A DNA stretch of 60,262 bases from Opitutus sp. GAS368 (GTDB lineage: Bacteria; Verrucomicrobiota; Verrucomicrobiia; Opitutales; Opitutaceae): assembly GCA_945903545.1 (NCBI GenBank), contig CAMDOO010000007.1:1-60262 (forward strand), written 5' to 3'. This document shows, piece after piece, positions 1 to 60,262 of this stretch. How positions within the stretch are numbered: the first letter of the stretch is position 1; each line of letters opens with the position of its first letter. The notes under the pieces are model-generated. The model saw only the letters and a program-made list of their open reading frames with translations. It was not told the origin of the DNA and did not search any database. Position numbers and translations under genes: made by a program.

Positions 1-1
1 G

Positions 2-130
2 GCCGAGGCCGCCGCGGAATTTGCCGAGGTCAGCCCCTACCCGACCATCGCGGACATCCAGACCGACGTTTACTGGGAGGCGGACAATCCCGCGCAACGC
101 ACGTCGCAGGGCCGCCTCTTCTTCGACTGA
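2..130 (+). CDS. pdhA: Pyruvate dehydrogenase E1 alpha subunit, C-terminal fragment
   Basis: Only the last 42 codons and the TGA stop lie in the window; the frame is open from base 2. The peptide ends in SQGRLFFD and carries a YPTIADIQTDVYWE stretch like the tail of E1-alpha subunits. The identification leans mainly on the genes that follow, E1 beta (pdhB) and E2 (pdhC), in the usual pdhA-pdhB-pdhC order. The product would be the thiamine-diphosphate E1 alpha chain that decarboxylates pyruvate in the cytoplasmic pyruvate dehydrogenase complex. The gap to pdhB is 59 nt and holds an AT-rich inverted repeat. Confidence 0.75.
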   Translation, partial: AEAAAEFAEVSPYPTIADIQTDVYWEADNPAQRTSQGRLFFD

Positions 131-149
131 CGCGGACGACGCCCGCGAA

Positions 150-188
150 GCTCAAATTTCAAATCTCAAACCTCAGATTTAAAACGCA
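150..188. repeat. AT-rich inverted repeat, family G (pdhA-pdhB gap)
   Basis: The gap contains CAAATTTCAAATCTCAAA followed by CCTCAGATTTAAAA, built from AAATTTCA/TGAAATTT-type words that can pair with each other. The same vocabulary recurs between the BMP gene and pgpA (36024-36056) and inside a methyltransferase gene (42692-42719). It stands out as an AT-rich island in a GC-rich context and ends directly at the pdhB start codon. Confidence 0.6.
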
Positions 189-189
189 G

Positions 190-1167
190 ATGCCTGCCAT
201 CACTTACCGCGAAGCCATTCGCCACGCCCTCGCCGAGGAACTCACCCGCGACGAAAACGTCGTCATTCTGGGTGAGGAAGTCGCCCAATTTAACGGGGCC
301 TACAAGGTCACCGAGGGCCTCCTCGAGAAGTTCGGCCCGAAACGAATTGTCGACACCCCGATCAGCGAGGCCGGGTTCATCGGCATGGGCGTCGGCGCCT
401 CGATGCTCGGCATCCGCCCCGTCATGGAGCTCATGTTCTGGTCGTTCTACTCGGTCGCCTTCGACCAGATCCTGAACAACGCCGCCAACGTCCGCTACAT
501 GTCCGGCGGCCAGATCAACTGCCCGATCGTCATCCGCGGCCCCGCCAACGGCGGCACCAACGTCGGCGCCACCCACTCCCACACCCCGGAGAACATCCTC
601 GCCCACCACCCGGGCGTGAAGGTCGTCGTGCCCTCCACCGCCTACGACGCCAAGGGCCTGCTCAAGTCGGCCATCCGCGACAACGACCCCGTCTTCTTCC
701 TCGAGAACACCATCCTCTACGGCGAAAAGGGCGAGGTGCCCACCGAGGAGTACCTGATCCCGCTCGGCCTCGCCGATGTGAAGCGGACGGGCACCGATCT
801 CACCATCGTCTCCTACGGCCGCGCCGTGATCCAGTCCCTCGCCGCCGCCCAGCTCCTGCAGCAGGAGCACAACATCTCCGTCGAGGTGGTCGACCTCCGC
901 TCGATCCGCCCGCTCGACATCGACACCGTGCTCGCCTCCGTGCGCAAGACCCACCGGGTCCTCATCGTCGAGGAACAGCGCCCGTTCTGCAGCGTGGGCA
1001 CCCAGCTTGCCTACATGATCCAGCGCGAGGCCTTCGATGAACTCGACGGCCCCATCTGCCGGCTCGGCACCGTGGACGCGCCCGCGATCTACAGCCCGCC
1101 GGTCGAGGCCGAGCAGCTGCCCAACCCGCAGCGTATCATCCAGGCCGCCCGCACCGCCCTCGCCTGA
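190..1167 (+). CDS. pdhB: Pyruvate dehydrogenase E1 component beta subunit
   Basis: This 325-residue protein is the E1 beta chain, which with E1 alpha binds thiamine diphosphate and hands acetyl groups to the lipoyl arm of E2. Length and order match the family: N-terminal EEVAQFNGAYKVTEGL, the PISEAGFIGMGVG segment, NVGATHSHTPEN, HHPGVKVVVPST and the C-terminal SIRPLD and VEEQ motifs of the transketolase C domain. The ATG at 190 is the first plausible start; it has no Shine-Dalgarno sequence and sits directly after an AT-rich repeat. It lies 51 nt upstream of pdhC and is probably cotranscribed with pdhA and pdhC. Confidence 0.96.
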   Translation: MPAITYREAIRHALAEELTRDENVVILGEEVAQFNGAYKVTEGLLEKFGPKRIVDTPISEAGFIGMGVGASMLGIRPVMELMFWSFYSVAFDQILNNAANVRYMSGGQINCPIVIRGPANGGTNVGATHSHTPENILAHHPGVKVVVPSTAYDAKGLLKSAIRDNDPVFFLENTILYGEKGEVPTEEYLIPLGLADVKRTGTDLTIVSYGRAVIQSLAAAQLLQQEHNISVEVVDLRSIRPLDIDTVLASVRKTHRVLIVEEQRPFCSVGTQLAYMIQREAFDELDGPICRLGTVDAPAIYSPPVEAEQLPNPQRIIQAARTALA

Positions 1168-1218
1168 TCCGCCCCTTCCCTCCTTACCGTCCATCGTCCT
1201 TTTCATTTACCGATCCCC

Positions 1219-2496
1219 ATGGCCCAAATCATCGAGATGCCGAAACTCAGCGACACCATGACCGACGGCGTGTTGGTCAAATGGCTGAAGCAGGAGGGCG
1301 ACGCCGTGAAGTCCGGCGACATGCTCGCCGAGGTCGAGACCGACAAGGCGACGATGGAGCTCGAGACCTTCTTTGACGGCACCCTGGTGAAGCTCTTCGC
1401 CGCCGCCGGCTCCCGCGTCCCGATCGGGGCCGCCCTGTGCGCCATCGGCAAGCCGGGCGAAAAGGTCGACACGCCCAAACTGACGACGGACGGCGGAGGA
1501 CAGAAGACAGCCGAGACTCCCAAGCCGGCCGCCTCCGTTGCGCCTGCACCCGCATCGCCGATTTCCGTTCTGCCCGCTGCCATCAGCCCTCCGCCTTCCG
1601 CCCTCGCACCCGCCGGCCGGGTGAAAATCTCCCCGCTGGCGAAGAAGCTGGCCGCCGAGAAAGGTGTGAATCCCTCCCAGATCACCGGCTCCGGTCCAGG
1701 CGGACGCATTGTCCGGGTGGACGTGCTGGCCGCTGCGAACGCCCCCGCCCGCGGTGGCGCCCTGTTCGCCGCCGGCCCGATCCAGGAAGACAAGGTGGTC
1801 CCGGTTTCCAACATGCGCGGCATCATTGCCAAGCGCCTCCTCGAGTCGAAGACCACGATCCCGCACTTCTACCTCGATATCGAGGTCAACGCCGCGCCGC
1901 TGCTTGAGCTGCGCGCCCAACTCAACGCCGCCCTTGAGGCGGAAGGGGTGAAGCTCTCGGTCAACGACTTCATCCTCAAGGCCGCCGCCGGCGCGCTTCG
2001 CCGCGTACCCGCCGTGAATTGCTCCTGGGAAGGCGCCCCTTCGACCGGCTCAGGGCAGGCGGCCATCCGCCACCATGGCGCCGCCCATGTCTCCTTCGCC
2101 GTCGCCATCGAGGATGGCCTGATCACGCCGGTGATCCGCGACACGCATCTCAAGTCACTTTTCGCCGTCAGCACCGAGGCCAAGGATCTCGGCAAGCGTG
2201 CCAAGACCAAGAAGCTTATCCCCGCCGAATTCACGGGCGGCACGTTCTGCGTCACCAATCTCGGCATGCTGGGCATCGACCGCTTCTGCGCCATCATCAA
2301 CCCGCCCAACGCCGCCATCCTCGCGGTCGGGGCCACGGTGAAAAAACCGGTGGTGGTGAACGACGCGATCGTGATCGGCCAGCGCATGAATCTCACCCTC
2401 GCCTGCGACCACCGCGTCGTGGACGGTGCCGTCGGCGCCGCCTACCTCGCCGCGCTGCGCGAGCTGCTGGAGAAGCCGGCGCTGCTGCTGCTCTGA
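1219..2496 (+). CDS. pdhC: Pyruvate dehydrogenase E2, dihydrolipoamide acetyltransferase
   Basis: The 425-residue protein has the E2 order: lipoyl domain (residues 1-80, ETDKATMELE with the lipoylated Lys), a Pro/Ala-rich linker (about 85-135), an E3/E1-binding domain (about 136-175, ISPLAKKLAAEKG and GSGPGGRI), and the catalytic 2-oxoacid acyltransferase domain ending with the active-site CDHRVVDGA. It transfers acetyl from lipoate to CoA. Residues about 273-281 (APSTGSGQA), between NCSWEG and AIRHHG, are encoded by a copy of a dispersed repeat; other E2 proteins run directly from the SW region to the AI region. The linker (1530-1605) also shows a CTGCC-type periodicity that could be repeat-derived. 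Confidence 0.96.
   Translation: MAQIIEMPKLSDTMTDGVLVKWLKQEGDAVKSGDMLAEVETDKATMELETFFDGTLVKLFAAAGSRVPIGAALCAIGKPGEKVDTPKLTTDGGGQKTAETPKPAASVAPAPASPISVLPAAISPPPSALAPAGRVKISPLAKKLAAEKGVNPSQITGSGPGGRIVRVDVLAAANAPARGGALFAAGPIQEDKVVPVSNMRGIIAKRLLESKTTIPHFYLDIEVNAAPLLELRAQLNAALEAEGVKLSVNDFILKAAAGALRRVPAVNCSWEGAPSTGSGQAAIRHHGAAHVSFAVAIEDGLITPVIRDTHLKSLFAVSTEAKDLGKRAKTKKLIPAEFTGGTFCVTNLGMLGIDRFCAIINPPNAAILAVGATVKKPVVVNDAIVIGQRMNLTLACDHRVVDGAVGAAYLAALRELLEKPALLLL
2036..2061. repeat. Family A repeat inside pdhC
   Basis: CCTTCGACCGGCTCAGGGC inside pdhC is the inverted, slightly diverged counterpart of GGGCCTTGAGCCTGTCGAA found between genes at 26187-26216 and 29790-29820. It is read in frame and encodes PSTGSGQ, adding a short flexible segment to the E2 catalytic domain without breaking the frame. 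Confidence 0.75.
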
Positions 2497-2497
2497 C

Positions 2498-2516
2498 CCA
2501 CCGGGCATCCCGGTGG
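2498..2516 (+). terminator. Hairpin after pdhC
   Basis: CCACCGGG and CCCGGTGG form a perfect 8-bp stem with a CAT loop, starting 2 nt after the pdhC stop. The tail is only moderately T-rich, so it may be an imperfect intrinsic terminator or an mRNA 3-prime stabiliser. Confidence 0.55.
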
Positions 2517-2564
2517 ATTCAAGCTTTCTCGTTCTCTTACACTTTCTCCTTCTCGGATAAAGCC

Positions 2565-2704
2565 CGGGTGTTTTGCAGAAGAACGCGAAGGAAACGAAGG
2601 TTTCGATCCCCGGAGGGTTTAACCGCGGATTTAACGGATAAGACAGGATTGGGATTCGATCCACAGTGATCCCTCGGCAGGACGGTGACTCCGTTCACCG
2701 CCGA
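2565..2704. repeat. Cluster of three repeat fragments (families O, K and F) between pdhC and the CotH gene
   Basis: The 392-base gap after pdhC has no convincing gene. It holds a GAACGCGAAGGAAACGAAGG segment (2581-2600, family O, compare 30773-30825), an AACCGCGGATTTAACGGATA segment (2621-2640, family K, compare 60231-60262 and 44383-44428), and a GGACGGTGACTCCGTTCACC palindrome (family F, 2676-2704, compare the 10576 element). The remaining part up to 2888 shows nothing recognisable and probably contains the promoter of the next gene. Confidence 0.55.
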
Positions 2705-2888
2705 AGATACACTGTAGTCCGGGTAACTTCCCCCGGAGATGATTGTCTCAGCGCAAGTGCCCCCGGACCCTAAAAACGCGACGCGCGGTCCACCCAAAGG
2801 CCGCTTCAACAGGACATTTGTTACAGTACGGTGACACTTTCACCCCGCGGCTGCGTCTAGCACCGTACCCAACGCCCACCCCCTTCCC

Positions 2889-4451
2889 ATGAATATCCTG
2901 TCGCAACCTGTCCGTGCTCTGACGCTGGCCGCCCTGCTGGCTCTCACCTCCGCCGGTCTCATCGCCCAACCAGCACCCGGAGCCGCTCCGGCCGGGGGGC
3001 CTCCGGGTGGTGGCGCCGGACGCGGCGGTGGTGGCGGTGGTGGCTTCGGTGGTCCCACCCGCCAGCTCGTGGCCCAGTTCGACCTGAACAAGAACGGCCG
3101 GCTCAATACCGCGGAGCGCAAGGCCGCCTATGAGTTCCTGCTCGCGAACCCCACCGGACGCGGCGGTCGCGGCGGTGGCGCCCCGGCGGTGGCCCAGCCC
3201 GGCCCCAAGCTGACTCCGGCCGACGTCAAGGCCGTGCCGGCCGGCGTTCCTCTGTACGATCCTTCGACCCTGCACACCCTGTTCCTCGAGTTCGACGAGC
3301 CGGACTGGGAGAAGCAGATGGTCGCATTCAACAACACTGACGTCGACGTGGAAGCCAACCTTCGCATCGACGGCAAGGAGTACGAAAACATCGGCGTTCA
3401 CTTCCGCGGCGCCTCCTCCTTCAACCAAGGGGTCAGCGACGGCTTCAAGCGCTCCCTCAACCTCTCGATCGACTGGGACAAGGCGAAGCAGGATGTGAAG
3501 GGCTACAATACGCTCAACCTCCTCAATGCCCACGTGGACCCGTCCTTCCTGCGCACCGTGCTCTACCAGCACATCATGCGCGAATACATCCCGGCACCGA
3601 AGGCCAACTTCGTCCGCCTCGTGATCAACCACGAGAGCTGGGGCATCTACATCAACGCCCAGCAATTCAACAAGGACTTCACCAAGGACTATTTCAAGAG
3701 CAGCGACGGTGCCCGCTGGCATGTGCCCGGCTCGCCCGGCGGCACCGCGGGTCTCAACTACCTGGGGGAGGATCCCGCCGCCTACAAGAACCTCTACAGC
3801 ATCAAGACCGCCGACGACCCGAAGTCCTGGGCGGCCCTGGTCAACCTCACCAAGGTCCTCGGCCAGACGCCCCCGGACCAGCTCGTGGCCGCGCTCACCC
3901 CGATCCTCGATATCGACGCCGCGCTCAAGCTGCTGGCCCTCGAAAACGCCCTCGTGAACAACGACGGCATCTGGACCCGGGCGAGCGACTACAACATCTA
4001 CCTCGATGCCAAGGGCATGTTTCACCTCATCCCCCACGACGCGAACGAGACCATGCTGCGGCCGCTCGGCGGCGGGCGCGGCGGCGGCGCCCCCATCACC
4101 GGCGTGGAGCTTTCCCCGCTGGTCGCGGCCAACGACGCCAACAAGTCGATCATCTCCAGGCTGCTCGCGGTCCCGGCCCTGCGCACGAAGTACCTCGGCT
4201 ACGTCCGCGATGTGGCGGACAAATGGCTCGATTGGAACAAGCTCGGACCGATCGCGCAGAAGTACCACGACCTGATCGCCGACGACGTCGCGAAGGACAC
4301 CCGCAAGCTCTACAGCACCGCCGCCTTCGAGAAGAGCCTGACCGAGGACATCGGCACCGGCGCCGACGGCGTGGGCGGCACCAGCGTGATCGGCCTCAAA
4401 AACTTCGCTGACCAGCGCCGTGCCTACCTGCTGAATTTCAAGGCGCCGTAA
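2889..4451 (+). CDS. Exported CotH-kinase-like protein with Gly-rich N-terminus
   Basis: The 520-residue protein starts with a clear signal peptide (about 1-27, cleavage near LIAQ-PAPG), a Gly-rich low-complexity stretch (about 30-55), and one EF-hand-like loop (FDLNKNGRLNTAE, about 61-73). A second Gly/Arg-rich patch precedes a CotH-type domain (about 130-500), recognisable by the FRGASSFNQG segment, KRSLNLSIDW and the paired acidic motifs NNDGIWT and IPHDANETM where CotH kinases have their metal/ATP-binding aspartates. CotH proteins phosphorylate secreted substrates; in non-spore-formers their targets are unknown. No Shine-Dalgarno precedes the ATG. It is transcribed alone and faces tpiA across a shared hairpin. 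Confidence 0.85.
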   Translation: MNILSQPVRALTLAALLALTSAGLIAQPAPGAAPAGGPPGGGAGRGGGGGGGFGGPTRQLVAQFDLNKNGRLNTAERKAAYEFLLANPTGRGGRGGGAPAVAQPGPKLTPADVKAVPAGVPLYDPSTLHTLFLEFDEPDWEKQMVAFNNTDVDVEANLRIDGKEYENIGVHFRGASSFNQGVSDGFKRSLNLSIDWDKAKQDVKGYNTLNLLNAHVDPSFLRTVLYQHIMREYIPAPKANFVRLVINHESWGIYINAQQFNKDFTKDYFKSSDGARWHVPGSPGGTAGLNYLGEDPAAYKNLYSIKTADDPKSWAALVNLTKVLGQTPPDQLVAALTPILDIDAALKLLALENALVNNDGIWTRASDYNIYLDAKGMFHLIPHDANETMLRPLGGGRGGGAPITGVELSPLVAANDANKSIISRLLAVPALRTKYLGYVRDVADKWLDWNKLGPIAQKYHDLIADDVAKDTRKLYSTAAFEKSLTEDIGTGADGVGGTSVIGLKNFADQRRAYLLNFKAP

Positions 4452-4477
4452 GCGGAGCACCGGCTCGATTCACAAAT

Positions 4478-4502
4478 AGGGCGGCTGATTTCAGCCGCCC
4501 TT
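4478..4502. terminator. Bidirectional hairpin between the CotH gene and tpiA
   Basis: AGGGCGGCTGA and TCAGCCGCCCT form an 11-bp stem with a 2-nt loop (or 10 bp with a 4-nt loop) between two convergent genes. Short T and A runs flank both sides, so it could end transcripts from either direction. Confidence 0.7.
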
Positions 4503-4544
4503 CTCATTGGTGCGTTTGGCGCGATCAGGGCGCCTGAATGAGGG

Positions 4545-5315
4545 TCACTTTGCCGCCGCGGCAGCCTTGACGAGCTCGATGAAGCTGCGGGCCTCGAGGG
4601 CCGCGCCGCCGATCAGGCCGCCGTCGATGTCCTTTTGGGCCAGGAGCTCGGGCGCGTTGGCGGGCTTCATGGAGCCGCCGTAGAGAATGCGGACCTTCTG
4701 GGCGATCGCCTCGCCGAAGAGCTTCGTGAGGAGGTCACGGATGAAGGCGTGGACTTCCTGCGCCTGCTCGGTGGTGGCCACCTTGCCGGTGCCAATCGCC
4801 CAGACGGGCTCGTAGGCGACGATCAGGCTGGCGGCCTGCTCCTTGGAAACGCCCTCCAGGCCCTTCTCGGTCTGGGTCTGGACGACCTTGAGCGTGCTGC
4901 CGGACTCGCGCTCGGCGAGGGTCTCACCCACGCAGAGGATCGGGCGGAGCTGGTTCTTCAGGGCGGAGAGGACCTTCTGGTTGATGAAGGTGTCCGTCTC
5001 GCCGAAATAGGCCCGGCGCTCGCTGTGGCCGAGGATCACGTGCGTGGCAAAGAAGCTGCGCAGCATCGGGGCCGAGATCTCACCGGTGAAGGCGCCGCCC
5101 GCCTCCGGGTGCATGTTCTGGGCGCCGAGCTTGAGCAGTGTGCCGTCGAGCACGGGGGCGACGCTGGCCAGCGCGGTGAAAGGCGGGCAGATCACGACCT
5201 CGACATCGGGCTGCTTGCCGATGGCGGTGGCGATTTCCTGCACAAGCGCGAGCGCCTCGGCGCCCGTCTTGTTCATCTTCCAGTTACCGGCGATGAGTTT
5301 TTTGCGAAGGATCAT
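4545..5315 (-). CDS. tpiA: Triosephosphate isomerase
   Basis: The 256-residue enzyme interconverts dihydroxyacetone phosphate and glyceraldehyde 3-phosphate. Catalytic residues are visible: Asn11 and Lys13 in GNWKMN, His97 in GHSERR, Glu169 in AYEPVWAIGTGK, followed by flexible loop 6 and the phosphate-binding YGGSMK and GGLIGGA motifs. An upstream extension of the frame to 5372 would translate a dispersed repeat, so the start is placed at the ATG at 5315, which gives the normal family N-terminus. It is the last gene of gap-pgk-tpiA; a family B repeat lies 12 nt before the start and no Shine-Dalgarno is visible. Confidence 0.97.
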   Translation of the reverse strand: MILRKKLIAGNWKMNKTGAEALALVQEIATAIGKQPDVEVVICPPFTALASVAPVLDGTLLKLGAQNMHPEAGGAFTGEISAPMLRSFFATHVILGHSERRAYFGETDTFINQKVLSALKNQLRPILCVGETLAERESGSTLKVVQTQTEKGLEGVSKEQAASLIVAYEPVWAIGTGKVATTEQAQEVHAFIRDLLTKLFGEAIAQKVRILYGGSMKPANAPELLAQKDIDGGLIGGAALEARSFIELVKAAAAAK

Positions 5316-5326
5316 AGACTTAAGGA

Positions 5327-5402
5327 GGTAGGGGTGCGTGTCCCCACGCGCCCAGGTTCGTTGGTGGTGCAAAAGGGCGGCTGGGGACAGCCGCCCCTAC
5401 CC
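5327..5402. repeat. Family B bipartite palindromic element (pgk-tpiA gap)
   Basis: The element has two hairpin arms. One is GTGCGTGTCCCCACGCGCCC and the other GGGCGGCTGGGGACAGCCGC, with outer ends GGTAGGGG and CCCCTACC that are complementary to each other. The spacer here is about 26 nt. Other copies are at 33053-33140, 58148-58237 and, reversed, inside mnmA at 11193-11258. Confidence 0.85.
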
Positions 5403-5412
5403 TTTGGATGAT

Positions 5413-6669
5413 TCAGCTTTCGAGAAACGCGACGCCCGGCAGGACCTTGCCCTCGAGGAACTCGAGGCTGGCGCCACCGCCGGTGGAACAATGCGTGACC
5501 TTGTCGGCCACCTTGAACTTCTTGGCCGCCGTGGCGGTGTCGCCACCGCCGACCACGGTCGTGGCGCCCTTGGCCGTCGCCTCGGCGATGGCCGCGGCCA
5601 TGGCTTTCGTCGAGCCGGCGAACTTCTCGAATTCGAACACCCCGGACGGGCCGTTCCAGACGATGGTGCGGGAGGCGAGGATGGCCTGGCGGTAGAGCTC
5701 GATGGACTTGGGGCCGGCATCGAGGCCTTCCCAGCCATCGGGAATGCCGGAGACGAGGTCGGCCGGCTGGGTGTTGGCATCGGGGGCGAACTTGTCCGCG
5801 GCGATGAAATCAACCGGGAAGATCAGCTCGACGCCCTTGGCCTTGGCCTTCGCCTCGAGCTCGGCGACGATCTTCGCGCCCTCGGCGTCGAAGAGCGACC
5901 CGCCGATCTTCATGCCGCGGTTCACCTTCAGGAAGGTGTAGGCCATGCCGCCGCCGATGATGACCTTGTTGGCCTTCTCGAGCAGGTTGTTGATCAGGGG
6001 AATCTTGTCCGCGATCTTGGCGCCGCCAAGAATGGCGAGCAGCGGGCGGTCGGGATTCTCGAGCACCTTGGTAAAGGCCTTGAGCTCGGCCTCCATCAGG
6101 AAACCGGCGGCCTTCTGCGGCAGGCTCACGCCGACCATCGAGGAATGGGCGCGGTGAGCGGTGCCGAAGGCGTCATTGACGAAGACGTCGCCGAGCTTGG
6201 ACAGCGAGGCCCGGAAGGCGGCTTCCTTGGCCGGATCGGCCTTGAGCTTGGTCTCCGTGCCGTCGGCGTTCTTCAGCTTCACCTTGCCCTCTTCCTCAAT
6301 GTGGAAGCGGAGGTTCTCGAGCAGCACGACCGAGCCGGGCGGGAGTTTGGCGCACGCCGCCTCGACCGCGGGGCCGACGCAGTCATCGAGGAACGTGACG
6401 GGGCGACCGAGCAGTTTTTCCAGCTCCACCGCGACCGGCTTCAGCGAGAACTTCGCGATCTTCTGTCCGTCCGGGCGGCCGAGGTGACTCATCAGCACGA
6501 CCGAGGCGCCCTGCTCCAGGGCGAAACGGATGGTCGGCAGCGCGGCGGAGATCCGCTGCGTGTTGGTGATGGCGCCGGTGACCTTGTCCTGGGGCACGTT
6601 GAAATCGACGCGCATGAGGACGCGTTGGCCGGCCAGGTTGAGATCGCGGATGGATTTGAATTTGGACAT
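5413..6669 (-). CDS. pgk: Phosphoglycerate kinase
   Basis: The 418-residue cytoplasmic enzyme makes ATP from 1,3-bisphosphoglycerate and ADP. It shows the N-terminal [10 protein letters not shown] signature, SHLGRPDG, the LLENLRFH region, the hinge-side [11 protein letters not shown] and the nucleotide-binding [11 protein letters not shown] and [13 protein letters not shown] motifs near the C-terminus. The ATG at 6669 gives [10 protein letters not shown], a standard start; a TTG 12 nt upstream is less likely. It is the middle gene of gap-pgk-tpiA, flanked on both sides by palindromic repeats of different families (J upstream, B downstream). Confidence 0.97.
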
Positions 6670-6686
6670 GGGGATTCTCAAAAAAG

Positions 6687-6761
6687 ATTTGCCCGCGAAT
6701 CCCGCGAATCGGCGCGAATAGGGTTAGTATTCGCGCAAATTTGCGTGATTCGCGGGCAATA
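6687..6761. repeat. Family J imperfect inverted repeat (gap-pgk gap)
   Basis: GCCCGCGAATCCCGCGAATC (6691-6710) pairs imperfectly with ATTCGCGCAAATTTGCGTGATTCGCGGGC on the other side of a short centre, giving a long interrupted hairpin of about 70 bases that fills most of the gap between gap (stop at 6773) and pgk (start at 6669). Confidence 0.75.
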
Positions 6762-6772
6762 AACTCAGGTTC

Positions 6773-7960
<1,188 letters not shown>

Positions 7961-7993
7961 TCATGCCGGTTTCATGCCAAAATCGCGGAGCAG

Positions 7994-8014
7994 TTTTGGT
8001 TTTGGTTTTGGTTT
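7994..8014. repeat. Short tandem repeat (TTTTGG)3.5
   Basis: Three full copies and one partial copy of the 6-mer TTTTGG lie in the gap between gap and the GH13 gene. Such a slippage-prone microsatellite is unusual in GC-rich DNA. It sits downstream of the GH13 stop on the minus strand and upstream of the gap promoter region. Confidence 0.8.
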
Positions 8015-8020
8015 CAGGGA

Positions 8021-8043
8021 GCGGGAGGACCTCGTCCTCCCGC
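8021..8043 (-). terminator. Hairpin after the GH13 gene
   Basis: GCGGGAGGAC and GTCCTCCCGC form a perfect 10-bp stem with a 3-nt loop, 2 nt beyond the GH13 stop codon. The downstream transcript is A/C-rich rather than U-rich, so it is either a non-canonical terminator or a 3-prime stabilising hairpin. Confidence 0.6.
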
Positions 8044-8045
8044 GG

Positions 8046-10505
8046 CTAGAAACCATCCCAGCTCCACAGACCGCAGCCCAGGGCCGGCAGGAAGAGCTCC
8101 CGCTCGACGCGCTGGCGCGCCCCCGGGCCCTCGGCACCGTGGAAGACGTCGGCATTCGCGACCTGACGCCAGTTGCCGGCGGCAATCTCGTCGTCCAGGG
8201 TGATGCAGGTCTCGCGGTAGGTCGGGTTGACGGCGAAGAGCAATTGCTGGCCGCCTTGGGAGCGGTCGGCGTTGTACACGACCGCCGCCGCGGTCGAATC
8301 CGGTGTGAAGAAGAACCGGAAAAAACCCTCCGTCGACCGGTTGTAATGCCGCAACAGCCGGCCCGCCTCACTGCGGCGGAAGGCGATCCAGGCCGCAAAA
8401 TAGGCATGGGTGCCCGGGAAGCGGTGCAGCCGCCGGTAATCGAGCGCGTTGAGGTCGCCGCGCAGGTAGGTGTTGTTCACCCCATGCTTCGAGCGCAGGA
8501 AGTCCTGGCCGGCCGCGATCATGGGGATGCCGATCGACGCGAACAGGATCGCCGCCATGAGATGGGTCCGCCGCCGGTCGTTGTCCGTCACCGTGTGGCC
8601 GCTGCCGTTCTTGTTCTCCGTGATCTGGTCGATCCAGCAGGTGTCGTCATGCGATTCCGTGTAATTCACGGTCTGGGCCGGCCACTTGGCGAAATACCAG
8701 GGCGAGCCGCGGAGGAAATACTCGAACTGCTCCCGGCTCGCACCGCCCCGGACGTAATCGCGCAGAAAATTACGGTAGCCGTCGTTCCAGGAGGCGTAAC
8801 CCGTGTCGCGCAGCGCACCGGCGATGTGGCCGCGGAAGCTCCAGGGTTCGGCGATCAGGATCACGTCGGGCTTCACCTGCTTGACCCGCCGCTCGATGTC
8901 GACCAGCACGTCGCGGCCGATCAACTCGGCCAGGTCGAGCCGGAAGCCGTCCACGCCGTAGGTCTCGACGAGGTGGATCAGGCTGTCCGCGATCAGGCGC
9001 CGCGCCATCGCCGACCGGCAGCGAAGGTCGTTGCCGCAGCCGCTCCAGTTCGTCAGCTGGCCGGTGTTGTCGACCTCGAAGTAGTACAACGGGTCGATCA
9101 GCATCAGGTGCGCCGGTTCACCGACATGATTGTAGACCACGTCGAGGATCACCGCGATGCCGCGCCGGTGCAGGGCGCGCACGAGGTCCTGAAGCTCCTT
9201 CACGCCAGAGCCGGTCGCGGGGTCGAGGCTGTAGCCGCTCTCGGGCGCGAAGTAACTGTTGGTCATGTAACCCCAGTGGTATTCCTCCCGGGTCTGGTTA
9301 TCGAATTCCTGCACCGGCTGCAGTTCGACGGCGTTCACCCCGAGCTGGGAGAGGTAGAAATCCGGGCTCTCCACCCACTTCGTCAGCCCGGTGAACCCGA
9401 GCCGCTCCTCGTCCGTCAGCGCCACCGGGGCCTTCGCGACCAGGTCGCGCACGTGGGCCTCGGCGATGACCAGGTCCTGCCAGGCCGGGGTCCGGAAGGC
9501 GCGGTCGCCGGGACCGATCCGGGACCGATCCAGCACGATGCCCGGGCCGTCCCGGCCGACACTCGCCAGTGCATAGGGATCGAGGATCCGTGACTCGGGA
9601 TGGAAGCTCCCGTGGATATCGTTGGGGCCCGCCACCGAGTACCAATAGAACCAGCCGTGCATGTTGCCATCGAGGGCGATTTCCCAGGCGCCGCGCCAGA
9701 CCCCATCGGCCTCCGGCTGCCGGTCCAAGGCGTAGCGGTGCGGCAGCGCCGTGCCGGCGAGGTCCTCGCAGACCGCGAGCCCGACCCGCTGCGCCCGCGG
9801 GGCGAAAAGCCGGAACACCGTCACGTCTTCCTCGACGATCGCCCCGAGGGGATGCTCCGTCGCAAGCTCGTGGAAAAACGCCCCGGGCCGCAGCGGGACG
9901 AGCGAGTGGTGCTCGTCCCCCCACCCGACGGTCCAGGCCTGCGTCAGGTCGAGCGGCTCGCCCAGCTTGAAACCGAAGAGGTGACGGCCCGTGCGCGTGG
10001 CATCGAAGAGATAGTTGACGTTGCCGCCCTCGTCGCGGACCTCGTTCGGCGCGGCGGCCGGGACCGGCAACCATTGCCCGCGGGCGGTCGCAAACTTGAA
10101 CCGGTGCTCGGTTTGGAAACGCCCGGTCGGGCCCGACCAGACCAGCGCCGGCTCGCCCGCAATCACCCCCGGCACGAGGCACCACTCCTCCTGCCCGATC
10201 GCCTGGGACCAGCCGTTAAAGTCGCCCGCGAGGTAGACGACCTCATGCGCCGGATCGAGCTCCGGGTAGCGGGCCAGCGGAATGAAAAAACAGACCTCGC
10301 CCGCCGCGTTGACGAAATAGCCGCTTTCCCGGCCGAACAGAGTTTCCGGCAGCGGGGCCAGTTTTGCCATCACCACGCAGACCTCCTCGCGGCAGATCGC
10401 CAGAGGAGGCGCGTGGCGCGCCCGCCAGTCGTGGCGGAGCTCGATCACGCCGGAATTCGGGGACTCGAGCCAGGCTTGGGAGATCGGATGCTGACGCGGA
10501 GCCAT
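8046..10505 (-). CDS. GH13 alpha-amylase-family enzyme, pullulanase/debranching type
   Basis: The 819-residue protein has N-terminal CBM48-like beta-sandwich segments (about 60-330, VYLAGDFNGW) and then a GH13 catalytic barrel. The four conserved regions are present: DVVYNH (about 455), GFRLDLAEL with the nucleophile Asp near 523, IAEPW with the acid Glu near 551, and NYTESHDD with the transition-state Asp near 619. It likely hydrolyses alpha-1,6 or alpha-1,4 links in glycogen, starch or pullulan; the exact specificity cannot be read from the sequence. No signal peptide is evident, which fits a cytoplasmic glycogen role. It is a single gene, and an ATG at about 10370 (MAKLAPLP) is an alternative start. 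Confidence 0.88.
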   Translation of the reverse strand: MAPRQHPISQAWLESPNSGVIELRHDWRARHAPPLAICREEVCVVMAKLAPLPETLFGRESGYFVNAAGEVCFFIPLARYPELDPAHEVVYLAGDFNGWSQAIGQEEWCLVPGVIAGEPALVWSGPTGRFQTEHRFKFATARGQWLPVPAAAPNEVRDEGGNVNYLFDATRTGRHLFGFKLGEPLDLTQAWTVGWGDEHHSLVPLRPGAFFHELATEHPLGAIVEEDVTVFRLFAPRAQRVGLAVCEDLAGTALPHRYALDRQPEADGVWRGAWEIALDGNMHGWFYWYSVAGPNDIHGSFHPESRILDPYALASVGRDGPGIVLDRSRIGPGDRAFRTPAWQDLVIAEAHVRDLVAKAPVALTDEERLGFTGLTKWVESPDFYLSQLGVNAVELQPVQEFDNQTREEYHWGYMTNSYFAPESGYSLDPATGSGVKELQDLVRALHRRGIAVILDVVYNHVGEPAHLMLIDPLYYFEVDNTGQLTNWSGCGNDLRCRSAMARRLIADSLIHLVETYGVDGFRLDLAELIGRDVLVDIERRVKQVKPDVILIAEPWSFRGHIAGALRDTGYASWNDGYRNFLRDYVRGGASREQFEYFLRGSPWYFAKWPAQTVNYTESHDDTCWIDQITENKNGSGHTVTDNDRRRTHLMAAILFASIGIPMIAAGQDFLRSKHGVNNTYLRGDLNALDYRRLHRFPGTHAYFAAWIAFRRSEAGRLLRHYNRSTEGFFRFFFTPDSTAAAVVYNADRSQGGQQLLFAVNPTYRETCITLDDEIAAGNWRQVANADVFHGAEGPGARQRVERELFLPALGCGLWSWDGF

Positions 10506-10575
10506 GAAAGATACTGAGCATTCCCCGGGCCGGGTTCACGACAAGCTGGAACTCGGGCAGCATCCGCCGCCATCC

Positions 10576-10710
10576 CGGTAGGGCGGCGACTCCGCTCGCC
10601 GCCGGGCTCGCAGGGTCACCGCTTGCGGCGGACCTGGATCGGGATCCGGCCCTGCGCAAGCGCAGGCCGTGCAATTCATCCCGGCGCGGACGGAGTCCGC
10701 GCCCTACCGG
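10576..10710. repeat. Family F composite inverted repeat upstream of mnmA
   Basis: The region begins CGGTAGGGCGGCGACTCCGC and ends CGGAGTCCGCGCCCTACCGG, with internal palindromes such as CCTGCGCAAGCGCAGG. Its outer ends are inverted copies. Single arms of the same family occur at 2676-2704, 29919-29945 and 54433-54461. The rest of the 284-base gap between the divergent GH13 and mnmA genes shows no gene. Confidence 0.75.
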
Positions 10711-10789
10711 CAGAACATCGAAGATCCCGAAATGTGCCCGATTTGATTGCGACCGGGGTGCTCCCTGTCCCATCAATTCAACCCCTTCC

Positions 10790-11929
10790 ATGGCCACCCG
10801 CGAAAAGATCCTCGTCGCGCTCTCCGGCGGCGTCGACAGCTCCGTCGCCGCGCTTCTGCTCAAGCAGCAGGGCCACGACGTGAGCGCGGCCTACATGAAG
10901 AACTGGATCAATGAGGACAATATCATCGGCGATTGTCCCTGGCAGCAGGACATCGTCGATGCCCGGGCGGTGGCGGAGCGGATCGGCATTCCCTTCGAGG
11001 TCGTGAACCTGATGCGGGAATACCGCGAGAAGGTCGTCGCCTACCTGCTCGACGGTTACGCCCGGGGGCTAACGCCCAACCCGGACATCATGTGCAACCG
11101 GGAGATCAAGTTCGGCGTGTTGCTCCAGTGGGCCCGCGAACATGGCTACACGGCCGTTGCGACCGGACACTATGCGCGGAGGATGGAAACAGAGGCAGGG
11201 GCGGCTGTCCCTAGCCACCCTGGTTCGGAAGGGCGCGTGGGACACGCGCCCCTACCTTCCTTCGACCTCCTTGAGGGTGCCGACAAGAACAAGGACCAGT
11301 CCTATTTCCTCGCCCTGCTCCACCAGGACCAGATCCGCGCGGCGCGATTTCCCATCGGTCATCTGGCGAAGCCCGAGTTGCGGCGACTGGCGCGCGAGGC
11401 CGGACTGCCGACGGCGGACAAGAAGGACAGCCAGGGCATCTGCTTCATCGGCGAGGTGAAGATGCAGGATTTCCTCCGCACCTATGTACCCGACCGCCCG
11501 GGCCCGATCGTCCGCGCCGCCGACGGCCGCGAGCTCGGCCACCACCGCGGACTGCACTATTATACCCTGGGCCAGCGCCGCGGCATCGGCGTCCCCTCGA
11601 ACGCCGACCACGAGAACTACGTCGTCACCGGCAAACGGGCCGCGGACAATGCGCTGCTCGTCGCGTTCGACCATCCGGAAGCCCCCGGCCTCTTCCAATG
11701 CGAGGTGCGCGTGCACAGTCTCAGCTGGACCCGCGATCCCATCACGACCTTGAGGACCCTCGAGGGCCGCGTCCGCTACCGCGACCCGCGGGTGGGATTG
11801 ACGATCACGCCCGAGGGCGGAGGCACCGCCCTGATCACGTTCGCCGAGCCGCAGCGCGCCCTCGCCAGCGGACAGATCCTCGCGCTCTACGAAGCCGAGC
11901 GGCTGCTCGGTGGCGGGGTGTATGTGTAG
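10790..11929 (+). CDS. mnmA: tRNA-specific 2-thiouridylase
   Basis: The 379-residue enzyme adds sulfur to U34 of Lys, Glu and Gln tRNAs using ATP. The PP-loop SGGVDSS (12-18) and both catalytic cysteines, Cys102 in [13 protein letters not shown] and Cys218 in SQGICFIG, are intact, as is the [12 protein letters not shown] segment. Between YARRME and the LLEGADKN segment, residues about 135-157 are encoded by a reversed copy of dispersed repeat family B; standard MnmA proteins have only a short variable loop here. Because the insert is in frame and lies between conserved segments, the enzyme may still fold. The gene is convergent with fcl. Confidence 0.95.
11193..11258. repeat. Family B element inside mnmA (reverse orientation)
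   Basis: Read on the minus strand this is GGTAGGGGCGCGTGTCCC, ACGCGCCC, a short centre, then GGCTAGGGACAGCCGCCCCT: the same two-hairpin order as the intergenic copies at 5327, 33053 and 58148 but with a spacer of only about a dozen bases. It is a multiple of three in effect and adds about 22 codons to mnmA. Confidence 0.85.
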
Positions 11930-11940
11930 GCAGGGGCCGA

Positions 11941-12001
11941 CGTCCCGGCGGCCCGGGTCGGCGGAATCAAAGGCGGTCAGGGACAACGACCCGCCGGGAC
12001 G
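11941..12001. repeat. Inverted repeat between mnmA and fcl (family N)
   Basis: CGTCCCGGCGG at 11941-11951 is exactly matched by its reverse complement CCGCCGGGACG at 11991-12001, with 39 nt between. It lies between two convergent genes and may act as a bidirectional transcription barrier. Confidence 0.7.
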
Positions 12002-12022
12002 ACGGGCACTACCTCAAACCAC

Positions 12023-12958
12023 TCAGGTCCGCAGCGTCCCGGACGCCTGCTCCGTAAGGAACGAGGCGTAGGTTTTCTCCATGCCCTCGCGCAGGCCGAG
12101 GCGGGCCTTCCAGCCCAACTGAGCGAGGCGCGTGACATCCAGCAGCTTGCGGGGCGTGCCGTCGGGCTTCGAGGCATCCCAGGTGATCCGGCCCTTAAAA
12201 CCCGTCACCGCGGCGACGCACTCGGTCAGCTCGCGAATCGTGACATCCGTGCCCGTGCCCACGTTGATCCAATCGGGCGGGTCCTTCAGGTTAAGCAGAA
12301 AGGCGCAGGCATCGGCCAGGTCGTCGACGTGCAGGAACTCGCGCTTCGGCGTGCCGGAACCCCAGGCGGTGACCTCAGGCCGGCCGGCGAGCTTCGCCTC
12401 GTGGAAGCGCCGGATCAGCGCCGGCAGCACGTGTGAGTTCTGGGCGTGGTAGTTGTCGCCCGGGCCGTAGAGGTTCGTCGGCATCGCCGAGTAGAACAGC
12501 ACGCCGTGCTGCTTGCGGTAGTACTGGCAGAGCTTGAGCCCGGCGATCTTGGCGATGGCGTAGGCCTCGTTGGTCGGCTCCAGAGCACTCGTGAGGAGGC
12601 AATCCTCGGGCATCGGCTGCGGCGCGAGCTTGGGATAGATGCAGGAGCTGCCGAGGAACAGCAGGCGCGGCACCTTGTGCTTGAAGGCCGCCCCGATGGT
12701 GTTCGACGCGATTGCAAGGTTCTCAAAGAGGAAGTCGGCCGGATAGGTGTTGTTGGCATGGATGCCACCGACCTTGGCCGCGGCCACGATAACGACGTCC
12801 GGCTTCTCCGCCCCGACGAGTGCATCCACGGCGGCCTGATTATTGAGGTCCACCTCGCGCCGCGTGCGCAGGACGAGCGTCACACCCGCCTCCCGCTGGA
12901 AACGGCGCACCAGCGCCGACCCGACCATCCCCTGGTGACCTGCGATGTAGAGCTTCAT
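12023..12958 (-). CDS. fcl: GDP-L-fucose synthase
   Basis: The 311-residue short-chain dehydrogenase epimerises and reduces GDP-4-keto-6-deoxymannose to GDP-L-fucose with NADPH. The nucleotide-binding motif GHQGMVGSA is at residues 7-15; the catalytic Ser is in [10 protein letters not shown] (about 105) and Tyr133/Lys137 are in YAIAKIAG. Length is typical for the family. It is the second gene of a gmd-fcl pair, 109 nt downstream of gmd with a family H repeat between them. The product feeds fucosylated surface polysaccharide; no glycosyltransferase is near. Confidence 0.96.
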
Positions 12959-12960
12959 GA

Positions 12961-13066
12961 TCGAGTAGCGAGTAGCCAGTAATGAGTAGCGGGTAGCAGA
13001 TGGCGAGCAGGCGATCCCGTTGTCGTTCGGATGCTCGCTACTCGCTACCCCCTACTCGCTCCTTGA
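12961..13066. repeat. Family H inverted repeat (gmd-fcl gap)
   Basis: Repeated GAGTAGCGAGTAGC-type words on one side (about 12961-13005) face their complement, GCTCGCTACTCGCTACCCCC and CTACTCGCTCC, on the other (13032-13062). Each arm is itself a degenerate tandem of a GAGTAGC-like unit. The element fills the whole gap between the two genes. Confidence 0.8.
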
Positions 13067-13067
13067 T

Positions 13068-14084
13068 TCAAAGTTTGGGCAGCTGCGCGATCTGGGCCTC
13101 GCGCTTGGCAAGCTCGAGGTCGTGGTCGACCATGATCTTCACGAGCTCCTTGAAGCGGACCTTGGGTTCCCAGCCGAGCTGCTGGCGGGCCTTGGCCGGG
13201 TCGCCGATCAGGAGCTCGACCTCCGCGGGGCGCTCGTAGCGTTCGTCGTACTTGACGTGCTTCTGCCAATCGAGGCCGAGCAGGCCGAAGGTCTCCTGGC
13301 AGAACTCCTTCACGCTGTGGGTCTCGTTGGTCGCCACCACGTAGTCGTCGGGTTTGTCCTGCTGCAGCATCAGCCACATCATCTCCACATACTCCTTGGC
13401 GTAACCCCAGTCGCGCTGGGCATCGAGGTTGCCGAGGTAAATGGAGTCCTGCAGGCCCAGCTTGATGCGGGTGGCGGCGCGCGTGATCTTCCGGGTCACG
13501 AAGGTCTCGCCGCGGCGGGGCGACTCGTGGTTGAAGAGGATGCCGTTGCTCGCGTGGAGATTGTAGCTCTCGCGGTAGTTCACCGTGAGCCAGTAGGCGT
13601 AGACCTTGGCGCAGCCATAGGGCGAACGCGGCCAGAACGGGGTGGTCTCGACCTGGGGCACCTGCTGGACCTTGCCGAACATCTCGGAGGACGAGGCCTG
13701 GTAATAGCGGACTTTCTTCACCAGCCCGGCCTCGCGGATCGCCTCGAGGATACGGAGGGAGCCGAGGCCGTCGACGTCACCGGTGTATTCCGGGATGTCG
13801 AAGGAGACCCGGACATGCGACTGGGCCCCGAGGTTGTAGATTTCATCCGGCTGGAGCGCGTAGAGCAGCTTCACCATCTGAGTCGAGTCGGCGAGGTCGC
13901 CGTAGTGCAGGTGCAGGCGCACGCCGTTGACGTGCGGGTCACGGTAGAGGTGGTCGATCCGGCTGGTGTTGAAGGTCGAGGCGCGGCGGATGACGCCGTG
14001 GACCTCATAGCCTTTATCCAGCAGCAGTTCGGCCAGATAGGAGCCGTCCTGGCCCGTGATTCCCGTGATGAGTGCTTTTTTCAT
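13068..14084 (-). CDS. gmd: GDP-mannose 4,6-dehydratase
   Basis: The 338-residue enzyme converts GDP-D-mannose to GDP-4-keto-6-deoxy-D-mannose. The NADP-binding [16 protein letters not shown] is at 8-23, the catalytic Ser/Glu in QASSSEMFG (about 131-136), and Tyr156/Lys160 in [10 protein letters not shown], followed by the [17 protein letters not shown] substrate-binding segment. Length and motif order are standard. It is the first gene of the gmd-fcl pair, so the promoter should be in 14085-14165. Confidence 0.97.
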
Positions 14085-14173
14085 GCAGCGAAGGGAGCGA
14101 CAAAAGGATCAGGAAAGTGGCCGGGCAAGCCTCTAGAACGGTGTGGCCACAGATTCCGTCGGGGGCACGCCAC

Positions 14174-14204
14174 AAAAAAAGCCGGGCCTTGCGGCCCGGC
14201 TTTT
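14174..14204 (-). terminator. Intrinsic terminator of the cupredoxin gene
   Basis: On the minus strand AAGCCGGGCC, a GCAA loop and GGCCCGGCTT are followed by a run of T, a textbook rho-independent terminator. It separates the cupredoxin gene from gmd, which is transcribed in the same direction. Confidence 0.92.
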
Positions 14205-14227
14205 CCGGCAAGTGATGTCTGAACCGA

Positions 14228-14695
14228 TTACTTGACGGTCAGAGTGCCCTTCATGCCGAGCAGGAAGTGCGACGGGAAGGAGCAGACGTAGGGATAGTCA
14301 CCCTTCTCGGTCGGAGCCTTGAAGGTCACCTCGGCGGTTTCCTTGCCGCCGATCAACTTGGTGAATGCGACAACCGCGGCCTTCTGGTCGGCCGGGATGA
14401 ACTCCGCGGCGGCGCCCGCGGCCGCGGCGGCGGCCGAGAAGGCGGCGGCATCGGTGCCGGCCTTCAGGAGCACCCAGTTGTGGCCCATGGCGAGCTTCGG
14501 CATCGAGCCGGAGTTCACGAGGACAACCTTGATCTCCTCGCCGGGGGCGGCGGTGATCGCGCTCACGTCAAACTTCATCGCCTCGTTGACGGTGATCGTG
14601 ACGACGCGCGGCGCAGCGGCGGCGCGAGCGGTGGAGGCGCCGACTGCGAGCAGGCCGGCGGCAATGCAAAGGAGGGAAAGGAGTTTGGATTTCAT
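14228..14695 (-). CDS. Azurin-like type 1 copper protein, exported
   Basis: The 155-residue protein has a signal peptide (about 1-25, ending ARA-AAA) and an azurin-type fold. The four copper ligands can be placed: His72 in MGHNWV, Cys138 in YVCSF, His143 and Met148 with azurin spacing C-x4-H-x4-M. An Ala-rich stretch (about 83-98) lies where azurin has its helical flap. It probably shuttles electrons in the periplasm. It is divergent from the cytochrome oxidase cluster, and a CuA oxidase is a natural acceptor, although the partnership is inference. It is a single gene with its own terminator. Confidence 0.93.
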   Translation of the reverse strand: MKSKLLSLLCIAAGLLAVGASTARAAAAPRVVTITVNEAMKFDVSAITAAPGEEIKVVLVNSGSMPKLAMGHNWVLLKAGTDAAAFSAAAAAAGAAAEFIPADQKAAVVAFTKLIGGKETAEVTFKAPTEKGDYPYVCSFPSHFLLGMKGTLTVK

Positions 14696-14929
14696 AGGTA
14701 GCGGAGAAGACCCTAGGCCGCGCCAAAGGTGGCACGCAAACGGGAAATTCTCTTGCGCCGGCTGCTTATACGGGAACGAAACCTCTTAATAGTGAATTCC
14801 TAGGCTTGCATGCGACGGCTACCACCGGATGCTCGCGGCGATTCCGGGCCGCATCCTGGATGTCTTTCCACCGCCCACCTGATTCGGCTACGTCGTGAAC
14901 CGGCGTGTCCGAATTTGTCGTTTCGCATC

Positions 14930-16174
14930 ATGCATTCACCCTTCCCTTCCCGTTTCTTCCGTCCCGTTTCGCAAATCCTGGCGTTCGCCAGCCTGATCCT
15001 CCTTTCCGGCTGCGACCTGAATTTCTGGAAGATGCAAGGGCATCAGACGACGATGATTGCCAACGGCCCGGTGGCCGCTTCGCAACTCAGTCTATTCTGG
15101 GTCACGGTGTGGGTGACGCTTGTCATCTTCATCATCGTCGGCGCGGTGCTCGCCTACGCCACGATCAAGTTCAAGGCCCGCAGCGATGCCGACGAGCACG
15201 CCGAGCCGCCGCCGCAGGGCCACGGCAACCCGATGGTGGAAATCGCCCTGATCGCCGCCTCCGTGTTCGCGCTGGTCATCATCTCGATCCCCACGCTGAA
15301 GGGCATCTGGTACACCCACGATGTTCCCGAGGCCCAGAAGGCCGACGCCTACAACATCACCGCCACCGGCTACCAGTGGTGGTTCAAGTTCGATTATCCC
15401 GAGAAGATTGATGGCGGCGCCGGCCTGGTCACGGGCAACGAGCTGGTGATCCCCGTCGGCCGTCCGATCCGCATCCAGCTTCGGACCGTGGATGTGATCC
15501 ATTCCTTCTGGGTCCCGAAGCTCGCCGGCAAGGTCGACATGATCCCGAACCGCGGGAACTTCCTCTGGCTGCAGGCCGACGCCCCGGGCTACTTTTGGGG
15601 CCAGTGCGCCGAGTACTGCGGCGACTCCCACGCCGTCATGCGCTTTCGCGTCGTGGCGCTCGCCCCGATGGAATTCGCCGCTTGGGTCGCCGCGCAAAAG
15701 GCCCCCGCCCGCAATGTCGCAGCCGCCGCCGGCGCCGCCCCCGGCCCCCGTCCCCAACTGGCCACCTTCAAGCAGAACGAGTACGGCTACTCCGAGAAGT
15801 GGGCCGACGGTTCCCCCATCAATCCCCTGCAGAACTGGGTCGACCAGCAGAAACCCGCGGCCACCGAGGACGCGGCCTTGATCGCCGAGGGCAAGGCGCT
15901 CTTCGGCACCAAGCTCTGCCTCGCCTGCCACACGATCCGCGGTCATGGCGCCCCCGGCATCGCCGGTCCCGATCTCACCCATGTCGGCTCCCGCACCACC
16001 GTGGCCGGAGGCCTGCTCGAGAACACCCCCGCCCAACTCGCCCGCTGGATCGCCCACCCCGAACTGGTGAAGCCGGGCAACAAGATGTACGCCTCCGGTT
16101 ACGTCCCAATGAACATCAAGGTCGCCGACGCTGAAGCCGTCGCCCTGGCCGCCTACCTCACGAGCCTCAAGTAA
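14930..16174 (+). CDS. coxB: Cytochrome c oxidase subunit II fused to cytochrome c (caa3 type)
   Basis: The 414-residue protein begins with a lipoprotein signal (LILLSGC, Cys28), two membrane helices (about 55-78 and 103-122), and a cupredoxin domain with the CuA ligands His191, Cys226, Glu228, Cys230, His234 and Met237. After a Pro/Ala linker comes a cytochrome c domain with CLACH (330-334) and a candidate axial Met386. The start at 14930 gives a proper lipoprotein signal; the frame is open further upstream to 14810 but that extension looks unlike the family. It is the first gene of coxB-coxA-coxC-subunit IV. Confidence 0.96.
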   Translation: MHSPFPSRFFRPVSQILAFASLILLSGCDLNFWKMQGHQTTMIANGPVAASQLSLFWVTVWVTLVIFIIVGAVLAYATIKFKARSDADEHAEPPPQGHGNPMVEIALIAASVFALVIISIPTLKGIWYTHDVPEAQKADAYNITATGYQWWFKFDYPEKIDGGAGLVTGNELVIPVGRPIRIQLRTVDVIHSFWVPKLAGKVDMIPNRGNFLWLQADAPGYFWGQCAEYCGDSHAVMRFRVVALAPMEFAAWVAAQKAPARNVAAAAGAAPGPRPQLATFKQNEYGYSEKWADGSPINPLQNWVDQQKPAATEDAALIAEGKALFGTKLCLACHTIRGHGAPGIAGPDLTHVGSRTTVAGGLLENTPAQLARWIAHPELVKPGNKMYASGYVPMNIKVADAEAVALAAYLTSLK

Positions 16175-16191
16175 ACGCCCCGACTCCCAAC

Positions 16192-18162
16192 ATGGACGCG
16201 ACAATCAAATCCTCTTTCACTGACAAAGGCTCCGCCGTCTCGAACCGGCCCGCCCTGCTCTGGCGGCCCACCGCCAAGACCGGGCTGATGAGCTGGCTCA
16301 CCACGGTCGACCACAAGCGCATCGGGTTCCTCTACGGAATCTTCGCCCTGTTCTTCTTCATCGTCGGCGGCATCGAGGCGCTGTTCATCCGGCTGCAGCT
16401 CGCCGTGCCGAACAACGACGTGCTCACCGCCGAGCAGTACAACACGATGTTCACGATGCACGGCACGACGATGATCTTCCTCGCCGTTATGCCGCTGAGC
16501 GCCGCGTTCTTCAATTACATCATGCCGCTGCAAATCGGCGCGCGCGACGTGGCTTTCCCCCGGCTGAACGCCTTCTCCCTGTGGACGTTCCTCGTCGGAG
16601 CCATCATCATCAACCTCGGCTGGTTCATGAAGGACGGCGCGCCGGATGCCGGCTGGGTCGGCTACGCCCCGCTCACCTCCAAGACCTTCAATGCCGACCA
16701 CTCCATCGACATGTGGGTCATGGGCCTGCAGTTGCTCGGCGTCGCCTCGATCGCGGCCTCACTCAACTTCATCGTGACGATCATCAACCTGCGCGCGCCG
16801 GGCATGACGATGATGCGCCTGCCGGTCTTCGTCTGGATGACCCTGGTCACCGCGTTCCTCATCATCCTCTCCTTCCCCGCGATCACCATCGCCCTGGTCG
16901 AGGTCATGATGGACCGCCTCTTCAGCACGAACTTCTTTGAGGTCTCCCACGGCGGCATGCCGATCCTCTGGCAGCATCTCTTCTGGGTCTTCGGCCACCC
17001 CGAGGTGTACATCCTGATCCTGCCCGCGATGGGCATCATCTCGGAAATCCTCCCCTGCTTCTCGCGCAAGCCCCTCTACGGCTACCCGATCGTGGTCTTC
17101 TCGGGCGCCTCCATCGGCTTCCTCGGTTTCGCCGTCTGGAGCCATCACATGTTCACCACCGGCATGGGCACGGTCGCCACCGCGGCCTTCGCCATGGCCA
17201 CGATGTGCATCGCGGTGCCGACCGGCGTGAAGATCTTTAACTGGATCGGCACCCTCTGGGGCGGTCATCTCAAGATGCGCACCCCGATGATGTTCGCCCT
17301 CGGCTTCATCTGGATGTTCATGATCGGCGGCTTCTCCGGCGTCATGCACGCCGCCGCCCCGGCCGACGCGCAGCAGCAGGACAGCTATTTCGTCATCGCC
17401 CACTTCCACTACGTGCTGATCGGCGGCTCGATGTTCGCGCTGCTCGCGGGCATCCACTACTGGTTCCCTCTGATGTTCGGCCGCGTGGTCGACGAGTTCT
17501 GGGGCAAGGTCTCCTTCTGGGTGATCTTCGCCGGCTTCAACATCACGTTCTTCCCGCTGCATTTCGTCGGCCTGAACGGTATGCCCCGCCGCACCTTCAC
17601 CTACGACAGCAACCTCGGCTGGAACGCGCCCAACCAGATCGCCACGGTCGGCGCCTTCATCTTGGCGGCCGGCATCGGCATCTACTTCACGCTGATGATC
17701 TACAGCTACTTCAAGGGCCAGAAGGTCGGCCGCGACCACTGGGATGGCCGCACCCTCGAATGGTCGATCCCGAATCCTCCGCCGGAGTACAACTTCAAGG
17801 TCATCCCCCAGGTCCACGCCCGCGATGCCTTCTGGTATGAGAAGCACAACCAGGCCGAGATCGCCGCGGAGAAGGCCTCGCTGGCCAAGGCCGAGGCCGA
17901 GCACGGCGGCATCCACATGCCGTTCCAGTCCATCTGGCCGTTGTTCTGTTCCGTCGGCCTCCTCGTCGGCGCCATCGGCGTATCGGTGATGGACCACGAT
18001 CCGCGCCCCGGTTTCTGGGGCACCAAGATCGCCGTCACGATCATCGGCGGCGTTATCCTCTTCTTCTCGGCTTACATGTGGGCACTCGAAGGCAACGAGG
18101 GATATCACCTCCATGCCGACGAGGACGACGACAAGGGCCACGGCGGCAAAGCCCACCACTGA
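16192..18162 (+). CDS. coxA: Cytochrome c oxidase subunit I
   Basis: The 656-residue, roughly 12-helix subunit carries the oxygen-reducing centre. Heme and copper ligands are visible: His90 (low-spin heme a) in TMHGTT, His269 and the cross-linked Tyr273 in GHPEVY, His318/His319 in WSHHM (CuB), and His404/His406 in AHFHYV for hemes a3 and a. The C-terminal extension (about 520-655) adds two predicted helices and a charged, His-rich tail, as in longer caa3-type subunits. It starts 17 nt after coxB. Confidence 0.97.
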   Translation: MDATIKSSFTDKGSAVSNRPALLWRPTAKTGLMSWLTTVDHKRIGFLYGIFALFFFIVGGIEALFIRLQLAVPNNDVLTAEQYNTMFTMHGTTMIFLAVMPLSAAFFNYIMPLQIGARDVAFPRLNAFSLWTFLVGAIIINLGWFMKDGAPDAGWVGYAPLTSKTFNADHSIDMWVMGLQLLGVASIAASLNFIVTIINLRAPGMTMMRLPVFVWMTLVTAFLIILSFPAITIALVEVMMDRLFSTNFFEVSHGGMPILWQHLFWVFGHPEVYILILPAMGIISEILPCFSRKPLYGYPIVVFSGASIGFLGFAVWSHHMFTTGMGTVATAAFAMATMCIAVPTGVKIFNWIGTLWGGHLKMRTPMMFALGFIWMFMIGGFSGVMHAAAPADAQQQDSYFVIAHFHYVLIGGSMFALLAGIHYWFPLMFGRVVDEFWGKVSFWVIFAGFNITFFPLHFVGLNGMPRRTFTYDSNLGWNAPNQIATVGAFILAAGIGIYFTLMIYSYFKGQKVGRDHWDGRTLEWSIPNPPPEYNFKVIPQVHARDAFWYEKHNQAEIAAEKASLAKAEAEHGGIHMPFQSIWPLFCSVGLLVGAIGVSVMDHDPRPGFWGTKIAVTIIGGVILFFSAYMWALEGNEGYHLHADEDDDKGHGGKAHH

Positions 18163-18195
18163 GCCATCTCCAGTCTTTAACCACCTCTTTTCATC

Positions 18196-19038
18196 ATGAG
18201 CAGCCACGCCGGCACCATCGATCACCATCACGACCCGTCGACCTCGACGGGCATCCCCAACAAGAAGCTGCTGATGTGGGCCTTTCTGGCCTCCGACTGC
18301 ATGTTCTTCGGGACCCTGATCGCGACCCATCTTATCTACCGCCTGCATCCGCCGGCCGGTAATCCCAGCCCGAAGGAGATCTTCGCCCCCGCGCTGACCT
18401 CCTTCTCGACCTTCGTCCTCCTGATGTCGTCGCTGATGATGGCGCTCGCGGTGAACGGCATCCAGAAGGGCAACCTGAAGAGCACCCGCTGGTCGCTGAT
18501 CATGACCATCATCTGCGGATCCATCTTCCTCGGTTGCCAGGTCTATGAGTTCACCGAGTTCGTCGAGGTGAAGAAGATGACCCTCTCGAACAGCATCCTC
18601 GGATCCACGTTCTTCACGCTGACCGGCACCCACGGCACCCACGTTGCCATCGGCGTGCTCTGGCTCGTCCTCATGTACGTCCGCAGCTTCAAGCCCGCCG
18701 CGAACACCGGCACGTCGGCCTGGTTCGTCAAGGGCCTAGCCCATGTGGCCGTCTTTGCCACCGTGATCGTCAGTTCCATCCTCGCCCTCGCCCACGGCGC
18801 CGAGCATATGGCGGTCGGTGGTGAGACGATCGGCGGCGCACTCGGCCACGAGATCGTGCCCATCGTCATCGCAATCACCGGCCTCGCCATCCTGGGTTGG
18901 TTCGCCCGCGACCGCGGGCCGGTTGACTTCGGCCAGGCCAACGCCGTCGATGTCGAGTCGATGGGCCTCTACTGGCACTTCGTCGACATTGTCTGGATCG
19001 TGATCTTCACCGCCGTCTACCTGCTCGAATTCCTCTGA
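18196..19038 (+). CDS. coxC: Cytochrome c oxidase subunit III
   Basis: The 280-residue integral membrane protein has a His-rich N-terminus (IDHHHDPS), seven hydrophobic helices, the conserved GSTFFTLTGTHGTHVAIGVL segment and the C-terminal LYWHFVDIVWIVIFTAVYL. Subunit III stabilises the subunit I-II core and may guide oxygen. It lies 33 nt after coxA and 5 nt before the subunit IV gene. Confidence 0.96.
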   Translation: MSSHAGTIDHHHDPSTSTGIPNKKLLMWAFLASDCMFFGTLIATHLIYRLHPPAGNPSPKEIFAPALTSFSTFVLLMSSLMMALAVNGIQKGNLKSTRWSLIMTIICGSIFLGCQVYEFTEFVEVKKMTLSNSILGSTFFTLTGTHGTHVAIGVLWLVLMYVRSFKPAANTGTSAWFVKGLAHVAVFATVIVSSILALAHGAEHMAVGGETIGGALGHEIVPIVIAITGLAILGWFARDRGPVDFGQANAVDVESMGLYWHFVDIVWIVIFTAVYLLEFL

Positions 19039-19043
19039 TCAAC

Positions 19044-19367
19044 ATGAGCTCCCTTGCCCACGCACCCGAGGCCCACGGCCACGTCGACAACAAGTTCAAT
19101 ACTTACGTCGCCATCGCCATGCTGCTGGCGGTAATCACCGGCGTCGAAATCGGCATCGTCTACATTCCGATCGCCAAATGGGTCATCGTCACCGCCCTGG
19201 TGGTCCTATCGATCGTAAAATTCATGTACGTCATTTTCTACTTCATGCACCTGAAGTGGGACAAACCGTTCTGCACGATCCTGTTCTTCATCGGTTTGGT
19301 CCTGAGCGCGGCGACGGTCTGGGCCCTGATCGCGCTCTTCCAGGCCGAGGCCAGCCTCCCGATCTGA
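19044..19367 (+). CDS. Cytochrome c oxidase subunit IV, prokaryotic type
   Basis: The 107-residue protein has three hydrophobic helices (about 23-45, 50-72 and 78-103) and the FMYVIFYFMHLKWDKP motif typical of the COX4 prokaryotic family. It is a small accessory subunit at the end of the oxidase structural genes and is followed at once by an intrinsic terminator. Confidence 0.9.
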   Translation: MSSLAHAPEAHGHVDNKFNTYVAIAMLLAVITGVEIGIVYIPIAKWVIVTALVVLSIVKFMYVIFYFMHLKWDKPFCTILFFIGLVLSAATVWALIALFQAEASLPI

Positions 19368-19391
19368 TCCCACGCCAAACAGGAATTTTTC

Positions 19392-19418
19392 ACGGCGGCC
19401 TCGTGCCGCCGTTTTTTT
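19392..19418 (+). terminator. Intrinsic terminator of the cox cluster
   Basis: ACGGCGGC, a CTCGT loop and GCCGCCGT followed by seven T form a strong rho-independent terminator 25 nt after the subunit IV stop. It splits ctaG from the structural genes, though read-through is possible. Confidence 0.9.
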
Positions 19419-19439
19419 GCCCCCACCCCACCGTCCGCG

Positions 19440-20249
19440 ATGATCGACTGGCGCCACTGGCACAACGAGCCCTACCTAGTCGGCGGTCTGGTCTTCGTGG
19501 GTTGGCTCTATGCCATCCTCGCCGGACCCTGGCGCACGCGGCTGGCGCCCGCCGGCACTCCCTTCCCGCGCCGGCGCGCCGCCGCCTTTGCGGCCGCGCT
19601 CCTGCTCTTCTACCTCGCGGTGGGCTCGCCGCTGGACCAGATCGGCGAACGCTTCCTGTTCAGCGCCCACATGCTGCAGCACCAGATCCTCGTCTATCCG
19701 GCGGCGGTGCTGTTCCTCCTCGGCCTGCCGGTCTGGATGGTGGATCCCGTCCTCGCCCGGCCGAGCCTGCAGCCGTTCCTCCGTTTTCTCTTCAACCCGC
19801 TGATCTGCGGCATCCTCTACACCCTCGTGATCTCGCTCTGGCACATGCCGGACCTGTACGACCTGGCCCTCCGGCAGAAAACCGTGCACGTGGCCGAGCA
19901 CCTCTCGTTCTTCGGGGCCGCCCTGCTCTACTGGTGGCCGCTGCTCAGCCCCTCCCGCGCCCATCCCCCTGTGCTGCCGCCGGTGCAGATGCTTTATCTC
20001 CTTGGCGTCGTGATCGGGATGACCCCGATCTTCGCCTACCTCGTTTTCTCCGACAATATCCTCTATCCGACGTACGAGTTCGCCCCGCGCTTGTTCGCGG
20101 ACTTTGACGCCGCTTCCGACCAGCTCCTGGCCGGCACGATGATGAAGATCATCGGCCTGATGGTGTCCGTCACGGCGCTCTGCTGGAGCTTCTATACCTG
20201 GAGCGCTCAGAAATCGGATGCTGGCGACGGCCCGGCCAATCCGCGCTAG
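19440..20249 (+). CDS. ctaG: Caa3-type cytochrome oxidase assembly factor CtaG
   Basis: The 269-residue membrane protein has about seven hydrophobic segments and the family's conserved histidine-containing segments FSAHMLQHQIL (about 75-85), SLWHMPDLYD and AEHLSFFGAALLYWWP. The caa3 CtaG family helps assemble the CuB centre. Its place directly after the oxidase genes agrees. The last codon pair and TAG stop fall on the outer end (CTAGAGC) of a large palindromic repeat, so the true C-terminus may have been set by that insertion. Confidence 0.9.
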   Translation: MIDWRHWHNEPYLVGGLVFVGWLYAILAGPWRTRLAPAGTPFPRRRAAAFAAALLLFYLAVGSPLDQIGERFLFSAHMLQHQILVYPAAVLFLLGLPVWMVDPVLARPSLQPFLRFLFNPLICGILYTLVISLWHMPDLYDLALRQKTVHVAEHLSFFGAALLYWWPLLSPSRAHPPVLPPVQMLYLLGVVIGMTPIFAYLVFSDNILYPTYEFAPRLFADFDAASDQLLAGTMMKIIGLMVSVTALCWSFYTWSAQKSDAGDGPANPR

Positions 20250-20366
20250 AGCTGTTTCAAAAATACTGTAGCCGGGGTCGTTGACCCCGGGACCTGCGGA
20301 CCGCGAATCAAGAATGGCAAACCGGGGTCAACGACCCCGGCTACAGAAATCTTTAAAATGCTCTAG
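20246..20366. repeat. Family C composite palindrome, about 120 bp, overlapping the ctaG stop
   Basis: The core is TGTAGCCGGGGTCGTTGACC (20267 on) with its inverted copy GGTCAACGACCCCGGCTACA (to 20345) around a 30-nt centre. Outside the core, CTAGAGC at 20246 faces GCTCTAG at 20360-20366 with partly matching AT-rich flanks, so the whole unit is a nested imperfect inverted repeat resembling a MITE. Solo arms occur at 43177-43200 and 49364-49394. Confidence 0.8.
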
Positions 20367-20426
20367 GGCAGGCCCGCCGGCTCGCCCTGCCCCCGGAAGA
20401 ACCAGGCAGTTCCCGATGTACCGGCA

Positions 20427-20461
20427 CAAAAAAACCTGCCGACCCCAGGGCCGGCAGGTTT
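20427..20461 (-). terminator. Intrinsic terminator of the Rrf2-ABC-cysK operon
   Basis: On the minus strand AAACCTGCCG and CGGCAGGTTT form a 10-bp stem followed by a T run. It lies 33 nt after the cysK stop and is a canonical rho-independent terminator. Confidence 0.92.
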
Positions 20462-20493
20462 GACAAAAGGATGTCGCTGTTCGGTACCGCGAC

Positions 20494-21474
20494 TCAGCCC
20501 GCGGGGGCGAACAGGTCGTCGACCGGGTCGCTCTCGGTGTTGATGTCGGCGAAGAGCCAGGTCGAGAGGTAGCGCTCGCTGCTGGACGGCACGATCACGA
20601 CGATCTGCTTGCCCTTGTTCTCGGGACGCTTCGCCAGTTGCAGGGCGGCCCAGATGATCGCGCCCGAGGAGACACCGACGGGAATGCCGTCGAGCTGGTT
20701 GACCTGCTTCGAGACCGGGCCGGAATCGGCCTCCTTCACGCGGATGACCTCGTCGTAGATCTTCGTGTTCAGAATCGCCGGGACAAAGCCCGCGCCAATG
20801 CCCTGGAGCTTGTGGGGGCCGGGCTGGCCGCCGGAGAGGACCGGGGAGGAATCGGGCTCGACAGCCACGATCTTCACGCCGGGATTGCGCTGCTTGAGCA
20901 CCTCGCCGATGCCGGTGATGGTCCCGCCGGTGCCGACGCCGGCCACGACGATGTCGACCTTGCCGTCGGTATCGCGCCAGATCTCCTCGGCCGTGGTGCG
21001 CCGGTGGATGGCCGGGTTGGCCGGGTTGGAGAACTGCTGCAGGATGACGCTGTTCGGGATCTTGGCGGCGAGCTCCTCGGCCTTCGCGATCGCGCCCTTC
21101 ATGCCCTTCGGCCCCTCGGTGAGCACCACGCGGGCGCCCAGAACCTTGAGCAGCTTGCGGCGCTCGATGCTCATCGTCTCGGGCATCGTGAGGATCAGCT
21201 TGAGGCCCTTGGCGGCGGCGACGAACGCCAGCGCGATGCCGGTGTTGCCGCTGGTCGGCTCGATGATGACGCTGTTCGCGGTGATCTTGCCGCTCTTCAG
21301 GGCGTCATCGATCATCGAGAAACCAATGCGGTCCTTCACGCTCGAGAGCGGGTTGAAGAACTCCAGCTTGAGGAGCACGTCGGCCTGCGAACCGTGGGCG
21401 GCCGCGGTGCGGTTGAGGCGAACGAGGGGGGTGTTGCCGATGGTCTCGGTGATGTCGTTGTGGATTTTAGCCAT
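20494..21474 (-). CDS. cysK: Cysteine synthase A (O-acetylserine sulfhydrylase)
   Basis: The 326-residue PLP enzyme makes cysteine from O-acetylserine and sulfide. The PLP lysine is Lys47 in SSVKDRIG, followed by the [11 protein letters not shown] substrate loop and the PLP-phosphate loop [13 protein letters not shown] is near the C-terminus. Length is typical. It is the last gene of a five-gene operon with an Rrf2 regulator and an ABC importer of the sulfonate/taurine type, which suggests control by cysteine or sulfur status. The ssu-type permease ends 30 nt upstream. Confidence 0.96.
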
Positions 21475-21504
21475 GGGTTTGCAGGGTTGAAAGTATGCCG
21501 GCCC

Positions 21505-22275
21505 TCAGGTGGCCCGATCCGTGCCCCAGCGATGGTGCAGCCATTTTTCCCAGGGAGAAAACATGAGTTTGTCCGCGAGCAGGCCGATCAGGACAAGCAT
21601 GAACATGATGCCGATCACCTGCTCCATCGCGAGCAGCTCGCGGCCCAGATGCAGCATGTAGCCCAGGCCCGCGCCGGTGAGGATGGTCACGAAGATCTCG
21701 GCGGCCATCAGGGAGCGCCACGCGAAGGCCCAGCCCTGCTTCATGCCGCTGACGATGAAAGGCAGCGAGGCAGGCAGGATGACACGGATCCAGATGTGCA
21801 TCCAGCGCGAACCCATTGTCCGGGCTGCGCGCACATAGATGGGGTTGACGTTCCGCACTCCGGTTTCGGCCGCAAGCACCACCGACCAGACCGTGCCCAT
21901 CACCACGACAAACAGCATGGCCGACTCGGTCTGGCCGAACCACAGTAGGGCGAGGGGCACCCAGCACACGCTGGGCAGACCCTGCAGGCCGAGGGCCAGC
22001 ATGCCGATGGTGTCACGCAGGAAGCGGAATCTCGCAATGAGCAGACCCACTGGCAGGCCGACAAAGATGCCGATGAAATAGCCGGCCAGCAGCCGCTTGA
22101 GCGTCACCAGGACAGCGCGCCCAAGGTCGCCGCTGAGCGCCGCCTCCCAGAGGTATTCGGCCACCCGGGCCGGCGATGGCACAAGCACGGGCGACCAGAA
22201 ACCACGCCAGCAGGCCCATTGCCAGACGCCGACCAGCAGCGCGAAGAAGATCATGGCGGTCAGGAAACGTTTCAT
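21505..22275 (-). CDS. ABC transporter permease, sulfonate/nitrate/taurine family
   Basis: The 256-residue inner-membrane protein has about six hydrophobic helices and a BPD-type EAA loop region (AARTMGSRWMHIWIRVILPA). It forms the channel for the importer encoded with the ATPase and binding protein directly upstream. Its ATG overlaps the ATPase stop by 4 nt (ATGA), suggesting translational coupling. The family handles aliphatic sulfonates, taurine, nitrate or riboflavin precursors; linkage to cysK favours an organosulfur substrate. Confidence 0.9.
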   Translation of the reverse strand: MKRFLTAMIFFALLVGVWQWACWRGFWSPVLVPSPARVAEYLWEAALSGDLGRAVLVTLKRLLAGYFIGIFVGLPVGLLIARFRFLRDTIGMLALGLQGLPSVCWVPLALLWFGQTESAMLFVVVMGTVWSVVLAAETGVRNVNPIYVRAARTMGSRWMHIWIRVILPASLPFIVSGMKQGWAFAWRSLMAAEIFVTILTGAGLGYMLHLGRELLAMEQVIGIMFMLVLIGLLADKLMFSPWEKWLHHRWGTDRAT

Positions 22276-23075
22276 TCGGCCGTGGCTCCTTCCTGCAGAT
22301 GGCCCTTGAGCGCCCGCGTGATGCGGGTGGCGTGGGCGGCGACCTCGACGCTGTTGATGTCACGGGGCCGCGGCAGTTCGATCCGGAACTCCTCCCGGAT
22401 CCGGCCGGGATGGGGCGAGAACAGCACGACCCGGTCGCCGAGGCTGACCGCCTCGCGGACGTTGTGAGTGACGAAGAGGATCGTCACGTGGCGCTGCGTC
22501 CAGATGCGCTGGAGGTCCCCGTAGAGCTGCTCCCGGGTCATCGCGTCCAGCGCGGCGAAGGGCTCGTCCATCAGCAGCACGCGCGGATTCGGGGCGAGGG
22601 CCCGGGCCAGCGCCACGCGCTGTTTCATGCCGCCGGAAAGCTCGTGGATATTCGCGTCCATGAACTTCTCGAGCCCGACCAGTTTCAGGTAGTAGTGGGC
22701 GGTGTCATTTCGTTCCTTGGCGGAAAGGCCGGACTTCAGCTTCAGCGGGAACAGCACGTTGCCCAGCACATCCAGCCACGGGAAGAGCGCCGATTCCTGG
22801 AACATCATCATCCGCTCGCGCCCCGGCTCACGCACGATCTTGCCATCCGCCGTGACCGAGCCGGTGTCGGGCAGTTCCAGCCCGGCCACCAGGTTCAGGA
22901 GGGTTGATTTGCCGCAGCCGCTCGGGCCGAGGAGGCAGACAAATTCGCCCTCGGCCACGGTGAGGCTCGCTTCCTGGAGGGCGAGGACGGAGCCACGCGA
23001 AGTCGTGAAGGACTTCGACACCCGGTCGATGGCCAGCTTCGAGGGCGCGGGGGCGAAGGGGGCGGTTGTGGTCAT
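22272..23075 (-). CDS. ABC transporter ATP-binding protein, SsuB/TauB-like
   Basis: The 267-residue ATPase has Walker A GPSGCGKST (50-58), the signature LSGGMKQR, Walker B VLLMDEPFAALD and the switch histidine in ILFVTHNVREA. These are all intact. It powers import together with the permease downstream and the binding protein upstream, overlapping each by 4 nt. It has an N-terminal extension of about 12 residues ahead of the ATPase core. Confidence 0.93.
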   Translation of the reverse strand: MTTTAPFAPAPSKLAIDRVSKSFTTSRGSVLALQEASLTVAEGEFVCLLGPSGCGKSTLLNLVAGLELPDTGSVTADGKIVREPGRERMMMFQESALFPWLDVLGNVLFPLKLKSGLSAKERNDTAHYYLKLVGLEKFMDANIHELSGGMKQRVALARALAPNPRVLLMDEPFAALDAMTREQLYGDLQRIWTQRHVTILFVTHNVREAVSLGDRVVLFSPHPGRIREEFRIELPRPRDINSVEVAAHATRITRALKGHLQEGATAE

Positions 23076-24040
23076 GGGCGCTTCGGGAACATGCGGTCAA
23101 GCGGGATGGCGTCACGCAGGAAACCGGCCCCTTGCGCGTCGGCGACGAGGGTGGCGAAGCGGGCCGACTCGATCTCGGCGGTGAAGCGCAACCTTTTCCA
23201 TGCACCGTCCACCAGCGCCGCCGGCATTTCCCGCCTGTTCTCGGCCGAGAGACCCGCCCGGACCTGGGCCTTGGCCTCGGTGGCATGGCCGTTGATCCAG
23301 GCGGTGAGTTCCCCGTGCGCGGCGGTGAAGCGGGCCGCGAGTGCCGGCTGCGTCCGGAGGAACTTGGCGCTCGAAACGAGCAGCGTGGTGAGCGCGTCGT
23401 TTTGCTCGACCAACACTTTTCCTCCGGCCTCCAGCTCAAGCCGCGTGACCCACGGCTCGACCGTCCAAACCGCATCAATCCTGCCCAGCTGGAAGAGCGC
23501 CAACTGATCCGGATTGGCGGTCGGGACCACGGTCACGTCACCCCCGGTCAGCGTGACCCGGAAGCCATGCTTGGCCAACCAAGCCCGAGCGGCGACGTCC
23601 TGCGTGTTGCCGATTTGAGGCGTGGCCAACTTGAGGCCCTTGAAGTCGGCTGGTTTGGCAATCCGGCCGTTCCCGGGCACCACCAGCGCGGCCCCACCCT
23701 CGGCCGCTCCGGCTAGCACGCGGATCTCCTCGCCCCGCGAACGGATATAGGCGTTGAGCGCCGGATTCGGCCCGACGTAGGTAAGGTCGATCGAGCCGGC
23801 GAGCATCGCTTCCATCGCACTCGGACCAGCGTTGAAGGCCAGCCATTGGATGGTGACATCCGGCCCCAACCGCTGTTCGAACCAACCCCTGCCCTCGCGG
23901 GACGAACTGCTGCCGATGACGCCCTGGGCGTGGGTGATGTTCGGAAAATATCCGACCCGCAGGACGTTCTTCGTCGCCGCGGGCAAGGCCGTCGCACCCA
24001 GCCAGGTGGCTGCGAAGATGATGAAAACGAATTTTTTCAT
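23072..24040 (-). CDS. ABC transporter substrate-binding protein, SsuA/NrtA/TauA-like
   Basis: The 322-residue periplasmic protein starts with a signal peptide (MKKFVFIIFAATWLGATALPA) when translated from the ATG at 24040; the frame is open upstream to 24343 but that extension lies within the regulator gene in another frame. It shows the family pattern VGYFPNITHAQ, AMEAMLAGSIDLTYVGPNPA and GLKLATPQIGNTQD. It delivers the substrate to the permease. The gene begins 8 nt after the Rrf2 regulator and ends overlapping the ATPase start. Confidence 0.9.
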   Translation of the reverse strand: MKKFVFIIFAATWLGATALPAATKNVLRVGYFPNITHAQGVIGSSSSREGRGWFEQRLGPDVTIQWLAFNAGPSAMEAMLAGSIDLTYVGPNPALNAYIRSRGEEIRVLAGAAEGGAALVVPGNGRIAKPADFKGLKLATPQIGNTQDVAARAWLAKHGFRVTLTGGDVTVVPTANPDQLALFQLGRIDAVWTVEPWVTRLELEAGGKVLVEQNDALTTLLVSSAKFLRTQPALAARFTAAHGELTAWINGHATEAKAQVRAGLSAENRREMPAALVDGAWKRLRFTAEIESARFATLVADAQGAGFLRDAIPLDRMFPKRP

Positions 24041-24048
24041 GGATTCAT

Positions 24049-24648
24049 TCAGATGGTGTAGTCGCCGAGGAGCTGATGCAGGACGCCCTCGGACTCGGCG
24101 AGGTTGGGACGCTTGACGCCACTGGCCTGCTTGCGGGCCTGGCGGGCGGAAAGCCGGGCCGGCGCGGTGGCCGCGTCCGCCTCGGTGGAGAACGGCAGCG
24201 GCACGTTGTCGCGGCGCAGCTTGCGCAGTGTGACCTCGACGACATCCGCGAGCGAATAGCGGTCGAGGATCCCGGCGATGGCGTTGCGGACGTCGAGCAT
24301 GAGCATGCGCAGTCCGCAGTGGGCCTCGTCGGGGCACGTACACTTCTCGTAGGCCGTCTGACTGACGCAGCCGATCGGAGCGAGCGGCCCGTCGATGAAG
24401 CGAACGACCTCGCCGATGGTGATCTGCCGGGCGGGCTTGGCCAGACGGTAGCCACCGAACTTGCCGCGCTGGCTTTCGACCAGACCGGCCTCCTTCAAAG
24501 TCTGCATGATCTGCTCCAGGAACTTGGCCGGAAGCTGTTCGCTGTCAGCCAACTCGGAGACCTGCACGAGCGGCCGCTTCACCTCGGCGGCAATGCCCAG
24601 GTTGATTAGCGTGCGGAGTGCATACTCCCCTCGTTTCGACAGTTTCAT
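24049..24648 (-). CDS. Rrf2-family transcriptional regulator
   Basis: The 199-residue protein has an N-terminal winged helix (MKLSKRGEYALRTLINL, residues 1-80, with GKFGGYRLAKP as the wing) and a four-cysteine cluster, Cys94, Cys103, Cys105 and Cys111. That is where IscR-type members bind an iron-sulfur cluster. The C-terminal 60 residues are an extra basic/Ala-rich tail. As first gene of an operon that ends in cysK, it resembles CymR-type cysteine regulators in context, but the extra cysteines suggest cluster- or redox-sensing. It probably represses its own operon. Confidence 0.92.
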   Translation of the reverse strand: MKLSKRGEYALRTLINLGIAAEVKRPLVQVSELADSEQLPAKFLEQIMQTLKEAGLVESQRGKFGGYRLAKPARQITIGEVVRFIDGPLAPIGCVSQTAYEKCTCPDEAHCGLRMLMLDVRNAIAGILDRYSLADVVEVTLRKLRRDNVPLPFSTEADAATAPARLSARQARKQASGVKRPNLAESEGVLHQLLGDYTI

Positions 24649-24664
24649 AGCTCAGTGATCTAAT

Positions 24665-24681
24665 CTACATTAATTTGGTAG
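24665..24681 (-). promoter_or_regulatory. Candidate Rrf2 operator
   Basis: Seventeen bases, CTACCAAATTAATGTAG on the minus strand, form an interrupted palindrome with CTAC/GTAG ends and an AT-rich centre, starting 17 nt upstream of the regulator ATG. It is the only AT-rich symmetric site before the operon. Autoregulation by the Rrf2 protein is inferred from position. Confidence 0.45.
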
Positions 24682-24739
24682 GGATTAACGCAAGTGCAAT
24701 TTTCGTTTTTCTTTGAGGTGGCAGGCGTCACAGTCCGCC

Positions 24740-25198
24740 ATGATGAACGCCGCCGCCCCCGATACCCTGACCGTCCTGCGCCGGATGCTCATCGCGCTGA
24801 TCCTGATCGGCTTGGCGGGCATGATCCTGGATCTCGTTTTGCTGAAGCACTACGAAAGCGGGTTCCAAATCCTGCCCCTCGCGCTGCTGGGGATCGGCTT
24901 GCTCGCCACGCTCTGGCTGGCGCTCGGGTCCGGCGCGGCCCGCGTGCATCTCTTTCGCTCGCTGATGGGCCTGACGGTGGCCGTCGGCCTCACCGGCTTC
25001 CTGCTGCACTACCAGGGCAGCGCGGAGTTCCAGACCGAGACCTATCCCGACCTTGCCGGCTGGAAACTCTTTCTCAAGGTCGTGACCTCCAAGTCCCCGC
25101 CCGCCCTCGCCCCCGGCGCCATGGTGCAGCTCGGCCTGCTTGGCCTGCTCGCCACCCTGCGCCACCCTTCCCTTCCGCCGCCCGATTCCAAATCCTAG
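24740..25198 (+). CDS. Small membrane protein of unknown function
   Basis: I do not recognise this 152-residue protein. It has four likely membrane helices, near residues 15-35, 44-64, 74-92 and 127-143, linked by short loops, with a Tyr/Phe/Glu-containing loop after helix 3 (QGSAEFQTETYPD). The arrangement is like small DoxX- or cytochrome-type membrane proteins, but no ligand histidine pair is obvious. Two adjacent ATGs at 24740 and 24743 are possible starts. It is divergent from the Rrf2 operon and 61 nt upstream of the helix-hairpin-helix gene. Confidence 0.75.
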   Translation: MMNAAAPDTLTVLRRMLIALILIGLAGMILDLVLLKHYESGFQILPLALLGIGLLATLWLALGSGAARVHLFRSLMGLTVAVGLTGFLLHYQGSAEFQTETYPDLAGWKLFLKVVTSKSPPALAPGAMVQLGLLGLLATLRHPSLPPPDSKS

Positions 25199-25259
25199 CG
25201 CACTTTTCCGTGTCCTTCCGGTCCAGTCCCCATTCTCTCCAACCCAGTCCAAAATCATC

Positions 25260-25931
25260 ATGAACGCCCATAAACTCCTCGCCCTCGTCGCGGTCTTCGC
25301 CGCGACGCTCGGCTTCCTCTCCGCTCCCGCGGTCCACGCCCAGGTCGGCAAATCCCTCGGCGTCGTCGACGCCAACACGATCCCCGAGGCCGATCTCGCG
25401 AAGCTCCCCAACCTGACCCCGGCGCTGGCCAAGGGCCTCGTCGCCCAGCGTCCCTTCCTCAGCATCGTCGACCTCAACAAGCATCTCCTCGATTCGGGCC
25501 TCAAGCAGGAGCAGGCGAATGAGCTCTACACCAAAATTTTCATCCACGTGAACCTCAACACCGGCACCCGCGAGGAGATCCTCCTCATCCCGAGCGCCGG
25601 CACCCGCATGGTCCGCGAGTTTACCGAGTACCGCCCGTGGGTCAGCTGGGCGCAGTTCGACAAGGAGATCAGCAAGTACGTCGGCCAGGAGGCCACCGAC
25701 AAGCTGAAGCAGTACGTCTTCATCCCGGTGAAGCTCAACACCGCCACCAATGAGGACATTCTCAGCATCCCCGGCGCCGGCAACCGCATGGTCCGCGAAT
25801 TCAACGAATACCGCCCCTGGACCACCAAGGCGCAGTTCGACCGCGAGATCAGCAAGTACGTCGGCGACAAGGAAACCGCCCGCCTCTGGCGCTACGTGAC
25901 GATCGACGTGTCCTCCCCGGCCGCGAAGTAA
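25260..25931 (+). CDS. Exported helix-hairpin-helix repeat protein
   Basis: The 223-residue protein has a signal peptide (1-28, cleavage near VHA-QVG) and then three related helix-hairpin-helix units. The first is divergent (VDANTIPEADLAKLPNLTPA); the second and third are near duplicates, each with LNT-x-T-x-EE/EDIL-x-IP-x-AG-x-RM and the same following EYRPW and QFD-x-EISKYVG segments. ComEA-like proteins use such motifs to bind DNA outside the cell, but these units lack an obvious basic surface, so a structural role is equally possible. It is followed by an intrinsic terminator. Confidence 0.85.
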   Translation: MNAHKLLALVAVFAATLGFLSAPAVHAQVGKSLGVVDANTIPEADLAKLPNLTPALAKGLVAQRPFLSIVDLNKHLLDSGLKQEQANELYTKIFIHVNLNTGTREEILLIPSAGTRMVREFTEYRPWVSWAQFDKEISKYVGQEATDKLKQYVFIPVKLNTATNEDILSIPGAGNRMVREFNEYRPWTTKAQFDREISKYVGDKETARLWRYVTIDVSSPAAK

Positions 25932-25961
25932 CCTCTGGATCGACTCGGCTCGATCCCACCG

Positions 25962-25991
25962 GCCGCCGGGAACAATCCCGGCGGCTTTTTT
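25962..25991 (+). terminator. Intrinsic terminator of the helix-hairpin-helix gene
   Basis: GCCGCCGGG, an AACAAT loop and CCCGGCGGC followed by six T make a strong rho-independent terminator 30 nt after the stop codon. Confidence 0.92.
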
Positions 25992-26046
25992 GTGCCCAAG
26001 GCAGGGCGGGACCGCCACGGCCCGCCGGATGGATTCCGGAATTTCT

Positions 26047-26216
26047 CCCTAGGTACAGAGACGCAGAGATCGGAGGGTTTTGGATTCTGAACCCAAATCA
26101 AAACAACGAGGCTTGGGCTCTGTGCGCTCTGTGTCTCTGTGGCAAAAAATCCGGAATAATCCCCGGCAGCCCCCAACCCGTTCGGCTTCGCCCAGGGCCT
26201 TGAGCCTGTCGAAACG
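26047..26216. repeat. Family D long imperfect inverted repeat plus a family A arm
   Basis: GGTACAGAGACGCAGAGATC on the left faces GCTCTGTGTCTCTGTGGCAA on the right (to 26152), with an inner CAACGAGGCTTGGGCTCTG arm. Adjacent is family A, GGGCCTTGAGCCTGTCGAAA (26197-26216). Together these fill the 315-base gap before the small gene at 26247, with nothing else recognisable. Confidence 0.75.
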
Positions 26217-26246
26217 ACTGTCCCTCCCTACCGCATGAATTGCGCT

Positions 26247-26447
26247 TTATCGTCCGTCCTGCGGCTCATCGGTCACTCGAATCGGAATCATTCTCGGCTC
26301 AGGCGTGAAGAGCTTCGCCAGGAACGAATCATCGCCCGGCGCGCCCCGCGTCCCCGGCTGCGAATAGATCCGCTGGCAGATGCGGGCCAAGACCCACGTC
26401 GCCAATCCAAGCCCGATCAGGAATGCACACAGCGCGGCTTTAATCAT
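26247..26447 (-). CDS. Possible small single-pass membrane protein
   Basis: This 66-codon frame encodes a hydrophobic N-terminal helix (about 4-22, AALCAFLIGLGLATWVLA) followed by a charged, Pro-rich tail. A GGAAGG sequence lies about 9 nt upstream of the ATG, which is a good ribosome site for this genome. It has no overlap with other likely genes and is divergent from the DHFR gene. I recognise no family, and a chance frame cannot be excluded. Confidence 0.45.
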   Translation of the reverse strand: MIKAALCAFLIGLGLATWVLARICQRIYSQPGTRGAPGDDSFLAKLFTPEPRMIPIRVTDEPQDGR

Positions 26448-26552
26448 GCCACCACCTTCCGCCGGGGATTACCCGGGTCAATTGTCCGGGAATGGTATTA
26501 GCGACGAAACGAATGCCTTGAGCCCGCGCTGCTTCCTCCCGGAAATACCCGG

Positions 26553-27044
26553 ATGCCCCGCCTGCTCCACATCGAGGTCGCCTGCGCCGAAAACCGCACC
26601 ATCGGGCGCAGCGGCCGCCTGCCCTGGAGCATCCCGGAGGACACCCGCCTCTTTCACGAACACACCGCCGGGCAGATTGTCATTCTCGGGCGCGTTTCCT
26701 TCGACGATTGGGCGGGAGCGAGGGAGGATGGACGGCGCGCCGTCGTTGTCACCCAAAACGCTGTGCCCCCGGCCCCGAATGTCCATAGCGCCGGCACCTT
26801 CACCGAGGCGCTCCGGATCGCCGAGACCCTGCCCGGCCGGATCCACATCTGCGGCGGCGAACGCATCTACGCTGAGGCGCTCGCGCTCGACCGCCCGCTG
26901 CGGCTGAACCTCACCCTGGTCCACGCCGAGATCGAGGGCGACCGGCATTTTCCCGAATGGCGCCACCTGCCCTGGCGCGAACTCGCGCGCCGTGAAAGCC
27001 ACGACGAGAAATTCCGCTACACCTTCCTCGAGCTCGAGCGCTGA
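26553..27044 (+). CDS. folA: Dihydrofolate reductase
   Basis: The 163-residue protein matches the DHFR pattern: an N-terminal strand, then GRSGRLPWSIPEDTRLF with the acidic active-site residue after the PW loop (about 29-30), QIVILGRVSF for the NADPH site, VVTQN, and a late ICGGERIYAEAL corresponding to the conserved GG-x-x-(I/V)Y segment. It reduces dihydrofolate to tetrahydrofolate for thymidylate and purine synthesis. No thymidylate synthase is nearby. It is apparently a single gene. Confidence 0.9.
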   Translation: MPRLLHIEVACAENRTIGRSGRLPWSIPEDTRLFHEHTAGQIVILGRVSFDDWAGAREDGRRAVVVTQNAVPPAPNVHSAGTFTEALRIAETLPGRIHICGGERIYAEALALDRPLRLNLTLVHAEIEGDRHFPEWRHLPWRELARRESHDEKFRYTFLELER

Positions 27045-27271
27045 GCCGGTCTCCTGCCGCTGCTCGCGCGGGTTCGTCCGCGTGGTCGCTGGCAGATTGC
27101 TGGTCCACGGCAGGATATCGCCCCATGACGAACGACCGTCTGGATCGCATTAGACGCTGATCACGCCCGAAAAGCGATGGGGTATTGCCCTCATGTCGCC
27201 CGCCGGCCGACCGGTGGGGTCGGCCGCCTCTTGCTTCGCGGGCGGATGTCTGCACCCTCCCATTTCACCCC

Positions 27272-27925
27272 ATGAGCCACGACCCCAACGCCGAGTTTGA
27301 CCATGCCGTGCTCGACAAGATCGAGCTGAGTCCAATCGGGGCGCTGCCCGTCACCCCCGCCTACCAGGATGCCCTGCGCCGGCTCTACGCCGCGCAGCAG
27401 GTGTACGCCAACGCCGACCACAAGGACTGCCATGTCACCGCCCGCTCCCTCGGCCGGCTGCCGTTTTTCCACGCGAGCAATCTCGATGCGTTCATTGCCG
27501 GAAAAATCACCGACGCGGCCCTGGAAACCAACGCCGGCATCTACGACCGCTTCGTCCAGTCGCTGCCGGCGGCGCTGCGGCCGCGGGCGGAGGGCTTCCG
27601 CCTGACGGTGATCGGCAAGCCCACCCACCATCGCGCCAAGCACGACGGCACCGTGGTCCACGACCCGCTCCACATGCTCTTCCTCGTCCCCGGCGCCGGC
27701 CCGCACCCCGGCCTCCCGGGCAACTATCTCCACGGCTCGGTCTTCCATGTGGGCCCCGACGAAGCCACCGGAGCGTGGGAAATTCACCTGCACGATTCCG
27801 ATGACGGCGCGGCGGTTTTCAGCACTCCCGCGCGGGCCGATGTCCTGACCAAGCTCGAGGAAGTCCTCGCCAGCGCCCCGTTCCACCTGAACGAGCTGCC
27901 GACGCTGGGCTTCCGCCTGACGTAA
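27272..27925 (+). CDS. Conserved-looking protein of unknown function
   Basis: I do not recognise a family for this 217-residue soluble protein. It has no signal peptide or membrane helix. It is rich in histidines, with TARSLGRLPFFHASN, GKPTHHRAKHDG, VVHDPLHMLFLVPG and HLHDSDDG, and a strongly structured second half, so a metal-binding or enzymatic role is conceivable. The start at 27272 (MSHDPNAEFD) follows a C-rich leader; the open frame upstream to 27185 is less likely. It lies between DHFR and the S4 protein gene, each separated by over 200 nt. Confidence 0.8.
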   Translation: MSHDPNAEFDHAVLDKIELSPIGALPVTPAYQDALRRLYAAQQVYANADHKDCHVTARSLGRLPFFHASNLDAFIAGKITDAALETNAGIYDRFVQSLPAALRPRAEGFRLTVIGKPTHHRAKHDGTVVHDPLHMLFLVPGAGPHPGLPGNYLHGSVFHVGPDEATGAWEIHLHDSDDGAAVFSTPARADVLTKLEEVLASAPFHLNELPTLGFRLT

Positions 27926-27987
27926 GTGCCGGGGGCAGGGGCGACGTGATTGAGCCAGGATTGTGACACCACAAACCCTGGATCCAA

Positions 27988-28108
27988 ACCGGTTTTGCCA
28001 CAGAGACCCAGAGCACGCAGAGCCCAAGCCTCGTTGTTTTTGGTTGGGAACCGGAAGCTTCCAAGCATCCGGCCTCGGTGCGCTCTGTGCCGCTGTGGCA
28101 AAAAAGGC
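27988..28108. repeat. Family D inverted repeat
   Basis: TTTTGCCACAGAGACCCAGA on the left faces GTGCCGCTGTGGCAAAAAAG on the right, with a CCCAAGCCTCGTTGTTTTTG inner arm like those at 34808 and 44313. It lies in the 256-base gap between the unknown protein and the S4 protein gene and would extend the S4 frame if upstream starts were used. Confidence 0.8.
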
Positions 28109-28181
28109 TTCGTGCTATCCCGAGGCACCGATTCGCCTGTTCCTTTGCTCGGCCTTCAGGGAGTGTGGGGTTGTGACTGCC

Positions 28182-28442
28182 ATGAAGAAAACCAGCCCGA
28201 AGAAAGCTCCGAAGCCTCCAGCCGAAAACGCCCGTCCCGTCGCGGTTCGGGCGGTTCCCATCGAGCTCTGCCAGCTGATCAAGTTCGCGGGCCTGAGCGA
28301 AAGCGGCGGCCAGGCCAAGCAGCTCATCGCCGAGGGCGGCGTGCGGCTGAACGGCGCGGTCGAGACCCAGAAGGGCAAGAAACTCGCGGCTGGCGACCGA
28401 GTGCAGGTGGGCGAGGAGACGATCGTCGTCACTCTCGCCTGA
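28182..28442 (+). CDS. S4-domain RNA-binding protein, YbcJ-like
   Basis: The 86-residue protein has a Lys/Pro-rich N-terminus (1-18) and an S4 RNA-binding domain with IELCQLIKFAGLSESGGQAK, LIAEGGVRLNGAVET and KGKKLAAGDRVQVG. This is the YbcJ arrangement, in which the small protein is thought to act in RNA or ribosome metabolism. The ATG at 28182 avoids translating the family D repeat upstream. It lies 20 nt before the DEAD-box helicase gene and is probably cotranscribed with it, which fits an RNA-handling pair. Confidence 0.9.
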   Translation: MKKTSPKKAPKPPAENARPVAVRAVPIELCQLIKFAGLSESGGQAKQLIAEGGVRLNGAVETQKGKKLAAGDRVQVGEETIVVTLA

Positions 28443-28462
28443 ACGCAGCCTCCGGCCGGTTC

Positions 28463-29608
28463 ATGTCTTTTTCCTCCCTCGGACTTTCCGAACCAATCCT
28501 GCGGGCCGTCGCGGCCCGGGGCTACACCGACCCGACCCCGGTCCAGGCTGGCGCCATCCCGGCGGTCCTCGCGGGCCGCGATGTCTGGGCCTCGGCCCAG
28601 ACCGGCTCGGGCAAGACCGCCGCCTTTGCCCTGCCCATCCTGCAGCGGCTCTCGGCGCGGCCACGCGACCGCGGCCGGTTCGCGCGCACGCTGGTGCTCG
28701 TGCCCACCCGCGAACTCGCCGACCAGGTCGGCGAATCCTTCCGCCTCCACAGCCGCTGGCTGCCAGTGACCCTGAAGATCCTCACGGTCTACGGCGGCGT
28801 CTCGATCAACCCGCAGATGATCGCGCTGGGCGGAGGCACCGACATCCTCGTCGCCACGCCGGGGCGCCTGCTGGACCTGATGGCGCACAACGCGGTGTCG
28901 CTCGCCGAGGTCGAGTGCCTCGTGCTCGACGAGGCGGACCGGCTCCTCGACCTTGGGTTTGCGAAGGAGGTCGGCCGGCTCCTCAGCGCCCTGCCCGCGC
29001 AGCGGCAGACCCTGCTTTTCTCCGCCACGTTTCCGCCCGCGGTGTTCGAGCTCGCGGCCCAGCTCCTGCAGGATCCGGTGCGGATCGACCTGCCGGCCGC
29101 GCCAGCCACGGCGCCGGATATCCAGCAGCGGGCCATCGAGGTGGATCCCGGCCGGCGCACCCAACTCCTGCGCCACCTGATCGAGACGCACGGCTGGACC
29201 CGCGTCCTGGTGTTTGTCGCCACCACCTACGCCACCGAGCACGTGGCCGAGAAGCTCCGGCGGGCCGGCCTCGCCGCCGCCGCCATGAACGGCGACCTGA
29301 GCCAGGGCGCCCGCACGCAGGCACTGGCCGACTTCAAGGAATCGAAGCTGCGCGTGCTGGTGGCGACGGACCTCGCGGCCCGCGGGCTCGACATCGCGTT
29401 GCTGCCCGCCGTCGTGAACTACGACCTGCCCCGCTCGGCCAACGACTACATCCACCGGATCGGCCGGACCGGCCGCGCCGGCGAAAGTGGCGTGGCGGTG
29501 AGTTTCATCAGCGCCGACTCACACGCCCACTTTCGCCTGATCGAGAAACGCCACAAGCTCACCCTGACCCGCGAACAGATTCCCGGGTTTGAGCCGATGG
29601 AAGTGTGA
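28463..29608 (+). CDS. DEAD-box ATP-dependent RNA helicase
   Basis: The 381-residue helicase has a complete set of motifs: Q motif (TPVQAGAIP, about 25-33), motif I AQTGSGKT (45-52), PTRELA (81-86), TPGRLL, DEAD (156-159), SAT (187-189), ARGLDI and HRIGRTGR in the second RecA domain. It lacks the basic C-terminal tail common in RhlE or CsdA, ending soon after motif VI, so it is a minimal core helicase. It probably unwinds structured RNA during ribosome assembly or decay. The ATG at 28463 gives MSFSSLGLSEP, the expected start. It is linked to the S4 protein gene. Confidence 0.94.
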   Translation: MSFSSLGLSEPILRAVAARGYTDPTPVQAGAIPAVLAGRDVWASAQTGSGKTAAFALPILQRLSARPRDRGRFARTLVLVPTRELADQVGESFRLHSRWLPVTLKILTVYGGVSINPQMIALGGGTDILVATPGRLLDLMAHNAVSLAEVECLVLDEADRLLDLGFAKEVGRLLSALPAQRQTLLFSATFPPAVFELAAQLLQDPVRIDLPAAPATAPDIQQRAIEVDPGRRTQLLRHLIETHGWTRVLVFVATTYATEHVAEKLRRAGLAAAAMNGDLSQGARTQALADFKESKLRVLVATDLAARGLDIALLPAVVNYDLPRSANDYIHRIGRTGRAGESGVAVSFISADSHAHFRLIEKRHKLTLTREQIPGFEPMEV

Positions 29609-29650
29609 TCCAGAATTGAGGTAGGCGCGACGCGATGATCAAACCGGTTT

Positions 29651-29761
29651 GGCCGCAAACAGGCGCAAAAATTCTCTGACTTCGGCGACGTCCCCATCGC
29701 GCTTATAAGCGCTCAGGAGACTGCTTTCGCAGCCCCGGAATTTTTGCGCCTTTTTGCGGCC
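29651..29761. repeat. Family E element, copy 1
   Basis: This 111-base element starts GGCCGCAAACAGGCGCAAAA and ends GCGCCTTTTTGCGGCC, so its ends are inverted. It carries a central GCGCTTATAAGCGC palindrome and TTTCGCAGCCCCGGAA. By hand alignment it matches the reverse complement of 30600-30710 at about 94 of 111 positions. The rest of the 331-base gap to the gamma-carbonic-anhydrase gene holds a family A arm (29790-29820), a TCTCTGTGCCTCTG fragment and a family F arm (29919-29945). Confidence 0.85.
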
Positions 29762-29789
29762 ACCATTCCGGCGTTTGGTTGCCCTCCGA

Positions 29790-29820
29790 CTTCGCGCAGG
29801 GCCTTGAGCCTGTCGAAACG
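29790..29820. repeat. Family A repeat arm
   Basis: The segment CGCAGGGCCTTGAGCCTG followed by TCGAAACG matches 26187-26216 almost base for base over about 30 positions, including the preceding CTTCGC, and corresponds in inverted form to the in-frame copy in pdhC. Confidence 0.75.
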
Positions 29821-29918
29821 GCGGCTCCGCCGCCCAATGTCTCTGTGCCTCTGCCTGCCTCGGCGTAGCTCGAAGAGCGAAGACGGGCGGCAAAAACACC
29901 CGGGATCGATCCGGCGGG

Positions 29919-29945
29919 CCGAACAACGGAGTCCGCGCCCTACCG
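29919..29945. repeat. Family F arm overlapping the gamma-carbonic-anhydrase stop codon
   Basis: AACGGAGTCCGCGCCCTACC matches the right end of the 10576-10710 element. The CTA within CCCTACC is the complement of the TAG stop of the minus-strand gene ending at 29940, so the repeat supplies the stop codon. Confidence 0.7.
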
Positions 29946-30467
29946 CTGCAGCGCGGCGTGCGCCTTCGCCACCTCGAGGTATTTCTCGGCCCAGCCGCGC
30001 ATGGCTGCCTGTTCCTCCGCGGTGAGCGGGCGGACCAGTTTGGCCGGCGAGCCGTAGACCATCGAGCCCGCGGGCACCTTCATGTCCCGGGGCACGATGG
30101 CGTTCGCGCCCACGATGCTCCGGGCCCCGATCTCCGCGCCGTCGAGAATGGTCGCCCCCATGCCGATGAGGCAGTCGTCGCCGATCGTGCAGGCGTGGAC
30201 GATCGCCGCATGGCCGATCGTGCACCACGCGCCGATGCGCGCGCCATAGTCGTCCGACAAATGCACCACGGCGTTGTCCTGGATGTTCGTCCCCTCGCCC
30301 ACCCGGATTTCATTGATGTCGCCGCGCAGGACGGCCCCGTAGAACACGCTGCACTGCGGGCCGAGGACGACGTCGCCCAGGATGGTGGCATTGGCGGCGA
30401 CAAAGAGCGCCCCGGAGATTTCGGGCTTCCGGCCCAGGTGACGCGCGAGGCGTTCGGTGACGTTCAT
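29940..30467 (-). CDS. Gamma-carbonic-anhydrase-like left-handed beta-helix protein
   Basis: The 175-residue protein is built of hexapeptide repeats (for example VVLGPQ, IRVGEG, CTIGDD, AEIGAR) as in the YrdA/PaaY/CaiE gamma-class carbonic anhydrase group. The usual metal-ligand region reads NAVVHLS with further histidines in TIGHAAIVHACTIG, consistent with three zinc-binding histidines. The C-terminal GSPAKLVRPL segment is typical. The start at 30467 (MNVTERLAR) is preferred over an upstream one at 30515. The gene is flanked by two inverted copies of family E, and its stop codon is in a family F arm. Confidence 0.9.
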   Translation of the reverse strand: MNVTERLARHLGRKPEISGALFVAANATILGDVVLGPQCSVFYGAVLRGDINEIRVGEGTNIQDNAVVHLSDDYGARIGAWCTIGHAAIVHACTIGDDCLIGMGATILDGAEIGARSIVGANAIVPRDMKVPAGSMVYGSPAKLVRPLTAEEQAAMRGWAEKYLEVAKAHAALQR

Positions 30468-30599
30468 GCACGATGGCCGCAAAAAACGGCCGGGGGCGCA
30501 AAGGATTTGTGCCAACTACCTTTTTGGACGAACCCCAAACCGGATTGTTTTACCCGCAGCTCGTTGAGCGGCGGAGCCGCCACCAAACTTCGGGAGGTT

Positions 30600-30710
30600 A
30601 GCGGCAAAAAGGAGCAAACTTTCCGGGGCTGCGAAAGGAGTCTCCCGCGCGCTTATACGCGCGATGGTGACGTCGCCGGAGCCGGAGAACTTTTGTGCCT
30701 TTTTGCGGCT
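30600..30710. repeat. Family E element, copy 2 (inverted)
   Basis: AGCGGCAAAAAGGAGCAAAC to GTGCCTTTTTGCGGCT is the reverse complement counterpart of the copy at 29651-29761, including GCGCGCTTATACGCGC in the middle. The two copies face each other across the gamma-carbonic-anhydrase gene. The surrounding 382-base gap (30468-30849) holds no gene. Confidence 0.85.
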
Positions 30711-30772
30711 AAACCGGCTTGGGATTCGTCGTCGCCCCCACCCCCCCGCCGAGAGATTGGAAGTACCGTGGT

Positions 30773-30825
30773 GCAAAGACCGCGAAGGATTCAATCCACC
30801 AAACCTTCGCTGGCTTTGCTGCCTT
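30773..30825. repeat. Family O inverted repeat
   Basis: GTGCAAAGACCGCGAAGGAT pairs imperfectly with ACCTTCGCTGGCTTTGCTGC across a CAATCCACCA centre. A related half, GAACGCGAAGGAAACGAAGG, is at 2581-2600. It lies just downstream of the last permease gene of the BMP transporter operon. Confidence 0.6.
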
Positions 30826-30849
30826 GGGGTGAAAAATCCGGAGTACCCT

Positions 30850-31824
30850 TCACTTTTCCGTCGTGTACGGCACGCCCAGGGCCTTCGGCGGAGTCGCCCG
30901 GCCGACAAAGCCCGCGAGCAGCAGCACCGTCAGGATGTACGGCAGGGCCAGGATGAATTGCACCGGCACCACGCCCGCAAGCGGGAGCGCGACGCCCTGC
31001 ATCCGCGCCGCGGCCGCATCCGTGAAGGCGAACAACAGGCAGGCCCAGAGCGTGGGGACGGGACGCCATTTGCCGAAAATCAACGCGGCCAGCGCGAGGT
31101 AACCCTTACCCACGGTCATGTCGCGCACGAAGCCGGCGTTCGCCGCCGTCGAGAGATAGGCGCCCGCCACGCCGCAGAGCACGCCGGAGATCAGCAGCGC
31201 GCGGTAGCGCAGCCCGTTCACCGGGATGCCGGCCGACTCGACGGCATGCGGGTTCTCGCCGACTGCCCGCAGCCGCAGGCCGAAGCGCGTCCGATAGAGC
31301 ACCCACGCGCTCAGCGGCACGAGAGCCGCCGCCAGATAGACCACCCCGTTGTGCCCGGCGAGCAGCTCGGCGTACATCAGGCCGGGGAACGGCATCGCGC
31401 GCGCCGCCTCCGCCCCGGGCCACGGCAGCGCGGTGAAACGCTGCGCCGCATTCGTCAGCTGCGGCGTTTGTCCGCCGAGCCCGAACCAGGCCAGCGCGAG
31501 CGACGGGGCCAGACCGGACACGACGATCGTGACAGCCATCCCGGCCACGACCTGGTTGCCGCGATGGGTGATGCAGGCGAAGCCGATCACGAGCGCCAAT
31601 GCCACCCCGGTCGCGATCGCCGCCCCGAGCCCGAGCCACACCGAGCCGGTCACCGCCGAGACCGCGGCCGCCGCGAACGCCGCCCCGAGCATCTTGCCCT
31701 CGAGGCCGAGGTCGATCACGCCCGCCCGCTCCGAAAACAAACCGGCCAGCGCCGCCAGCAGCAGTGGCGTCGCCACGCGGATCGTGGCGGCGAGCAGCAG
31801 GACGATGATGGTATAGGTTTCCAT
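30850..31824 (-). CDS. ABC transporter permease 2, BMP/nucleoside-type importer
   Basis: The 324-residue inner-membrane protein has eight or more hydrophobic helices and the BPD_transp_2 features FSERAGVIDLGLEGKML near the N-terminus and a GIPVNGLRYRALLISGVLCG segment. It is the second of two permeases in an importer of the YufO-P-Q/NupA-B-C class, which takes up nucleosides in known cases. It is the last gene of the operon, 95 nt after permease 1, with a hairpin and family I repeat in the gap. Confidence 0.9.
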   Translation of the reverse strand: METYTIIVLLLAATIRVATPLLLAALAGLFSERAGVIDLGLEGKMLGAAFAAAAVSAVTGSVWLGLGAAIATGVALALVIGFACITHRGNQVVAGMAVTIVVSGLAPSLALAWFGLGGQTPQLTNAAQRFTALPWPGAEAARAMPFPGLMYAELLAGHNGVVYLAAALVPLSAWVLYRTRFGLRLRAVGENPHAVESAGIPVNGLRYRALLISGVLCGVAGAYLSTAANAGFVRDMTVGKGYLALAALIFGKWRPVPTLWACLLFAFTDAAAARMQGVALPLAGVVPVQFILALPYILTVLLLAGFVGRATPPKALGVPYTTEK

Positions 31825-31830
31825 GAGGGC

Positions 31831-31849
31831 GGGCCGGTCAAACCGGCCC
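31831..31849. other. GGGCCGGT/ACCGGCCC hairpin between the two permease genes
   Basis: A perfect 8-bp stem with a CAA loop lies 7 nt upstream of the permease 2 start on the minus strand. It has no T tail on that strand. It could lower translation or mark a processing site between the two permease reading frames. Confidence 0.5.
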
Positions 31850-31855
31850 GATCAA

Positions 31856-31961
31856 GTCGAGAGTCGAGAGCTGAGAGTCGAGAGATCGGAAGTGGATTCG
31901 CATGGCGGTGGATCGGCGGCTATTTCTGGCTCTCGCCTCTGGACTCTCGACTCTCGACTCG
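31856..31961. repeat. Family I inverted repeat overlapping the end of permease 1
   Basis: GTCGAGAGTCGAGAGCTGAG (left) faces GACTCTCGACTCTCGACTCG (right, 31942-31961). Both arms are short tandems of a GAGAGTC-like unit. The right arm is inside the permease 1 reading frame and encodes the RVESRESR portion of its C-terminus. Confidence 0.8.
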
Positions 31962-33047
31962 CAGCCGCGCGAGCAGCGCGGCGAGCGGCCCCCGCCAGAC
32001 GTTCTCCATCGCGCCGCAGAAAAGGATCACGAGCCCCTGGATCACCACCACGAGGTCCCGGTTGATCCGCGGCAGGTCGAACGAGAGCTGCGATCCTCCC
32101 TGGTAGAGGGCGCCGAAGAGCACGGCCGCGGCGCAGATGCCGACCGGGTGGTTGCGGCCCATCAGCGCGACCGCGATGCCGACGAAGCCCGCGCCGCCCG
32201 GGAAATCGAGGAGGATGCGGTGCTGCGAACCCGCGAGCTCGTTGAGGCCGAGTCCGCCCGCGAGCGCACCCGAGAGCAGCATCGCGCCGATCGTGATCCG
32301 CCCGGGGTTGATGCCCGCGTACACGGCCGCGGCCGGATTCGCCCCGGCCACCCGCAGCCGGTAACCCCAGCGCGTGCGCCAGAGCAACACCCAGACCAGC
32401 CCGCCCGCGGCGAGCGCGATCCCGAAGGCGAGATTGAGCGGCGAGGCCGCGACCTCGAACCCCAGTTTGGCCAGCAACCCGTGCACCGCGGGCAACACCG
32501 CATTGGCCCCGAACTCGCGCGACTCGGGCGACTGCTGGCCCGGCTTGATCAGCACATTGACCAGCAGGTACGTCATCAGCGCGGCGGCGATGAAGTTGAA
32601 CATGATCGTGGTGATGACCACATGGCTGCCGCGCCGGGCCTGCAGCCATGCGGGGATGAAGGCCCACGCCGCCCCAAACCCCGCGCCCGCCGCCACGGCC
32701 AGGGGCAGCACCACCCAGGCGGGCCAGCTCCCGCCGGCGAGGCAGACCAGTCCCACGCCAAGGCCCCCGATATAGGCCTGCCCCTCCGCGCCGATATTGA
32801 AGAGGCCAGCATGGTAGGCGACCGCCACGGCCAGGCCGGTGAAAATGAAATTCGTCGCGTAGTAGAGGGTGTAACCGATCGCATCACCCGTACCGAACGC
32901 CCCGGCAAAAAGCAGCCGCAGCGCCGTGACCGGGCTCTCGCCCATCACCGCCACGAGTCCGGCCGACAACAACAGCGCCGCCGCGAGGCTCACCGCGGGC
33001 AGCAGCACGAGATCGGCCCAGCGCGGAAGCTTGGCGGGCGCGCTCAT
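31920..33047 (-). CDS. ABC transporter permease 1, BMP/nucleoside-type importer
   Basis: The 375-residue inner-membrane protein has about nine hydrophobic helices, and the typical ATNFIFTGLAVAVAYHAGLF and FNIGAEGQAYIGG segments of this permease class. The final residues, LRVESRESRGESQK, have no counterpart in the family's usual end and are encoded by one arm of a family I repeat, so insertion seems to have replaced the original C-terminus. A family B element ends 6 nt upstream of the start codon, and no Shine-Dalgarno is seen. Confidence 0.92.
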   Translation of the reverse strand: MSAPAKLPRWADLVLLPAVSLAAALLLSAGLVAVMGESPVTALRLLFAGAFGTGDAIGYTLYYATNFIFTGLAVAVAYHAGLFNIGAEGQAYIGGLGVGLVCLAGGSWPAWVVLPLAVAAGAGFGAAWAFIPAWLQARRGSHVVITTIMFNFIAAALMTYLLVNVLIKPGQQSPESREFGANAVLPAVHGLLAKLGFEVAASPLNLAFGIALAAGGLVWVLLWRTRWGYRLRVAGANPAAAVYAGINPGRITIGAMLLSGALAGGLGLNELAGSQHRILLDFPGGAGFVGIAVALMGRNHPVGICAAAVLFGALYQGGSQLSFDLPRINRDLVVVIQGLVILFCGAMENVWRGPLAALLARLRVESRESRGESQK

Positions 33048-33052
33048 GGAAA

Positions 33053-33140
33053 GGTAGGGGCGCGTGTCCCCACGCGCCCTGGTTGCGTCATCGCGCCATC
33101 GGGGCCGAACCCAGGGCGGCTGGGGACAGCCGCCCCTACC
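33053..33140. repeat. Family B element (ATPase-permease 1 gap)
   Basis: GGTAGGGGCGCGTGTCCCCA and CGCGCCCTGG form the first hairpin; CCAGGGCGGCTGGGGACAGC and CGCCCCTACC form the second, with about 28 nt between. It is nearly identical in its arms to the copy at 58148-58237. It fills most of the 108-nt gap. Confidence 0.88.
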
Positions 33141-33155
33141 CCCGGACCGATGAAT

Positions 33156-34700
33156 TCAATCCTCATGTCCGGCCTCCGCCCGCACGCCGGCCATGAGCAG
33201 GCCGAGCTTTTCCTCCGTCGCCTCCGCGCGCGGCAGCTCGCCCATGATCTCGCCGCCGTTCATCACGAGGATCCGGTCGGCCAGCCCGAGGATCTCGTCG
33301 AGTTCCACCGAGACCAGCAGCACGGCCTTGCCCGCATCGCGCAGCGCGACCAGCCGGCGGTGGATGAACTCGATCGCGCCGATGTCGACGCCGCGCGTGG
33401 GTTGCCCCACGAGCAGCACCTGCGGCCCGGCCCCGATCTCGCGGGCCATGACGAGCTTCTGCTGGTTGCCACCCGAGAAGGCCCCGAGGCGCAGCCGCGG
33501 ATCGCCCGGCCGCACGTCGTACTCCGCCATCGCCTGACGGCAGCCCGCTGCGATCGCCCGGCGATCGAGCAGCACGCCCCGGCCGAACTCCGGCCGCTCC
33601 TGCTGCCCGAGGATCAGGTTGTCCTCCGCCGCGAAGGCCGCCACCACGCCCAGCTTCAGCCGGTCCTCCGGCACATGCGCAAGGCCGAGCCGGCGCCGCT
33701 GGGCGGGATCGTCCCCGGCCACATCGCGGCCGGCGAGGCGGATCGCGCCGCCCGTCGGCGTGCGGATTCCCGCGAGGGTCTCGAGCAATTCCGACTGGCC
33801 GTTGCCGGCCACGCCGGCGATGCCGACAATCTCGCCGGCGCGGACCTGGAAGGAAATCCCCTTCACCCGCGGCACGCCGCGGTCATCGGAGGCGGCGAGT
33901 TGCTCCACCTCGAGCAGCACCTCACGCGGGAACCCCGGCCCCTTTTCCACCTGCAGCAGGACCGACCGGCCCACCATCTTCTCCGCCAGTTCGCGCAGCG
34001 ACGTGGCGGCCGTGTCCAGCTCCGCCACGACCGCGCCCTGGCGCATGACCGTGACGCGGTCGGTGACCGCCATGATCTCGCGCAGCTTGTGCGTGACCAG
34101 GATGACCGTCTTGCCCTGCGCCCGCAGCCGGCCGAGCAACTGGAACAGCTGGGTGGCCTCGGCGGGGGTCAGCACCGCGGTCGGTTCATCCAGCACGAGG
34201 ATCTCCGCCTTCCGCCCGAGTGCCTTCAGGATTTCGAGCCGCTGCTGCACGCCGACGGGCAGCTCGCCGACCACGGCGTCGAGCGGGACATCCAGGCCGT
34301 GATCGAGCGCGAGCCGGTCCCATTTTTCGCGGGCGGCTGCCCGGCCCGCGGCGGAGCCTGCGGCCGCGCCGTCCGCCAGCAGCAGGTTTTCCAGCGCCGT
34401 GAAATTCTCCACCAGCATGAAGTGCTGGTGCACCATGCCGATCCCCGCCGCGATCGCCTCGCGCGGATGGCGGAAGTGCACCTCGCGTCCCTGCACGAGG
34501 AGCGTGCCGGCGTCGGGCGACTGCAGCCCGTAGACGATGTTCATCAGCGTGGACTTGCCCGCGCCGTTCTCGCCGATCAGGCCATGAATCGTGCCGGCGC
34601 GCACCGCGAACGAGACCGCGCGGTTCGCGTGCACCGGCCCGAACCGCTTGTCGATGCCGCGCAAATCGAGGGCCGGGACCCGTTCGGGGGAAACGCTCAT
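33156..34700 (-). CDS. ABC transporter ATP-binding protein with two ATPase domains, BMP/nucleoside-type importer
   Basis: The 514-residue protein has two fused ABC domains. The first (about 10-245) has Walker A GENGAGKST, signature LPVGVQQR and Walker B EILVLDEPTAVL; the second (about 265-510) has the degenerate GVAGNGQSELL loop, signature FSGGNQQK and VLLVGQPTRGVD. This tandem layout is that of sugar and nucleoside importers (RbsA/YufO). The ATG at 34700 is chosen because an extension of the frame to 35111 would translate a repeat and part of the BMP gene region. It is between the BMP gene (248-nt gap) and permease 1. Confidence 0.94.
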   Translation of the reverse strand: MSVSPERVPALDLRGIDKRFGPVHANRAVSFAVRAGTIHGLIGENGAGKSTLMNIVYGLQSPDAGTLLVQGREVHFRHPREAIAAGIGMVHQHFMLVENFTALENLLLADGAAAGSAAGRAAAREKWDRLALDHGLDVPLDAVVGELPVGVQQRLEILKALGRKAEILVLDEPTAVLTPAEATQLFQLLGRLRAQGKTVILVTHKLREIMAVTDRVTVMRQGAVVAELDTAATSLRELAEKMVGRSVLLQVEKGPGFPREVLLEVEQLAASDDRGVPRVKGISFQVRAGEIVGIAGVAGNGQSELLETLAGIRTPTGGAIRLAGRDVAGDDPAQRRRLGLAHVPEDRLKLGVVAAFAAEDNLILGQQERPEFGRGVLLDRRAIAAGCRQAMAEYDVRPGDPRLRLGAFSGGNQQKLVMAREIGAGPQVLLVGQPTRGVDIGAIEFIHRRLVALRDAGKAVLLVSVELDEILGLADRILVMNGGEIMGELPRAEATEEKLGLLMAGVRAEAGHED

Positions 34701-34807
34701 ACGGGGTGAACGAGTGCAGGCGGCATGCCGGAAGCGAAGGTCAGCATGGCACCGGCAGAAGGCAAGAGGGTTGGGCGGGACGGGTCGTCGCGCCGGACTG
34801 ATCCCGG

Positions 34808-34921
34808 ATTTTTTTGCCACAGAGGCACAGAGCCACAGAGCCCAAGCCTCGTGGTTTTGTTTGGGTTCGGAAACCCAAACCATCCGACCTCTGTGTCTCT
34901 GTGCCTCTGGAGCAAAACCGG
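34808..34921. repeat. Family D inverted repeat (BMP-ATPase gap)
   Basis: TTTTTGCCACAGAGGCACAG at the left faces CTCTGTGCCTCTGGAGCAAA at the right. Inner arms CCCAAGCCTCGTGGTTTTGT and CAAACCATCCGACCTCTGTG are partly symmetric. It occupies much of the 248-base gap between the first two genes of the transporter operon. Confidence 0.85.
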
Positions 34922-34948
34922 TTCGGACTAGAGCGCGGCGGACCGAGT

Positions 34949-35932
34949 TTACTTGTACTCGCTGACCTTGATCCTGCCGCTGACGATGTCGGCCTTGGCC
35001 TGCTTGAGGCGGGTCTCCATCGCGGGGGTGATCAGGCTGCGGTTGTACTGGTCGAGGGCGAAGTCCACGCCGTCCTCCTTGAGGCCGAGCGAGACCTGGC
35101 CGGCCTTCCACGTGCCGGCGCGGGCGTCCTTGAAGGCGTTAAAGACGGCCACATCGACGCGCTTCACCGCGGAGGTCAGCACGCTGCCGGGCTGGAGGTA
35201 GTTCTGATTGCTGTCGCAACCGATGCTGAGCTTGCCGGCGTCCTTGGCCGCCTGCATCACGCCCGTGCCGGTGGCCCCGGCGGCGTGGAAGATCACGTCG
35301 GCGCCGCGGCCGATCTGGCTCTTGGCGAGCTCGGCGCCCTTCGAGGGATCGCTCCAGGCGGCCGGCGTGGTGCCGGTCATGTTCTCGATCACCTCGACCG
35401 CCGGGTTCGCGTATTTCACACCCTCGCGGTACCCGAGGGCGAACTTGCGGATCAGGGGAATATCCATCCCGCCGACGAAGCCGACCTTGGCCGACTTCGA
35501 CGCCAGCGCGGCGGCCATGCCGCAGAGGAAGGTGGACTCCTGCTCGCGGAAGACGATCGACTGCACGTTGGGCAGGTCGACCACGGCATCGATCAGGGTG
35601 AACTTCACGTTGGGAAAATCCTTCGCGACCTTCTCGACCGCCGAGGCCTGGGTGAAGCCCACGGCGACAATCACGGTGGCGCCCCGGCGTGCGAGTTGGG
35701 CGATCGCCTGCTCGCGCTGGGCAGCGTTGGTGATCTCGAACTCGCGGTAGGCCACGCCGGTCTCCTTCTTGAAGCGTTCGGCCCCCTCGTAGGCGGACTG
35801 GTTGAACGAGCGGTCGAACTTGCCGCCCATGTCGTAGACCACCGCGGGCTGGAAATCGGCCGCCGCCGCCCGGGCGTTGGCACCGGCGACCGACAGCACA
35901 AGGGCACCCAGGACCAGAAAGGGAATTTTCAT
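34949..35932 (-). CDS. BMP-family substrate-binding protein
   Basis: The 327-residue protein has a signal peptide (1-22, ending ANA-RAA) and the basic-membrane-protein fold: VYDMGGKFDRSFNQSAYEG, ITNAAQREQAIAQLARRG, FREQESTFLCGMAAAL and VGFVGGMDIPLIRKF. PnrA-type members bind purine nucleosides; no second family member is here to compare. As first gene of the operon it delivers substrate to the ATPase/permease complex encoded downstream. The start at 35932 is chosen for the signal peptide. Confidence 0.94.
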   Translation of the reverse strand: MKIPFLVLGALVLSVAGANARAAAADFQPAVVYDMGGKFDRSFNQSAYEGAERFKKETGVAYREFEITNAAQREQAIAQLARRGATVIVAVGFTQASAVEKVAKDFPNVKFTLIDAVVDLPNVQSIVFREQESTFLCGMAAALASKSAKVGFVGGMDIPLIRKFALGYREGVKYANPAVEVIENMTGTTPAAWSDPSKGAELAKSQIGRGADVIFHAAGATGTGVMQAAKDAGKLSIGCDSNQNYLQPGSVLTSAVKRVDVAVFNAFKDARAGTWKAGQVSLGLKEDGVDFALDQYNRSLITPAMETRLKQAKADIVSGRIKVSEYK

Positions 35933-36023
35933 GGGGAAAACAGGCGTAAGCTGTAACCGGGCCAACCGGCTGGCAACGTTGGAGTCGCGTGGCGGCATGC
36001 AGGCGGCAGGGCGGCATCCGCCT

Positions 36024-36056
36024 GAATTTCAAATTTCAGATTTGAAATTTGAGATA
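36024..36056. repeat. AT-rich palindrome, family G
   Basis: GAATTTCAAATTTCAGATTT followed by GAAATTTGAGATA can fold on itself through AAATTTCA/TGAAATTT. It lies between the BMP gene promoter region and the pgpA stop codon. It is similar to 150-188 and to the in-frame copy at 42692-42719. Confidence 0.7.
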
Positions 36057-36094
36057 CCGATCCTCCCGCCGCAAATCAGGCGGCCCCACATCAG

Positions 36095-36604
36095 CTAGGT
36101 CGCCGGGAACAGTCGCGCCGCACCGTGCAGCACTGAGCAGGTGAGGAGCGCGGCCGCCACGTCGTCGACCACGACGCCCCACCCGCCCGGGAGACGCTGG
36201 AGCCGGGAAATGCCGAAGGGCTTCAGGATGTCGAAGAGGCGGAAGAGCGCGAAACCGGCGAGGCAGACGAGCCACACCGACCAGTTTTCCGGCAGCCGGT
36301 CCCAACCGAGGAAGCACAGCGGCATCGCCACGAATTCGTCGAGCACCACCTCGCCCGGGTCACTTTTCCCCAGCCGGACCTCGGCCTCGCTGCAGATTCC
36401 GACTGCCACGATGCTGCCCAGCAGGTTCAGGATCCAGACGACCGGCGAGGGACTGAACGCGAAGAAGATATTGAAGTAAGTCAGCCCCGCCAGGGAGCCC
36501 CAGGTTCCCGGCGCCGGCAGCTTCCCGCAGGAGCCGACCCGGGCCAGCCTGAGCACCACCGGGGTCGATAGCCGCCTGGGCCAAGTCGTAAGGATCCCGC
36601 TCAT
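36095..36604 (-). CDS. pgpA: Phosphatidylglycerophosphatase A
   Basis: The 169-residue membrane protein dephosphorylates phosphatidylglycerophosphate. PgpA motifs are present: the N-terminal KLPAPGTWGS (about 28-37), SDPGEVVLDEFV with the catalytic acidic residues (about 80-91), and FRLFDILKPFGI near the C-terminus, with three to four hydrophobic helices. Its ATG overlaps the pgsA stop by 4 nt, so the synthase and phosphatase of phosphatidylglycerol synthesis are translationally coupled. Confidence 0.95.
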   Translation of the reverse strand: MSGILTTWPRRLSTPVVLRLARVGSCGKLPAPGTWGSLAGLTYFNIFFAFSPSPVVWILNLLGSIVAVGICSEAEVRLGKSDPGEVVLDEFVAMPLCFLGWDRLPENWSVWLVCLAGFALFRLFDILKPFGISRLQRLPGGWGVVVDDVAAALLTCSVLHGAARLFPAT

Positions 36605-37200
36605 CGGTCGGCGTCGGAGAAGACCACGTCCTTGTACCGCCAGATATAGCTCCAGCCGGACCAGATCGCGAGGAAAGTCCCGGCGATGAAGCCCACCAGG
36701 CCGATGCGGTGCAGGAGTTCAGTGAACCAGGTGAGGTCGTAGTCGGTGAAGTAGGACCAGTCCCAGGCGACCATCGGCGTCGCCAGCAGGAATCCGATGG
36801 AGATGAGCTGTGTCAGGGTCTTGGTCTTGCCCCCGCGGTCCGCCGCGACCACCACGCCCTTCGCCGCCGCCACCATCCGCATACCCGAGACGAGGAACTC
36901 GCGGCAAAGCGTCATGAGCACGAACGCGAGCGGGATCGGGTAGTCCCAGTTGGGCATGAGCATCGCGACCATGATACCGATCACCATGATCTTGTCGGCC
37001 AGTGCATCCATCAGCTTCCCGAAGACCGTCGTGATCCCGCGCTTGCGGGCAATGTAACCGTCGAGCCAGTCGCTGACCGCCCCCGCGATGAAGAGCCAGA
37101 AGGCCAGCGAGGCCGCCCCCAGCCAGGGCTGGAACATCAGCCACACGATGATGAACATCAGCGGTATGCGCGACAGGGTGAGGATGTTCGGCAGGTTCAT
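36601..37200 (-). CDS. pgsA: CDP-diacylglycerol-glycerol-3-phosphate 3-phosphatidyltransferase
   Basis: The 199-residue integral membrane enzyme makes phosphatidylglycerophosphate. It has the CDP-alcohol phosphotransferase signature D-x2-D-G-x2-A-R-x8-G-x3-D-x3-D at about residues 43-68, beginning DWLDGYIAR, and four to five membrane helices. The start MNLPNILTLSRIP at 37200 matches the family; the longer frame to 37371 would translate the divergent gap and a family M palindrome. It forms a two-gene unit with pgpA and is divergent from coaD. Confidence 0.96.
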   Translation of the reverse strand: MNLPNILTLSRIPLMFIIVWLMFQPWLGAASLAFWLFIAGAVSDWLDGYIARKRGITTVFGKLMDALADKIMVIGIMVAMLMPNWDYPIPLAFVLMTLCREFLVSGMRMVAAAKGVVVAADRGGKTKTLTQLISIGFLLATPMVAWDWSYFTDYDLTWFTELLHRIGLVGFIAGTFLAIWSGWSYIWRYKDVVFSDADR

Positions 37201-37304
37201 CGGGGCGACGCCTGCATTGAGAACACACCCGCGGTGAGAAGGATGGCAAGAACGTACCCTTGGCAGCCTGGGAGCAGAGGTGCCAACGGCCCCGGCCAAC
37301 CTCA

Positions 37305-37323
37305 AAAATGGCGCAGCCATTTT
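37305..37323. repeat. AAAATGGC/GCCATTTT palindrome, family M
   Basis: A perfect 8-bp inverted repeat with a GCA centre lies in the gap between divergent pgsA and coaD. A similar but looser version, CCAAAATG-N7-CATTTTGG, lies at 41706-41728 after the MacB-like gene. The copy here could be an operator for either divergent gene or a dispersed repeat. Confidence 0.55.
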
Positions 37324-37369
37324 GGTCGCCTCATGCGGCCATTTGGGTTTCCGTCTGCCCCCTACCCCC

Positions 37370-37855
37370 ATGCGTCACTGCATTTACCCGGGAACCTTCG
37401 ATCCCATCACCTACGGCCATCTCGATGTACTGGGCCGGGCGGCCAAGCTATTCGACCGCGTGACTCTCGCGATCGCGCCGAGCGCGGGCAAGACGCCCCT
37501 CTTCACCTCCGCGGAGCGGGTGGCCATGGTGGGGCCCAATGTGGCGATCTTTCCGAACGTCGCGGTGGTGACCTTTGAGGGCCTGTTGGTTGAATTCGCC
37601 ATGGCGCAAAAGGCCGATGCGATCATCCGCGGCCTGCGCGCCCTGTCGGACTTCGAGTTCGAGTTCAACATGGCCCTGATGAACCGGCATCTCCAGCCCG
37701 AGCTCGAGACCCTGTTCGTGATGCCGAACGAGCAATTCAGCTACACCAGCTCCACCCTCGTGAAGCAGGTGGCGAAATACGGCGGGGACGTCTCGAACTT
37801 CGTGCCGCCCAACGTCGCCGAGGCCCTGCGGCGGGCTTATCCCCAAAATCGCTGA
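37370..37855 (+). CDS. coaD: Phosphopantetheine adenylyltransferase
   Basis: The 161-residue enzyme transfers AMP from ATP to 4-phosphopantetheine, the fourth step of CoA synthesis. The nucleotidyltransferase motif YGHLD (T/H-x-G-H type, His17) and the IIRGLRALSDFEFE and SYTSSTLVKQVA segments are diagnostic. The start at 37370 (MRHCIYPGTFDPIT) is the usual N-terminus; the open frame upstream would translate the promoter region. It is a single gene, divergent from pgsA. Confidence 0.97.
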   Translation: MRHCIYPGTFDPITYGHLDVLGRAAKLFDRVTLAIAPSAGKTPLFTSAERVAMVGPNVAIFPNVAVVTFEGLLVEFAMAQKADAIIRGLRALSDFEFEFNMALMNRHLQPELETLFVMPNEQFSYTSSTLVKQVAKYGGDVSNFVPPNVAEALRRAYPQNR

Positions 37856-37925
37856 TCCCGCCCGGCGTCCGTTCGCCGCGACCCGCCATCCCCCCGGGGA
37901 AACGCGCTGATTTCGACGAAAATCC

Positions 37926-37946
37926 GTGACAACTTTTTTCTGTCAC
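37926..37946. promoter_or_regulatory. GTGACA/TGTCAC inverted repeat upstream of the efflux operon
   Basis: Six-base arms with a 9-nt T-rich centre lie 119 nt before the adaptor gene. The left arm (GTGACA) also resembles a -35 box, with TTTAAC 16 nt further as a weak -10, so it may be a promoter with an overlapping operator. Position and symmetry are the only evidence. Confidence 0.35.
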
Positions 37947-38064
37947 CTTTAACCAACCCTTTCGTCTTACGGGCTGGCCGGGCACGCCCCGGGCAGCGTC
38001 CTCCTTTCTGGGACTTTGCCCGAAGGCGAAACGACCAAACCAGACCTCACCAACACTTCCCTTT

Positions 38065-39597
38065 ATGGCTAAATCAAGCGGCATCGGTGGCATCCTCATT
38101 ACCCTCCTCGTTCTCGGCGCGGCCGGGTACGGCGGTTACTACTTCTATTCCAAGAAGGGCAACCAGGAGATCGAATATTCGACCGTGGCGGTCAAGAAGG
38201 CCAGCATCCGCCAGTCGATCACCGCGACCGGCGCCCTCCAGACGGTCCGCCAGGTGGACGTCTCGACCCTCGTGTCGGGCGAGGTCATCGACTTCTACAA
38301 GGATTTCAACGACAGGGTCGTCAAGGGCGACATGCTCCTCCAGATCGACCCGGCCCCCTACGAGCTGAAGCTCCGCACGGCGCAGGCCAACTTCGACTCG
38401 AACATGGCCTCGACGACCAAGTCGATCAACGACGCCAACCGCACCATCAATCTTTACAAGCAGAAGCTGGTCTCCGATCAGGATTTCGACGCCGCCAACA
38501 CCTCGATCAAGCAGGCCGAGGCCAGCCGCCTGAGCAGCCAGATCAGCCTTGAACAGGCCAAGCTCGACCTGAGCCGCACCAAGATCGTCGCCCCCGAGGA
38601 TGGCATCGTCCTCAACCGCAACGTCGAAAAGGGGAAAACCGTCAATTCCAGCCAGAGTTCCCAGGCCCTCTTCACCATCGTCAACGACCTGACCAAGCTC
38701 CAAGTGAGCGCCGACGTGTCGGAGTCCGACATCGGCAACGCCAAGGAAGGCCAAGTCGTCGAGTTCACGGTTGATGCCTTCCCCAACCGCACCTTCACCG
38801 GCACCGTCCGTCAGGTCCGCACCGCGCCCCGGACCGCCAACAGCGTGGTCTCCTACGCCTGCATCATCGATGTGCCGAACGACGACGGATCCCTCCGCGT
38901 CGGCATGACGGCCAATCTCGCGATCGTCATCGCCACCCGCCCCGTCACCACCCTCGTGGTTCCGAATGCCGCCCTCCGGGCCAAGATTCCGGACGAGGTC
39001 CAGACCGAGATGACGAAGCGCAAGGCGGCCGGCACCCCCGCCACCACCGTCACGGCGGCCACGGCTGCTGCCACCACGCCCGCCGCCCCGGCCAACGGCC
39101 AGGCGGCCCAGGGCCAGAACGGCAATCGCGGCGCCCAGGATTTGAACAACATTGATCCGGCCCAATTTGCCGGCCGTGGCGGCGCAGGCGGCCCCGGCGG
39201 CGGCGGTCGCGGCGCCAATGGCGGCGGCCAAGGTGGTCGTGGCGGCGGTCGCGGCGGTCGCGGCGGCAATGTCCCGGCCGAGGCCACGGGCATCGGCTCC
39301 AACATCAGCATGATTCCCCGCACGGTCTACAAGCTCGTGACCGATGCCTCCGGCAAGAAGCTCCCTGAGGCCGTCAGCATCCGCCTCGGCATCTCCGACG
39401 GAACCAACACGGAAATCACCGACGCGGCCGGCCTCGCCGAGGGCGATCTCCTCGTGACCTTCGTCACCCTGCCCGGTTCAGCCGCCGCCCAAAAGGCCGG
39501 CGCTGCCCAGGCAGCCGCCAATCCCTTCGGTGGTCAGCAACAGGGTCGCGGCGGTCCCGGCGGCGGTGGCGGCGGTGGTCGCGGCGGTGGCTTCTAA
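38065..39597 (+). CDS. Efflux periplasmic adaptor (HlyD/MacA family) with Gly-rich insertions
   Basis: The 510-residue protein has one N-terminal membrane helix (about 8-28), a barrel-sandwich domain (VRQVDVSTLVSGEVIDFYKD, about 58-77), a coiled-coil hairpin (about 105-175) and beta-barrel segments (VSADVSESDIGNAKEGQVVE). It connects the inner-membrane transporter to an outer-membrane channel. Within the C-terminal domain a Gly/Ala/Arg-rich stretch of about 60 residues (about 345-410) is inserted, and the protein ends in a second Gly-rich tail (RGGPGGGGGGGRGGGF). It is followed 52 nt later by the MacB-type ATPase, so it forms a tripartite system; no outer-membrane factor is in the window. Confidence 0.92.
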   Translation: MAKSSGIGGILITLLVLGAAGYGGYYFYSKKGNQEIEYSTVAVKKASIRQSITATGALQTVRQVDVSTLVSGEVIDFYKDFNDRVVKGDMLLQIDPAPYELKLRTAQANFDSNMASTTKSINDANRTINLYKQKLVSDQDFDAANTSIKQAEASRLSSQISLEQAKLDLSRTKIVAPEDGIVLNRNVEKGKTVNSSQSSQALFTIVNDLTKLQVSADVSESDIGNAKEGQVVEFTVDAFPNRTFTGTVRQVRTAPRTANSVVSYACIIDVPNDDGSLRVGMTANLAIVIATRPVTTLVVPNAALRAKIPDEVQTEMTKRKAAGTPATTVTAATAAATTPAAPANGQAAQGQNGNRGAQDLNNIDPAQFAGRGGAGGPGGGGRGANGGGQGGRGGGRGGRGGNVPAEATGIGSNISMIPRTVYKLVTDASGKKLPEAVSIRLGISDGTNTEITDAAGLAEGDLLVTFVTLPGSAAAQKAGAAQAAANPFGGQQQGRGGPGGGGGGGRGGGF

Positions 39598-39649
39598 GCC
39601 GCATCCCCACTCCAGTCCCAGCTCCCTTCCCTTCAGAGACTTCTCCTTC

Positions 39650-40429
<780 letters not shown>

Positions 40430-40454
40430 AAACCAACCCGATCACCGTCCCGCC

Positions 40455-41678
40455 ATGATGCGATTTTTTGTCACCGTCCTGATGGCGTTGCGCGCCCTGC
40501 GCCGCAACACCATGCGCTCCATCCTCACCGCCCTCGGCATCATCATTGGTGTCGGTGCCGTCATCGCCATGGTCAGCATCGGAAACGGTGCCAAGGCCCA
40601 GGTGCAGAACGCCATTGCCGGCCTCGGCGACAACCTGATCATCGTCTCCCCGCAGAGTCTTAACACGGGCGGCGTCCGCGGCGGCGCCGGCACGGGCGTG
40701 ACCTTGGTTCCGGCCGATGCCGATGCCATCGTCGCCGACCTGCAGATCGGTTCCAACAAGGTCATGAGCGTCAGCCCCTATATCGGCGGCGGCGGCTTCC
40801 AGGTTCTCGCCAACGGCCTGAACTGGCGCCCGGCCTCCCTCCTCGGGGTTGGTCCAGATTGGCCCGACATCCGCAGCTGGCGCGTGGCCGACGGAAATTT
40901 CTTCAGCGAGGAGGACGTCAAGTCCGCCGCCAAGGTCGCGGTCCTCGGAAAAACCACAGCCGACACCCTCTTCCCCGAGGGCAATGCCATCGGCCAGATG
41001 ATCCGCATCGGCAGCATCCCCTTCAAGGTGATCGGCCTGATGGACACCAAGGGCTTCAACAACAACCAGGACCAGGACGACGTGGTGATGCTGCCCTACA
41101 CCAGCCACATGAAGCGCCTGACCCGCCGCACCAACGTCAGCTCGATCTACGTCAAAGCCCGCAACGAGGACGTGGTTGACCGCGTCAAGCAGGACCTGAC
41201 CGACCTTCTCACCCAGCGCCGCAACGGCGTCATCGATTTCCAGGTGCAGGACCAGGCTGAGATCGCCGCCCTGCGCAACCAGGCCACCACCACCATGACG
41301 TACCTGCTCGGCGCGATCGCCGGCGTGTCCCTCCTGGTCGGCGGCATCGGCATCATGAACATCATGCTCGTCTCCGTGACCGAGCGCACCCGCGAGATCG
41401 GCATCCGCCTCGCGCTGGGCGCCCACGGCAAGGACGTGCTGACCCAATTCCTCATCGAGGCCATCCTGCTCAGTTCCATGGGCGGACTCCTCGGTGTGGC
41501 CCTCGGCATCGGCGGTTCCACCATCGCCGGCAAGTACGCCGGCTGGGCGGTCGAACCCTCGACCAGCGCGATGGTCATCGCCGTCGCCTTCAGCTCGATG
41601 GTCGGCGTCTTCTTCGGCTTCTATCCGGCCCGCAAGGCGGCCTCGATGGACCCGATCGAGGCCCTCCGCTACGAATAA
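40455..41678 (+). CDS. ABC transporter permease, MacB-like
   Basis: The 407-residue protein has the MacB layout: one N-terminal helix (RSILTALGIIIGVGAVIAMV), a large periplasmic domain (about 50-285), then three C-terminal helices with LLVGGIGIMNIMLVSVTERT and REIGIRLALGA. It transmits ATP-driven movement to the periplasm for export of macrolides, peptides or lipoproteins; the substrate is unknown. It is the last gene of the three-gene efflux operon and is followed by two hairpins, the second with a strong T tail. Confidence 0.94.
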   Translation: MMRFFVTVLMALRALRRNTMRSILTALGIIIGVGAVIAMVSIGNGAKAQVQNAIAGLGDNLIIVSPQSLNTGGVRGGAGTGVTLVPADADAIVADLQIGSNKVMSVSPYIGGGGFQVLANGLNWRPASLLGVGPDWPDIRSWRVADGNFFSEEDVKSAAKVAVLGKTTADTLFPEGNAIGQMIRIGSIPFKVIGLMDTKGFNNNQDQDDVVMLPYTSHMKRLTRRTNVSSIYVKARNEDVVDRVKQDLTDLLTQRRNGVIDFQVQDQAEIAALRNQATTTMTYLLGAIAGVSLLVGGIGIMNIMLVSVTERTREIGIRLALGAHGKDVLTQFLIEAILLSSMGGLLGVALGIGGSTIAGKYAGWAVEPSTSAMVIAVAFSSMVGVFFGFYPARKAASMDPIEALRYE

Positions 41679-41680
41679 GC

Positions 41681-41701
41681 TGACCGCGCTGCGCGCGGTC
41701 A
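41681..41701 (+). other. TGACCGCGC/GCGCGGTCA hairpin after the permease gene
   Basis: A perfect 9-bp stem with a TGC loop starts 2 nt after the stop codon. It has no T tail and is followed by a family M palindrome and then a canonical terminator. Confidence 0.6.
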
Positions 41702-41705
41702 GAAG

Positions 41706-41728
41706 CCAAAATGACTGAGCCATTTTGG
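41706..41728. repeat. Family M palindrome after the efflux operon
   Basis: CCAAAATG, seven central bases, then CATTTTGG. The same arms occur in the pgsA-coaD gap at 37305. It is embedded among two other hairpins. Confidence 0.55.
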
Positions 41729-41737
41729 GGATTTTAC

Positions 41738-41776
41738 GACGGGCAACCGGCATAATGCGGTTGCCCGTCTTCTTTT
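41738..41776 (+). terminator. Intrinsic terminator of the efflux operon
   Basis: GACGGGCAACCG and CGGTTGCCCGTC form a 12-bp stem with an 8-nt loop, followed by TTCTTTT. This is the strongest terminator in the window. Confidence 0.9.
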
Positions 41777-41794
41777 CGCCGGTAGGCCTGCGCG

Positions 41795-43159
41795 GTGGAT
41801 CCTACCCGCCCCAACCCTGCGCCCCTAGCCAGGGACCGCTTTCTTGAGCTGTTGCGCCTCTCTGTCCGTGACGGGCAGCTGAACAAGCTCACCCTCGGCA
41901 AGCACCGCGGCGCCGATGCCACCCTGCGCAACCTGATGGTCCGGCCGGTGAACCTGAAGGCCGGCCCCCACCTCAGCCTTGTCTGGCGCCATGCCACGCG
42001 CGACATCACCAAGAACCTCGAGCCCGCGGCCGCCTTGGCCCTCCTTGAGCCGCTGATCGGGGCCGATTTCCTCGATGCCCACCTCTTCACCACCGGCCAG
42101 ACGGCCCAGTTCGAATCCGACTCCGCCGGCGGGCGCCTCAAAGTCATGTCCGTCGCAACCGGTTCCACCCCGGCGGCCGGTGATGGTCCATGTCCGACTG
42201 TAGGAGCGGCTTTACGCCGCGATTCCGGTGATCATTCGCGGGATAAACCCGCTCCTCCATTCAAAACGCACCCCAACTCAGATCCCGCCGGCCACGACCG
42301 GGAACGCCACTATCTGATCCCCGCCAACACTCCCTGGCTCCAGGCACTCGGCATCAGCAACGCCGCCGGTCGCGTGAGCGAGGGCCAGTCCGCAAAATTC
42401 CGCCAGATCAACAAATTCGCCGAGCTGCTCACCCATCTGCTGCCCGAGGCTTTCCCCGGCTTCACTTCGGCCGATTTCACCGCGCTCGCCGGCCCGTCCA
42501 CGCTGCGGATCACCGACATGGGCTGCGGCAAGGGTTACCTCACGTTCGCCGTCGCCGCCCTCCTGGGACCACGGGCCCAAGTCACGGGGGTCGAGCTCCG
42601 ACCCGAGCTGGTCTCCGACTGCAATCGGATCGCCGCCGCGCACGGCTTCGCGAACCTCACCTTCGTCGCCGGTGAGATCGCTGCGCCCTCAATCGCAAAT
42701 CTGAAATCTGAAATTTCCGATTCCCCCGCCGTCCTGATCGCCCTGCACGCCTGCGACACCGCGACGGACGATGCGATCGCGCACGGCATCGCCGCCGGCG
42801 CCCGGCTGCTCCTGCTTTCGCCCTGCTGCCAGAAGGAACTCCGTCCCCAGCTCACCGCGCCGCCGGTCCTCGCCCCCGTGCTGCGCCACGGGATCTTCCA
42901 GGAGCGGCAATCGGAGTTTGCCACCGACGCCCTCCGCGCCCTGCTCCTCGAATGGGCCGGCTACCGCACCAAGGTCTTCGAGTTCATCTCCACCGAGCAC
43001 ACCGCGAAGAACCTCATGATCGCGGCCGTGCGCACGGGCGAACGGCAAAAACCAGACTCGCCCGTCGCGGAGCAGATCCGGCAATTCGCCGCGTTCTATG
43101 GGATCCGGCGGCAACGCCTGGCGGAGCACCTCGGTTTTCCGCTCAACCATGCGGTTTAA
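41795..43159 (+). CDS. SAM-dependent methyltransferase interrupted by two in-frame repeats
   Basis: The 454-residue protein, started at GTG 41795, has an N-terminal domain (about 1-130), a linker, and a Rossmann methyltransferase domain with motif I DMGCGKGYLTFAVAAL (about 248-263), motif II GVELRPELV, and LIALHACDTATDDAIAHG. This belongs to a THUMP-less RNA or protein methyltransferase group I cannot name more closely. Residues about 136-155 are encoded by a family L repeat (42200-42259) and residues about 299-309 (SIANLKSEISD) by a family G repeat. Both are in frame and fall between conserved motifs. It starts 19 nt after a terminator. Confidence 0.85.
   Translation: MDPTRPNPAPLARDRFLELLRLSVRDGQLNKLTLGKHRGADATLRNLMVRPVNLKAGPHLSLVWRHATRDITKNLEPAAALALLEPLIGADFLDAHLFTTGQTAQFESDSAGGRLKVMSVATGSTPAAGDGPCPTVGAALRRDSGDHSRDKPAPPFKTHPNSDPAGHDRERHYLIPANTPWLQALGISNAAGRVSEGQSAKFRQINKFAELLTHLLPEAFPGFTSADFTALAGPSTLRITDMGCGKGYLTFAVAALLGPRAQVTGVELRPELVSDCNRIAAAHGFANLTFVAGEIAAPSIANLKSEISDSPAVLIALHACDTATDDAIAHGIAAGARLLLLSPCCQKELRPQLTAPPVLAPVLRHGIFQERQSEFATDALRALLLEWAGYRTKVFEFISTEHTAKNLMIAAVRTGERQKPDSPVAEQIRQFAAFYGIRRQRLAEHLGFPLNHAV
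42200..42259. repeat. Family L repeat inside the methyltransferase gene
   Basis: TGTAGGAGCGGCTTTACGCC and GCGGGATAAACCCGCTCCTC form two palindromic units in inverted relation, the classic layout of REP-type elements known from Pseudomonas. The element is read in frame and encodes about 20 residues that look like linker. Confidence 0.8.
42692..42719. repeat. Family G repeat inside the methyltransferase gene
   Basis: ATCGCAAATCTGAAATCTGA followed by AATTTCCGA is the same AT-rich word set as at 36024-36056. It encodes SIANLKSEISD, a peptide between two conserved methyltransferase segments. Confidence 0.75.
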
Positions 43160-43176
43160 GGACGGCTGAGGATTTT

Positions 43177-43200
43177 TGTAGCCGGGGTCGTTGACCCCGG
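43177..43200. repeat. Family C solo arm
   Basis: TGTAGCCGGGGTCGTTGACC followed by CCGG matches the left arm of the 20246-20366 element over 24 bases and is itself a palindrome around GTCGTTGAC. It lies between the two methyltransferase genes. Confidence 0.75.
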
Positions 43201-43271
43201 TTCCGATCCGCCGGCCTCACCGAGGTCAGCTCCAAGTAACCGCTACGCACTTTCCCACCCGCGATCTTTCA

Positions 43272-44273
43272 ATGAACTGGACCCAACTCGACTGGCCCGC
43301 GCTGGATCGCCTGCGGGACGGCTTCCTGCACGGGGGCGCCGCCGCCGGCCCCTACTGGAAGACCGAGTCCGCCCTGGCGAGCTACGACCTGACCTATGGC
43401 GAGCGCATCGCGTGGAAATGGGACGCCGTCCTGCGCGAGCTCAAGCTGCGCGGCTGGCGTCCGCCGGCCCACGGCACGGTCCTCGACTGGGGCTGCGGCA
43501 GCGGCTCCGCCGGGCGCCGGGTCGTCGATCACTTCGGGGAGGGCGCCTTCACCGAGCTCCTGCTCTGGGATCACGAACCCCTGGCCGTCGAGTTCGCGCA
43601 GCGGGCCGCCAAGGCAGCCTTCCCGGCGCTCCCCGTGGCTGCCATTACGCCCGGGTTCCTCGCGGGCAGCGATTCCCCGGGCCTCGTCGTCGTCAGCCAT
43701 GTGCTCAACGAGCTTTCCGCGGCCGCGCTGGACGACCTGCGCTCCCTGCTCGGCCGCGCCCAAGCTGTGCTCTGGGTCGAGTCGGGCACGCACGACACCA
43801 GCCGGATGCTGTCCGCCGAGCGCGACCGGCTTCTGGCTGATTTCAACATCGTCGCCCCCTGTACCCACGCGCACGCCTGCCCGATCCTCACCGCCGGCAA
43901 CGAGCGCCACTGGTGTCATTCCTTCGCGCCCACCCCTGGCGAGATCTTCGCCAACACCGACTGGGTGAAATTCGGCCAGCGCGCCGGCATCGACCTCCGC
44001 AGCCTGCCCTATTGTTTCCTCGCCCTGGAACGCCGGGCCAGCGGCGCCGCCGCACCCGCCGCCACCGACCTTTCCCGCATCATCGGCCGCCCGGAGCACT
44101 TCAAGCCGTACGCGCGGTTCCTGAACTGCGATGCCTCCGGCCTCGCCGAGCTGACCGTCCCCAAGCGCACCGCCCCGGCCCTGTACAAGGAACTCGACCG
44201 CACCAAGGAGCCGCTGGTCTACCGCTGGGAGCGGGAGGGCGACCAGGTGAATGGCGGAAGCGGTCTGAGGTAG
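43272..44273 (+). CDS. Rsm22/METTL17-like ribosomal small-subunit methyltransferase
   Basis: The 333-residue protein has a methyltransferase motif I VLDWGCGSGSAGRRV (about 79-93), LLLWDHEPLA, and SHVLNELS in place of motif IV. Downstream it has the cysteine/histidine set PCTHAHACP and HWCHSF, where Rsm22-family members bind an iron-sulfur cluster. The C-terminal half continues with the family's basic segment. Rsm22 proteins act in assembly of the small ribosomal subunit; bacterial members are little studied. The start at 43272 follows a family C repeat; a longer frame to 43191 would translate it. Confidence 0.85.
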   Translation: MNWTQLDWPALDRLRDGFLHGGAAAGPYWKTESALASYDLTYGERIAWKWDAVLRELKLRGWRPPAHGTVLDWGCGSGSAGRRVVDHFGEGAFTELLLWDHEPLAVEFAQRAAKAAFPALPVAAITPGFLAGSDSPGLVVVSHVLNELSAAALDDLRSLLGRAQAVLWVESGTHDTSRMLSAERDRLLADFNIVAPCTHAHACPILTAGNERHWCHSFAPTPGEIFANTDWVKFGQRAGIDLRSLPYCFLALERRASGAAAPAATDLSRIIGRPEHFKPYARFLNCDASGLAELTVPKRTAPALYKELDRTKEPLVYRWEREGDQVNGGSGLR

Positions 44274-44312
44274 GGTACGACGATGCGGCGCGGCGCTCAT
44301 CGCTCCGAACCG

Positions 44313-44483
44313 TTTTTCGCCACAGAGGCACAGAGAGCACAGAGCCCGAGCCTCGTTGATATCAGTCGATTCCGAATCTGGGCATCTTTCTCGACGGATC
44401 AGACTGACTTCGCGGATCATCGGTCCGGGGCGATTAAAACAACGAGGCTTGGGCCCTGTGCTCTCTGTGCCTCTGTGGCAAAA
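44313..44483. repeat. Family D inverted repeat with an inserted family K arm
   Basis: TTTTTCGCCACAGAGGCACA at the left faces GTGCCTCTGTGGCAAAA at the right, with inner CCCGAGCCTCGTTG and CAACGAGGCTTGGG arms. The centre (about 44378-44428) holds GACGGATCAGACTGACTTCG, which resembles the family K element at the end of the window, so one repeat seems to have inserted into another. This fills most of the 334-base gap before the small basic gene. Confidence 0.8.
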
Positions 44484-44607
44484 CATCCGGGAATCATTAT
44501 CACGACGGGTCGAACCCGTCTCGCCCACCATGGGAACACGGCCCGTCCGGGCGCTTGACTCGTCCGCCGCCGCCCGCAACTTCATGGGCCTTACACACCA
44601 ACTTACC

Positions 44608-44703
44608 ATGGGCCAACAAACCAACAAGATCATCAAAAAGAAACGCCGCGTCGCCTATCTGAAGCGCAAGAAGGCCCGCCTGCTCGCCGCCAAGAAGAAA
44701 TAA
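44608..44703 (+). CDS. Small basic protein, 31 residues
   Basis: The frame MGQQTNKIIKKKRR continues to an AKKK end; 15 of 31 residues are Lys or Arg and there is no acidic residue. The codons are C-ended like neighbouring genes and the frame is followed by its own terminator. A larger frame beginning at 44356 would translate a repeat and is not credible. It may be a ribosomal-protein-like or nucleic-acid-binding peptide; I recognise no family. It lies directly before rimO in the same direction. Confidence 0.65.
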   Translation: MGQQTNKIIKKKRRVAYLKRKKARLLAAKKK

Positions 44704-44731
44704 CGGCGGCCTCGGCCCCGACTCCCTCCAG

Positions 44732-44756
44732 CGGCGGTCCTTCGACCGCCGTTTTT
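44732..44756 (+). terminator. Intrinsic terminator after the small basic gene
   Basis: CGGCGGTC, a CTTC loop and GACCGCCG followed by five T form a good rho-independent terminator. It lies 28 nt after the small gene and 10 nt before rimO. Confidence 0.9.
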
Positions 44757-44766
44757 CATTTTCCGC

Positions 44767-46179
44767 ATGATCAAGGTCAGCCTCATTTCCCTCGGATGCG
44801 CCAAAAATCTCGTCGATAGCGAGATCATGGTCGGCCACCTGCACCAGGCCGGCATGAAGGTGATCCCCGAGGCCGAGCAGGCCGACGTCGTGATCGTCAA
44901 CACCTGCTCCTTCATTGATTCCTCCAAGGAGGAGTCGATCGGGCACATCCTCGAGGTGCACCAGAACCGCGGGATGAAGAAACGCCACCGCGGCCAGAAG
45001 GTCATCGTCGCCGGCTGCATGGCCCAGCGCTTCTCCAAGGACCTCTCCACCTCGCTCGCCGACGAGGTCGACGCCTTCATCGGCCTCGACCAGATCGTCC
45101 AGGTGGTCCCGATCATCGAGGGCCTGTATGCGAAGGAACGCAGCGCCGCCGGCCCGGCCAACCTCGTCACGGCCAAATCCACCTTCATCCCCGACTTCGA
45201 CACGCCCCGCTTCCGGCTCACCCCGGCGCACCTCGCGTACGTGAAGATCGCCGAGGGCTGCAACCACCCCTGCACCTTCTGCATCATCCCGCAGATCCGC
45301 GGCCGCCACCGTAGCCGCACCGTCGAGAGCGTCGTCGCCGAGGCACGCCAGCTCGTCGCCGAGGGCGTGAAGGAGCTCAACCTGATCTCCCAGGACACGA
45401 CCTTCTTCGGCATGGACACCTGGGAGCAGCGCCCGAATCCCCGCACGCCGGTGGACTCGTCGCGCGGCACGGCCCTCACCACCCTGCTCCGCCAGCTCAA
45501 CGCCATCCCGGGCGATTTCTGGATCCGCCTGCTCTACACCCACCCGGCCCACTGGAGCGACGAGCTCATCCGCACCATCGCCGAGTGCCCCAAGGTCGCC
45601 CGCTACATCGACATCCCGCTCCAGCACATCAGCGACCCGATGCTGACGGCGATGCAACGCGAGACGAGCGGTGACTACATCCGCGACCTGATCCGCCGCA
45701 TCCGCGCCGGCATCCCCGGCATCGCGATCCGCACCACCTTCATCGTCGGTTTCCCCGGCGAGACCGAGGCCGACGTCGACGAGCTCGCGGAGTTCATCCG
45801 CGAGACCAAGTTCGAGCGCCTCGGCGTGTTCCGCTATTCCCAGGAGGACGGTACGCGGGGCGCCAAGATGGAGAACCAGATTCCCGCCAAGGTGAAGGAG
45901 GCCCGCTGGCACCGCCTGATGGCCCTCCAGCGCGAGATCGCCGCCGAGGTGAGCAAGTCGCACGTCGGCCAATCCCTCCGCATCCTCGTCGAGGAACCGG
46001 GTGTGGCCCGCGGCGAGGCCGACGCCCCCGACATCGATGGCCGCGTCTACGTCCCGGGCAATCTGCCCGTGGGAAAGTTCGCCACCGTCAAGATCACCGG
46101 CTTCCACGATTACGACCTTCTGGCCCTGCCCGCCGGCGAACAGCCGCGTGAGTTCAAGACGGCCAGGCAGGCGCAGTGA
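44767..46179 (+). CDS. rimO: Ribosomal protein S12 methylthiotransferase
   Basis: The 470-residue radical-SAM enzyme adds a methylthio group to an aspartate of ribosomal protein S12. The N-terminal cluster cysteines are in SLGCAKN (about 10), NTCSF and VAGCMAQRF; the radical-SAM motif C-x3-C-x2-C is in GCNHPCTFCIIP (about 165-176). A C-terminal TRAM domain (RVYVPGNLPVGKF) completes it. The ATG follows a T-rich leader, 10 nt after a terminator hairpin, and no Shine-Dalgarno is present. Length is slightly above the family norm (about 430-445). Confidence 0.95.
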   Translation: MIKVSLISLGCAKNLVDSEIMVGHLHQAGMKVIPEAEQADVVIVNTCSFIDSSKEESIGHILEVHQNRGMKKRHRGQKVIVAGCMAQRFSKDLSTSLADEVDAFIGLDQIVQVVPIIEGLYAKERSAAGPANLVTAKSTFIPDFDTPRFRLTPAHLAYVKIAEGCNHPCTFCIIPQIRGRHRSRTVESVVAEARQLVAEGVKELNLISQDTTFFGMDTWEQRPNPRTPVDSSRGTALTTLLRQLNAIPGDFWIRLLYTHPAHWSDELIRTIAECPKVARYIDIPLQHISDPMLTAMQRETSGDYIRDLIRRIRAGIPGIAIRTTFIVGFPGETEADVDELAEFIRETKFERLGVFRYSQEDGTRGAKMENQIPAKVKEARWHRLMALQREIAAEVSKSHVGQSLRILVEEPGVARGEADAPDIDGRVYVPGNLPVGKFATVKITGFHDYDLLALPAGEQPREFKTARQAQ

Positions 46180-46221
46180 AAAACAGGGCTGCCTCGACGA
46201 GGCGGCCGCGATGATTCCGGA

Positions 46222-46369
46222 TTGGTTTCACCCAGAGAAGGCCGCTGCACGGCCAAGGCAAAGGTCGCTGAGGCTCGAACCAAAAAAATCCCGGATTCCG
46301 TGTTCGCTGCGTCTCTGCGTGACAACACTCCGGAAATAATCACGGCCGGGTCGTCGACCCAGCCCTACC
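46222..46369. repeat. Degenerate family D element and family C-like palindrome
   Basis: TTTCACCCAGAGAAGGCC at the left and GCTGCGTCTCTGCGTGAC at the right are worn versions of family D arms. GGCCGGGTCGTCGACCCAGC at 46345-46364 is a palindrome of the family C type. They fill the 215-base gap between the convergent rimO and HtrA-paralogue genes. Confidence 0.55.
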
Positions 46370-46394
46370 CGCGGAATGTCAGCAAAGTGGCGAC

Positions 46395-47171
46395 TTATTT
46401 CGCCACGTCCACCGGCCCGACCGGCATCGGCACGGCCTTCACGTTCGCGGCCTGCTTGGCCATCTCGACGATGTCCTCGGAGGGGACGACCACGATCTGG
46501 ATCGCGGTGTTGTTCGAGAGATAGGCCAGCGCGATGCCGAGGGGCTTGCCCTGCATGTCGAAGACCGGGCAGCCCAGGGTCTGGTCGGTCGTGATGATCA
46601 GGCGGCGCGGCTTCTCGATCAACCCGAGCACCGAGACCGTCTGGATCACGGGCACGCGCTGCATGTTCTTCGGCAGCCGCGTCATGTCGAAATAGGTCCC
46701 GAGCACCTCGGCCTTACCCGAGTCCTCGAGGTTGAGGTACGGGTAGGTCTTGGCCGCTCCGGTGCCCGCGAGCGGGGCGATGAAGGCCACGTCGAGCTCG
46801 GCGTCCTTCAGGACCACCATCGCCGGGATCTCGGTGTTGTCAGCGAGGCGCAGCTTCACCTCCTTGAACTCGGAATCCGAATTCTCACTCCCGCGGCCCC
46901 GGCCCACGCGCGGGTCGATCGAGGCCAGCGAGGTCACGGTCAGCCCATTCGGTGCGATCACGGTGCCGTTGACCTCGATCTTCTGTTCGCTCGAGCCGCG
47001 ACCGCCGCGACCGCCGGCCCCGCCGTTTACGACCAGCTCGATCGTGACGATACTGTCGGCGTTCTTCTTGACGATCTCGCGGCCCATGGCGGCCTCGGCC
47101 TCGGTGGCAGCGGAGAGCGGTGCCGCGAGTGTGGCGGCAAGGAGGGCGGTCAGGATGACGGAGGCTTTCAT
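46395..47171 (-). CDS. Catalytically dead HtrA/trypsin-like paralogue, exported
   Basis: The 258-residue protein has a signal peptide (1-21, LSA-ATE), a Gly/Arg-rich insert (GGAGGRGGRG, about 50-59), and a chymotrypsin-like fold. Alignment to HtrA segments places Ala83 where the catalytic His should be (PNGLTVTSLAS versus the LLTNCHV pattern), keeps Asp127 (AELDVAFI), and gives Leu199 instead of the Ser (DQTLGCPVFD versus GNSGGPLV). It therefore should not cleave peptides. Its ATG overlaps the stop of the active HtrA gene by 4 nt, so both are made together; it may act as an inhibitor, scaffold or substrate adaptor. Confidence 0.85.
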   Translation of the reverse strand: MKASVILTALLAATLAAPLSAATEAEAAMGREIVKKNADSIVTIELVVNGGAGGRGGRGSSEQKIEVNGTVIAPNGLTVTSLASIDPRVGRGRGSENSDSEFKEVKLRLADNTEIPAMVVLKDAELDVAFIAPLAGTGAAKTYPYLNLEDSGKAEVLGTYFDMTRLPKNMQRVPVIQTVSVLGLIEKPRRLIITTDQTLGCPVFDMQGKPLGIALAYLSNNTAIQIVVVPSEDIVEMAKQAANVKAVPMPVGPVDVAK

Positions 47172-49249
47172 GGTTTGAGGGGTTGCTTGAGGCTGATTTC
47201 GATGAATCCCGTTTCGCCGCGGCGATAGACGAGCATGACGAGATGGGTCTTGCCGGCGCTCACGACGGCGTTCCGGGCGCGCTGGAGCTCGGCGATGGTT
47301 GCCACTTTCGCGCCATCGATCTCGAGAATCAGGTCGTCCGAGCGCAGGCCGGCAAGGTAGGACCAGCCGGCGGAGACGACGCTCGAGACCAGGACGCCGG
47401 ACAGGTTGACGGGCAGCTGCAGGCGGACGCGGTCGTCGAACGCCATGTCGCGCACCTCATACTCCAGCTTGAGGTCCTCCCACTCCGGCATCTCGGCCGC
47501 GGGGGTCGGCTGCGCCTCGAGTACGACAGCGAGATCCAGCTTCTTGCTCTCACCCGTCTCGCGCCAGAGCGAGAACTTGGCCTCGGTGCCGGCGCGGTAC
47601 TGGCGGATCATCCGGGCGAGCACGTCGGCATCCTCCTGCCGGCGGGCGTTCACCTCCTGGCCGTCCACGGCGAGGATGACATCGCCGACCTTGAGGCCGG
47701 CGGCCTCGGCCTTGGTGCCGGGATGCACGCGGGTGACGCGGGCGCCGCCGTCGGCCTTGATGCCGAGCTGGGTGGCCAGCTTCGGTGTCAGGGGTTGCGA
47801 CGTGACACCGAGCCAAGCGCGGCGCGCCTGCGGGGTGATGTTCTTCGGGCTGGTGAGCCGGAGCTCGACGACGGAATTGAGCAACGCGCCATCGCGCCGG
47901 ATGCTGGCGAGGACCGTCTTGAAGCCGGTCATCTCCTCGGGCACGAGCTTCTCGGTGATCGCGACGAGGTCGGCGATGGTGTCCACCGGCTGGCCGTTGA
48001 CCGCGACGAGCACGTCCTGCACGCGGAGATCGGGCTCGGCCTGGCCGGCCGCGCCGCCCGGGCGGATGTTCTGGATCCAGACGCCCTTCTTCTCGGGCAG
48101 CCGGGCGTCGCGGGCGAGATCGCGGGTGAGGTCGCGGAACACCGCGCCCCACGCCTTAAATTCCTTGTCGTCGGCCTGGGCGAGCTCGCGTTCCGTCAGT
48201 TTCAGCTTCGCCGAATGCTGCGCGGTGCCGCGCTGGAAATCGAGCTCCAGCTCGGTGCCTGGAGCCCTGGCCGTCTCGAGGCGGTAAAAATGGGCCACGG
48301 CCTTCTCCTTCTCACCCTGGATCGCGGTGCCGCCGGCCGACAGGATCACATCGCCGGCTTTCATGCCCGCCGCCGCCGCCGGAGAACCCTCGGCCACGTC
48401 GGCCACGACCACGCCGGTCTTGCCGATGGACTCGAGCTGCTCCTGCACCGTGATGCCCGACCAGCCGCGGATCACCCGCTTGTTCTTGATGATCTGGTCG
48501 GCAATGTCGCGCGCCAGGTTCGCCGGGATGGCGCCGCTCAGGCTGACGACACCGATTTCATTGATGCCGATGACCTCGCCCAGGGAATTGACCAGCGGGC
48601 CGCCGCTGTTGCCGCCGTAGATGGTGGCGTCGTGCAGGATCCAGTGGACGAGCATGCCGACATTCTCGCCGCGCAGCATCATCGGCCCGATGTTCTCGGA
48701 AAGCGTGAGGGACGGGTTGGCCACGATGCCGCGCGTGCTCGACTGCGAGAGGAAGCCGGGGCTGCCGAGGGCGTAGACCACGTTGCCGGGGATCAGCTTG
48801 TCGGAATCGCCGAAGTTGGCGACCTGCAGGGGCGGGGCGTCCTTGGCCCGCTGGCTCAGGTCGAGCTTGAGCACGGCCAGGTCGGTCATCGGATCCTGCC
48901 CGATGCGCACCGCCTCGACCATCTCGCCGTCGTAGAGATAGCAACGGTAGTAGCTGGCATCCTCCGCCACGTGGCAGTTGGTAAGCAGGTAACCTTCCTT
49001 GGAAACGATCACTCCGCTGCCGCCGACCCAGGCCTTGGTGAGGCGCCCGTCGCGCGGCTGCTCCCGGATCGCCTCGATCCGCACGATGCTGGGGAAGATC
49101 TTGGCGAGCATCTCGGTGTTCTCGGTCAGCGCCGCCCCGGCCGGGGCGGCAGAGCTTTTCGCCGGCTCCCGGCTGCACCCCGCCGCAAGGACGAGGGCAA
49201 GGCAGGCGGTTCCGACGGAAACCAGGACGGGAAAGCGGGTTCGATTCAT
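47168..49249 (-). CDS. HtrA/Deg-type serine protease with four PDZ domains, lipoprotein
   Basis: The 693-residue protein has a lipobox (LAAGC, Cys25) and a full protease domain with the triad His93 (LLTNCHVAED), Asp123 (MTDLAVLK) and Ser215 (GGNSGGPLV). It is followed by about four PDZ-like domains, starting near GWSGITVQEQL, GVWIQNIRPGGAA, AWLGVTSQPLTP and GVLVSSVVSAGWSYLAGL. Most Do-family proteases have one or two PDZ domains. The protein should sit in the periplasm on a membrane and degrade or hold misfolded proteins. It is cotranscribed with a dead paralogue. Confidence 0.94.
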   Translation of the reverse strand: MNRTRFPVLVSVGTACLALVLAAGCSREPAKSSAAPAGAALTENTEMLAKIFPSIVRIEAIREQPRDGRLTKAWVGGSGVIVSKEGYLLTNCHVAEDASYYRCYLYDGEMVEAVRIGQDPMTDLAVLKLDLSQRAKDAPPLQVANFGDSDKLIPGNVVYALGSPGFLSQSSTRGIVANPSLTLSENIGPMMLRGENVGMLVHWILHDATIYGGNSGGPLVNSLGEVIGINEIGVVSLSGAIPANLARDIADQIIKNKRVIRGWSGITVQEQLESIGKTGVVVADVAEGSPAAAAGMKAGDVILSAGGTAIQGEKEKAVAHFYRLETARAPGTELELDFQRGTAQHSAKLKLTERELAQADDKEFKAWGAVFRDLTRDLARDARLPEKKGVWIQNIRPGGAAGQAEPDLRVQDVLVAVNGQPVDTIADLVAITEKLVPEEMTGFKTVLASIRRDGALLNSVVELRLTSPKNITPQARRAWLGVTSQPLTPKLATQLGIKADGGARVTRVHPGTKAEAAGLKVGDVILAVDGQEVNARRQEDADVLARMIRQYRAGTEAKFSLWRETGESKKLDLAVVLEAQPTPAAEMPEWEDLKLEYEVRDMAFDDRVRLQLPVNLSGVLVSSVVSAGWSYLAGLRSDDLILEIDGAKVATIAELQRARNAVVSAGKTHLVMLVYRRGETGFIEISLKQPLKP

Positions 49250-49363
49250 GGGAGAAGGGGCGGCGTTAGAAGATACAGAACCGGGACTCTGGCAAGCTGC
49301 GCCGTTTTCAGGTCGCGGGACGTTTTGGTTGATTTTCCGAATCGGTAGCTGGCCCCGGTGAGG

Positions 49364-49394
49364 CCGGCACCGGGATCAACGACCCCGGCGACAA
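49364..49394. repeat. Family C solo arm, reverse orientation
   Basis: CACCGGGATCAACGACCCCG followed by GCGAC lies just downstream of the mpl stop (49405). It matches the right arm of the 20246-20366 element. Degenerate GGCCCCGGTGAGGCCGG sequence to its left may be the remains of the other arm. Confidence 0.6.
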
Positions 49395-49404
49395 ACACCC
49401 ATTT

Positions 49405-50823
49405 TCAGAGGCGGCGTGCCGCCACAAATTCCGCGATGATCCCGTCGAAGCTGCCATTGGTGAAGAACACCACCACGCGCGGATCCTTCGGGTCTGTTAC
49501 CGAATTCCGCAGCAGTTCCTGAAGCAGCTGGGCGTTGGTCGGCGCGGTCACCGCCTTCCGCCCGCGGGCCGTCAGCGAGCCGATCACGGTGTCCGGATCA
49601 AACCGCTCCGCGTCCGATAGCTTCGCGGCCCGGCTGACGGCACCGAGGAAGATGTCGTCCGCCAGCGCCAGGGCCTCGATAAAGGCCGGCTGCAGCACGC
49701 GCGTCCGCGCCGTGTTGCTCCGGGGCTCAAAGACCGCGGTCAGCCGGGCCCCGGGAAAACGCGCGCGGAACGACCGCAGCGTCTCCGCCAGGGCGGTCGG
49801 ATGATGGCCGAAATCCTCGACCACCGTGAGGCCGCGGGTCTCGAGCAGGACCTCCTGCCGGCGCTTGACCCCGCGGAAGCGGGCCAGAGCGGGCAGGATA
49901 TCAGGGACCTCTTCAAAGCGCGTGATCAAGGCTACGGCCGAAGCCGCCATCGCCGCGTTCCGGGCATTGTAGATCCCCGGCAGTTTCCAGACGACTTCAC
50001 CCCAGGACTGGCCGCGCCAGGTCAGACCGAAGCGCGCCCCGTCGGCCGACTCCTTGAAATCCACAATGCGCACGTCGTTCCCTTCCCCCACTCCCACCTT
50101 GAAGACCTGCGTCCACGGCATCGGCCCGAGCGCCCGCAGGTTTTCATCGTCGCCATTCAAAACCACCCAGCCGCCGCGCGGGACGATCCGCACGAAATGA
50201 CTGAAAGTCCGCTGCACATCCGCGAGGTCGCGAAAGATGTCGGCGTGGTCGAACTCCAGATTGTTCAGCACCGCGACGCGCGGCGCGTAGTGGATGAACT
50301 TGCTGCGCTTGTCGAAGAAGGCGCTGTCGTACTCATCGCCCTCGATCACGAACGGATCCTCCTTGTTGCCCAAGTGGTGCCCCGTCGGCGGATCCAGCGG
50401 CACCCCGCCGATAAGATAACCCGGATCCTTCCCGGCCGCGCGCAGCAGGAAGGCCGCCAGCGAGGTCGTGGTCGTCTTGCCGTGGGTCCCGGCCACCACG
50501 AGGTTGCGCCGGCCCTGCAGGATGTGGTCATGCAGGAAGGCCGGCAGTGACGTGAACGCCCGTTCCCCGGCCTCCAGCAGCCACTCCACCTCGGGATTGC
50601 CGCGCGACATCGCATTGCCGATCACGACCAGGTCGGGCGCAAGCTGCTGCAGCCGGACCGGATCGTAACCGCTGTGCACCGTGATCCCGGCCTCCCGCAA
50701 CACATCGCTCATGGGGGGATAAACCCCTTGGTCGGCCCCCAGGACCTCATGGCCCGCCGCCCGGGCCAGCAGGGCGGCATTGCCCATCGCAGTCCCGCAA
50801 ATACCCATGAAAAAAAGCCTCAT
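49405..50823 (-). CDS. mpl: UDP-N-acetylmuramate:L-alanyl-gamma-D-glutamyl-meso-diaminopimelate ligase
   Basis: The 472-residue Mur-ligase-family enzyme recycles tripeptide from peptidoglycan turnover onto UDP-MurNAc. The N-terminal domain starts MRLFFMGICGTAMG (glycine-rich UDP site); the ATP loop AGTHGKTTTTS is at 111-121, followed by EFDHADIF and the C-terminal domain with FEPRSNT. The ATG at 50823 has a good AGAGGAG Shine-Dalgarno, rare in this window, and is preferred over the longer frame to 50964. It implies meso-DAP peptidoglycan. Confidence 0.94.
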   Translation of the reverse strand: MRLFFMGICGTAMGNAALLARAAGHEVLGADQGVYPPMSDVLREAGITVHSGYDPVRLQQLAPDLVVIGNAMSRGNPEVEWLLEAGERAFTSLPAFLHDHILQGRRNLVVAGTHGKTTTTSLAAFLLRAAGKDPGYLIGGVPLDPPTGHHLGNKEDPFVIEGDEYDSAFFDKRSKFIHYAPRVAVLNNLEFDHADIFRDLADVQRTFSHFVRIVPRGGWVVLNGDDENLRALGPMPWTQVFKVGVGEGNDVRIVDFKESADGARFGLTWRGQSWGEVVWKLPGIYNARNAAMAASAVALITRFEEVPDILPALARFRGVKRRQEVLLETRGLTVVEDFGHHPTALAETLRSFRARFPGARLTAVFEPRSNTARTRVLQPAFIEALALADDIFLGAVSRAAKLSDAERFDPDTVIGSLTARGRKAVTAPTNAQLLQELLRNSVTDPKDPRVVVFFTNGSFDGIIAEFVAARRL

Positions 50824-51308
50824 GTTCTCCTCTTCCCCCCTGAAAATCGTTTGCTCCAGCGAAAAACTGGCTGAATTTGACCGCGAACTCCGGAAGCATG
50901 CGTCGCCAGCATATTGGTAAGATCGTGCATGGTTTCCCGAGCGCAGGAAGTGCAATTTATTCACGCCCTAGTCGTCCGAACGCCAGGACGCCGATGGTCA
51001 GCGGAACGCAATCCAGGTATGCAGCCGCCTTGGATCTTTGACCTGAGCCGCGCGCGAAAGACGCTGTCACACCGACTACGCAAAATATCATTCCGATTGG
51101 ATCCGATTGGCATTCGCGGGCGGCCGCACCATGGAGCGGCGGAAAAGGTGCGTGTTAAAAAACACATTTTTTTGCGCCAACTCTCATGCGATTACCGCTC
51201 CTGAGTCTGATATGATGGCATATCCCCAAGGAGTCCGCCGGCGACTCCGCTACCCATGCATCTGCCCTGCTGCCATGGCGCCCAATCAAGCCCTTCTAGT
51301 CGAGAACC
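50824..51308. other. Intergenic stretch between divergent mpl and PVC cytochrome genes
   Basis: These 485 bases hold the two divergent promoters but no convincing gene; small frames on both strands lack a ribosome site or conserved pattern. Two items stand out. GTGTT-AAAA-AACAC followed by ATTTTTTT (51152-51173) looks like a weak terminator hairpin with no known gene before it. GGAGTCCGCCGGCGACTCCG (51230-51249) is a palindrome of family F type, followed by CTGCC-type words. Base composition is lower in GC than the flanks. Confidence 0.5.
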
Positions 51309-54254
51309 ATGAATCCCTGCTCAACTCCCAACCGAAACTCCGTCCGCCGCGCTACCGCTTGCTTTGCCGCGCTCGTCCTTTGCACCGTTGTCATGGCCGC
51401 GAACGCGGACCGGCCGTTGCGTATTCTCTATCTGGGCGAGGTCTCAACCGCCCCGCTCACCGGCACTGGTCGCGGCGGCGGTGGTGGGCCAATCGGCACC
51501 CTCACACCCGCCCAGAATGCGGCGGTGGTGGCGATGAACACCGCGAGCGCTGCGCAATCCCAGGCGGCGGCTGCGGCCGCGCTCGCCTTGCGCGAAGCCT
51601 CCTTCGCCATTCCGGTCGATCCGGCCAATCTTGCGGCCAAGGCGGAGGCGCTCGCCTCCGCGGAGCTGGCGCTTGCTAGTGCCCTGTCCGCGAAATACGA
51701 CCGGATCCAAGCCAGTCCGAACCGCCTGAACCCGACTCAGCTCCGTTACGTCCAGGCGGCGCGGAGGGGAGAGGCGACTCCTCCGGCTTATGCCCTCCTG
51801 CCCGGCCAGACCTTGGCGGCCGATGCGATCTACTTCGATTACGTAACCCGCCCGACTGATCTTACCGCGGCCTACCTGCAGCATTTTGACGCTGCCATCG
51901 TTGCCCTGCCTGCGGGGCAGATTGGCGCCGCCCAGCAACGCCTGCTCGACCAGTTCAAGGCTTCGGGCCGGAACGTGCAAATGGTGACCTCGCCCCCCAC
52001 CGATCAACAAATCCGCGGCAGCCTGCCGACGCTGGTGAGCCGCGCTGTGATGTCACAGTACGCGGACTTTCTCGCGAGCCGCCCGGCGGTGCGGTACGAA
52101 AAGAAGACCGGAGTGGCGAATTATGAGCGGCGGTTCGAGGTGCTTCCCGTGCCGGAAGTACTATCGGCGGGGGAAAGCATGAGGCATGTCCAAGTCCCGG
52201 CTGACTTTGAGATCCAACTTTTCGCGAGCGAACCCGACATCGGGCGGCCGATTGCCCTGGCTTGGGACGAGCGCGGAAGGCTCTGGATTGTGGAAGCGGT
52301 GGATTATCCCCACCAGCTCATGCTCGATAAGCCTGGTACGGATGGCAGGCCCACCGGGGAAGGCAACGATCGGATCCGGATCGCCGAGGATACCAATGGC
52401 GATGGGCGCGCGGATAAATTCACGGTGTTCGCTGACAGACTGAACATGGCCACCTCCCTGGTGTTTGTGAACGGAGGCGTCATCGTCTCCGCCCTCCAGC
52501 AGTTCGTCTTCCTCAAGGACACGAATGGCGACGACAAAGCGGATGTGAGGACACCCCTGTTTTTCATGAACTGGAGCGCGTACGACACCCACGCGATGTC
52601 GAACAACCTTTCCCGGGGCTTCGACAACTGGCTGTACGGGGCGGTGGGCAATGGCGGCTTCGCCGGCGTTGTCGGAGGCGTCTACAAAAGCTTCTCCACC
52701 GGAGTCTACCGCTTCAAGGCCGACGGCTCCGAGATGCAATTGGTCTCCAACTTCACCAACAACACCTGGGGCCTCGGCTTCAATGCAAAGGGCGACCTGT
52801 TTGGATCCACCGCCAACAACCAGCCAAGCTTCTATGTCGGCATTCCGGCCTATGCCATTCCAACGCCCGCGGCTGTGCCCGCGGCCCCGGCCGCTCCCAA
52901 CAGCCCCCCGGCGAGGGGTGGAAGAGGCGGTGGCCTCGGCGTCATGACCGCGAAGCCCCTCGCGCCCGGGCTCCGCATTCACCCCAACACTCCCAATGTC
53001 CGGCAGGCGGATGTCCTCGGCGGGTATACCGCGGCCGCCAATCACCGCTTGATGGAGAGCGATGCCCTGCCGGATCGGCTGCGCGGGCACGCCTTGGTGG
53101 CCGAACCGACCGCCAAGCTGATCGGGGTGATGAAAATCACGCCCAGCGGCGCGGGTTACGCGGCTGAGGATGGATTGAATTTCCTGGCGAGTTCCGACGA
53201 ATGGCTGTCCCCGGTCTACGCTGATGTCGGCCCCGACGGGGCCATCTGGGTAGCCGACTTCCAGAACTTTATCATCCAGCACAACCCGACCCCGACGCTC
53301 GCCACGGGTTTCCAATCGACCTCCACCCCAGGGCTGGCGCACACGAGCCCCCTGCGGACGAATGCGTACGGCCGAGTTTACCGGGTAGTCTGGAAGGATG
53401 GACCCGCCACACCAATCAAGTCGCTGGCCGGGGCCTCGACGGCGGCGATCGTGGCGGCCTTGGACAGCGGCAATCTCTTCTGGCGGCAGACGGCCCAGCG
53501 CCTGATCGTCGATAATCGGAAAATGGACGCCGTCCCAGCCTTGAAAACGATGGTGAAGGACAAAGCGGGACGCCCGGCCGCGATCCACGCCCTTTGGGCC
53601 CTGCAGGGCCTGGGAGCCTTGGATCGTGAATTGCACCATTGGGCACTGCTCGGAAGCGACGCGGCACTGCGCCGGAACGCGGTGCGGGCGCTCGAATCGA
53701 ACGAAGCGGGCAGCAGGTTGTTTTTCGAAAGCGGCGTTGTCGACGATCCGGATTTGGGCACGCGCCTCGCCGCCTTCGTGAAACTGGCCCAGTTCCCCAC
53801 GACCCCGGCGATCAAGACCGTGGTGGCGCAGCTCAGGAAGGATCCGAAGAATGCCGCGGACGAATGGCTGGGGTCGGCGAACTCCGGCCTCATGCTGGTG
53901 CGGGCCCACAACGTGGCCGATACTGAACTGGATGCCGCCGTGACACTCCGAGCCGGCGACCCGACCGTCGGTGAGACCATCTACCGGACCAACACGACCG
54001 CGGCATGCATCGCCTGCCATAGCCTGGGCGGATCAGGCGGCATGGTCGGGCCGGCGCTCGACGGGATCGCGGCGAGGCGGGACGAGGCGTATATCCGGGA
54101 GAGCGTGATAACACCAAATGCGAAGCTGGCAGCCGGGTTCGAACAGTTGATGGTGTCGCCGATGCCCCCGATGCCCCTGATCCTGAAACCGCAGGAGATC
54201 GAGGACGTCATCGCCTACCTTCTCACCCTCAGGACTGACGCCCCTGTCCGTTAA
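51309..54254 (+). CDS. PVC-type membrane-bound dehydrogenase with c-type cytochrome domain
   Basis: The 981-residue exported protein has a signal peptide (about 1-34), a Gly-rich patch (TGRGGGGGP, about 50-58), and a region resembling a worn ThuA-like domain (about 35-250). Then comes the PVC dehydrogenase beta-propeller (about 290-690, starting HVQVPADFEIQLFASEP, with EDTNGDGRADKF calcium-like loops), a HEAT-like helical region (about 700-890), and a C-terminal cytochrome c with CIACH (about 900). Such proteins are abundant in Planctomycetes and Verrucomicrobia and probably oxidise sugars or lactones outside the cell. Codons are less strictly C-ended than in flanking genes, which may indicate a different history. 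Confidence 0.9.
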   Translation: MNPCSTPNRNSVRRATACFAALVLCTVVMAANADRPLRILYLGEVSTAPLTGTGRGGGGGPIGTLTPAQNAAVVAMNTASAAQSQAAAAAALALREASFAIPVDPANLAAKAEALASAELALASALSAKYDRIQASPNRLNPTQLRYVQAARRGEATPPAYALLPGQTLAADAIYFDYVTRPTDLTAAYLQHFDAAIVALPAGQIGAAQQRLLDQFKASGRNVQMVTSPPTDQQIRGSLPTLVSRAVMSQYADFLASRPAVRYEKKTGVANYERRFEVLPVPEVLSAGESMRHVQVPADFEIQLFASEPDIGRPIALAWDERGRLWIVEAVDYPHQLMLDKPGTDGRPTGEGNDRIRIAEDTNGDGRADKFTVFADRLNMATSLVFVNGGVIVSALQQFVFLKDTNGDDKADVRTPLFFMNWSAYDTHAMSNNLSRGFDNWLYGAVGNGGFAGVVGGVYKSFSTGVYRFKADGSEMQLVSNFTNNTWGLGFNAKGDLFGSTANNQPSFYVGIPAYAIPTPAAVPAAPAAPNSPPARGGRGGGLGVMTAKPLAPGLRIHPNTPNVRQADVLGGYTAAANHRLMESDALPDRLRGHALVAEPTAKLIGVMKITPSGAGYAAEDGLNFLASSDEWLSPVYADVGPDGAIWVADFQNFIIQHNPTPTLATGFQSTSTPGLAHTSPLRTNAYGRVYRVVWKDGPATPIKSLAGASTAAIVAALDSGNLFWRQTAQRLIVDNRKMDAVPALKTMVKDKAGRPAAIHALWALQGLGALDRELHHWALLGSDAALRRNAVRALESNEAGSRLFFESGVVDDPDLGTRLAAFVKLAQFPTTPAIKTVVAQLRKDPKNAADEWLGSANSGLMLVRAHNVADTELDAAVTLRAGDPTVGETIYRTNTTAACIACHSLGGSGGMVGPALDGIAARRDEAYIRESVITPNAKLAAGFEQLMVSPMPPMPLILKPQEIEDVIAYLLTLRTDAPVR

Positions 54255-54593
54255 GCAGGCGCTGATGGATTTTGCGCGGGCGGGACAAGGTCAGCCCGAT
54301 GTTTCAGGGCGGTGTCCGGATCCGGCAGAGCAGCGATCTCTTCGACTGGCTCGGGGCCCTGGGTTTATCGAACGACCTCCGTTCGCGCCGCCGGGAAAAC
54401 GGTGGCTTGGAATCAATCCGAAGGTGTTCCCAGCGCGGAACGGAGTCCGCGCCCGGTAGGCGGAAGTAGAGACTCCGAAAAAAACCTTCCCCCGGAATAA
54501 AGATTTGAATGTCCTCTCGGACCCTTGGTCCGGCATTGTGAGGCATCCCCCCACCACCCCCGGATCGCACCGCGATCAACCGTTTATCCCCCC
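54255..54593. other. Intergenic stretch with one family F arm
   Basis: No gene is supported in these 339 bases. CGGAACGGAGTCCGCGCCCG (54436-54455) is a family F arm. The sequence around 54320-54400 is open in several frames but has no ribosome site or conserved pattern. The promoter of the next gene probably lies in the AT-richer part near 54480-54560. Confidence 0.5.
54433..54461. repeat. Family F arm
   Basis: GCGCGGAACGGAGTCCGCGC followed by CCGGTAGG is a self-complementary arm matching the right end of the 10576-10710 element. Confidence 0.65.
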
Positions 54594-55304
54594 ATGAAAA
54601 ACCTGTCCCTCCTTAGCATCGCCCTTCTCCTCGCCGCGGCGCCCCTGGCCGCCCAGACACCCGCCCCCAAGGACGGTCCCACCCCCACCGGTTGGAAGTA
54701 CGTCGAAGACCGCAGCACCAACGCCTCGGACCCCGATGGCCCCGGCTCCATCAAGATCACCACCGCCGGCTCCGGCTATCACATCCTGACCCCCACGGCG
54801 GCCGTCTTCTGGAACCCGGCCAACACGGCCTCCGGCAACTACACCCTCAAGGCCCGCGTCACGATCAACGAGCGCAGTGGCCACGTGAACTTCTACGGCC
54901 TCGTTTTCGGCGGCAAGGATCTCGGAACGCCGACCCTTTCCTACAACTACTTCCTCGTCGCCCAGGACAACCCGGCTCCCGCCCGCGGCAATGCCCAGCC
55001 TCTCGGCACCTTCCTGATCAAGACCATGACCGGCACCACAGCCGTCCCGGCCTTCCAGCTCCCCGGCGCCGGCGGCCGCAGCGGCACCGTCCCCCACGCG
55101 ATCGTCAAGGTGCCGGATGCGGCCGGAAAAGCCGTCAACGACCTCGAGGTCCGCGTCCAGACCGACAAGATCGATTTCGTGATCAACGGCACCGTGGTCC
55201 ACTCCGCCCCCCGCGCCGGCATCAACACCGACGGCATCTGGGGCATCCGCTCGAACCACCTCCTAAACATCAACGTCGACGGCCTGAGCGTGACCAAGCA
55301 GTGA
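54594..55304 (+). CDS. Exported beta-sandwich protein of unknown function
   Basis: The 236-residue protein has a signal peptide (1-20, LAA-QTP) and an all-beta body with alternating hydrophobic strands, such as GNYTLKARVTI, HVNFYGLVFGG, DLEVRVQTDKIDFVING and IWGIRSNHLLNINVDGL. This pattern is like the 3-keto-disaccharide hydrolase/LamG carbohydrate-binding group (DUF1080-type), although I cannot see catalytic residues with certainty. It lies 133 nt before the PIG-L gene, with a strong hairpin between. It may bind or process polysaccharide with the neighbouring exported enzymes. Confidence 0.75.
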   Translation: MKNLSLLSIALLLAAAPLAAQTPAPKDGPTPTGWKYVEDRSTNASDPDGPGSIKITTAGSGYHILTPTAAVFWNPANTASGNYTLKARVTINERSGHVNFYGLVFGGKDLGTPTLSYNYFLVAQDNPAPARGNAQPLGTFLIKTMTGTTAVPAFQLPGAGGRSGTVPHAIVKVPDAAGKAVNDLEVRVQTDKIDFVINGTVVHSAPRAGINTDGIWGIRSNHLLNINVDGLSVTKQ

Positions 55305-55334
55305 TCTGCCCCGGAGTCAGCCGGCCGCTTCCTT

Positions 55335-55360
55335 GCACCACCGGTTTCGACCGGTGGTGC
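55335..55360 (+). terminator. Stable hairpin with TTCG loop
   Basis: GCACCACCGGT and ACCGGTGGTGC form an 11-bp perfect stem closed by a TTCG tetraloop, an unusually stable arrangement. There is no T tail, so it may stabilise the 3-prime end rather than terminate. Confidence 0.65.
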
Positions 55361-55437
55361 AACCCGCCTCCGGCCTGAACCGTCAGTGAGTTGGCGCGCG
55401 TCCCCGGTCGCGCGCCTTTTGCTTTCCCCCTCTCCCC

Positions 55438-58092
55438 ATGACCCCGCGTCTTTTCTCCCTGGCCCCCCGGGGCCTCGGCTGCGCCCTCGGCGCCTGCCTC
55501 GCACTGCCCCTCGCCCTCGCCGCCGCGGAGCCCCCCGTGCCCGCCGCCATCCTCGAGGACCTCAAGGCGTTCGCCACCATGGGCACCGTGCTGCACATCG
55601 CGGCCCACCCGGACGATGAGAACACCAACTTCATCACCGCCATGGCCAAGGGCCGGCACTACCGCAGCGGCTACCTCTCGGTCACGCGCGGCGACGGCGG
55701 CCAGAATGAGATCGGACCCGAGTTTGACGCCGAGCTCGGTGTCGCCCGCACCCAGGAACTGCTCGCGGCCCGCCGGATCGATGGCGGCCGCCAGTTCTTC
55801 ACCCGGGCCCTGGACTTCGGCTACTCGAAGACCGTCGAGGAAACCCTCCGCATCTGGGAGCGCGACAATGTCCTCGGCGATGTCGTCCGGGTGATCCGGA
55901 CGTTCCGGCCCGATGTCATCGTCAACAACTTCGCCGCCATGCAGCAGCCGAACCAGCATGGAAACCACAATGGCTCGGCCATCCTCGGCCTCGAGGCGTT
56001 CAAGCTCGCCGCCGACCCCGCCGCCTATCCCGAGCAGTTCGCCGACGGCCTGACCGTCTGGCAGGCGAAACGCATCCTGCAGGGACCCGGCCCGACCAAT
56101 GTCACCGGCACCGACCCGGTGACCGGCCTCACCTTCGCGGCGCTTTCCACCCAAAGCCGCAACATGCATCACACCCAAGGCTTCGGCATCAATAACAACG
56201 CCGCCGGTCGCGGTGCTGGCGGTGGTGCCCCGGGTGGCGCACCCGGCGCCGGCCGGGCCGGCGGTGCCGCTCTTGGTGCTGCCCCCGGCGGTGCGGCGGT
56301 GGCCGGAGGCCCGGGTGCAGCCCCCGCTGGTCCAGGCGGCGGTGGCCGTGGCGCAGGTGGCGGCGGTGGCGGACGCGGAGGTGGCACCACATTCAACGTG
56401 CTCGCCGGCGACCCGGTCACGACCGACATCATGGAAGGCGTCGACACGACCTGGAATCGCGTCACCGGCGGCGCCGAGATCGACCGGCTCGCCAACGAGG
56501 CCGTCACCAATTTCAAGACCGACAACCCCTCGGCGAGTGTCGCCGCCCTCCTCGCGATCAAGACCCAGCTCGCGCGCCTGCCGGCCGACATCATCTTGAA
56601 TGAAAAGCGCCAGCAGCTCGACCAGCTCATCGCAAACTGTCTCGGCCTGACAATCGAGACCACGATCCCCCAAGCCGAGGTCGTGCCCGGCGAAACGCTC
56701 CGACTCACCCACGCCGTCACCAAGCGGTCTGACGTGGCGGCCCGCTGGACCGGCGTGCGTTATCCCAATTCCTTCGGCTCGGCGACCTCGCCGGCTCCCC
56801 TCAACCTCGTCGCCGGCCAGGCCGCCACCCAGCAGGTCTCCGTGGTGCTGCCGCCGACCACCCGCGTTTCCCAGCCCTACTGGCTGCGCGAGCAGGCCCG
56901 GCCGGGTCTGTTCAACGTGCCCGACGTCGATCGCAAGTTGATCGGCCAGCCCGAGAACCCCTCGGCCTTCCCGGTGGAAATGCTCTTTGAGGTCGGCGGG
57001 CAGACCATCGTGCTCGCCACCGAGCCCTACCAGAACGGCACGGCCGAGTCCGGCCCGGCGCGCCGGCGGCGTCTCGACGTGATCCCGCCGGTCATCGTCC
57101 ACTTCCCCACCCTCACCCGCGTCTTCGCCCCCGGCGGCACCAAGACCGTCGAGGTGGAACTCACCGCCAACCGCGCCAACACCGCCGGCACCGTGCAGCT
57201 CGACCTCCCGGCCGGCTGGACCGCCACGCCCGCCACGCAGGACTTCCGAATCGCCACCAGCCAGGGCAAGATGAAGGTCACCTTCACCGTCAAGGCTCCG
57301 GCCACCGTCGGCAGCGCCAACCTTGCGGTCCACGCCACGGTCGGGGGCCAGCGCTACGCGACCGACCGCGTCGCGATCGATTACCCCCACATCCCCTACC
57401 AGCTCCTCCAGCCCACCGCGAGGATCAAGGGCGTCAGCGTCAACCTCACCATCAAGGGCAGCCGCGTCGCCTACCTGCCCGGCGCGGGTGACGACGTGGC
57501 GGATTGCATCGCCCAGATGGGCTACACCGTCACCGAGATCACCGGGGCCGACCTGAACCCGGCCAAGCTGCTGAACTTCGACGCCGTCGTGATCGGCGTG
57601 CGCGCCTTCAACGAGCGCGACGATCTTTCCGCCAACCTCCCGGCGCTCCTCGCCTGGGTCGAGGCCGGCGGCACGGTCATCGCGCAGTACAACCGTCCCA
57701 ACGGCCTCATCACCCAGCAGCTCGGGCCGTACGCCCTGAGCATCGCGGGCGGCGCCCCCGGCCTGCGCGTGACGGACGAGAACGCCCCCGTCTCGTTCCT
57801 CTCGCCCGACCATCTCGCCCTCACCTCGCCCAACCGGATCAGTCAGGATGACTTCGTCGGCTGGGTGCAGGAACGCGGCACCTACTTCCCGAGCACCTGG
57901 GACACCGAGCACTACAAGACCATCTTCGCGATGAGCGACCCCGGCGAGAAGCAGCCCGACAGCTCCCTCCTCGTCACGCAGCACGGCAAGGGCTATTATG
58001 TCTACTCCGGCGTCGCCTTTTTCCGGCAGCTGCCCAAGGGCGTCCCCGGCTCGTACCGCCTGTTCGCCAATCTGATCTCTCTCGGAAAATGA
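55438..58092 (+). CDS. PIG-L family deacetylase with Gly-rich insertion and C-terminal extra domains
   Basis: The 884-residue exported protein has a signal peptide (about 1-30) and an LmbE/PIG-L domain with the metal-binding AHPDDE (56-61), TRGDGGQNE and the distal NQHGNHNGS. A 60-residue Gly/Ala/Arg stretch (about 256-318) splits the catalytic domain from what follows: a beta-sandwich region resembling NEW3/NPCBM-associated domains (about 430-650) and a C-terminal ThuA-like segment (about 680-790, GVRAFNERDDLSANLPALL). PIG-L enzymes remove N-acetyl groups from sugars. It is in line with the symporter genes downstream, which suggests uptake of a released product. Confidence 0.88.
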   Translation: MTPRLFSLAPRGLGCALGACLALPLALAAAEPPVPAAILEDLKAFATMGTVLHIAAHPDDENTNFITAMAKGRHYRSGYLSVTRGDGGQNEIGPEFDAELGVARTQELLAARRIDGGRQFFTRALDFGYSKTVEETLRIWERDNVLGDVVRVIRTFRPDVIVNNFAAMQQPNQHGNHNGSAILGLEAFKLAADPAAYPEQFADGLTVWQAKRILQGPGPTNVTGTDPVTGLTFAALSTQSRNMHHTQGFGINNNAAGRGAGGGAPGGAPGAGRAGGAALGAAPGGAAVAGGPGAAPAGPGGGGRGAGGGGGGRGGGTTFNVLAGDPVTTDIMEGVDTTWNRVTGGAEIDRLANEAVTNFKTDNPSASVAALLAIKTQLARLPADIILNEKRQQLDQLIANCLGLTIETTIPQAEVVPGETLRLTHAVTKRSDVAARWTGVRYPNSFGSATSPAPLNLVAGQAATQQVSVVLPPTTRVSQPYWLREQARPGLFNVPDVDRKLIGQPENPSAFPVEMLFEVGGQTIVLATEPYQNGTAESGPARRRRLDVIPPVIVHFPTLTRVFAPGGTKTVEVELTANRANTAGTVQLDLPAGWTATPATQDFRIATSQGKMKVTFTVKAPATVGSANLAVHATVGGQRYATDRVAIDYPHIPYQLLQPTARIKGVSVNLTIKGSRVAYLPGAGDDVADCIAQMGYTVTEITGADLNPAKLLNFDAVVIGVRAFNERDDLSANLPALLAWVEAGGTVIAQYNRPNGLITQQLGPYALSIAGGAPGLRVTDENAPVSFLSPDHLALTSPNRISQDDFVGWVQERGTYFPSTWDTEHYKTIFAMSDPGEKQPDSSLLVTQHGKGYYVYSGVAFFRQLPKGVPGSYRLFANLISLGK

Positions 58093-58147
58093 GGCATCGC
58101 CTCAGCTCCATGGGCAAAACAGACGGCGTGATTGTCGCGGCCATCGA

Positions 58148-58237
58148 GGTAGGGGCGCGTGTCCCCACGCGCCCTGGCTTGATTCCGCCGCGGCGCCAAG
58201 TGACGAACCAGGGCGGCTGAGGACAGCCGCCCCTACC
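58148..58237. repeat. Family B element before the small membrane protein gene
   Basis: The arms GGTAGGGGCGCGTGTCCCCA/CGCGCCCTGG and CCAGGGCGGCTGAGGACAGC/CGCCCCTACC are nearly identical to 33053-33140, with a spacer of about 30 nt. It lies between the PIG-L gene and the small membrane protein gene and ends 17 nt before the start codon of the latter. Confidence 0.88.
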
Positions 58238-58254
58238 CTCTGTGATGATCTGAG

Positions 58255-58473
58255 ATGAGTTCCCCGTCCCACGATAGTCCGCTGCATCCTCGCCCGCCAG
58301 CATCCACGCCGGATGAAGGCCCGGCCCTGCACCCCGTCGCCCCCGAGCAGCTCGGGCCGGCCGACACCGGCCTGCCCGGTCTGCGTTCCTGGAACGCGGT
58401 CTACGCCGTGGTCGTGGGTGTCTTCATCCTCTGGGTCACGCTGCTGATCATGTTCATGCGCTCCTACACATGA
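58255..58473 (+). CDS. Small membrane protein coupled to a sodium:solute symporter
   Basis: The 72-residue protein has a polar, Pro/His-rich N-terminus (1-44) and one C-terminal membrane helix (about 47-68, NAVYAVVVGVFILWVTLLIMF). Its stop overlaps the start of the symporter gene by 4 nt (ATGA). Small one-helix or two-helix partners occur with some SSS transporters, but this one does not match the acetate- or DUF4212-type partners I know. It may be a symporter subunit. A family B repeat is just upstream. Confidence 0.75.
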   Translation: MSSPSHDSPLHPRPPASTPDEGPALHPVAPEQLGPADTGLPGLRSWNAVYAVVVGVFILWVTLLIMFMRSYT

Positions 58474-60215
58474 ACACCCTCGATTACCTGGTCGTCTTTC
58501 TGGTCATCCTGGGCATCGCCGGATACGGCGTCTGGCGCACGCGCAACCAGCGCAACCTCGACAGCTACATGAAAGGGGCGGGTAACACGCCCTGGTTCCT
58601 CATTGGACTCTCGGTCATGGCCACGCAGGCCAGCGCCACGACGTTCATCTCCATCCCCGGCCAGGGCTTCGAGAGCGGGATGAAATTCGTGCAGAATTAT
58701 TTCGGGGCGCCCTTCGCGCTCATCATCATCGCGGCATTCTTCCTGCCGATCTTCACCCGGCTCAACATCTACAGCGTCTACGAGTTTCTCGGGCGCCGCT
58801 TTGACTTCAAGACCCGCCTGCTCGGCGTCGGCCTCTTCCTCCTCCAGCGCGGCATCGGCGCCGGCATCACGATCTACGCCCCGGCCATCGTCCTCTCCAC
58901 CGTGATGGGCTGGCCGCTCCAGGCCACGATCATCGCGAGCGGCGTGGTCGTGACCATCTACACCGTGGTCGGCGGCACCGACGCCGTGATCCACACCCAG
59001 AAATACCAGATCGGCGTGATCTTCGCCGGCATGATCACGGCGTTTGTGATCCTGATCATGCGGATGCCCGACGACATCACGATCAACGAGGCCCTCACCG
59101 TCGCCGGCGGCTTCGACCGGCTCACCACGGTCGATTTCAACCCCGACCTCAAGGAGCGCTACACCTTCTGGTCGGGCCTGTTCGGCGGCCTGTTTCTCGC
59201 CCTCTCCTATTTCGGCACGGACCAGTCGCAGGTCGGCCGCTACACCTCCGGGCACTCGCTGCGCGAGAGCCGGCTCGGGCTGATGTTCAACGCCGTCTGC
59301 AAGATCCCGATGCAGTTCTTCATCCTCCTGCTCGGCGTGATGATCTTCGTCTTCTACCAGTTCGAGCGTCCCCCGGTCTTCTTCAACCAGGTCGCCTGGG
59401 AGCGCGAGGTGAAGAAGGACAAGGGCCAGCGCCTGCTCGCCTTCGAGGAGGAGTACGCCGAGATCCAGGGCCAGAAGCAGGTCTTCATCGAGCGCTGGCT
59501 CGCCGCGCAACGCGCAGGCAACACCGCCGCCGCCGCGGAGGCCCGCGGCCAGGCCCTGACCGCCCACGCCACCAGCGAGACCGTGCGCACCAAGGCCAAG
59601 GCCGCGCTCAAGGCGGCCAACCCCGCGATCGAGACCAAGGACTCCGACTACGTCTTCATCACCTTCATCCTGAATTATCTCCCGCACGGCGTGATCGGCC
59701 TGCTCATCGCCGCTTTCTTCGCCGCCACCATGCAATCGAAGGCCGGCGAGCTCAATGCGCTCGGCACCGCCACAACGATGGATCTCTACCGCCCGCTGCA
59801 CGGCGACCGCGCGCCGGAGGTGCATTACCTGCGCGCCTCGAAGATCTTCACGGCCATGTGGGGTGTCCTCGCCATCCTCATCGCCCTCTTCGCCAACCTC
59901 GCCGCCGAGAACCTGATCGAGGCGGGCAACATCCTCGGCTCGGTCTTCTACGGCGTGCCCCTCGCGCTCTTCCTCGTCGCCGTCTTCCTCAAGTGGGTGC
60001 GCGGCACCGCCATCTTCACCTCGGCGATCGTCACCCAGCTGCTCATCTTCTACTGGTACAACGCCGGTGGCCTGAAGCTCCCGGGCTACTTTCTCCCGCT
60101 GAGTTACCTCTGGTACAACCTGATCGGCTGCCTCGTCTGCGTCGGCCTCGCGGCCTTGATCGAGGCGGGCATGCGCAGCACCGGCTCCGGCCCGGTCACG
60201 TCTCCTGCGAGTTAA
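58470..60215 (+). CDS. Sodium:solute symporter, SSS family
   Basis: The 581-residue protein has about 13-14 membrane helices and family motifs: YLVVFLVILGIAGYGVWRTR at the start, MATQASATTFISIPGQGFE for the first sodium site, and FFAATMQSKAGELNALGTATT near the second. A charged, Ala-rich loop of about 90 residues (about 300-390, with FEEEYAEIQGQKQVFIERW) is inserted between two helices and looks helical. The substrate cannot be told; sugars or sialic acid are usual in related transporters. It is cotranscribed with the small protein upstream. Confidence 0.93.
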   Translation: MNTLDYLVVFLVILGIAGYGVWRTRNQRNLDSYMKGAGNTPWFLIGLSVMATQASATTFISIPGQGFESGMKFVQNYFGAPFALIIIAAFFLPIFTRLNIYSVYEFLGRRFDFKTRLLGVGLFLLQRGIGAGITIYAPAIVLSTVMGWPLQATIIASGVVVTIYTVVGGTDAVIHTQKYQIGVIFAGMITAFVILIMRMPDDITINEALTVAGGFDRLTTVDFNPDLKERYTFWSGLFGGLFLALSYFGTDQSQVGRYTSGHSLRESRLGLMFNAVCKIPMQFFILLLGVMIFVFYQFERPPVFFNQVAWEREVKKDKGQRLLAFEEEYAEIQGQKQVFIERWLAAQRAGNTAAAAEARGQALTAHATSETVRTKAKAALKAANPAIETKDSDYVFITFILNYLPHGVIGLLIAAFFAATMQSKAGELNALGTATTMDLYRPLHGDRAPEVHYLRASKIFTAMWGVLAILIALFANLAAENLIEAGNILGSVFYGVPLALFLVAVFLKWVRGTAIFTSAIVTQLLIFYWYNAGGLKLPGYFLPLSYLWYNLIGCLVCVGLAALIEAGMRSTGSGPVTSPAS

Positions 60216-60230
60216 CCGGACTAATGCAGT

Positions 60231-60262
60231 TGAACCACGGATTTCACGGATGACACGGATGA
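60231..60262. repeat. Family K repeat, cut by the window end
   Basis: The segment TGAACCACGGATTTCACGGA followed by TGACACGGATGA is a tandem of ACGGAT-type words. Related worn copies lie at 2621-2672 and in 44383-44428. It begins 15 nt after the symporter stop codon. Confidence 0.65.

Follow-up and report, generated by a model that had tools for sequence, protein, structure and literature searches.

The mnmA gene of Opitutus sp. GAS368 was found to contain a dispersed palindromic repeat that is read in frame, and the same loop of MnmA was found to hold different repeats in many other members of the Opitutaceae. The reading that we favor, with a probability of roughly 0.85, is that mobile palindromes have been captured repeatedly by a tolerant hairpin tip of MnmA in this family and have then decayed, been lost or been replaced. 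The observations that bear on it directly are the identity of the repeat, its frame, the open gene, the short loops of the sister genomes, the location of the insert at a hairpin tip in a structure model, and the recurrence with different repeats. The first-pass annotation of the 60,262-nucleotide stretch that was analyzed (the window) had missed that the insert is one case of a process repeated at one loop.

The mnmA gene and its product

The mnmA gene, which hosts the insert, was located at positions 10790-11929 of the forward strand and encodes a tRNA 2-thiouridylase of 379 amino acids, as determined from its open reading frame, its Pfam and PDB matches, and structure alignment. All three MnmA domains (PF03054, PF20259, and PF20258) were detected in the product, which also matched the PDB entries 2hma and 2der. 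An AlphaFold2 model was built on a 64-sequence alignment (mean pLDDT 89.1) and was compared by VIA-align with 2hma (Z 44.6, rmsd 1.8 over 350) and with 2det (Z 44.1, rmsd 1.6 over 353); as modeled, the product has the overall MnmA fold. The first-pass annotation had considered the PP-loop and both cysteines to be intact, and SGGVDS (S12-S17), C102 and C218 were indeed invariant in the 64 sequences. We take C102 and C218 to be the catalytic cysteines of MnmA, and the role of the PP-loop is assumed likewise. None of the mnmA matches listed in the search of Opitutaceae genomes contained an internal stop.

Other palindromic repeats lie on either side of the gene, namely a GGTAGGGCGGCG..CGCGCCCTACCG repeat pair upstream (10577-10709) and a GACGTCCCGGCGG..CCGCCGGGACG repeat downstream (11932-12007). 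Repeats of the latter type also adjoin several copies of the family found inside mnmA (L007, L011, L013, and L026).

The family-B repeat in mnmA and in the rest of the genome

The repeat in mnmA, a 66-nt member of family B at positions 11193-11258 (forward strand), encodes residues 135-157, and the in-frame reading that the first-pass annotation had proposed was confirmed. Three other copies are present in the window at 5326-5406, 33052-33145 and 58147-58242, all on the reverse strand, and they appear to be intergenic from repeat and codon-signal analysis. No coding frame passes through them according to codon signal, the copy at 33052 being inside an open forward frame with a weak coding signal, and their earlier placement between genes can be retained. 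The description of the mnmA copy as reversed and compact holds in that its orientation is opposite to that of the other three and its spacer is approximately 8 nt long versus approximately 20-34 nt, but compact copies like it are common elsewhere in the source genome.

A search of the source genome with the 66-nt repeat gave at least 59 matches, which merge into at least 40 family-B elements; 40 of the 68 candidates were scored, and these counts are therefore lower bounds. The best other copy among the matches listed was 88% identical over 66 nt (E 3.9e-16). The family-B arms are GTAGGGGCG..CGCCCT and AGGGCG..CGCCCCTAC, and a typical copy consists of AGGTAGGGGCG(CG/GC)..CGCCCT, a spacer, and AGGGCG..CGCCCCTACCT. 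The feet of the mnmA copy are GCAG at the 5′ side and CTAC at the 3′ side. Judged from these sequence features, family B is a GTAG-type REP dimer (REPIN-like), in which two inverted palindromic units form one hairpin. Most of the elements lie between genes, with 11 of the 40 located in some open frame and the rest judged by codon signal only.

An alignment was made of 24 of the 40 elements (L016 and L027 represent a single element). All three in-frame intragenic copies (L001 1501-1566, L002 1501-1566, and L023 1501-1596) contain GTCCCTA(G/A)CC, while most aligned copies contain GTCCCCAGCC. This T variant was noted post hoc and is present in 4 of the 24 aligned copies, the fourth being L025; it may mark a shared subfamily or, alternatively, a weakened closing pair of the hairpin. 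The window also holds two other dispersed palindromic families, GTAGCCGGGGTCGTTGACCCCGG at 20232-20380 and 43170-43202, and CAACGAGGCTTGGGC..CACAGAG at 26092-26154, 27986-28110 and 44313-44490.

Evidence for insertion and position of the insert

The MnmA loop was defined as the stretch between the ATGHY and DKNKDQ motifs. It is 36 amino acids long in the source genome and 18 amino acids long in G030 and G072, the two same-genus genomes searched, and among these three genomes of the genus the insert is present in the source genome only. In its own-genome search, G030 was found to carry two family-B matches, neither of which is in mnmA, and no relative was met that had the same residues while being free of family B. 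Comparison with the solved MnmA 9hlv gave a similar picture, with 2 residues between the aligned stretches versus 21 in the source MnmA. Because the sister loops have diverged, a target duplication and an exact empty site are not readable. The evidence supports the entry of a dispersed palindrome into mnmA in frame, and the gene looks intact.

In the AlphaFold2 model, the insert is carried by a beta-hairpin (11174-11275, forward strand) with strands at residues 129-134 and 157-162 and a tip at residues 135-156. The mean pLDDT of tip residues 141-150 was 49. The model thus predicts a disordered tip and places the insert there, in the beta-hairpin of MnmA that lies between the motifs YAR and DKNKDQ.

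Length of the MnmA loop within and outside the Opitutaceae

An mnmA match was obtained in 237 of the 252 Opitutaceae genomes searched. The rate of long loops was taken from an even sample of 61 genomes alone, the loops added later having mostly been chosen for their length. In this even sample, the loop was 16-19 amino acids long in 32 genomes and 22-64 amino acids long in 29, and it reached at least 27 amino acids in 26 genomes, which were spread over 22 of the 49 genera. The enlarged set consisted of 118 loops, 80 with at least 22 amino acids and 38 with 16-19. The loop of G182 (L124) was left out of the counts as it failed the motif search, though it is visibly long, and two duplicates were removed beforehand (L110, a double entry, and L157, which repeats G028). 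A class-wide mnmA search with a cut-off of 1e-90 was not used for counts because this cut-off loses long-loop genes with a split match.

Outside the family, every mnmA match listed for an even sample of the phylum spans at most 1,089 nt. Together with the short loop that is usual within the family, this gave no sign that the insert is an ancestral MnmA loop. Long foldback loops were nevertheless seen, without a z-score, at three loci titled as outside the family (L348, L349, and L354), which rules out a strict confinement of long loops to the Opitutaceae. Long MnmA loops therefore seem to be common in the Opitutaceae, and rare but not absent outside. The particular repeat of the source genome was seen at this site in one of the three genomes of the genus, and relatives carry other repeats there.

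The neighboring gene gmd was used as a length control; it is a single gene, more conserved than mnmA, and was matched in 56 of the 61 genomes. Its length was 996-1014 nt in 47 listed matches with at least 83% identity, while full matches of lower identity, perhaps paralogues, ranged from 957 to 1014 nt and partial matches were obtained in G030 and G022. The length of gmd is kept in the same genomes in which the MnmA loop varies. Long loops were also found in genomes that consist of a single contig (G003, G020, and G153) and in an isolate, Cephaloticoccus capnophilus (L327), and an assembly error is therefore unlikely as a general cause.

Nature and history of the loop repeats

Folding of the loop sequences was expressed as a z-score relative to dinucleotide shuffles. 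The z-score was below -2 in 37 and below -3 in 27 of the 80 long loops, compared with 1 and 0 of 80, respectively, for control stretches of the same mnmA genes (Mann-Whitney p 6e-13); a value below -2 was obtained for 1 of the 38 short loops. The remaining 43 long loops scored above -2, and hence many of them have no clear palindrome. The palindromes in the loops are of several types, including several GTAG REP dimers, GCGGAGTGCGGA-type repeats and GTTGCCCCCAACGCG pairs. Some loops, among them those of G214, G183, G165, and G166, have both a GTAG and a CTAC foot. GTAG was never seen in the stop phase (0 of 20), but this follows from accepting open loops only and was not counted as independent evidence.

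The L305 loop (G193) holds a perfect palindrome with 28-bp arms and no GTAG feet. Palindromes that are perfect or nearly so, and likewise lack GTAG feet, were also observed in the loops L136 (G151) and L149 (G141), and no further own-genome copies of these three palindromes were found among the matches listed. The loop of L313 is 79 amino acids long and has at least two different palindromes stacked, as if by successive insertions.

To relate loops to the genomes that carry them, 24 of the 80 long loops, selected because they held clear palindromes or words resembling repeats, were searched in their own genomes. The loop repeat recurred in at least two further places in 15 of the 24 and in at least one in 16, these numbers being lower bounds; the nine loops with fewer than two further listed copies were those of G026, G022, G003, G193, G141, G083, G151, G092, and G052. 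These dispersed copies, along with the fold z-scores, make it highly improbable that the long loops are a low-complexity or codon-biased expansion in GC-rich genomes that is palindromic in looks only. Some long loops, such as those of G149, G006, and G078, are indeed rich in Pro, Ala or Ser and show no foldback, but for the copy in the window such an origin is contradicted by its 59 or more own-genome matches.

The 80 long loops were grouped into 47 DNA clusters at one threshold, among them clusters of 10, 10, and 6 loops, while looser clustering gave 36 clusters and chained 32 loops together; the cluster counts depend on the threshold. An MnmA tree was built without the loop by a quick method, and 32 of its 115 inner branches are well supported. 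On this tree, the long or short state of the loop changes at least 24 times and the cluster label changes 65 times. Genomes that share a genus code, as in g16, g18, g37, and g41, differ in the repeat that they carry or have no repeat; g16 does not form one clade on this tree.

These patterns also bear on whether there was a single old insertion in the ancestor of the Opitutaceae, over which repeats resident in each genome were subsequently copied. The occurrence of related repeats in several genera, as in the clusters of 10, 10, and 6 loops and the 32 loops chained at the looser threshold, would fit such a history, as would the frequency of long loops in the family and their absence among the genes from outside it that were listed for the phylum sample. 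We consider it improbable, however, as the tree intersperses short loops with long ones (24 changes) and as loops within one genus are often unrelated (g16, g37, g41, and g18); with 32 of the 115 inner branches well supported, these points weaken such a history rather than dismiss it. About equally improbable is that the insert has been selected, with the hairpin in the mRNA or the tip of the protein serving the host through, for example, translation pausing or an altered contact of MnmA with a partner. In favor of this, many long loops fold strongly and they are widespread; yet they are absent from 32 of the 61 sampled genomes and from both same-genus sisters, their sequences differ widely (47 clusters), the model has low confidence at the tip, and no Rfam family was matched within 10500-12300 of the window. 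Repeated capture of mobile palindromes at the tip remains our preferred reading.

Other genes of the source genome and a second recurrent site

The intragenic copies of family B were counted among the elements listed for the genome, as the first-pass annotation had proposed. Three of the 11 elements in an open frame are bordered by coding signal at either end and lie in a gene matched by Pfam, so that 3 of the 40 elements are in-frame copies in Pfam-supported genes; these encode MnmA, a peptidase U32 and a DUF3418 protein, the last of which we take to be helicase-type. The copies in the U32 gene and in mnmA share 88% identity as well as the reading frame. All three copies use one frame, but this bias is not significant, as two of the three frames are open.

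At the insertion site of the U32 gene, 27 loops were parsed from 30 loci, and 11 had at least 41 amino acids while 16 had 23-37. Several of the long U32 loops fold back clearly. Palindromic U32 inserts were noted in four relatives, L230 (G046), L236 (G021), L237 (G024), and L241 (G056), and the U32 gene of L230 contains a near-perfect, long-armed palindrome inside its reading frame. For DUF3418, 5 of 30 loci were parsed; the insert is present in the source genome, and G005 and G045, compared by length, have long stretches. The U32 site, with its long and partly palindromic inserts in several relatives, rules out that the MnmA case is unique. MnmA is the strongest recurrent site seen and not the sole one.

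The U32 site is also relevant to the possibility of a DNA-level hotspot, in which the mobilizing enzyme would prefer a short stretch of mnmA, such as a small hairpin or a tetranucleotide target, over other tolerant loops. At least 24 changes between long and short at one place, and the sharing of this place by several unrelated repeat types, are what a hotspot could produce. We nevertheless regard it as unlikely, since the site also holds palindromes that lack GTAG feet (G193, G151, G141, and G220), which a single target preference leaves unexplained, and since the recurrent site of the U32 gene lies in a different sequence context. Somewhat less doubtful, though still tentative, is the idea that target preference and tolerance act jointly, so that the MnmA tip of the Opitutaceae would be a landing pad into which spreading palindromes are sampled, translated, and replaced.

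Y1 transposases and the proposed mechanism

Repeated capture, as favored here, may proceed as follows. REP dimers spread within a genome, and a RAYT-type Y1 transposase probably handles them in trans in the form of single-stranded hairpins. Selection presumably removes the majority of the copies that land in genes. The copies that survive would be those in which the frame is kept, no stop is introduced, and the extra residues are tolerated by the protein. The tip of the MnmA beta-hairpin is probably such a tolerant place, where different palindromic repeats have very likely been captured many times in the Opitutaceae, and the captured repeats would then decay, vanish, or be replaced. The transposition mechanism, the neutrality of the inserts, and tolerance as the cause of the recurrence are what we infer.

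Y1_Tnp was detected in 53 of the 61 Opitutaceae genomes of the even sample. The three matches in the source genome (on C18, C44, and C46 of its 122 contigs) are not beside family B, the nearest listed copy on those contigs being approximately 8 kb away. Two genomes, G017 and G023, gave no Y1_Tnp match at E 0.001 despite their many dispersed palindromic repeats and a repeat-bearing loop. Their repeats may be orphan repeats or may be moved by another mobilizer.

Comparison with known repeats

REPs are usually regarded as extragenic. The single event in mnmA is nonetheless of a sort already known, as the available text on GTAG REPs describes in-frame repeats in genes of Opitutus (PMC3733652). In that text, Opitutus terrae has the most intragenic GTAG repeats, with uvrA, DNA ligase, and RNA helicases named, and inverted GTAG REP dimers inside genes encode 20-30 amino acids. 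Family B is likewise made of palindromic units with a GTAG foot, and its inverted dimers are coding in the three genes that hold them in frame. The one shared site reported there is recB of two Xanthomonas species, whereas the recurrence at MnmA extends over a family, and the words mnmA, trmU, and thiouridyl are absent from the main text of PMC3733652.

The REPINs and RAYTs, as portrayed in the portions available of PMC3116915 and PMC2817692, resemble family B in being dispersed inverted REP doublets that form a hairpin, in genomes with Y1-type transposases. They are described as lying mainly outside genes, and RAYT genes as having REPs on their flanks; in the 122 contigs of the source genome, no Y1 gene flanked by a listed family-B copy was seen. 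The 40 or more elements of family B are also fewer than the hundreds that PMC2817692, in its available part, reports for many classical REPs. Rickettsia palindromic elements, going by the accessible description in PMC10969869, are likewise in frame in several protein genes that are not destroyed; the likeness is one of description, and these elements are approximately 150 bp long, the units of the Opitutaceae approximately 60-100 bp. Repeated hits of different families on one loop set MnmA apart from the Rickettsia elements as described there. Recurrent use of one MnmA loop by different palindromes was not found in the literature searched, the supplements of PMC3733652 and most subscription journals being outside that search.

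Significance

One loop with different repeats in many species amounts to a replicated natural record of selfish hairpins becoming protein, from which the surviving frames, the speed of decay, and the tolerance of the enzyme can be told. With denser sampling, this one locus would also allow the rate of insertion, the choice of target, and tolerance to be distinguished. If the tip is truly a landing pad, the Opitutaceae would be running a natural experiment in which peptides are inserted in frame into a single conserved enzyme.
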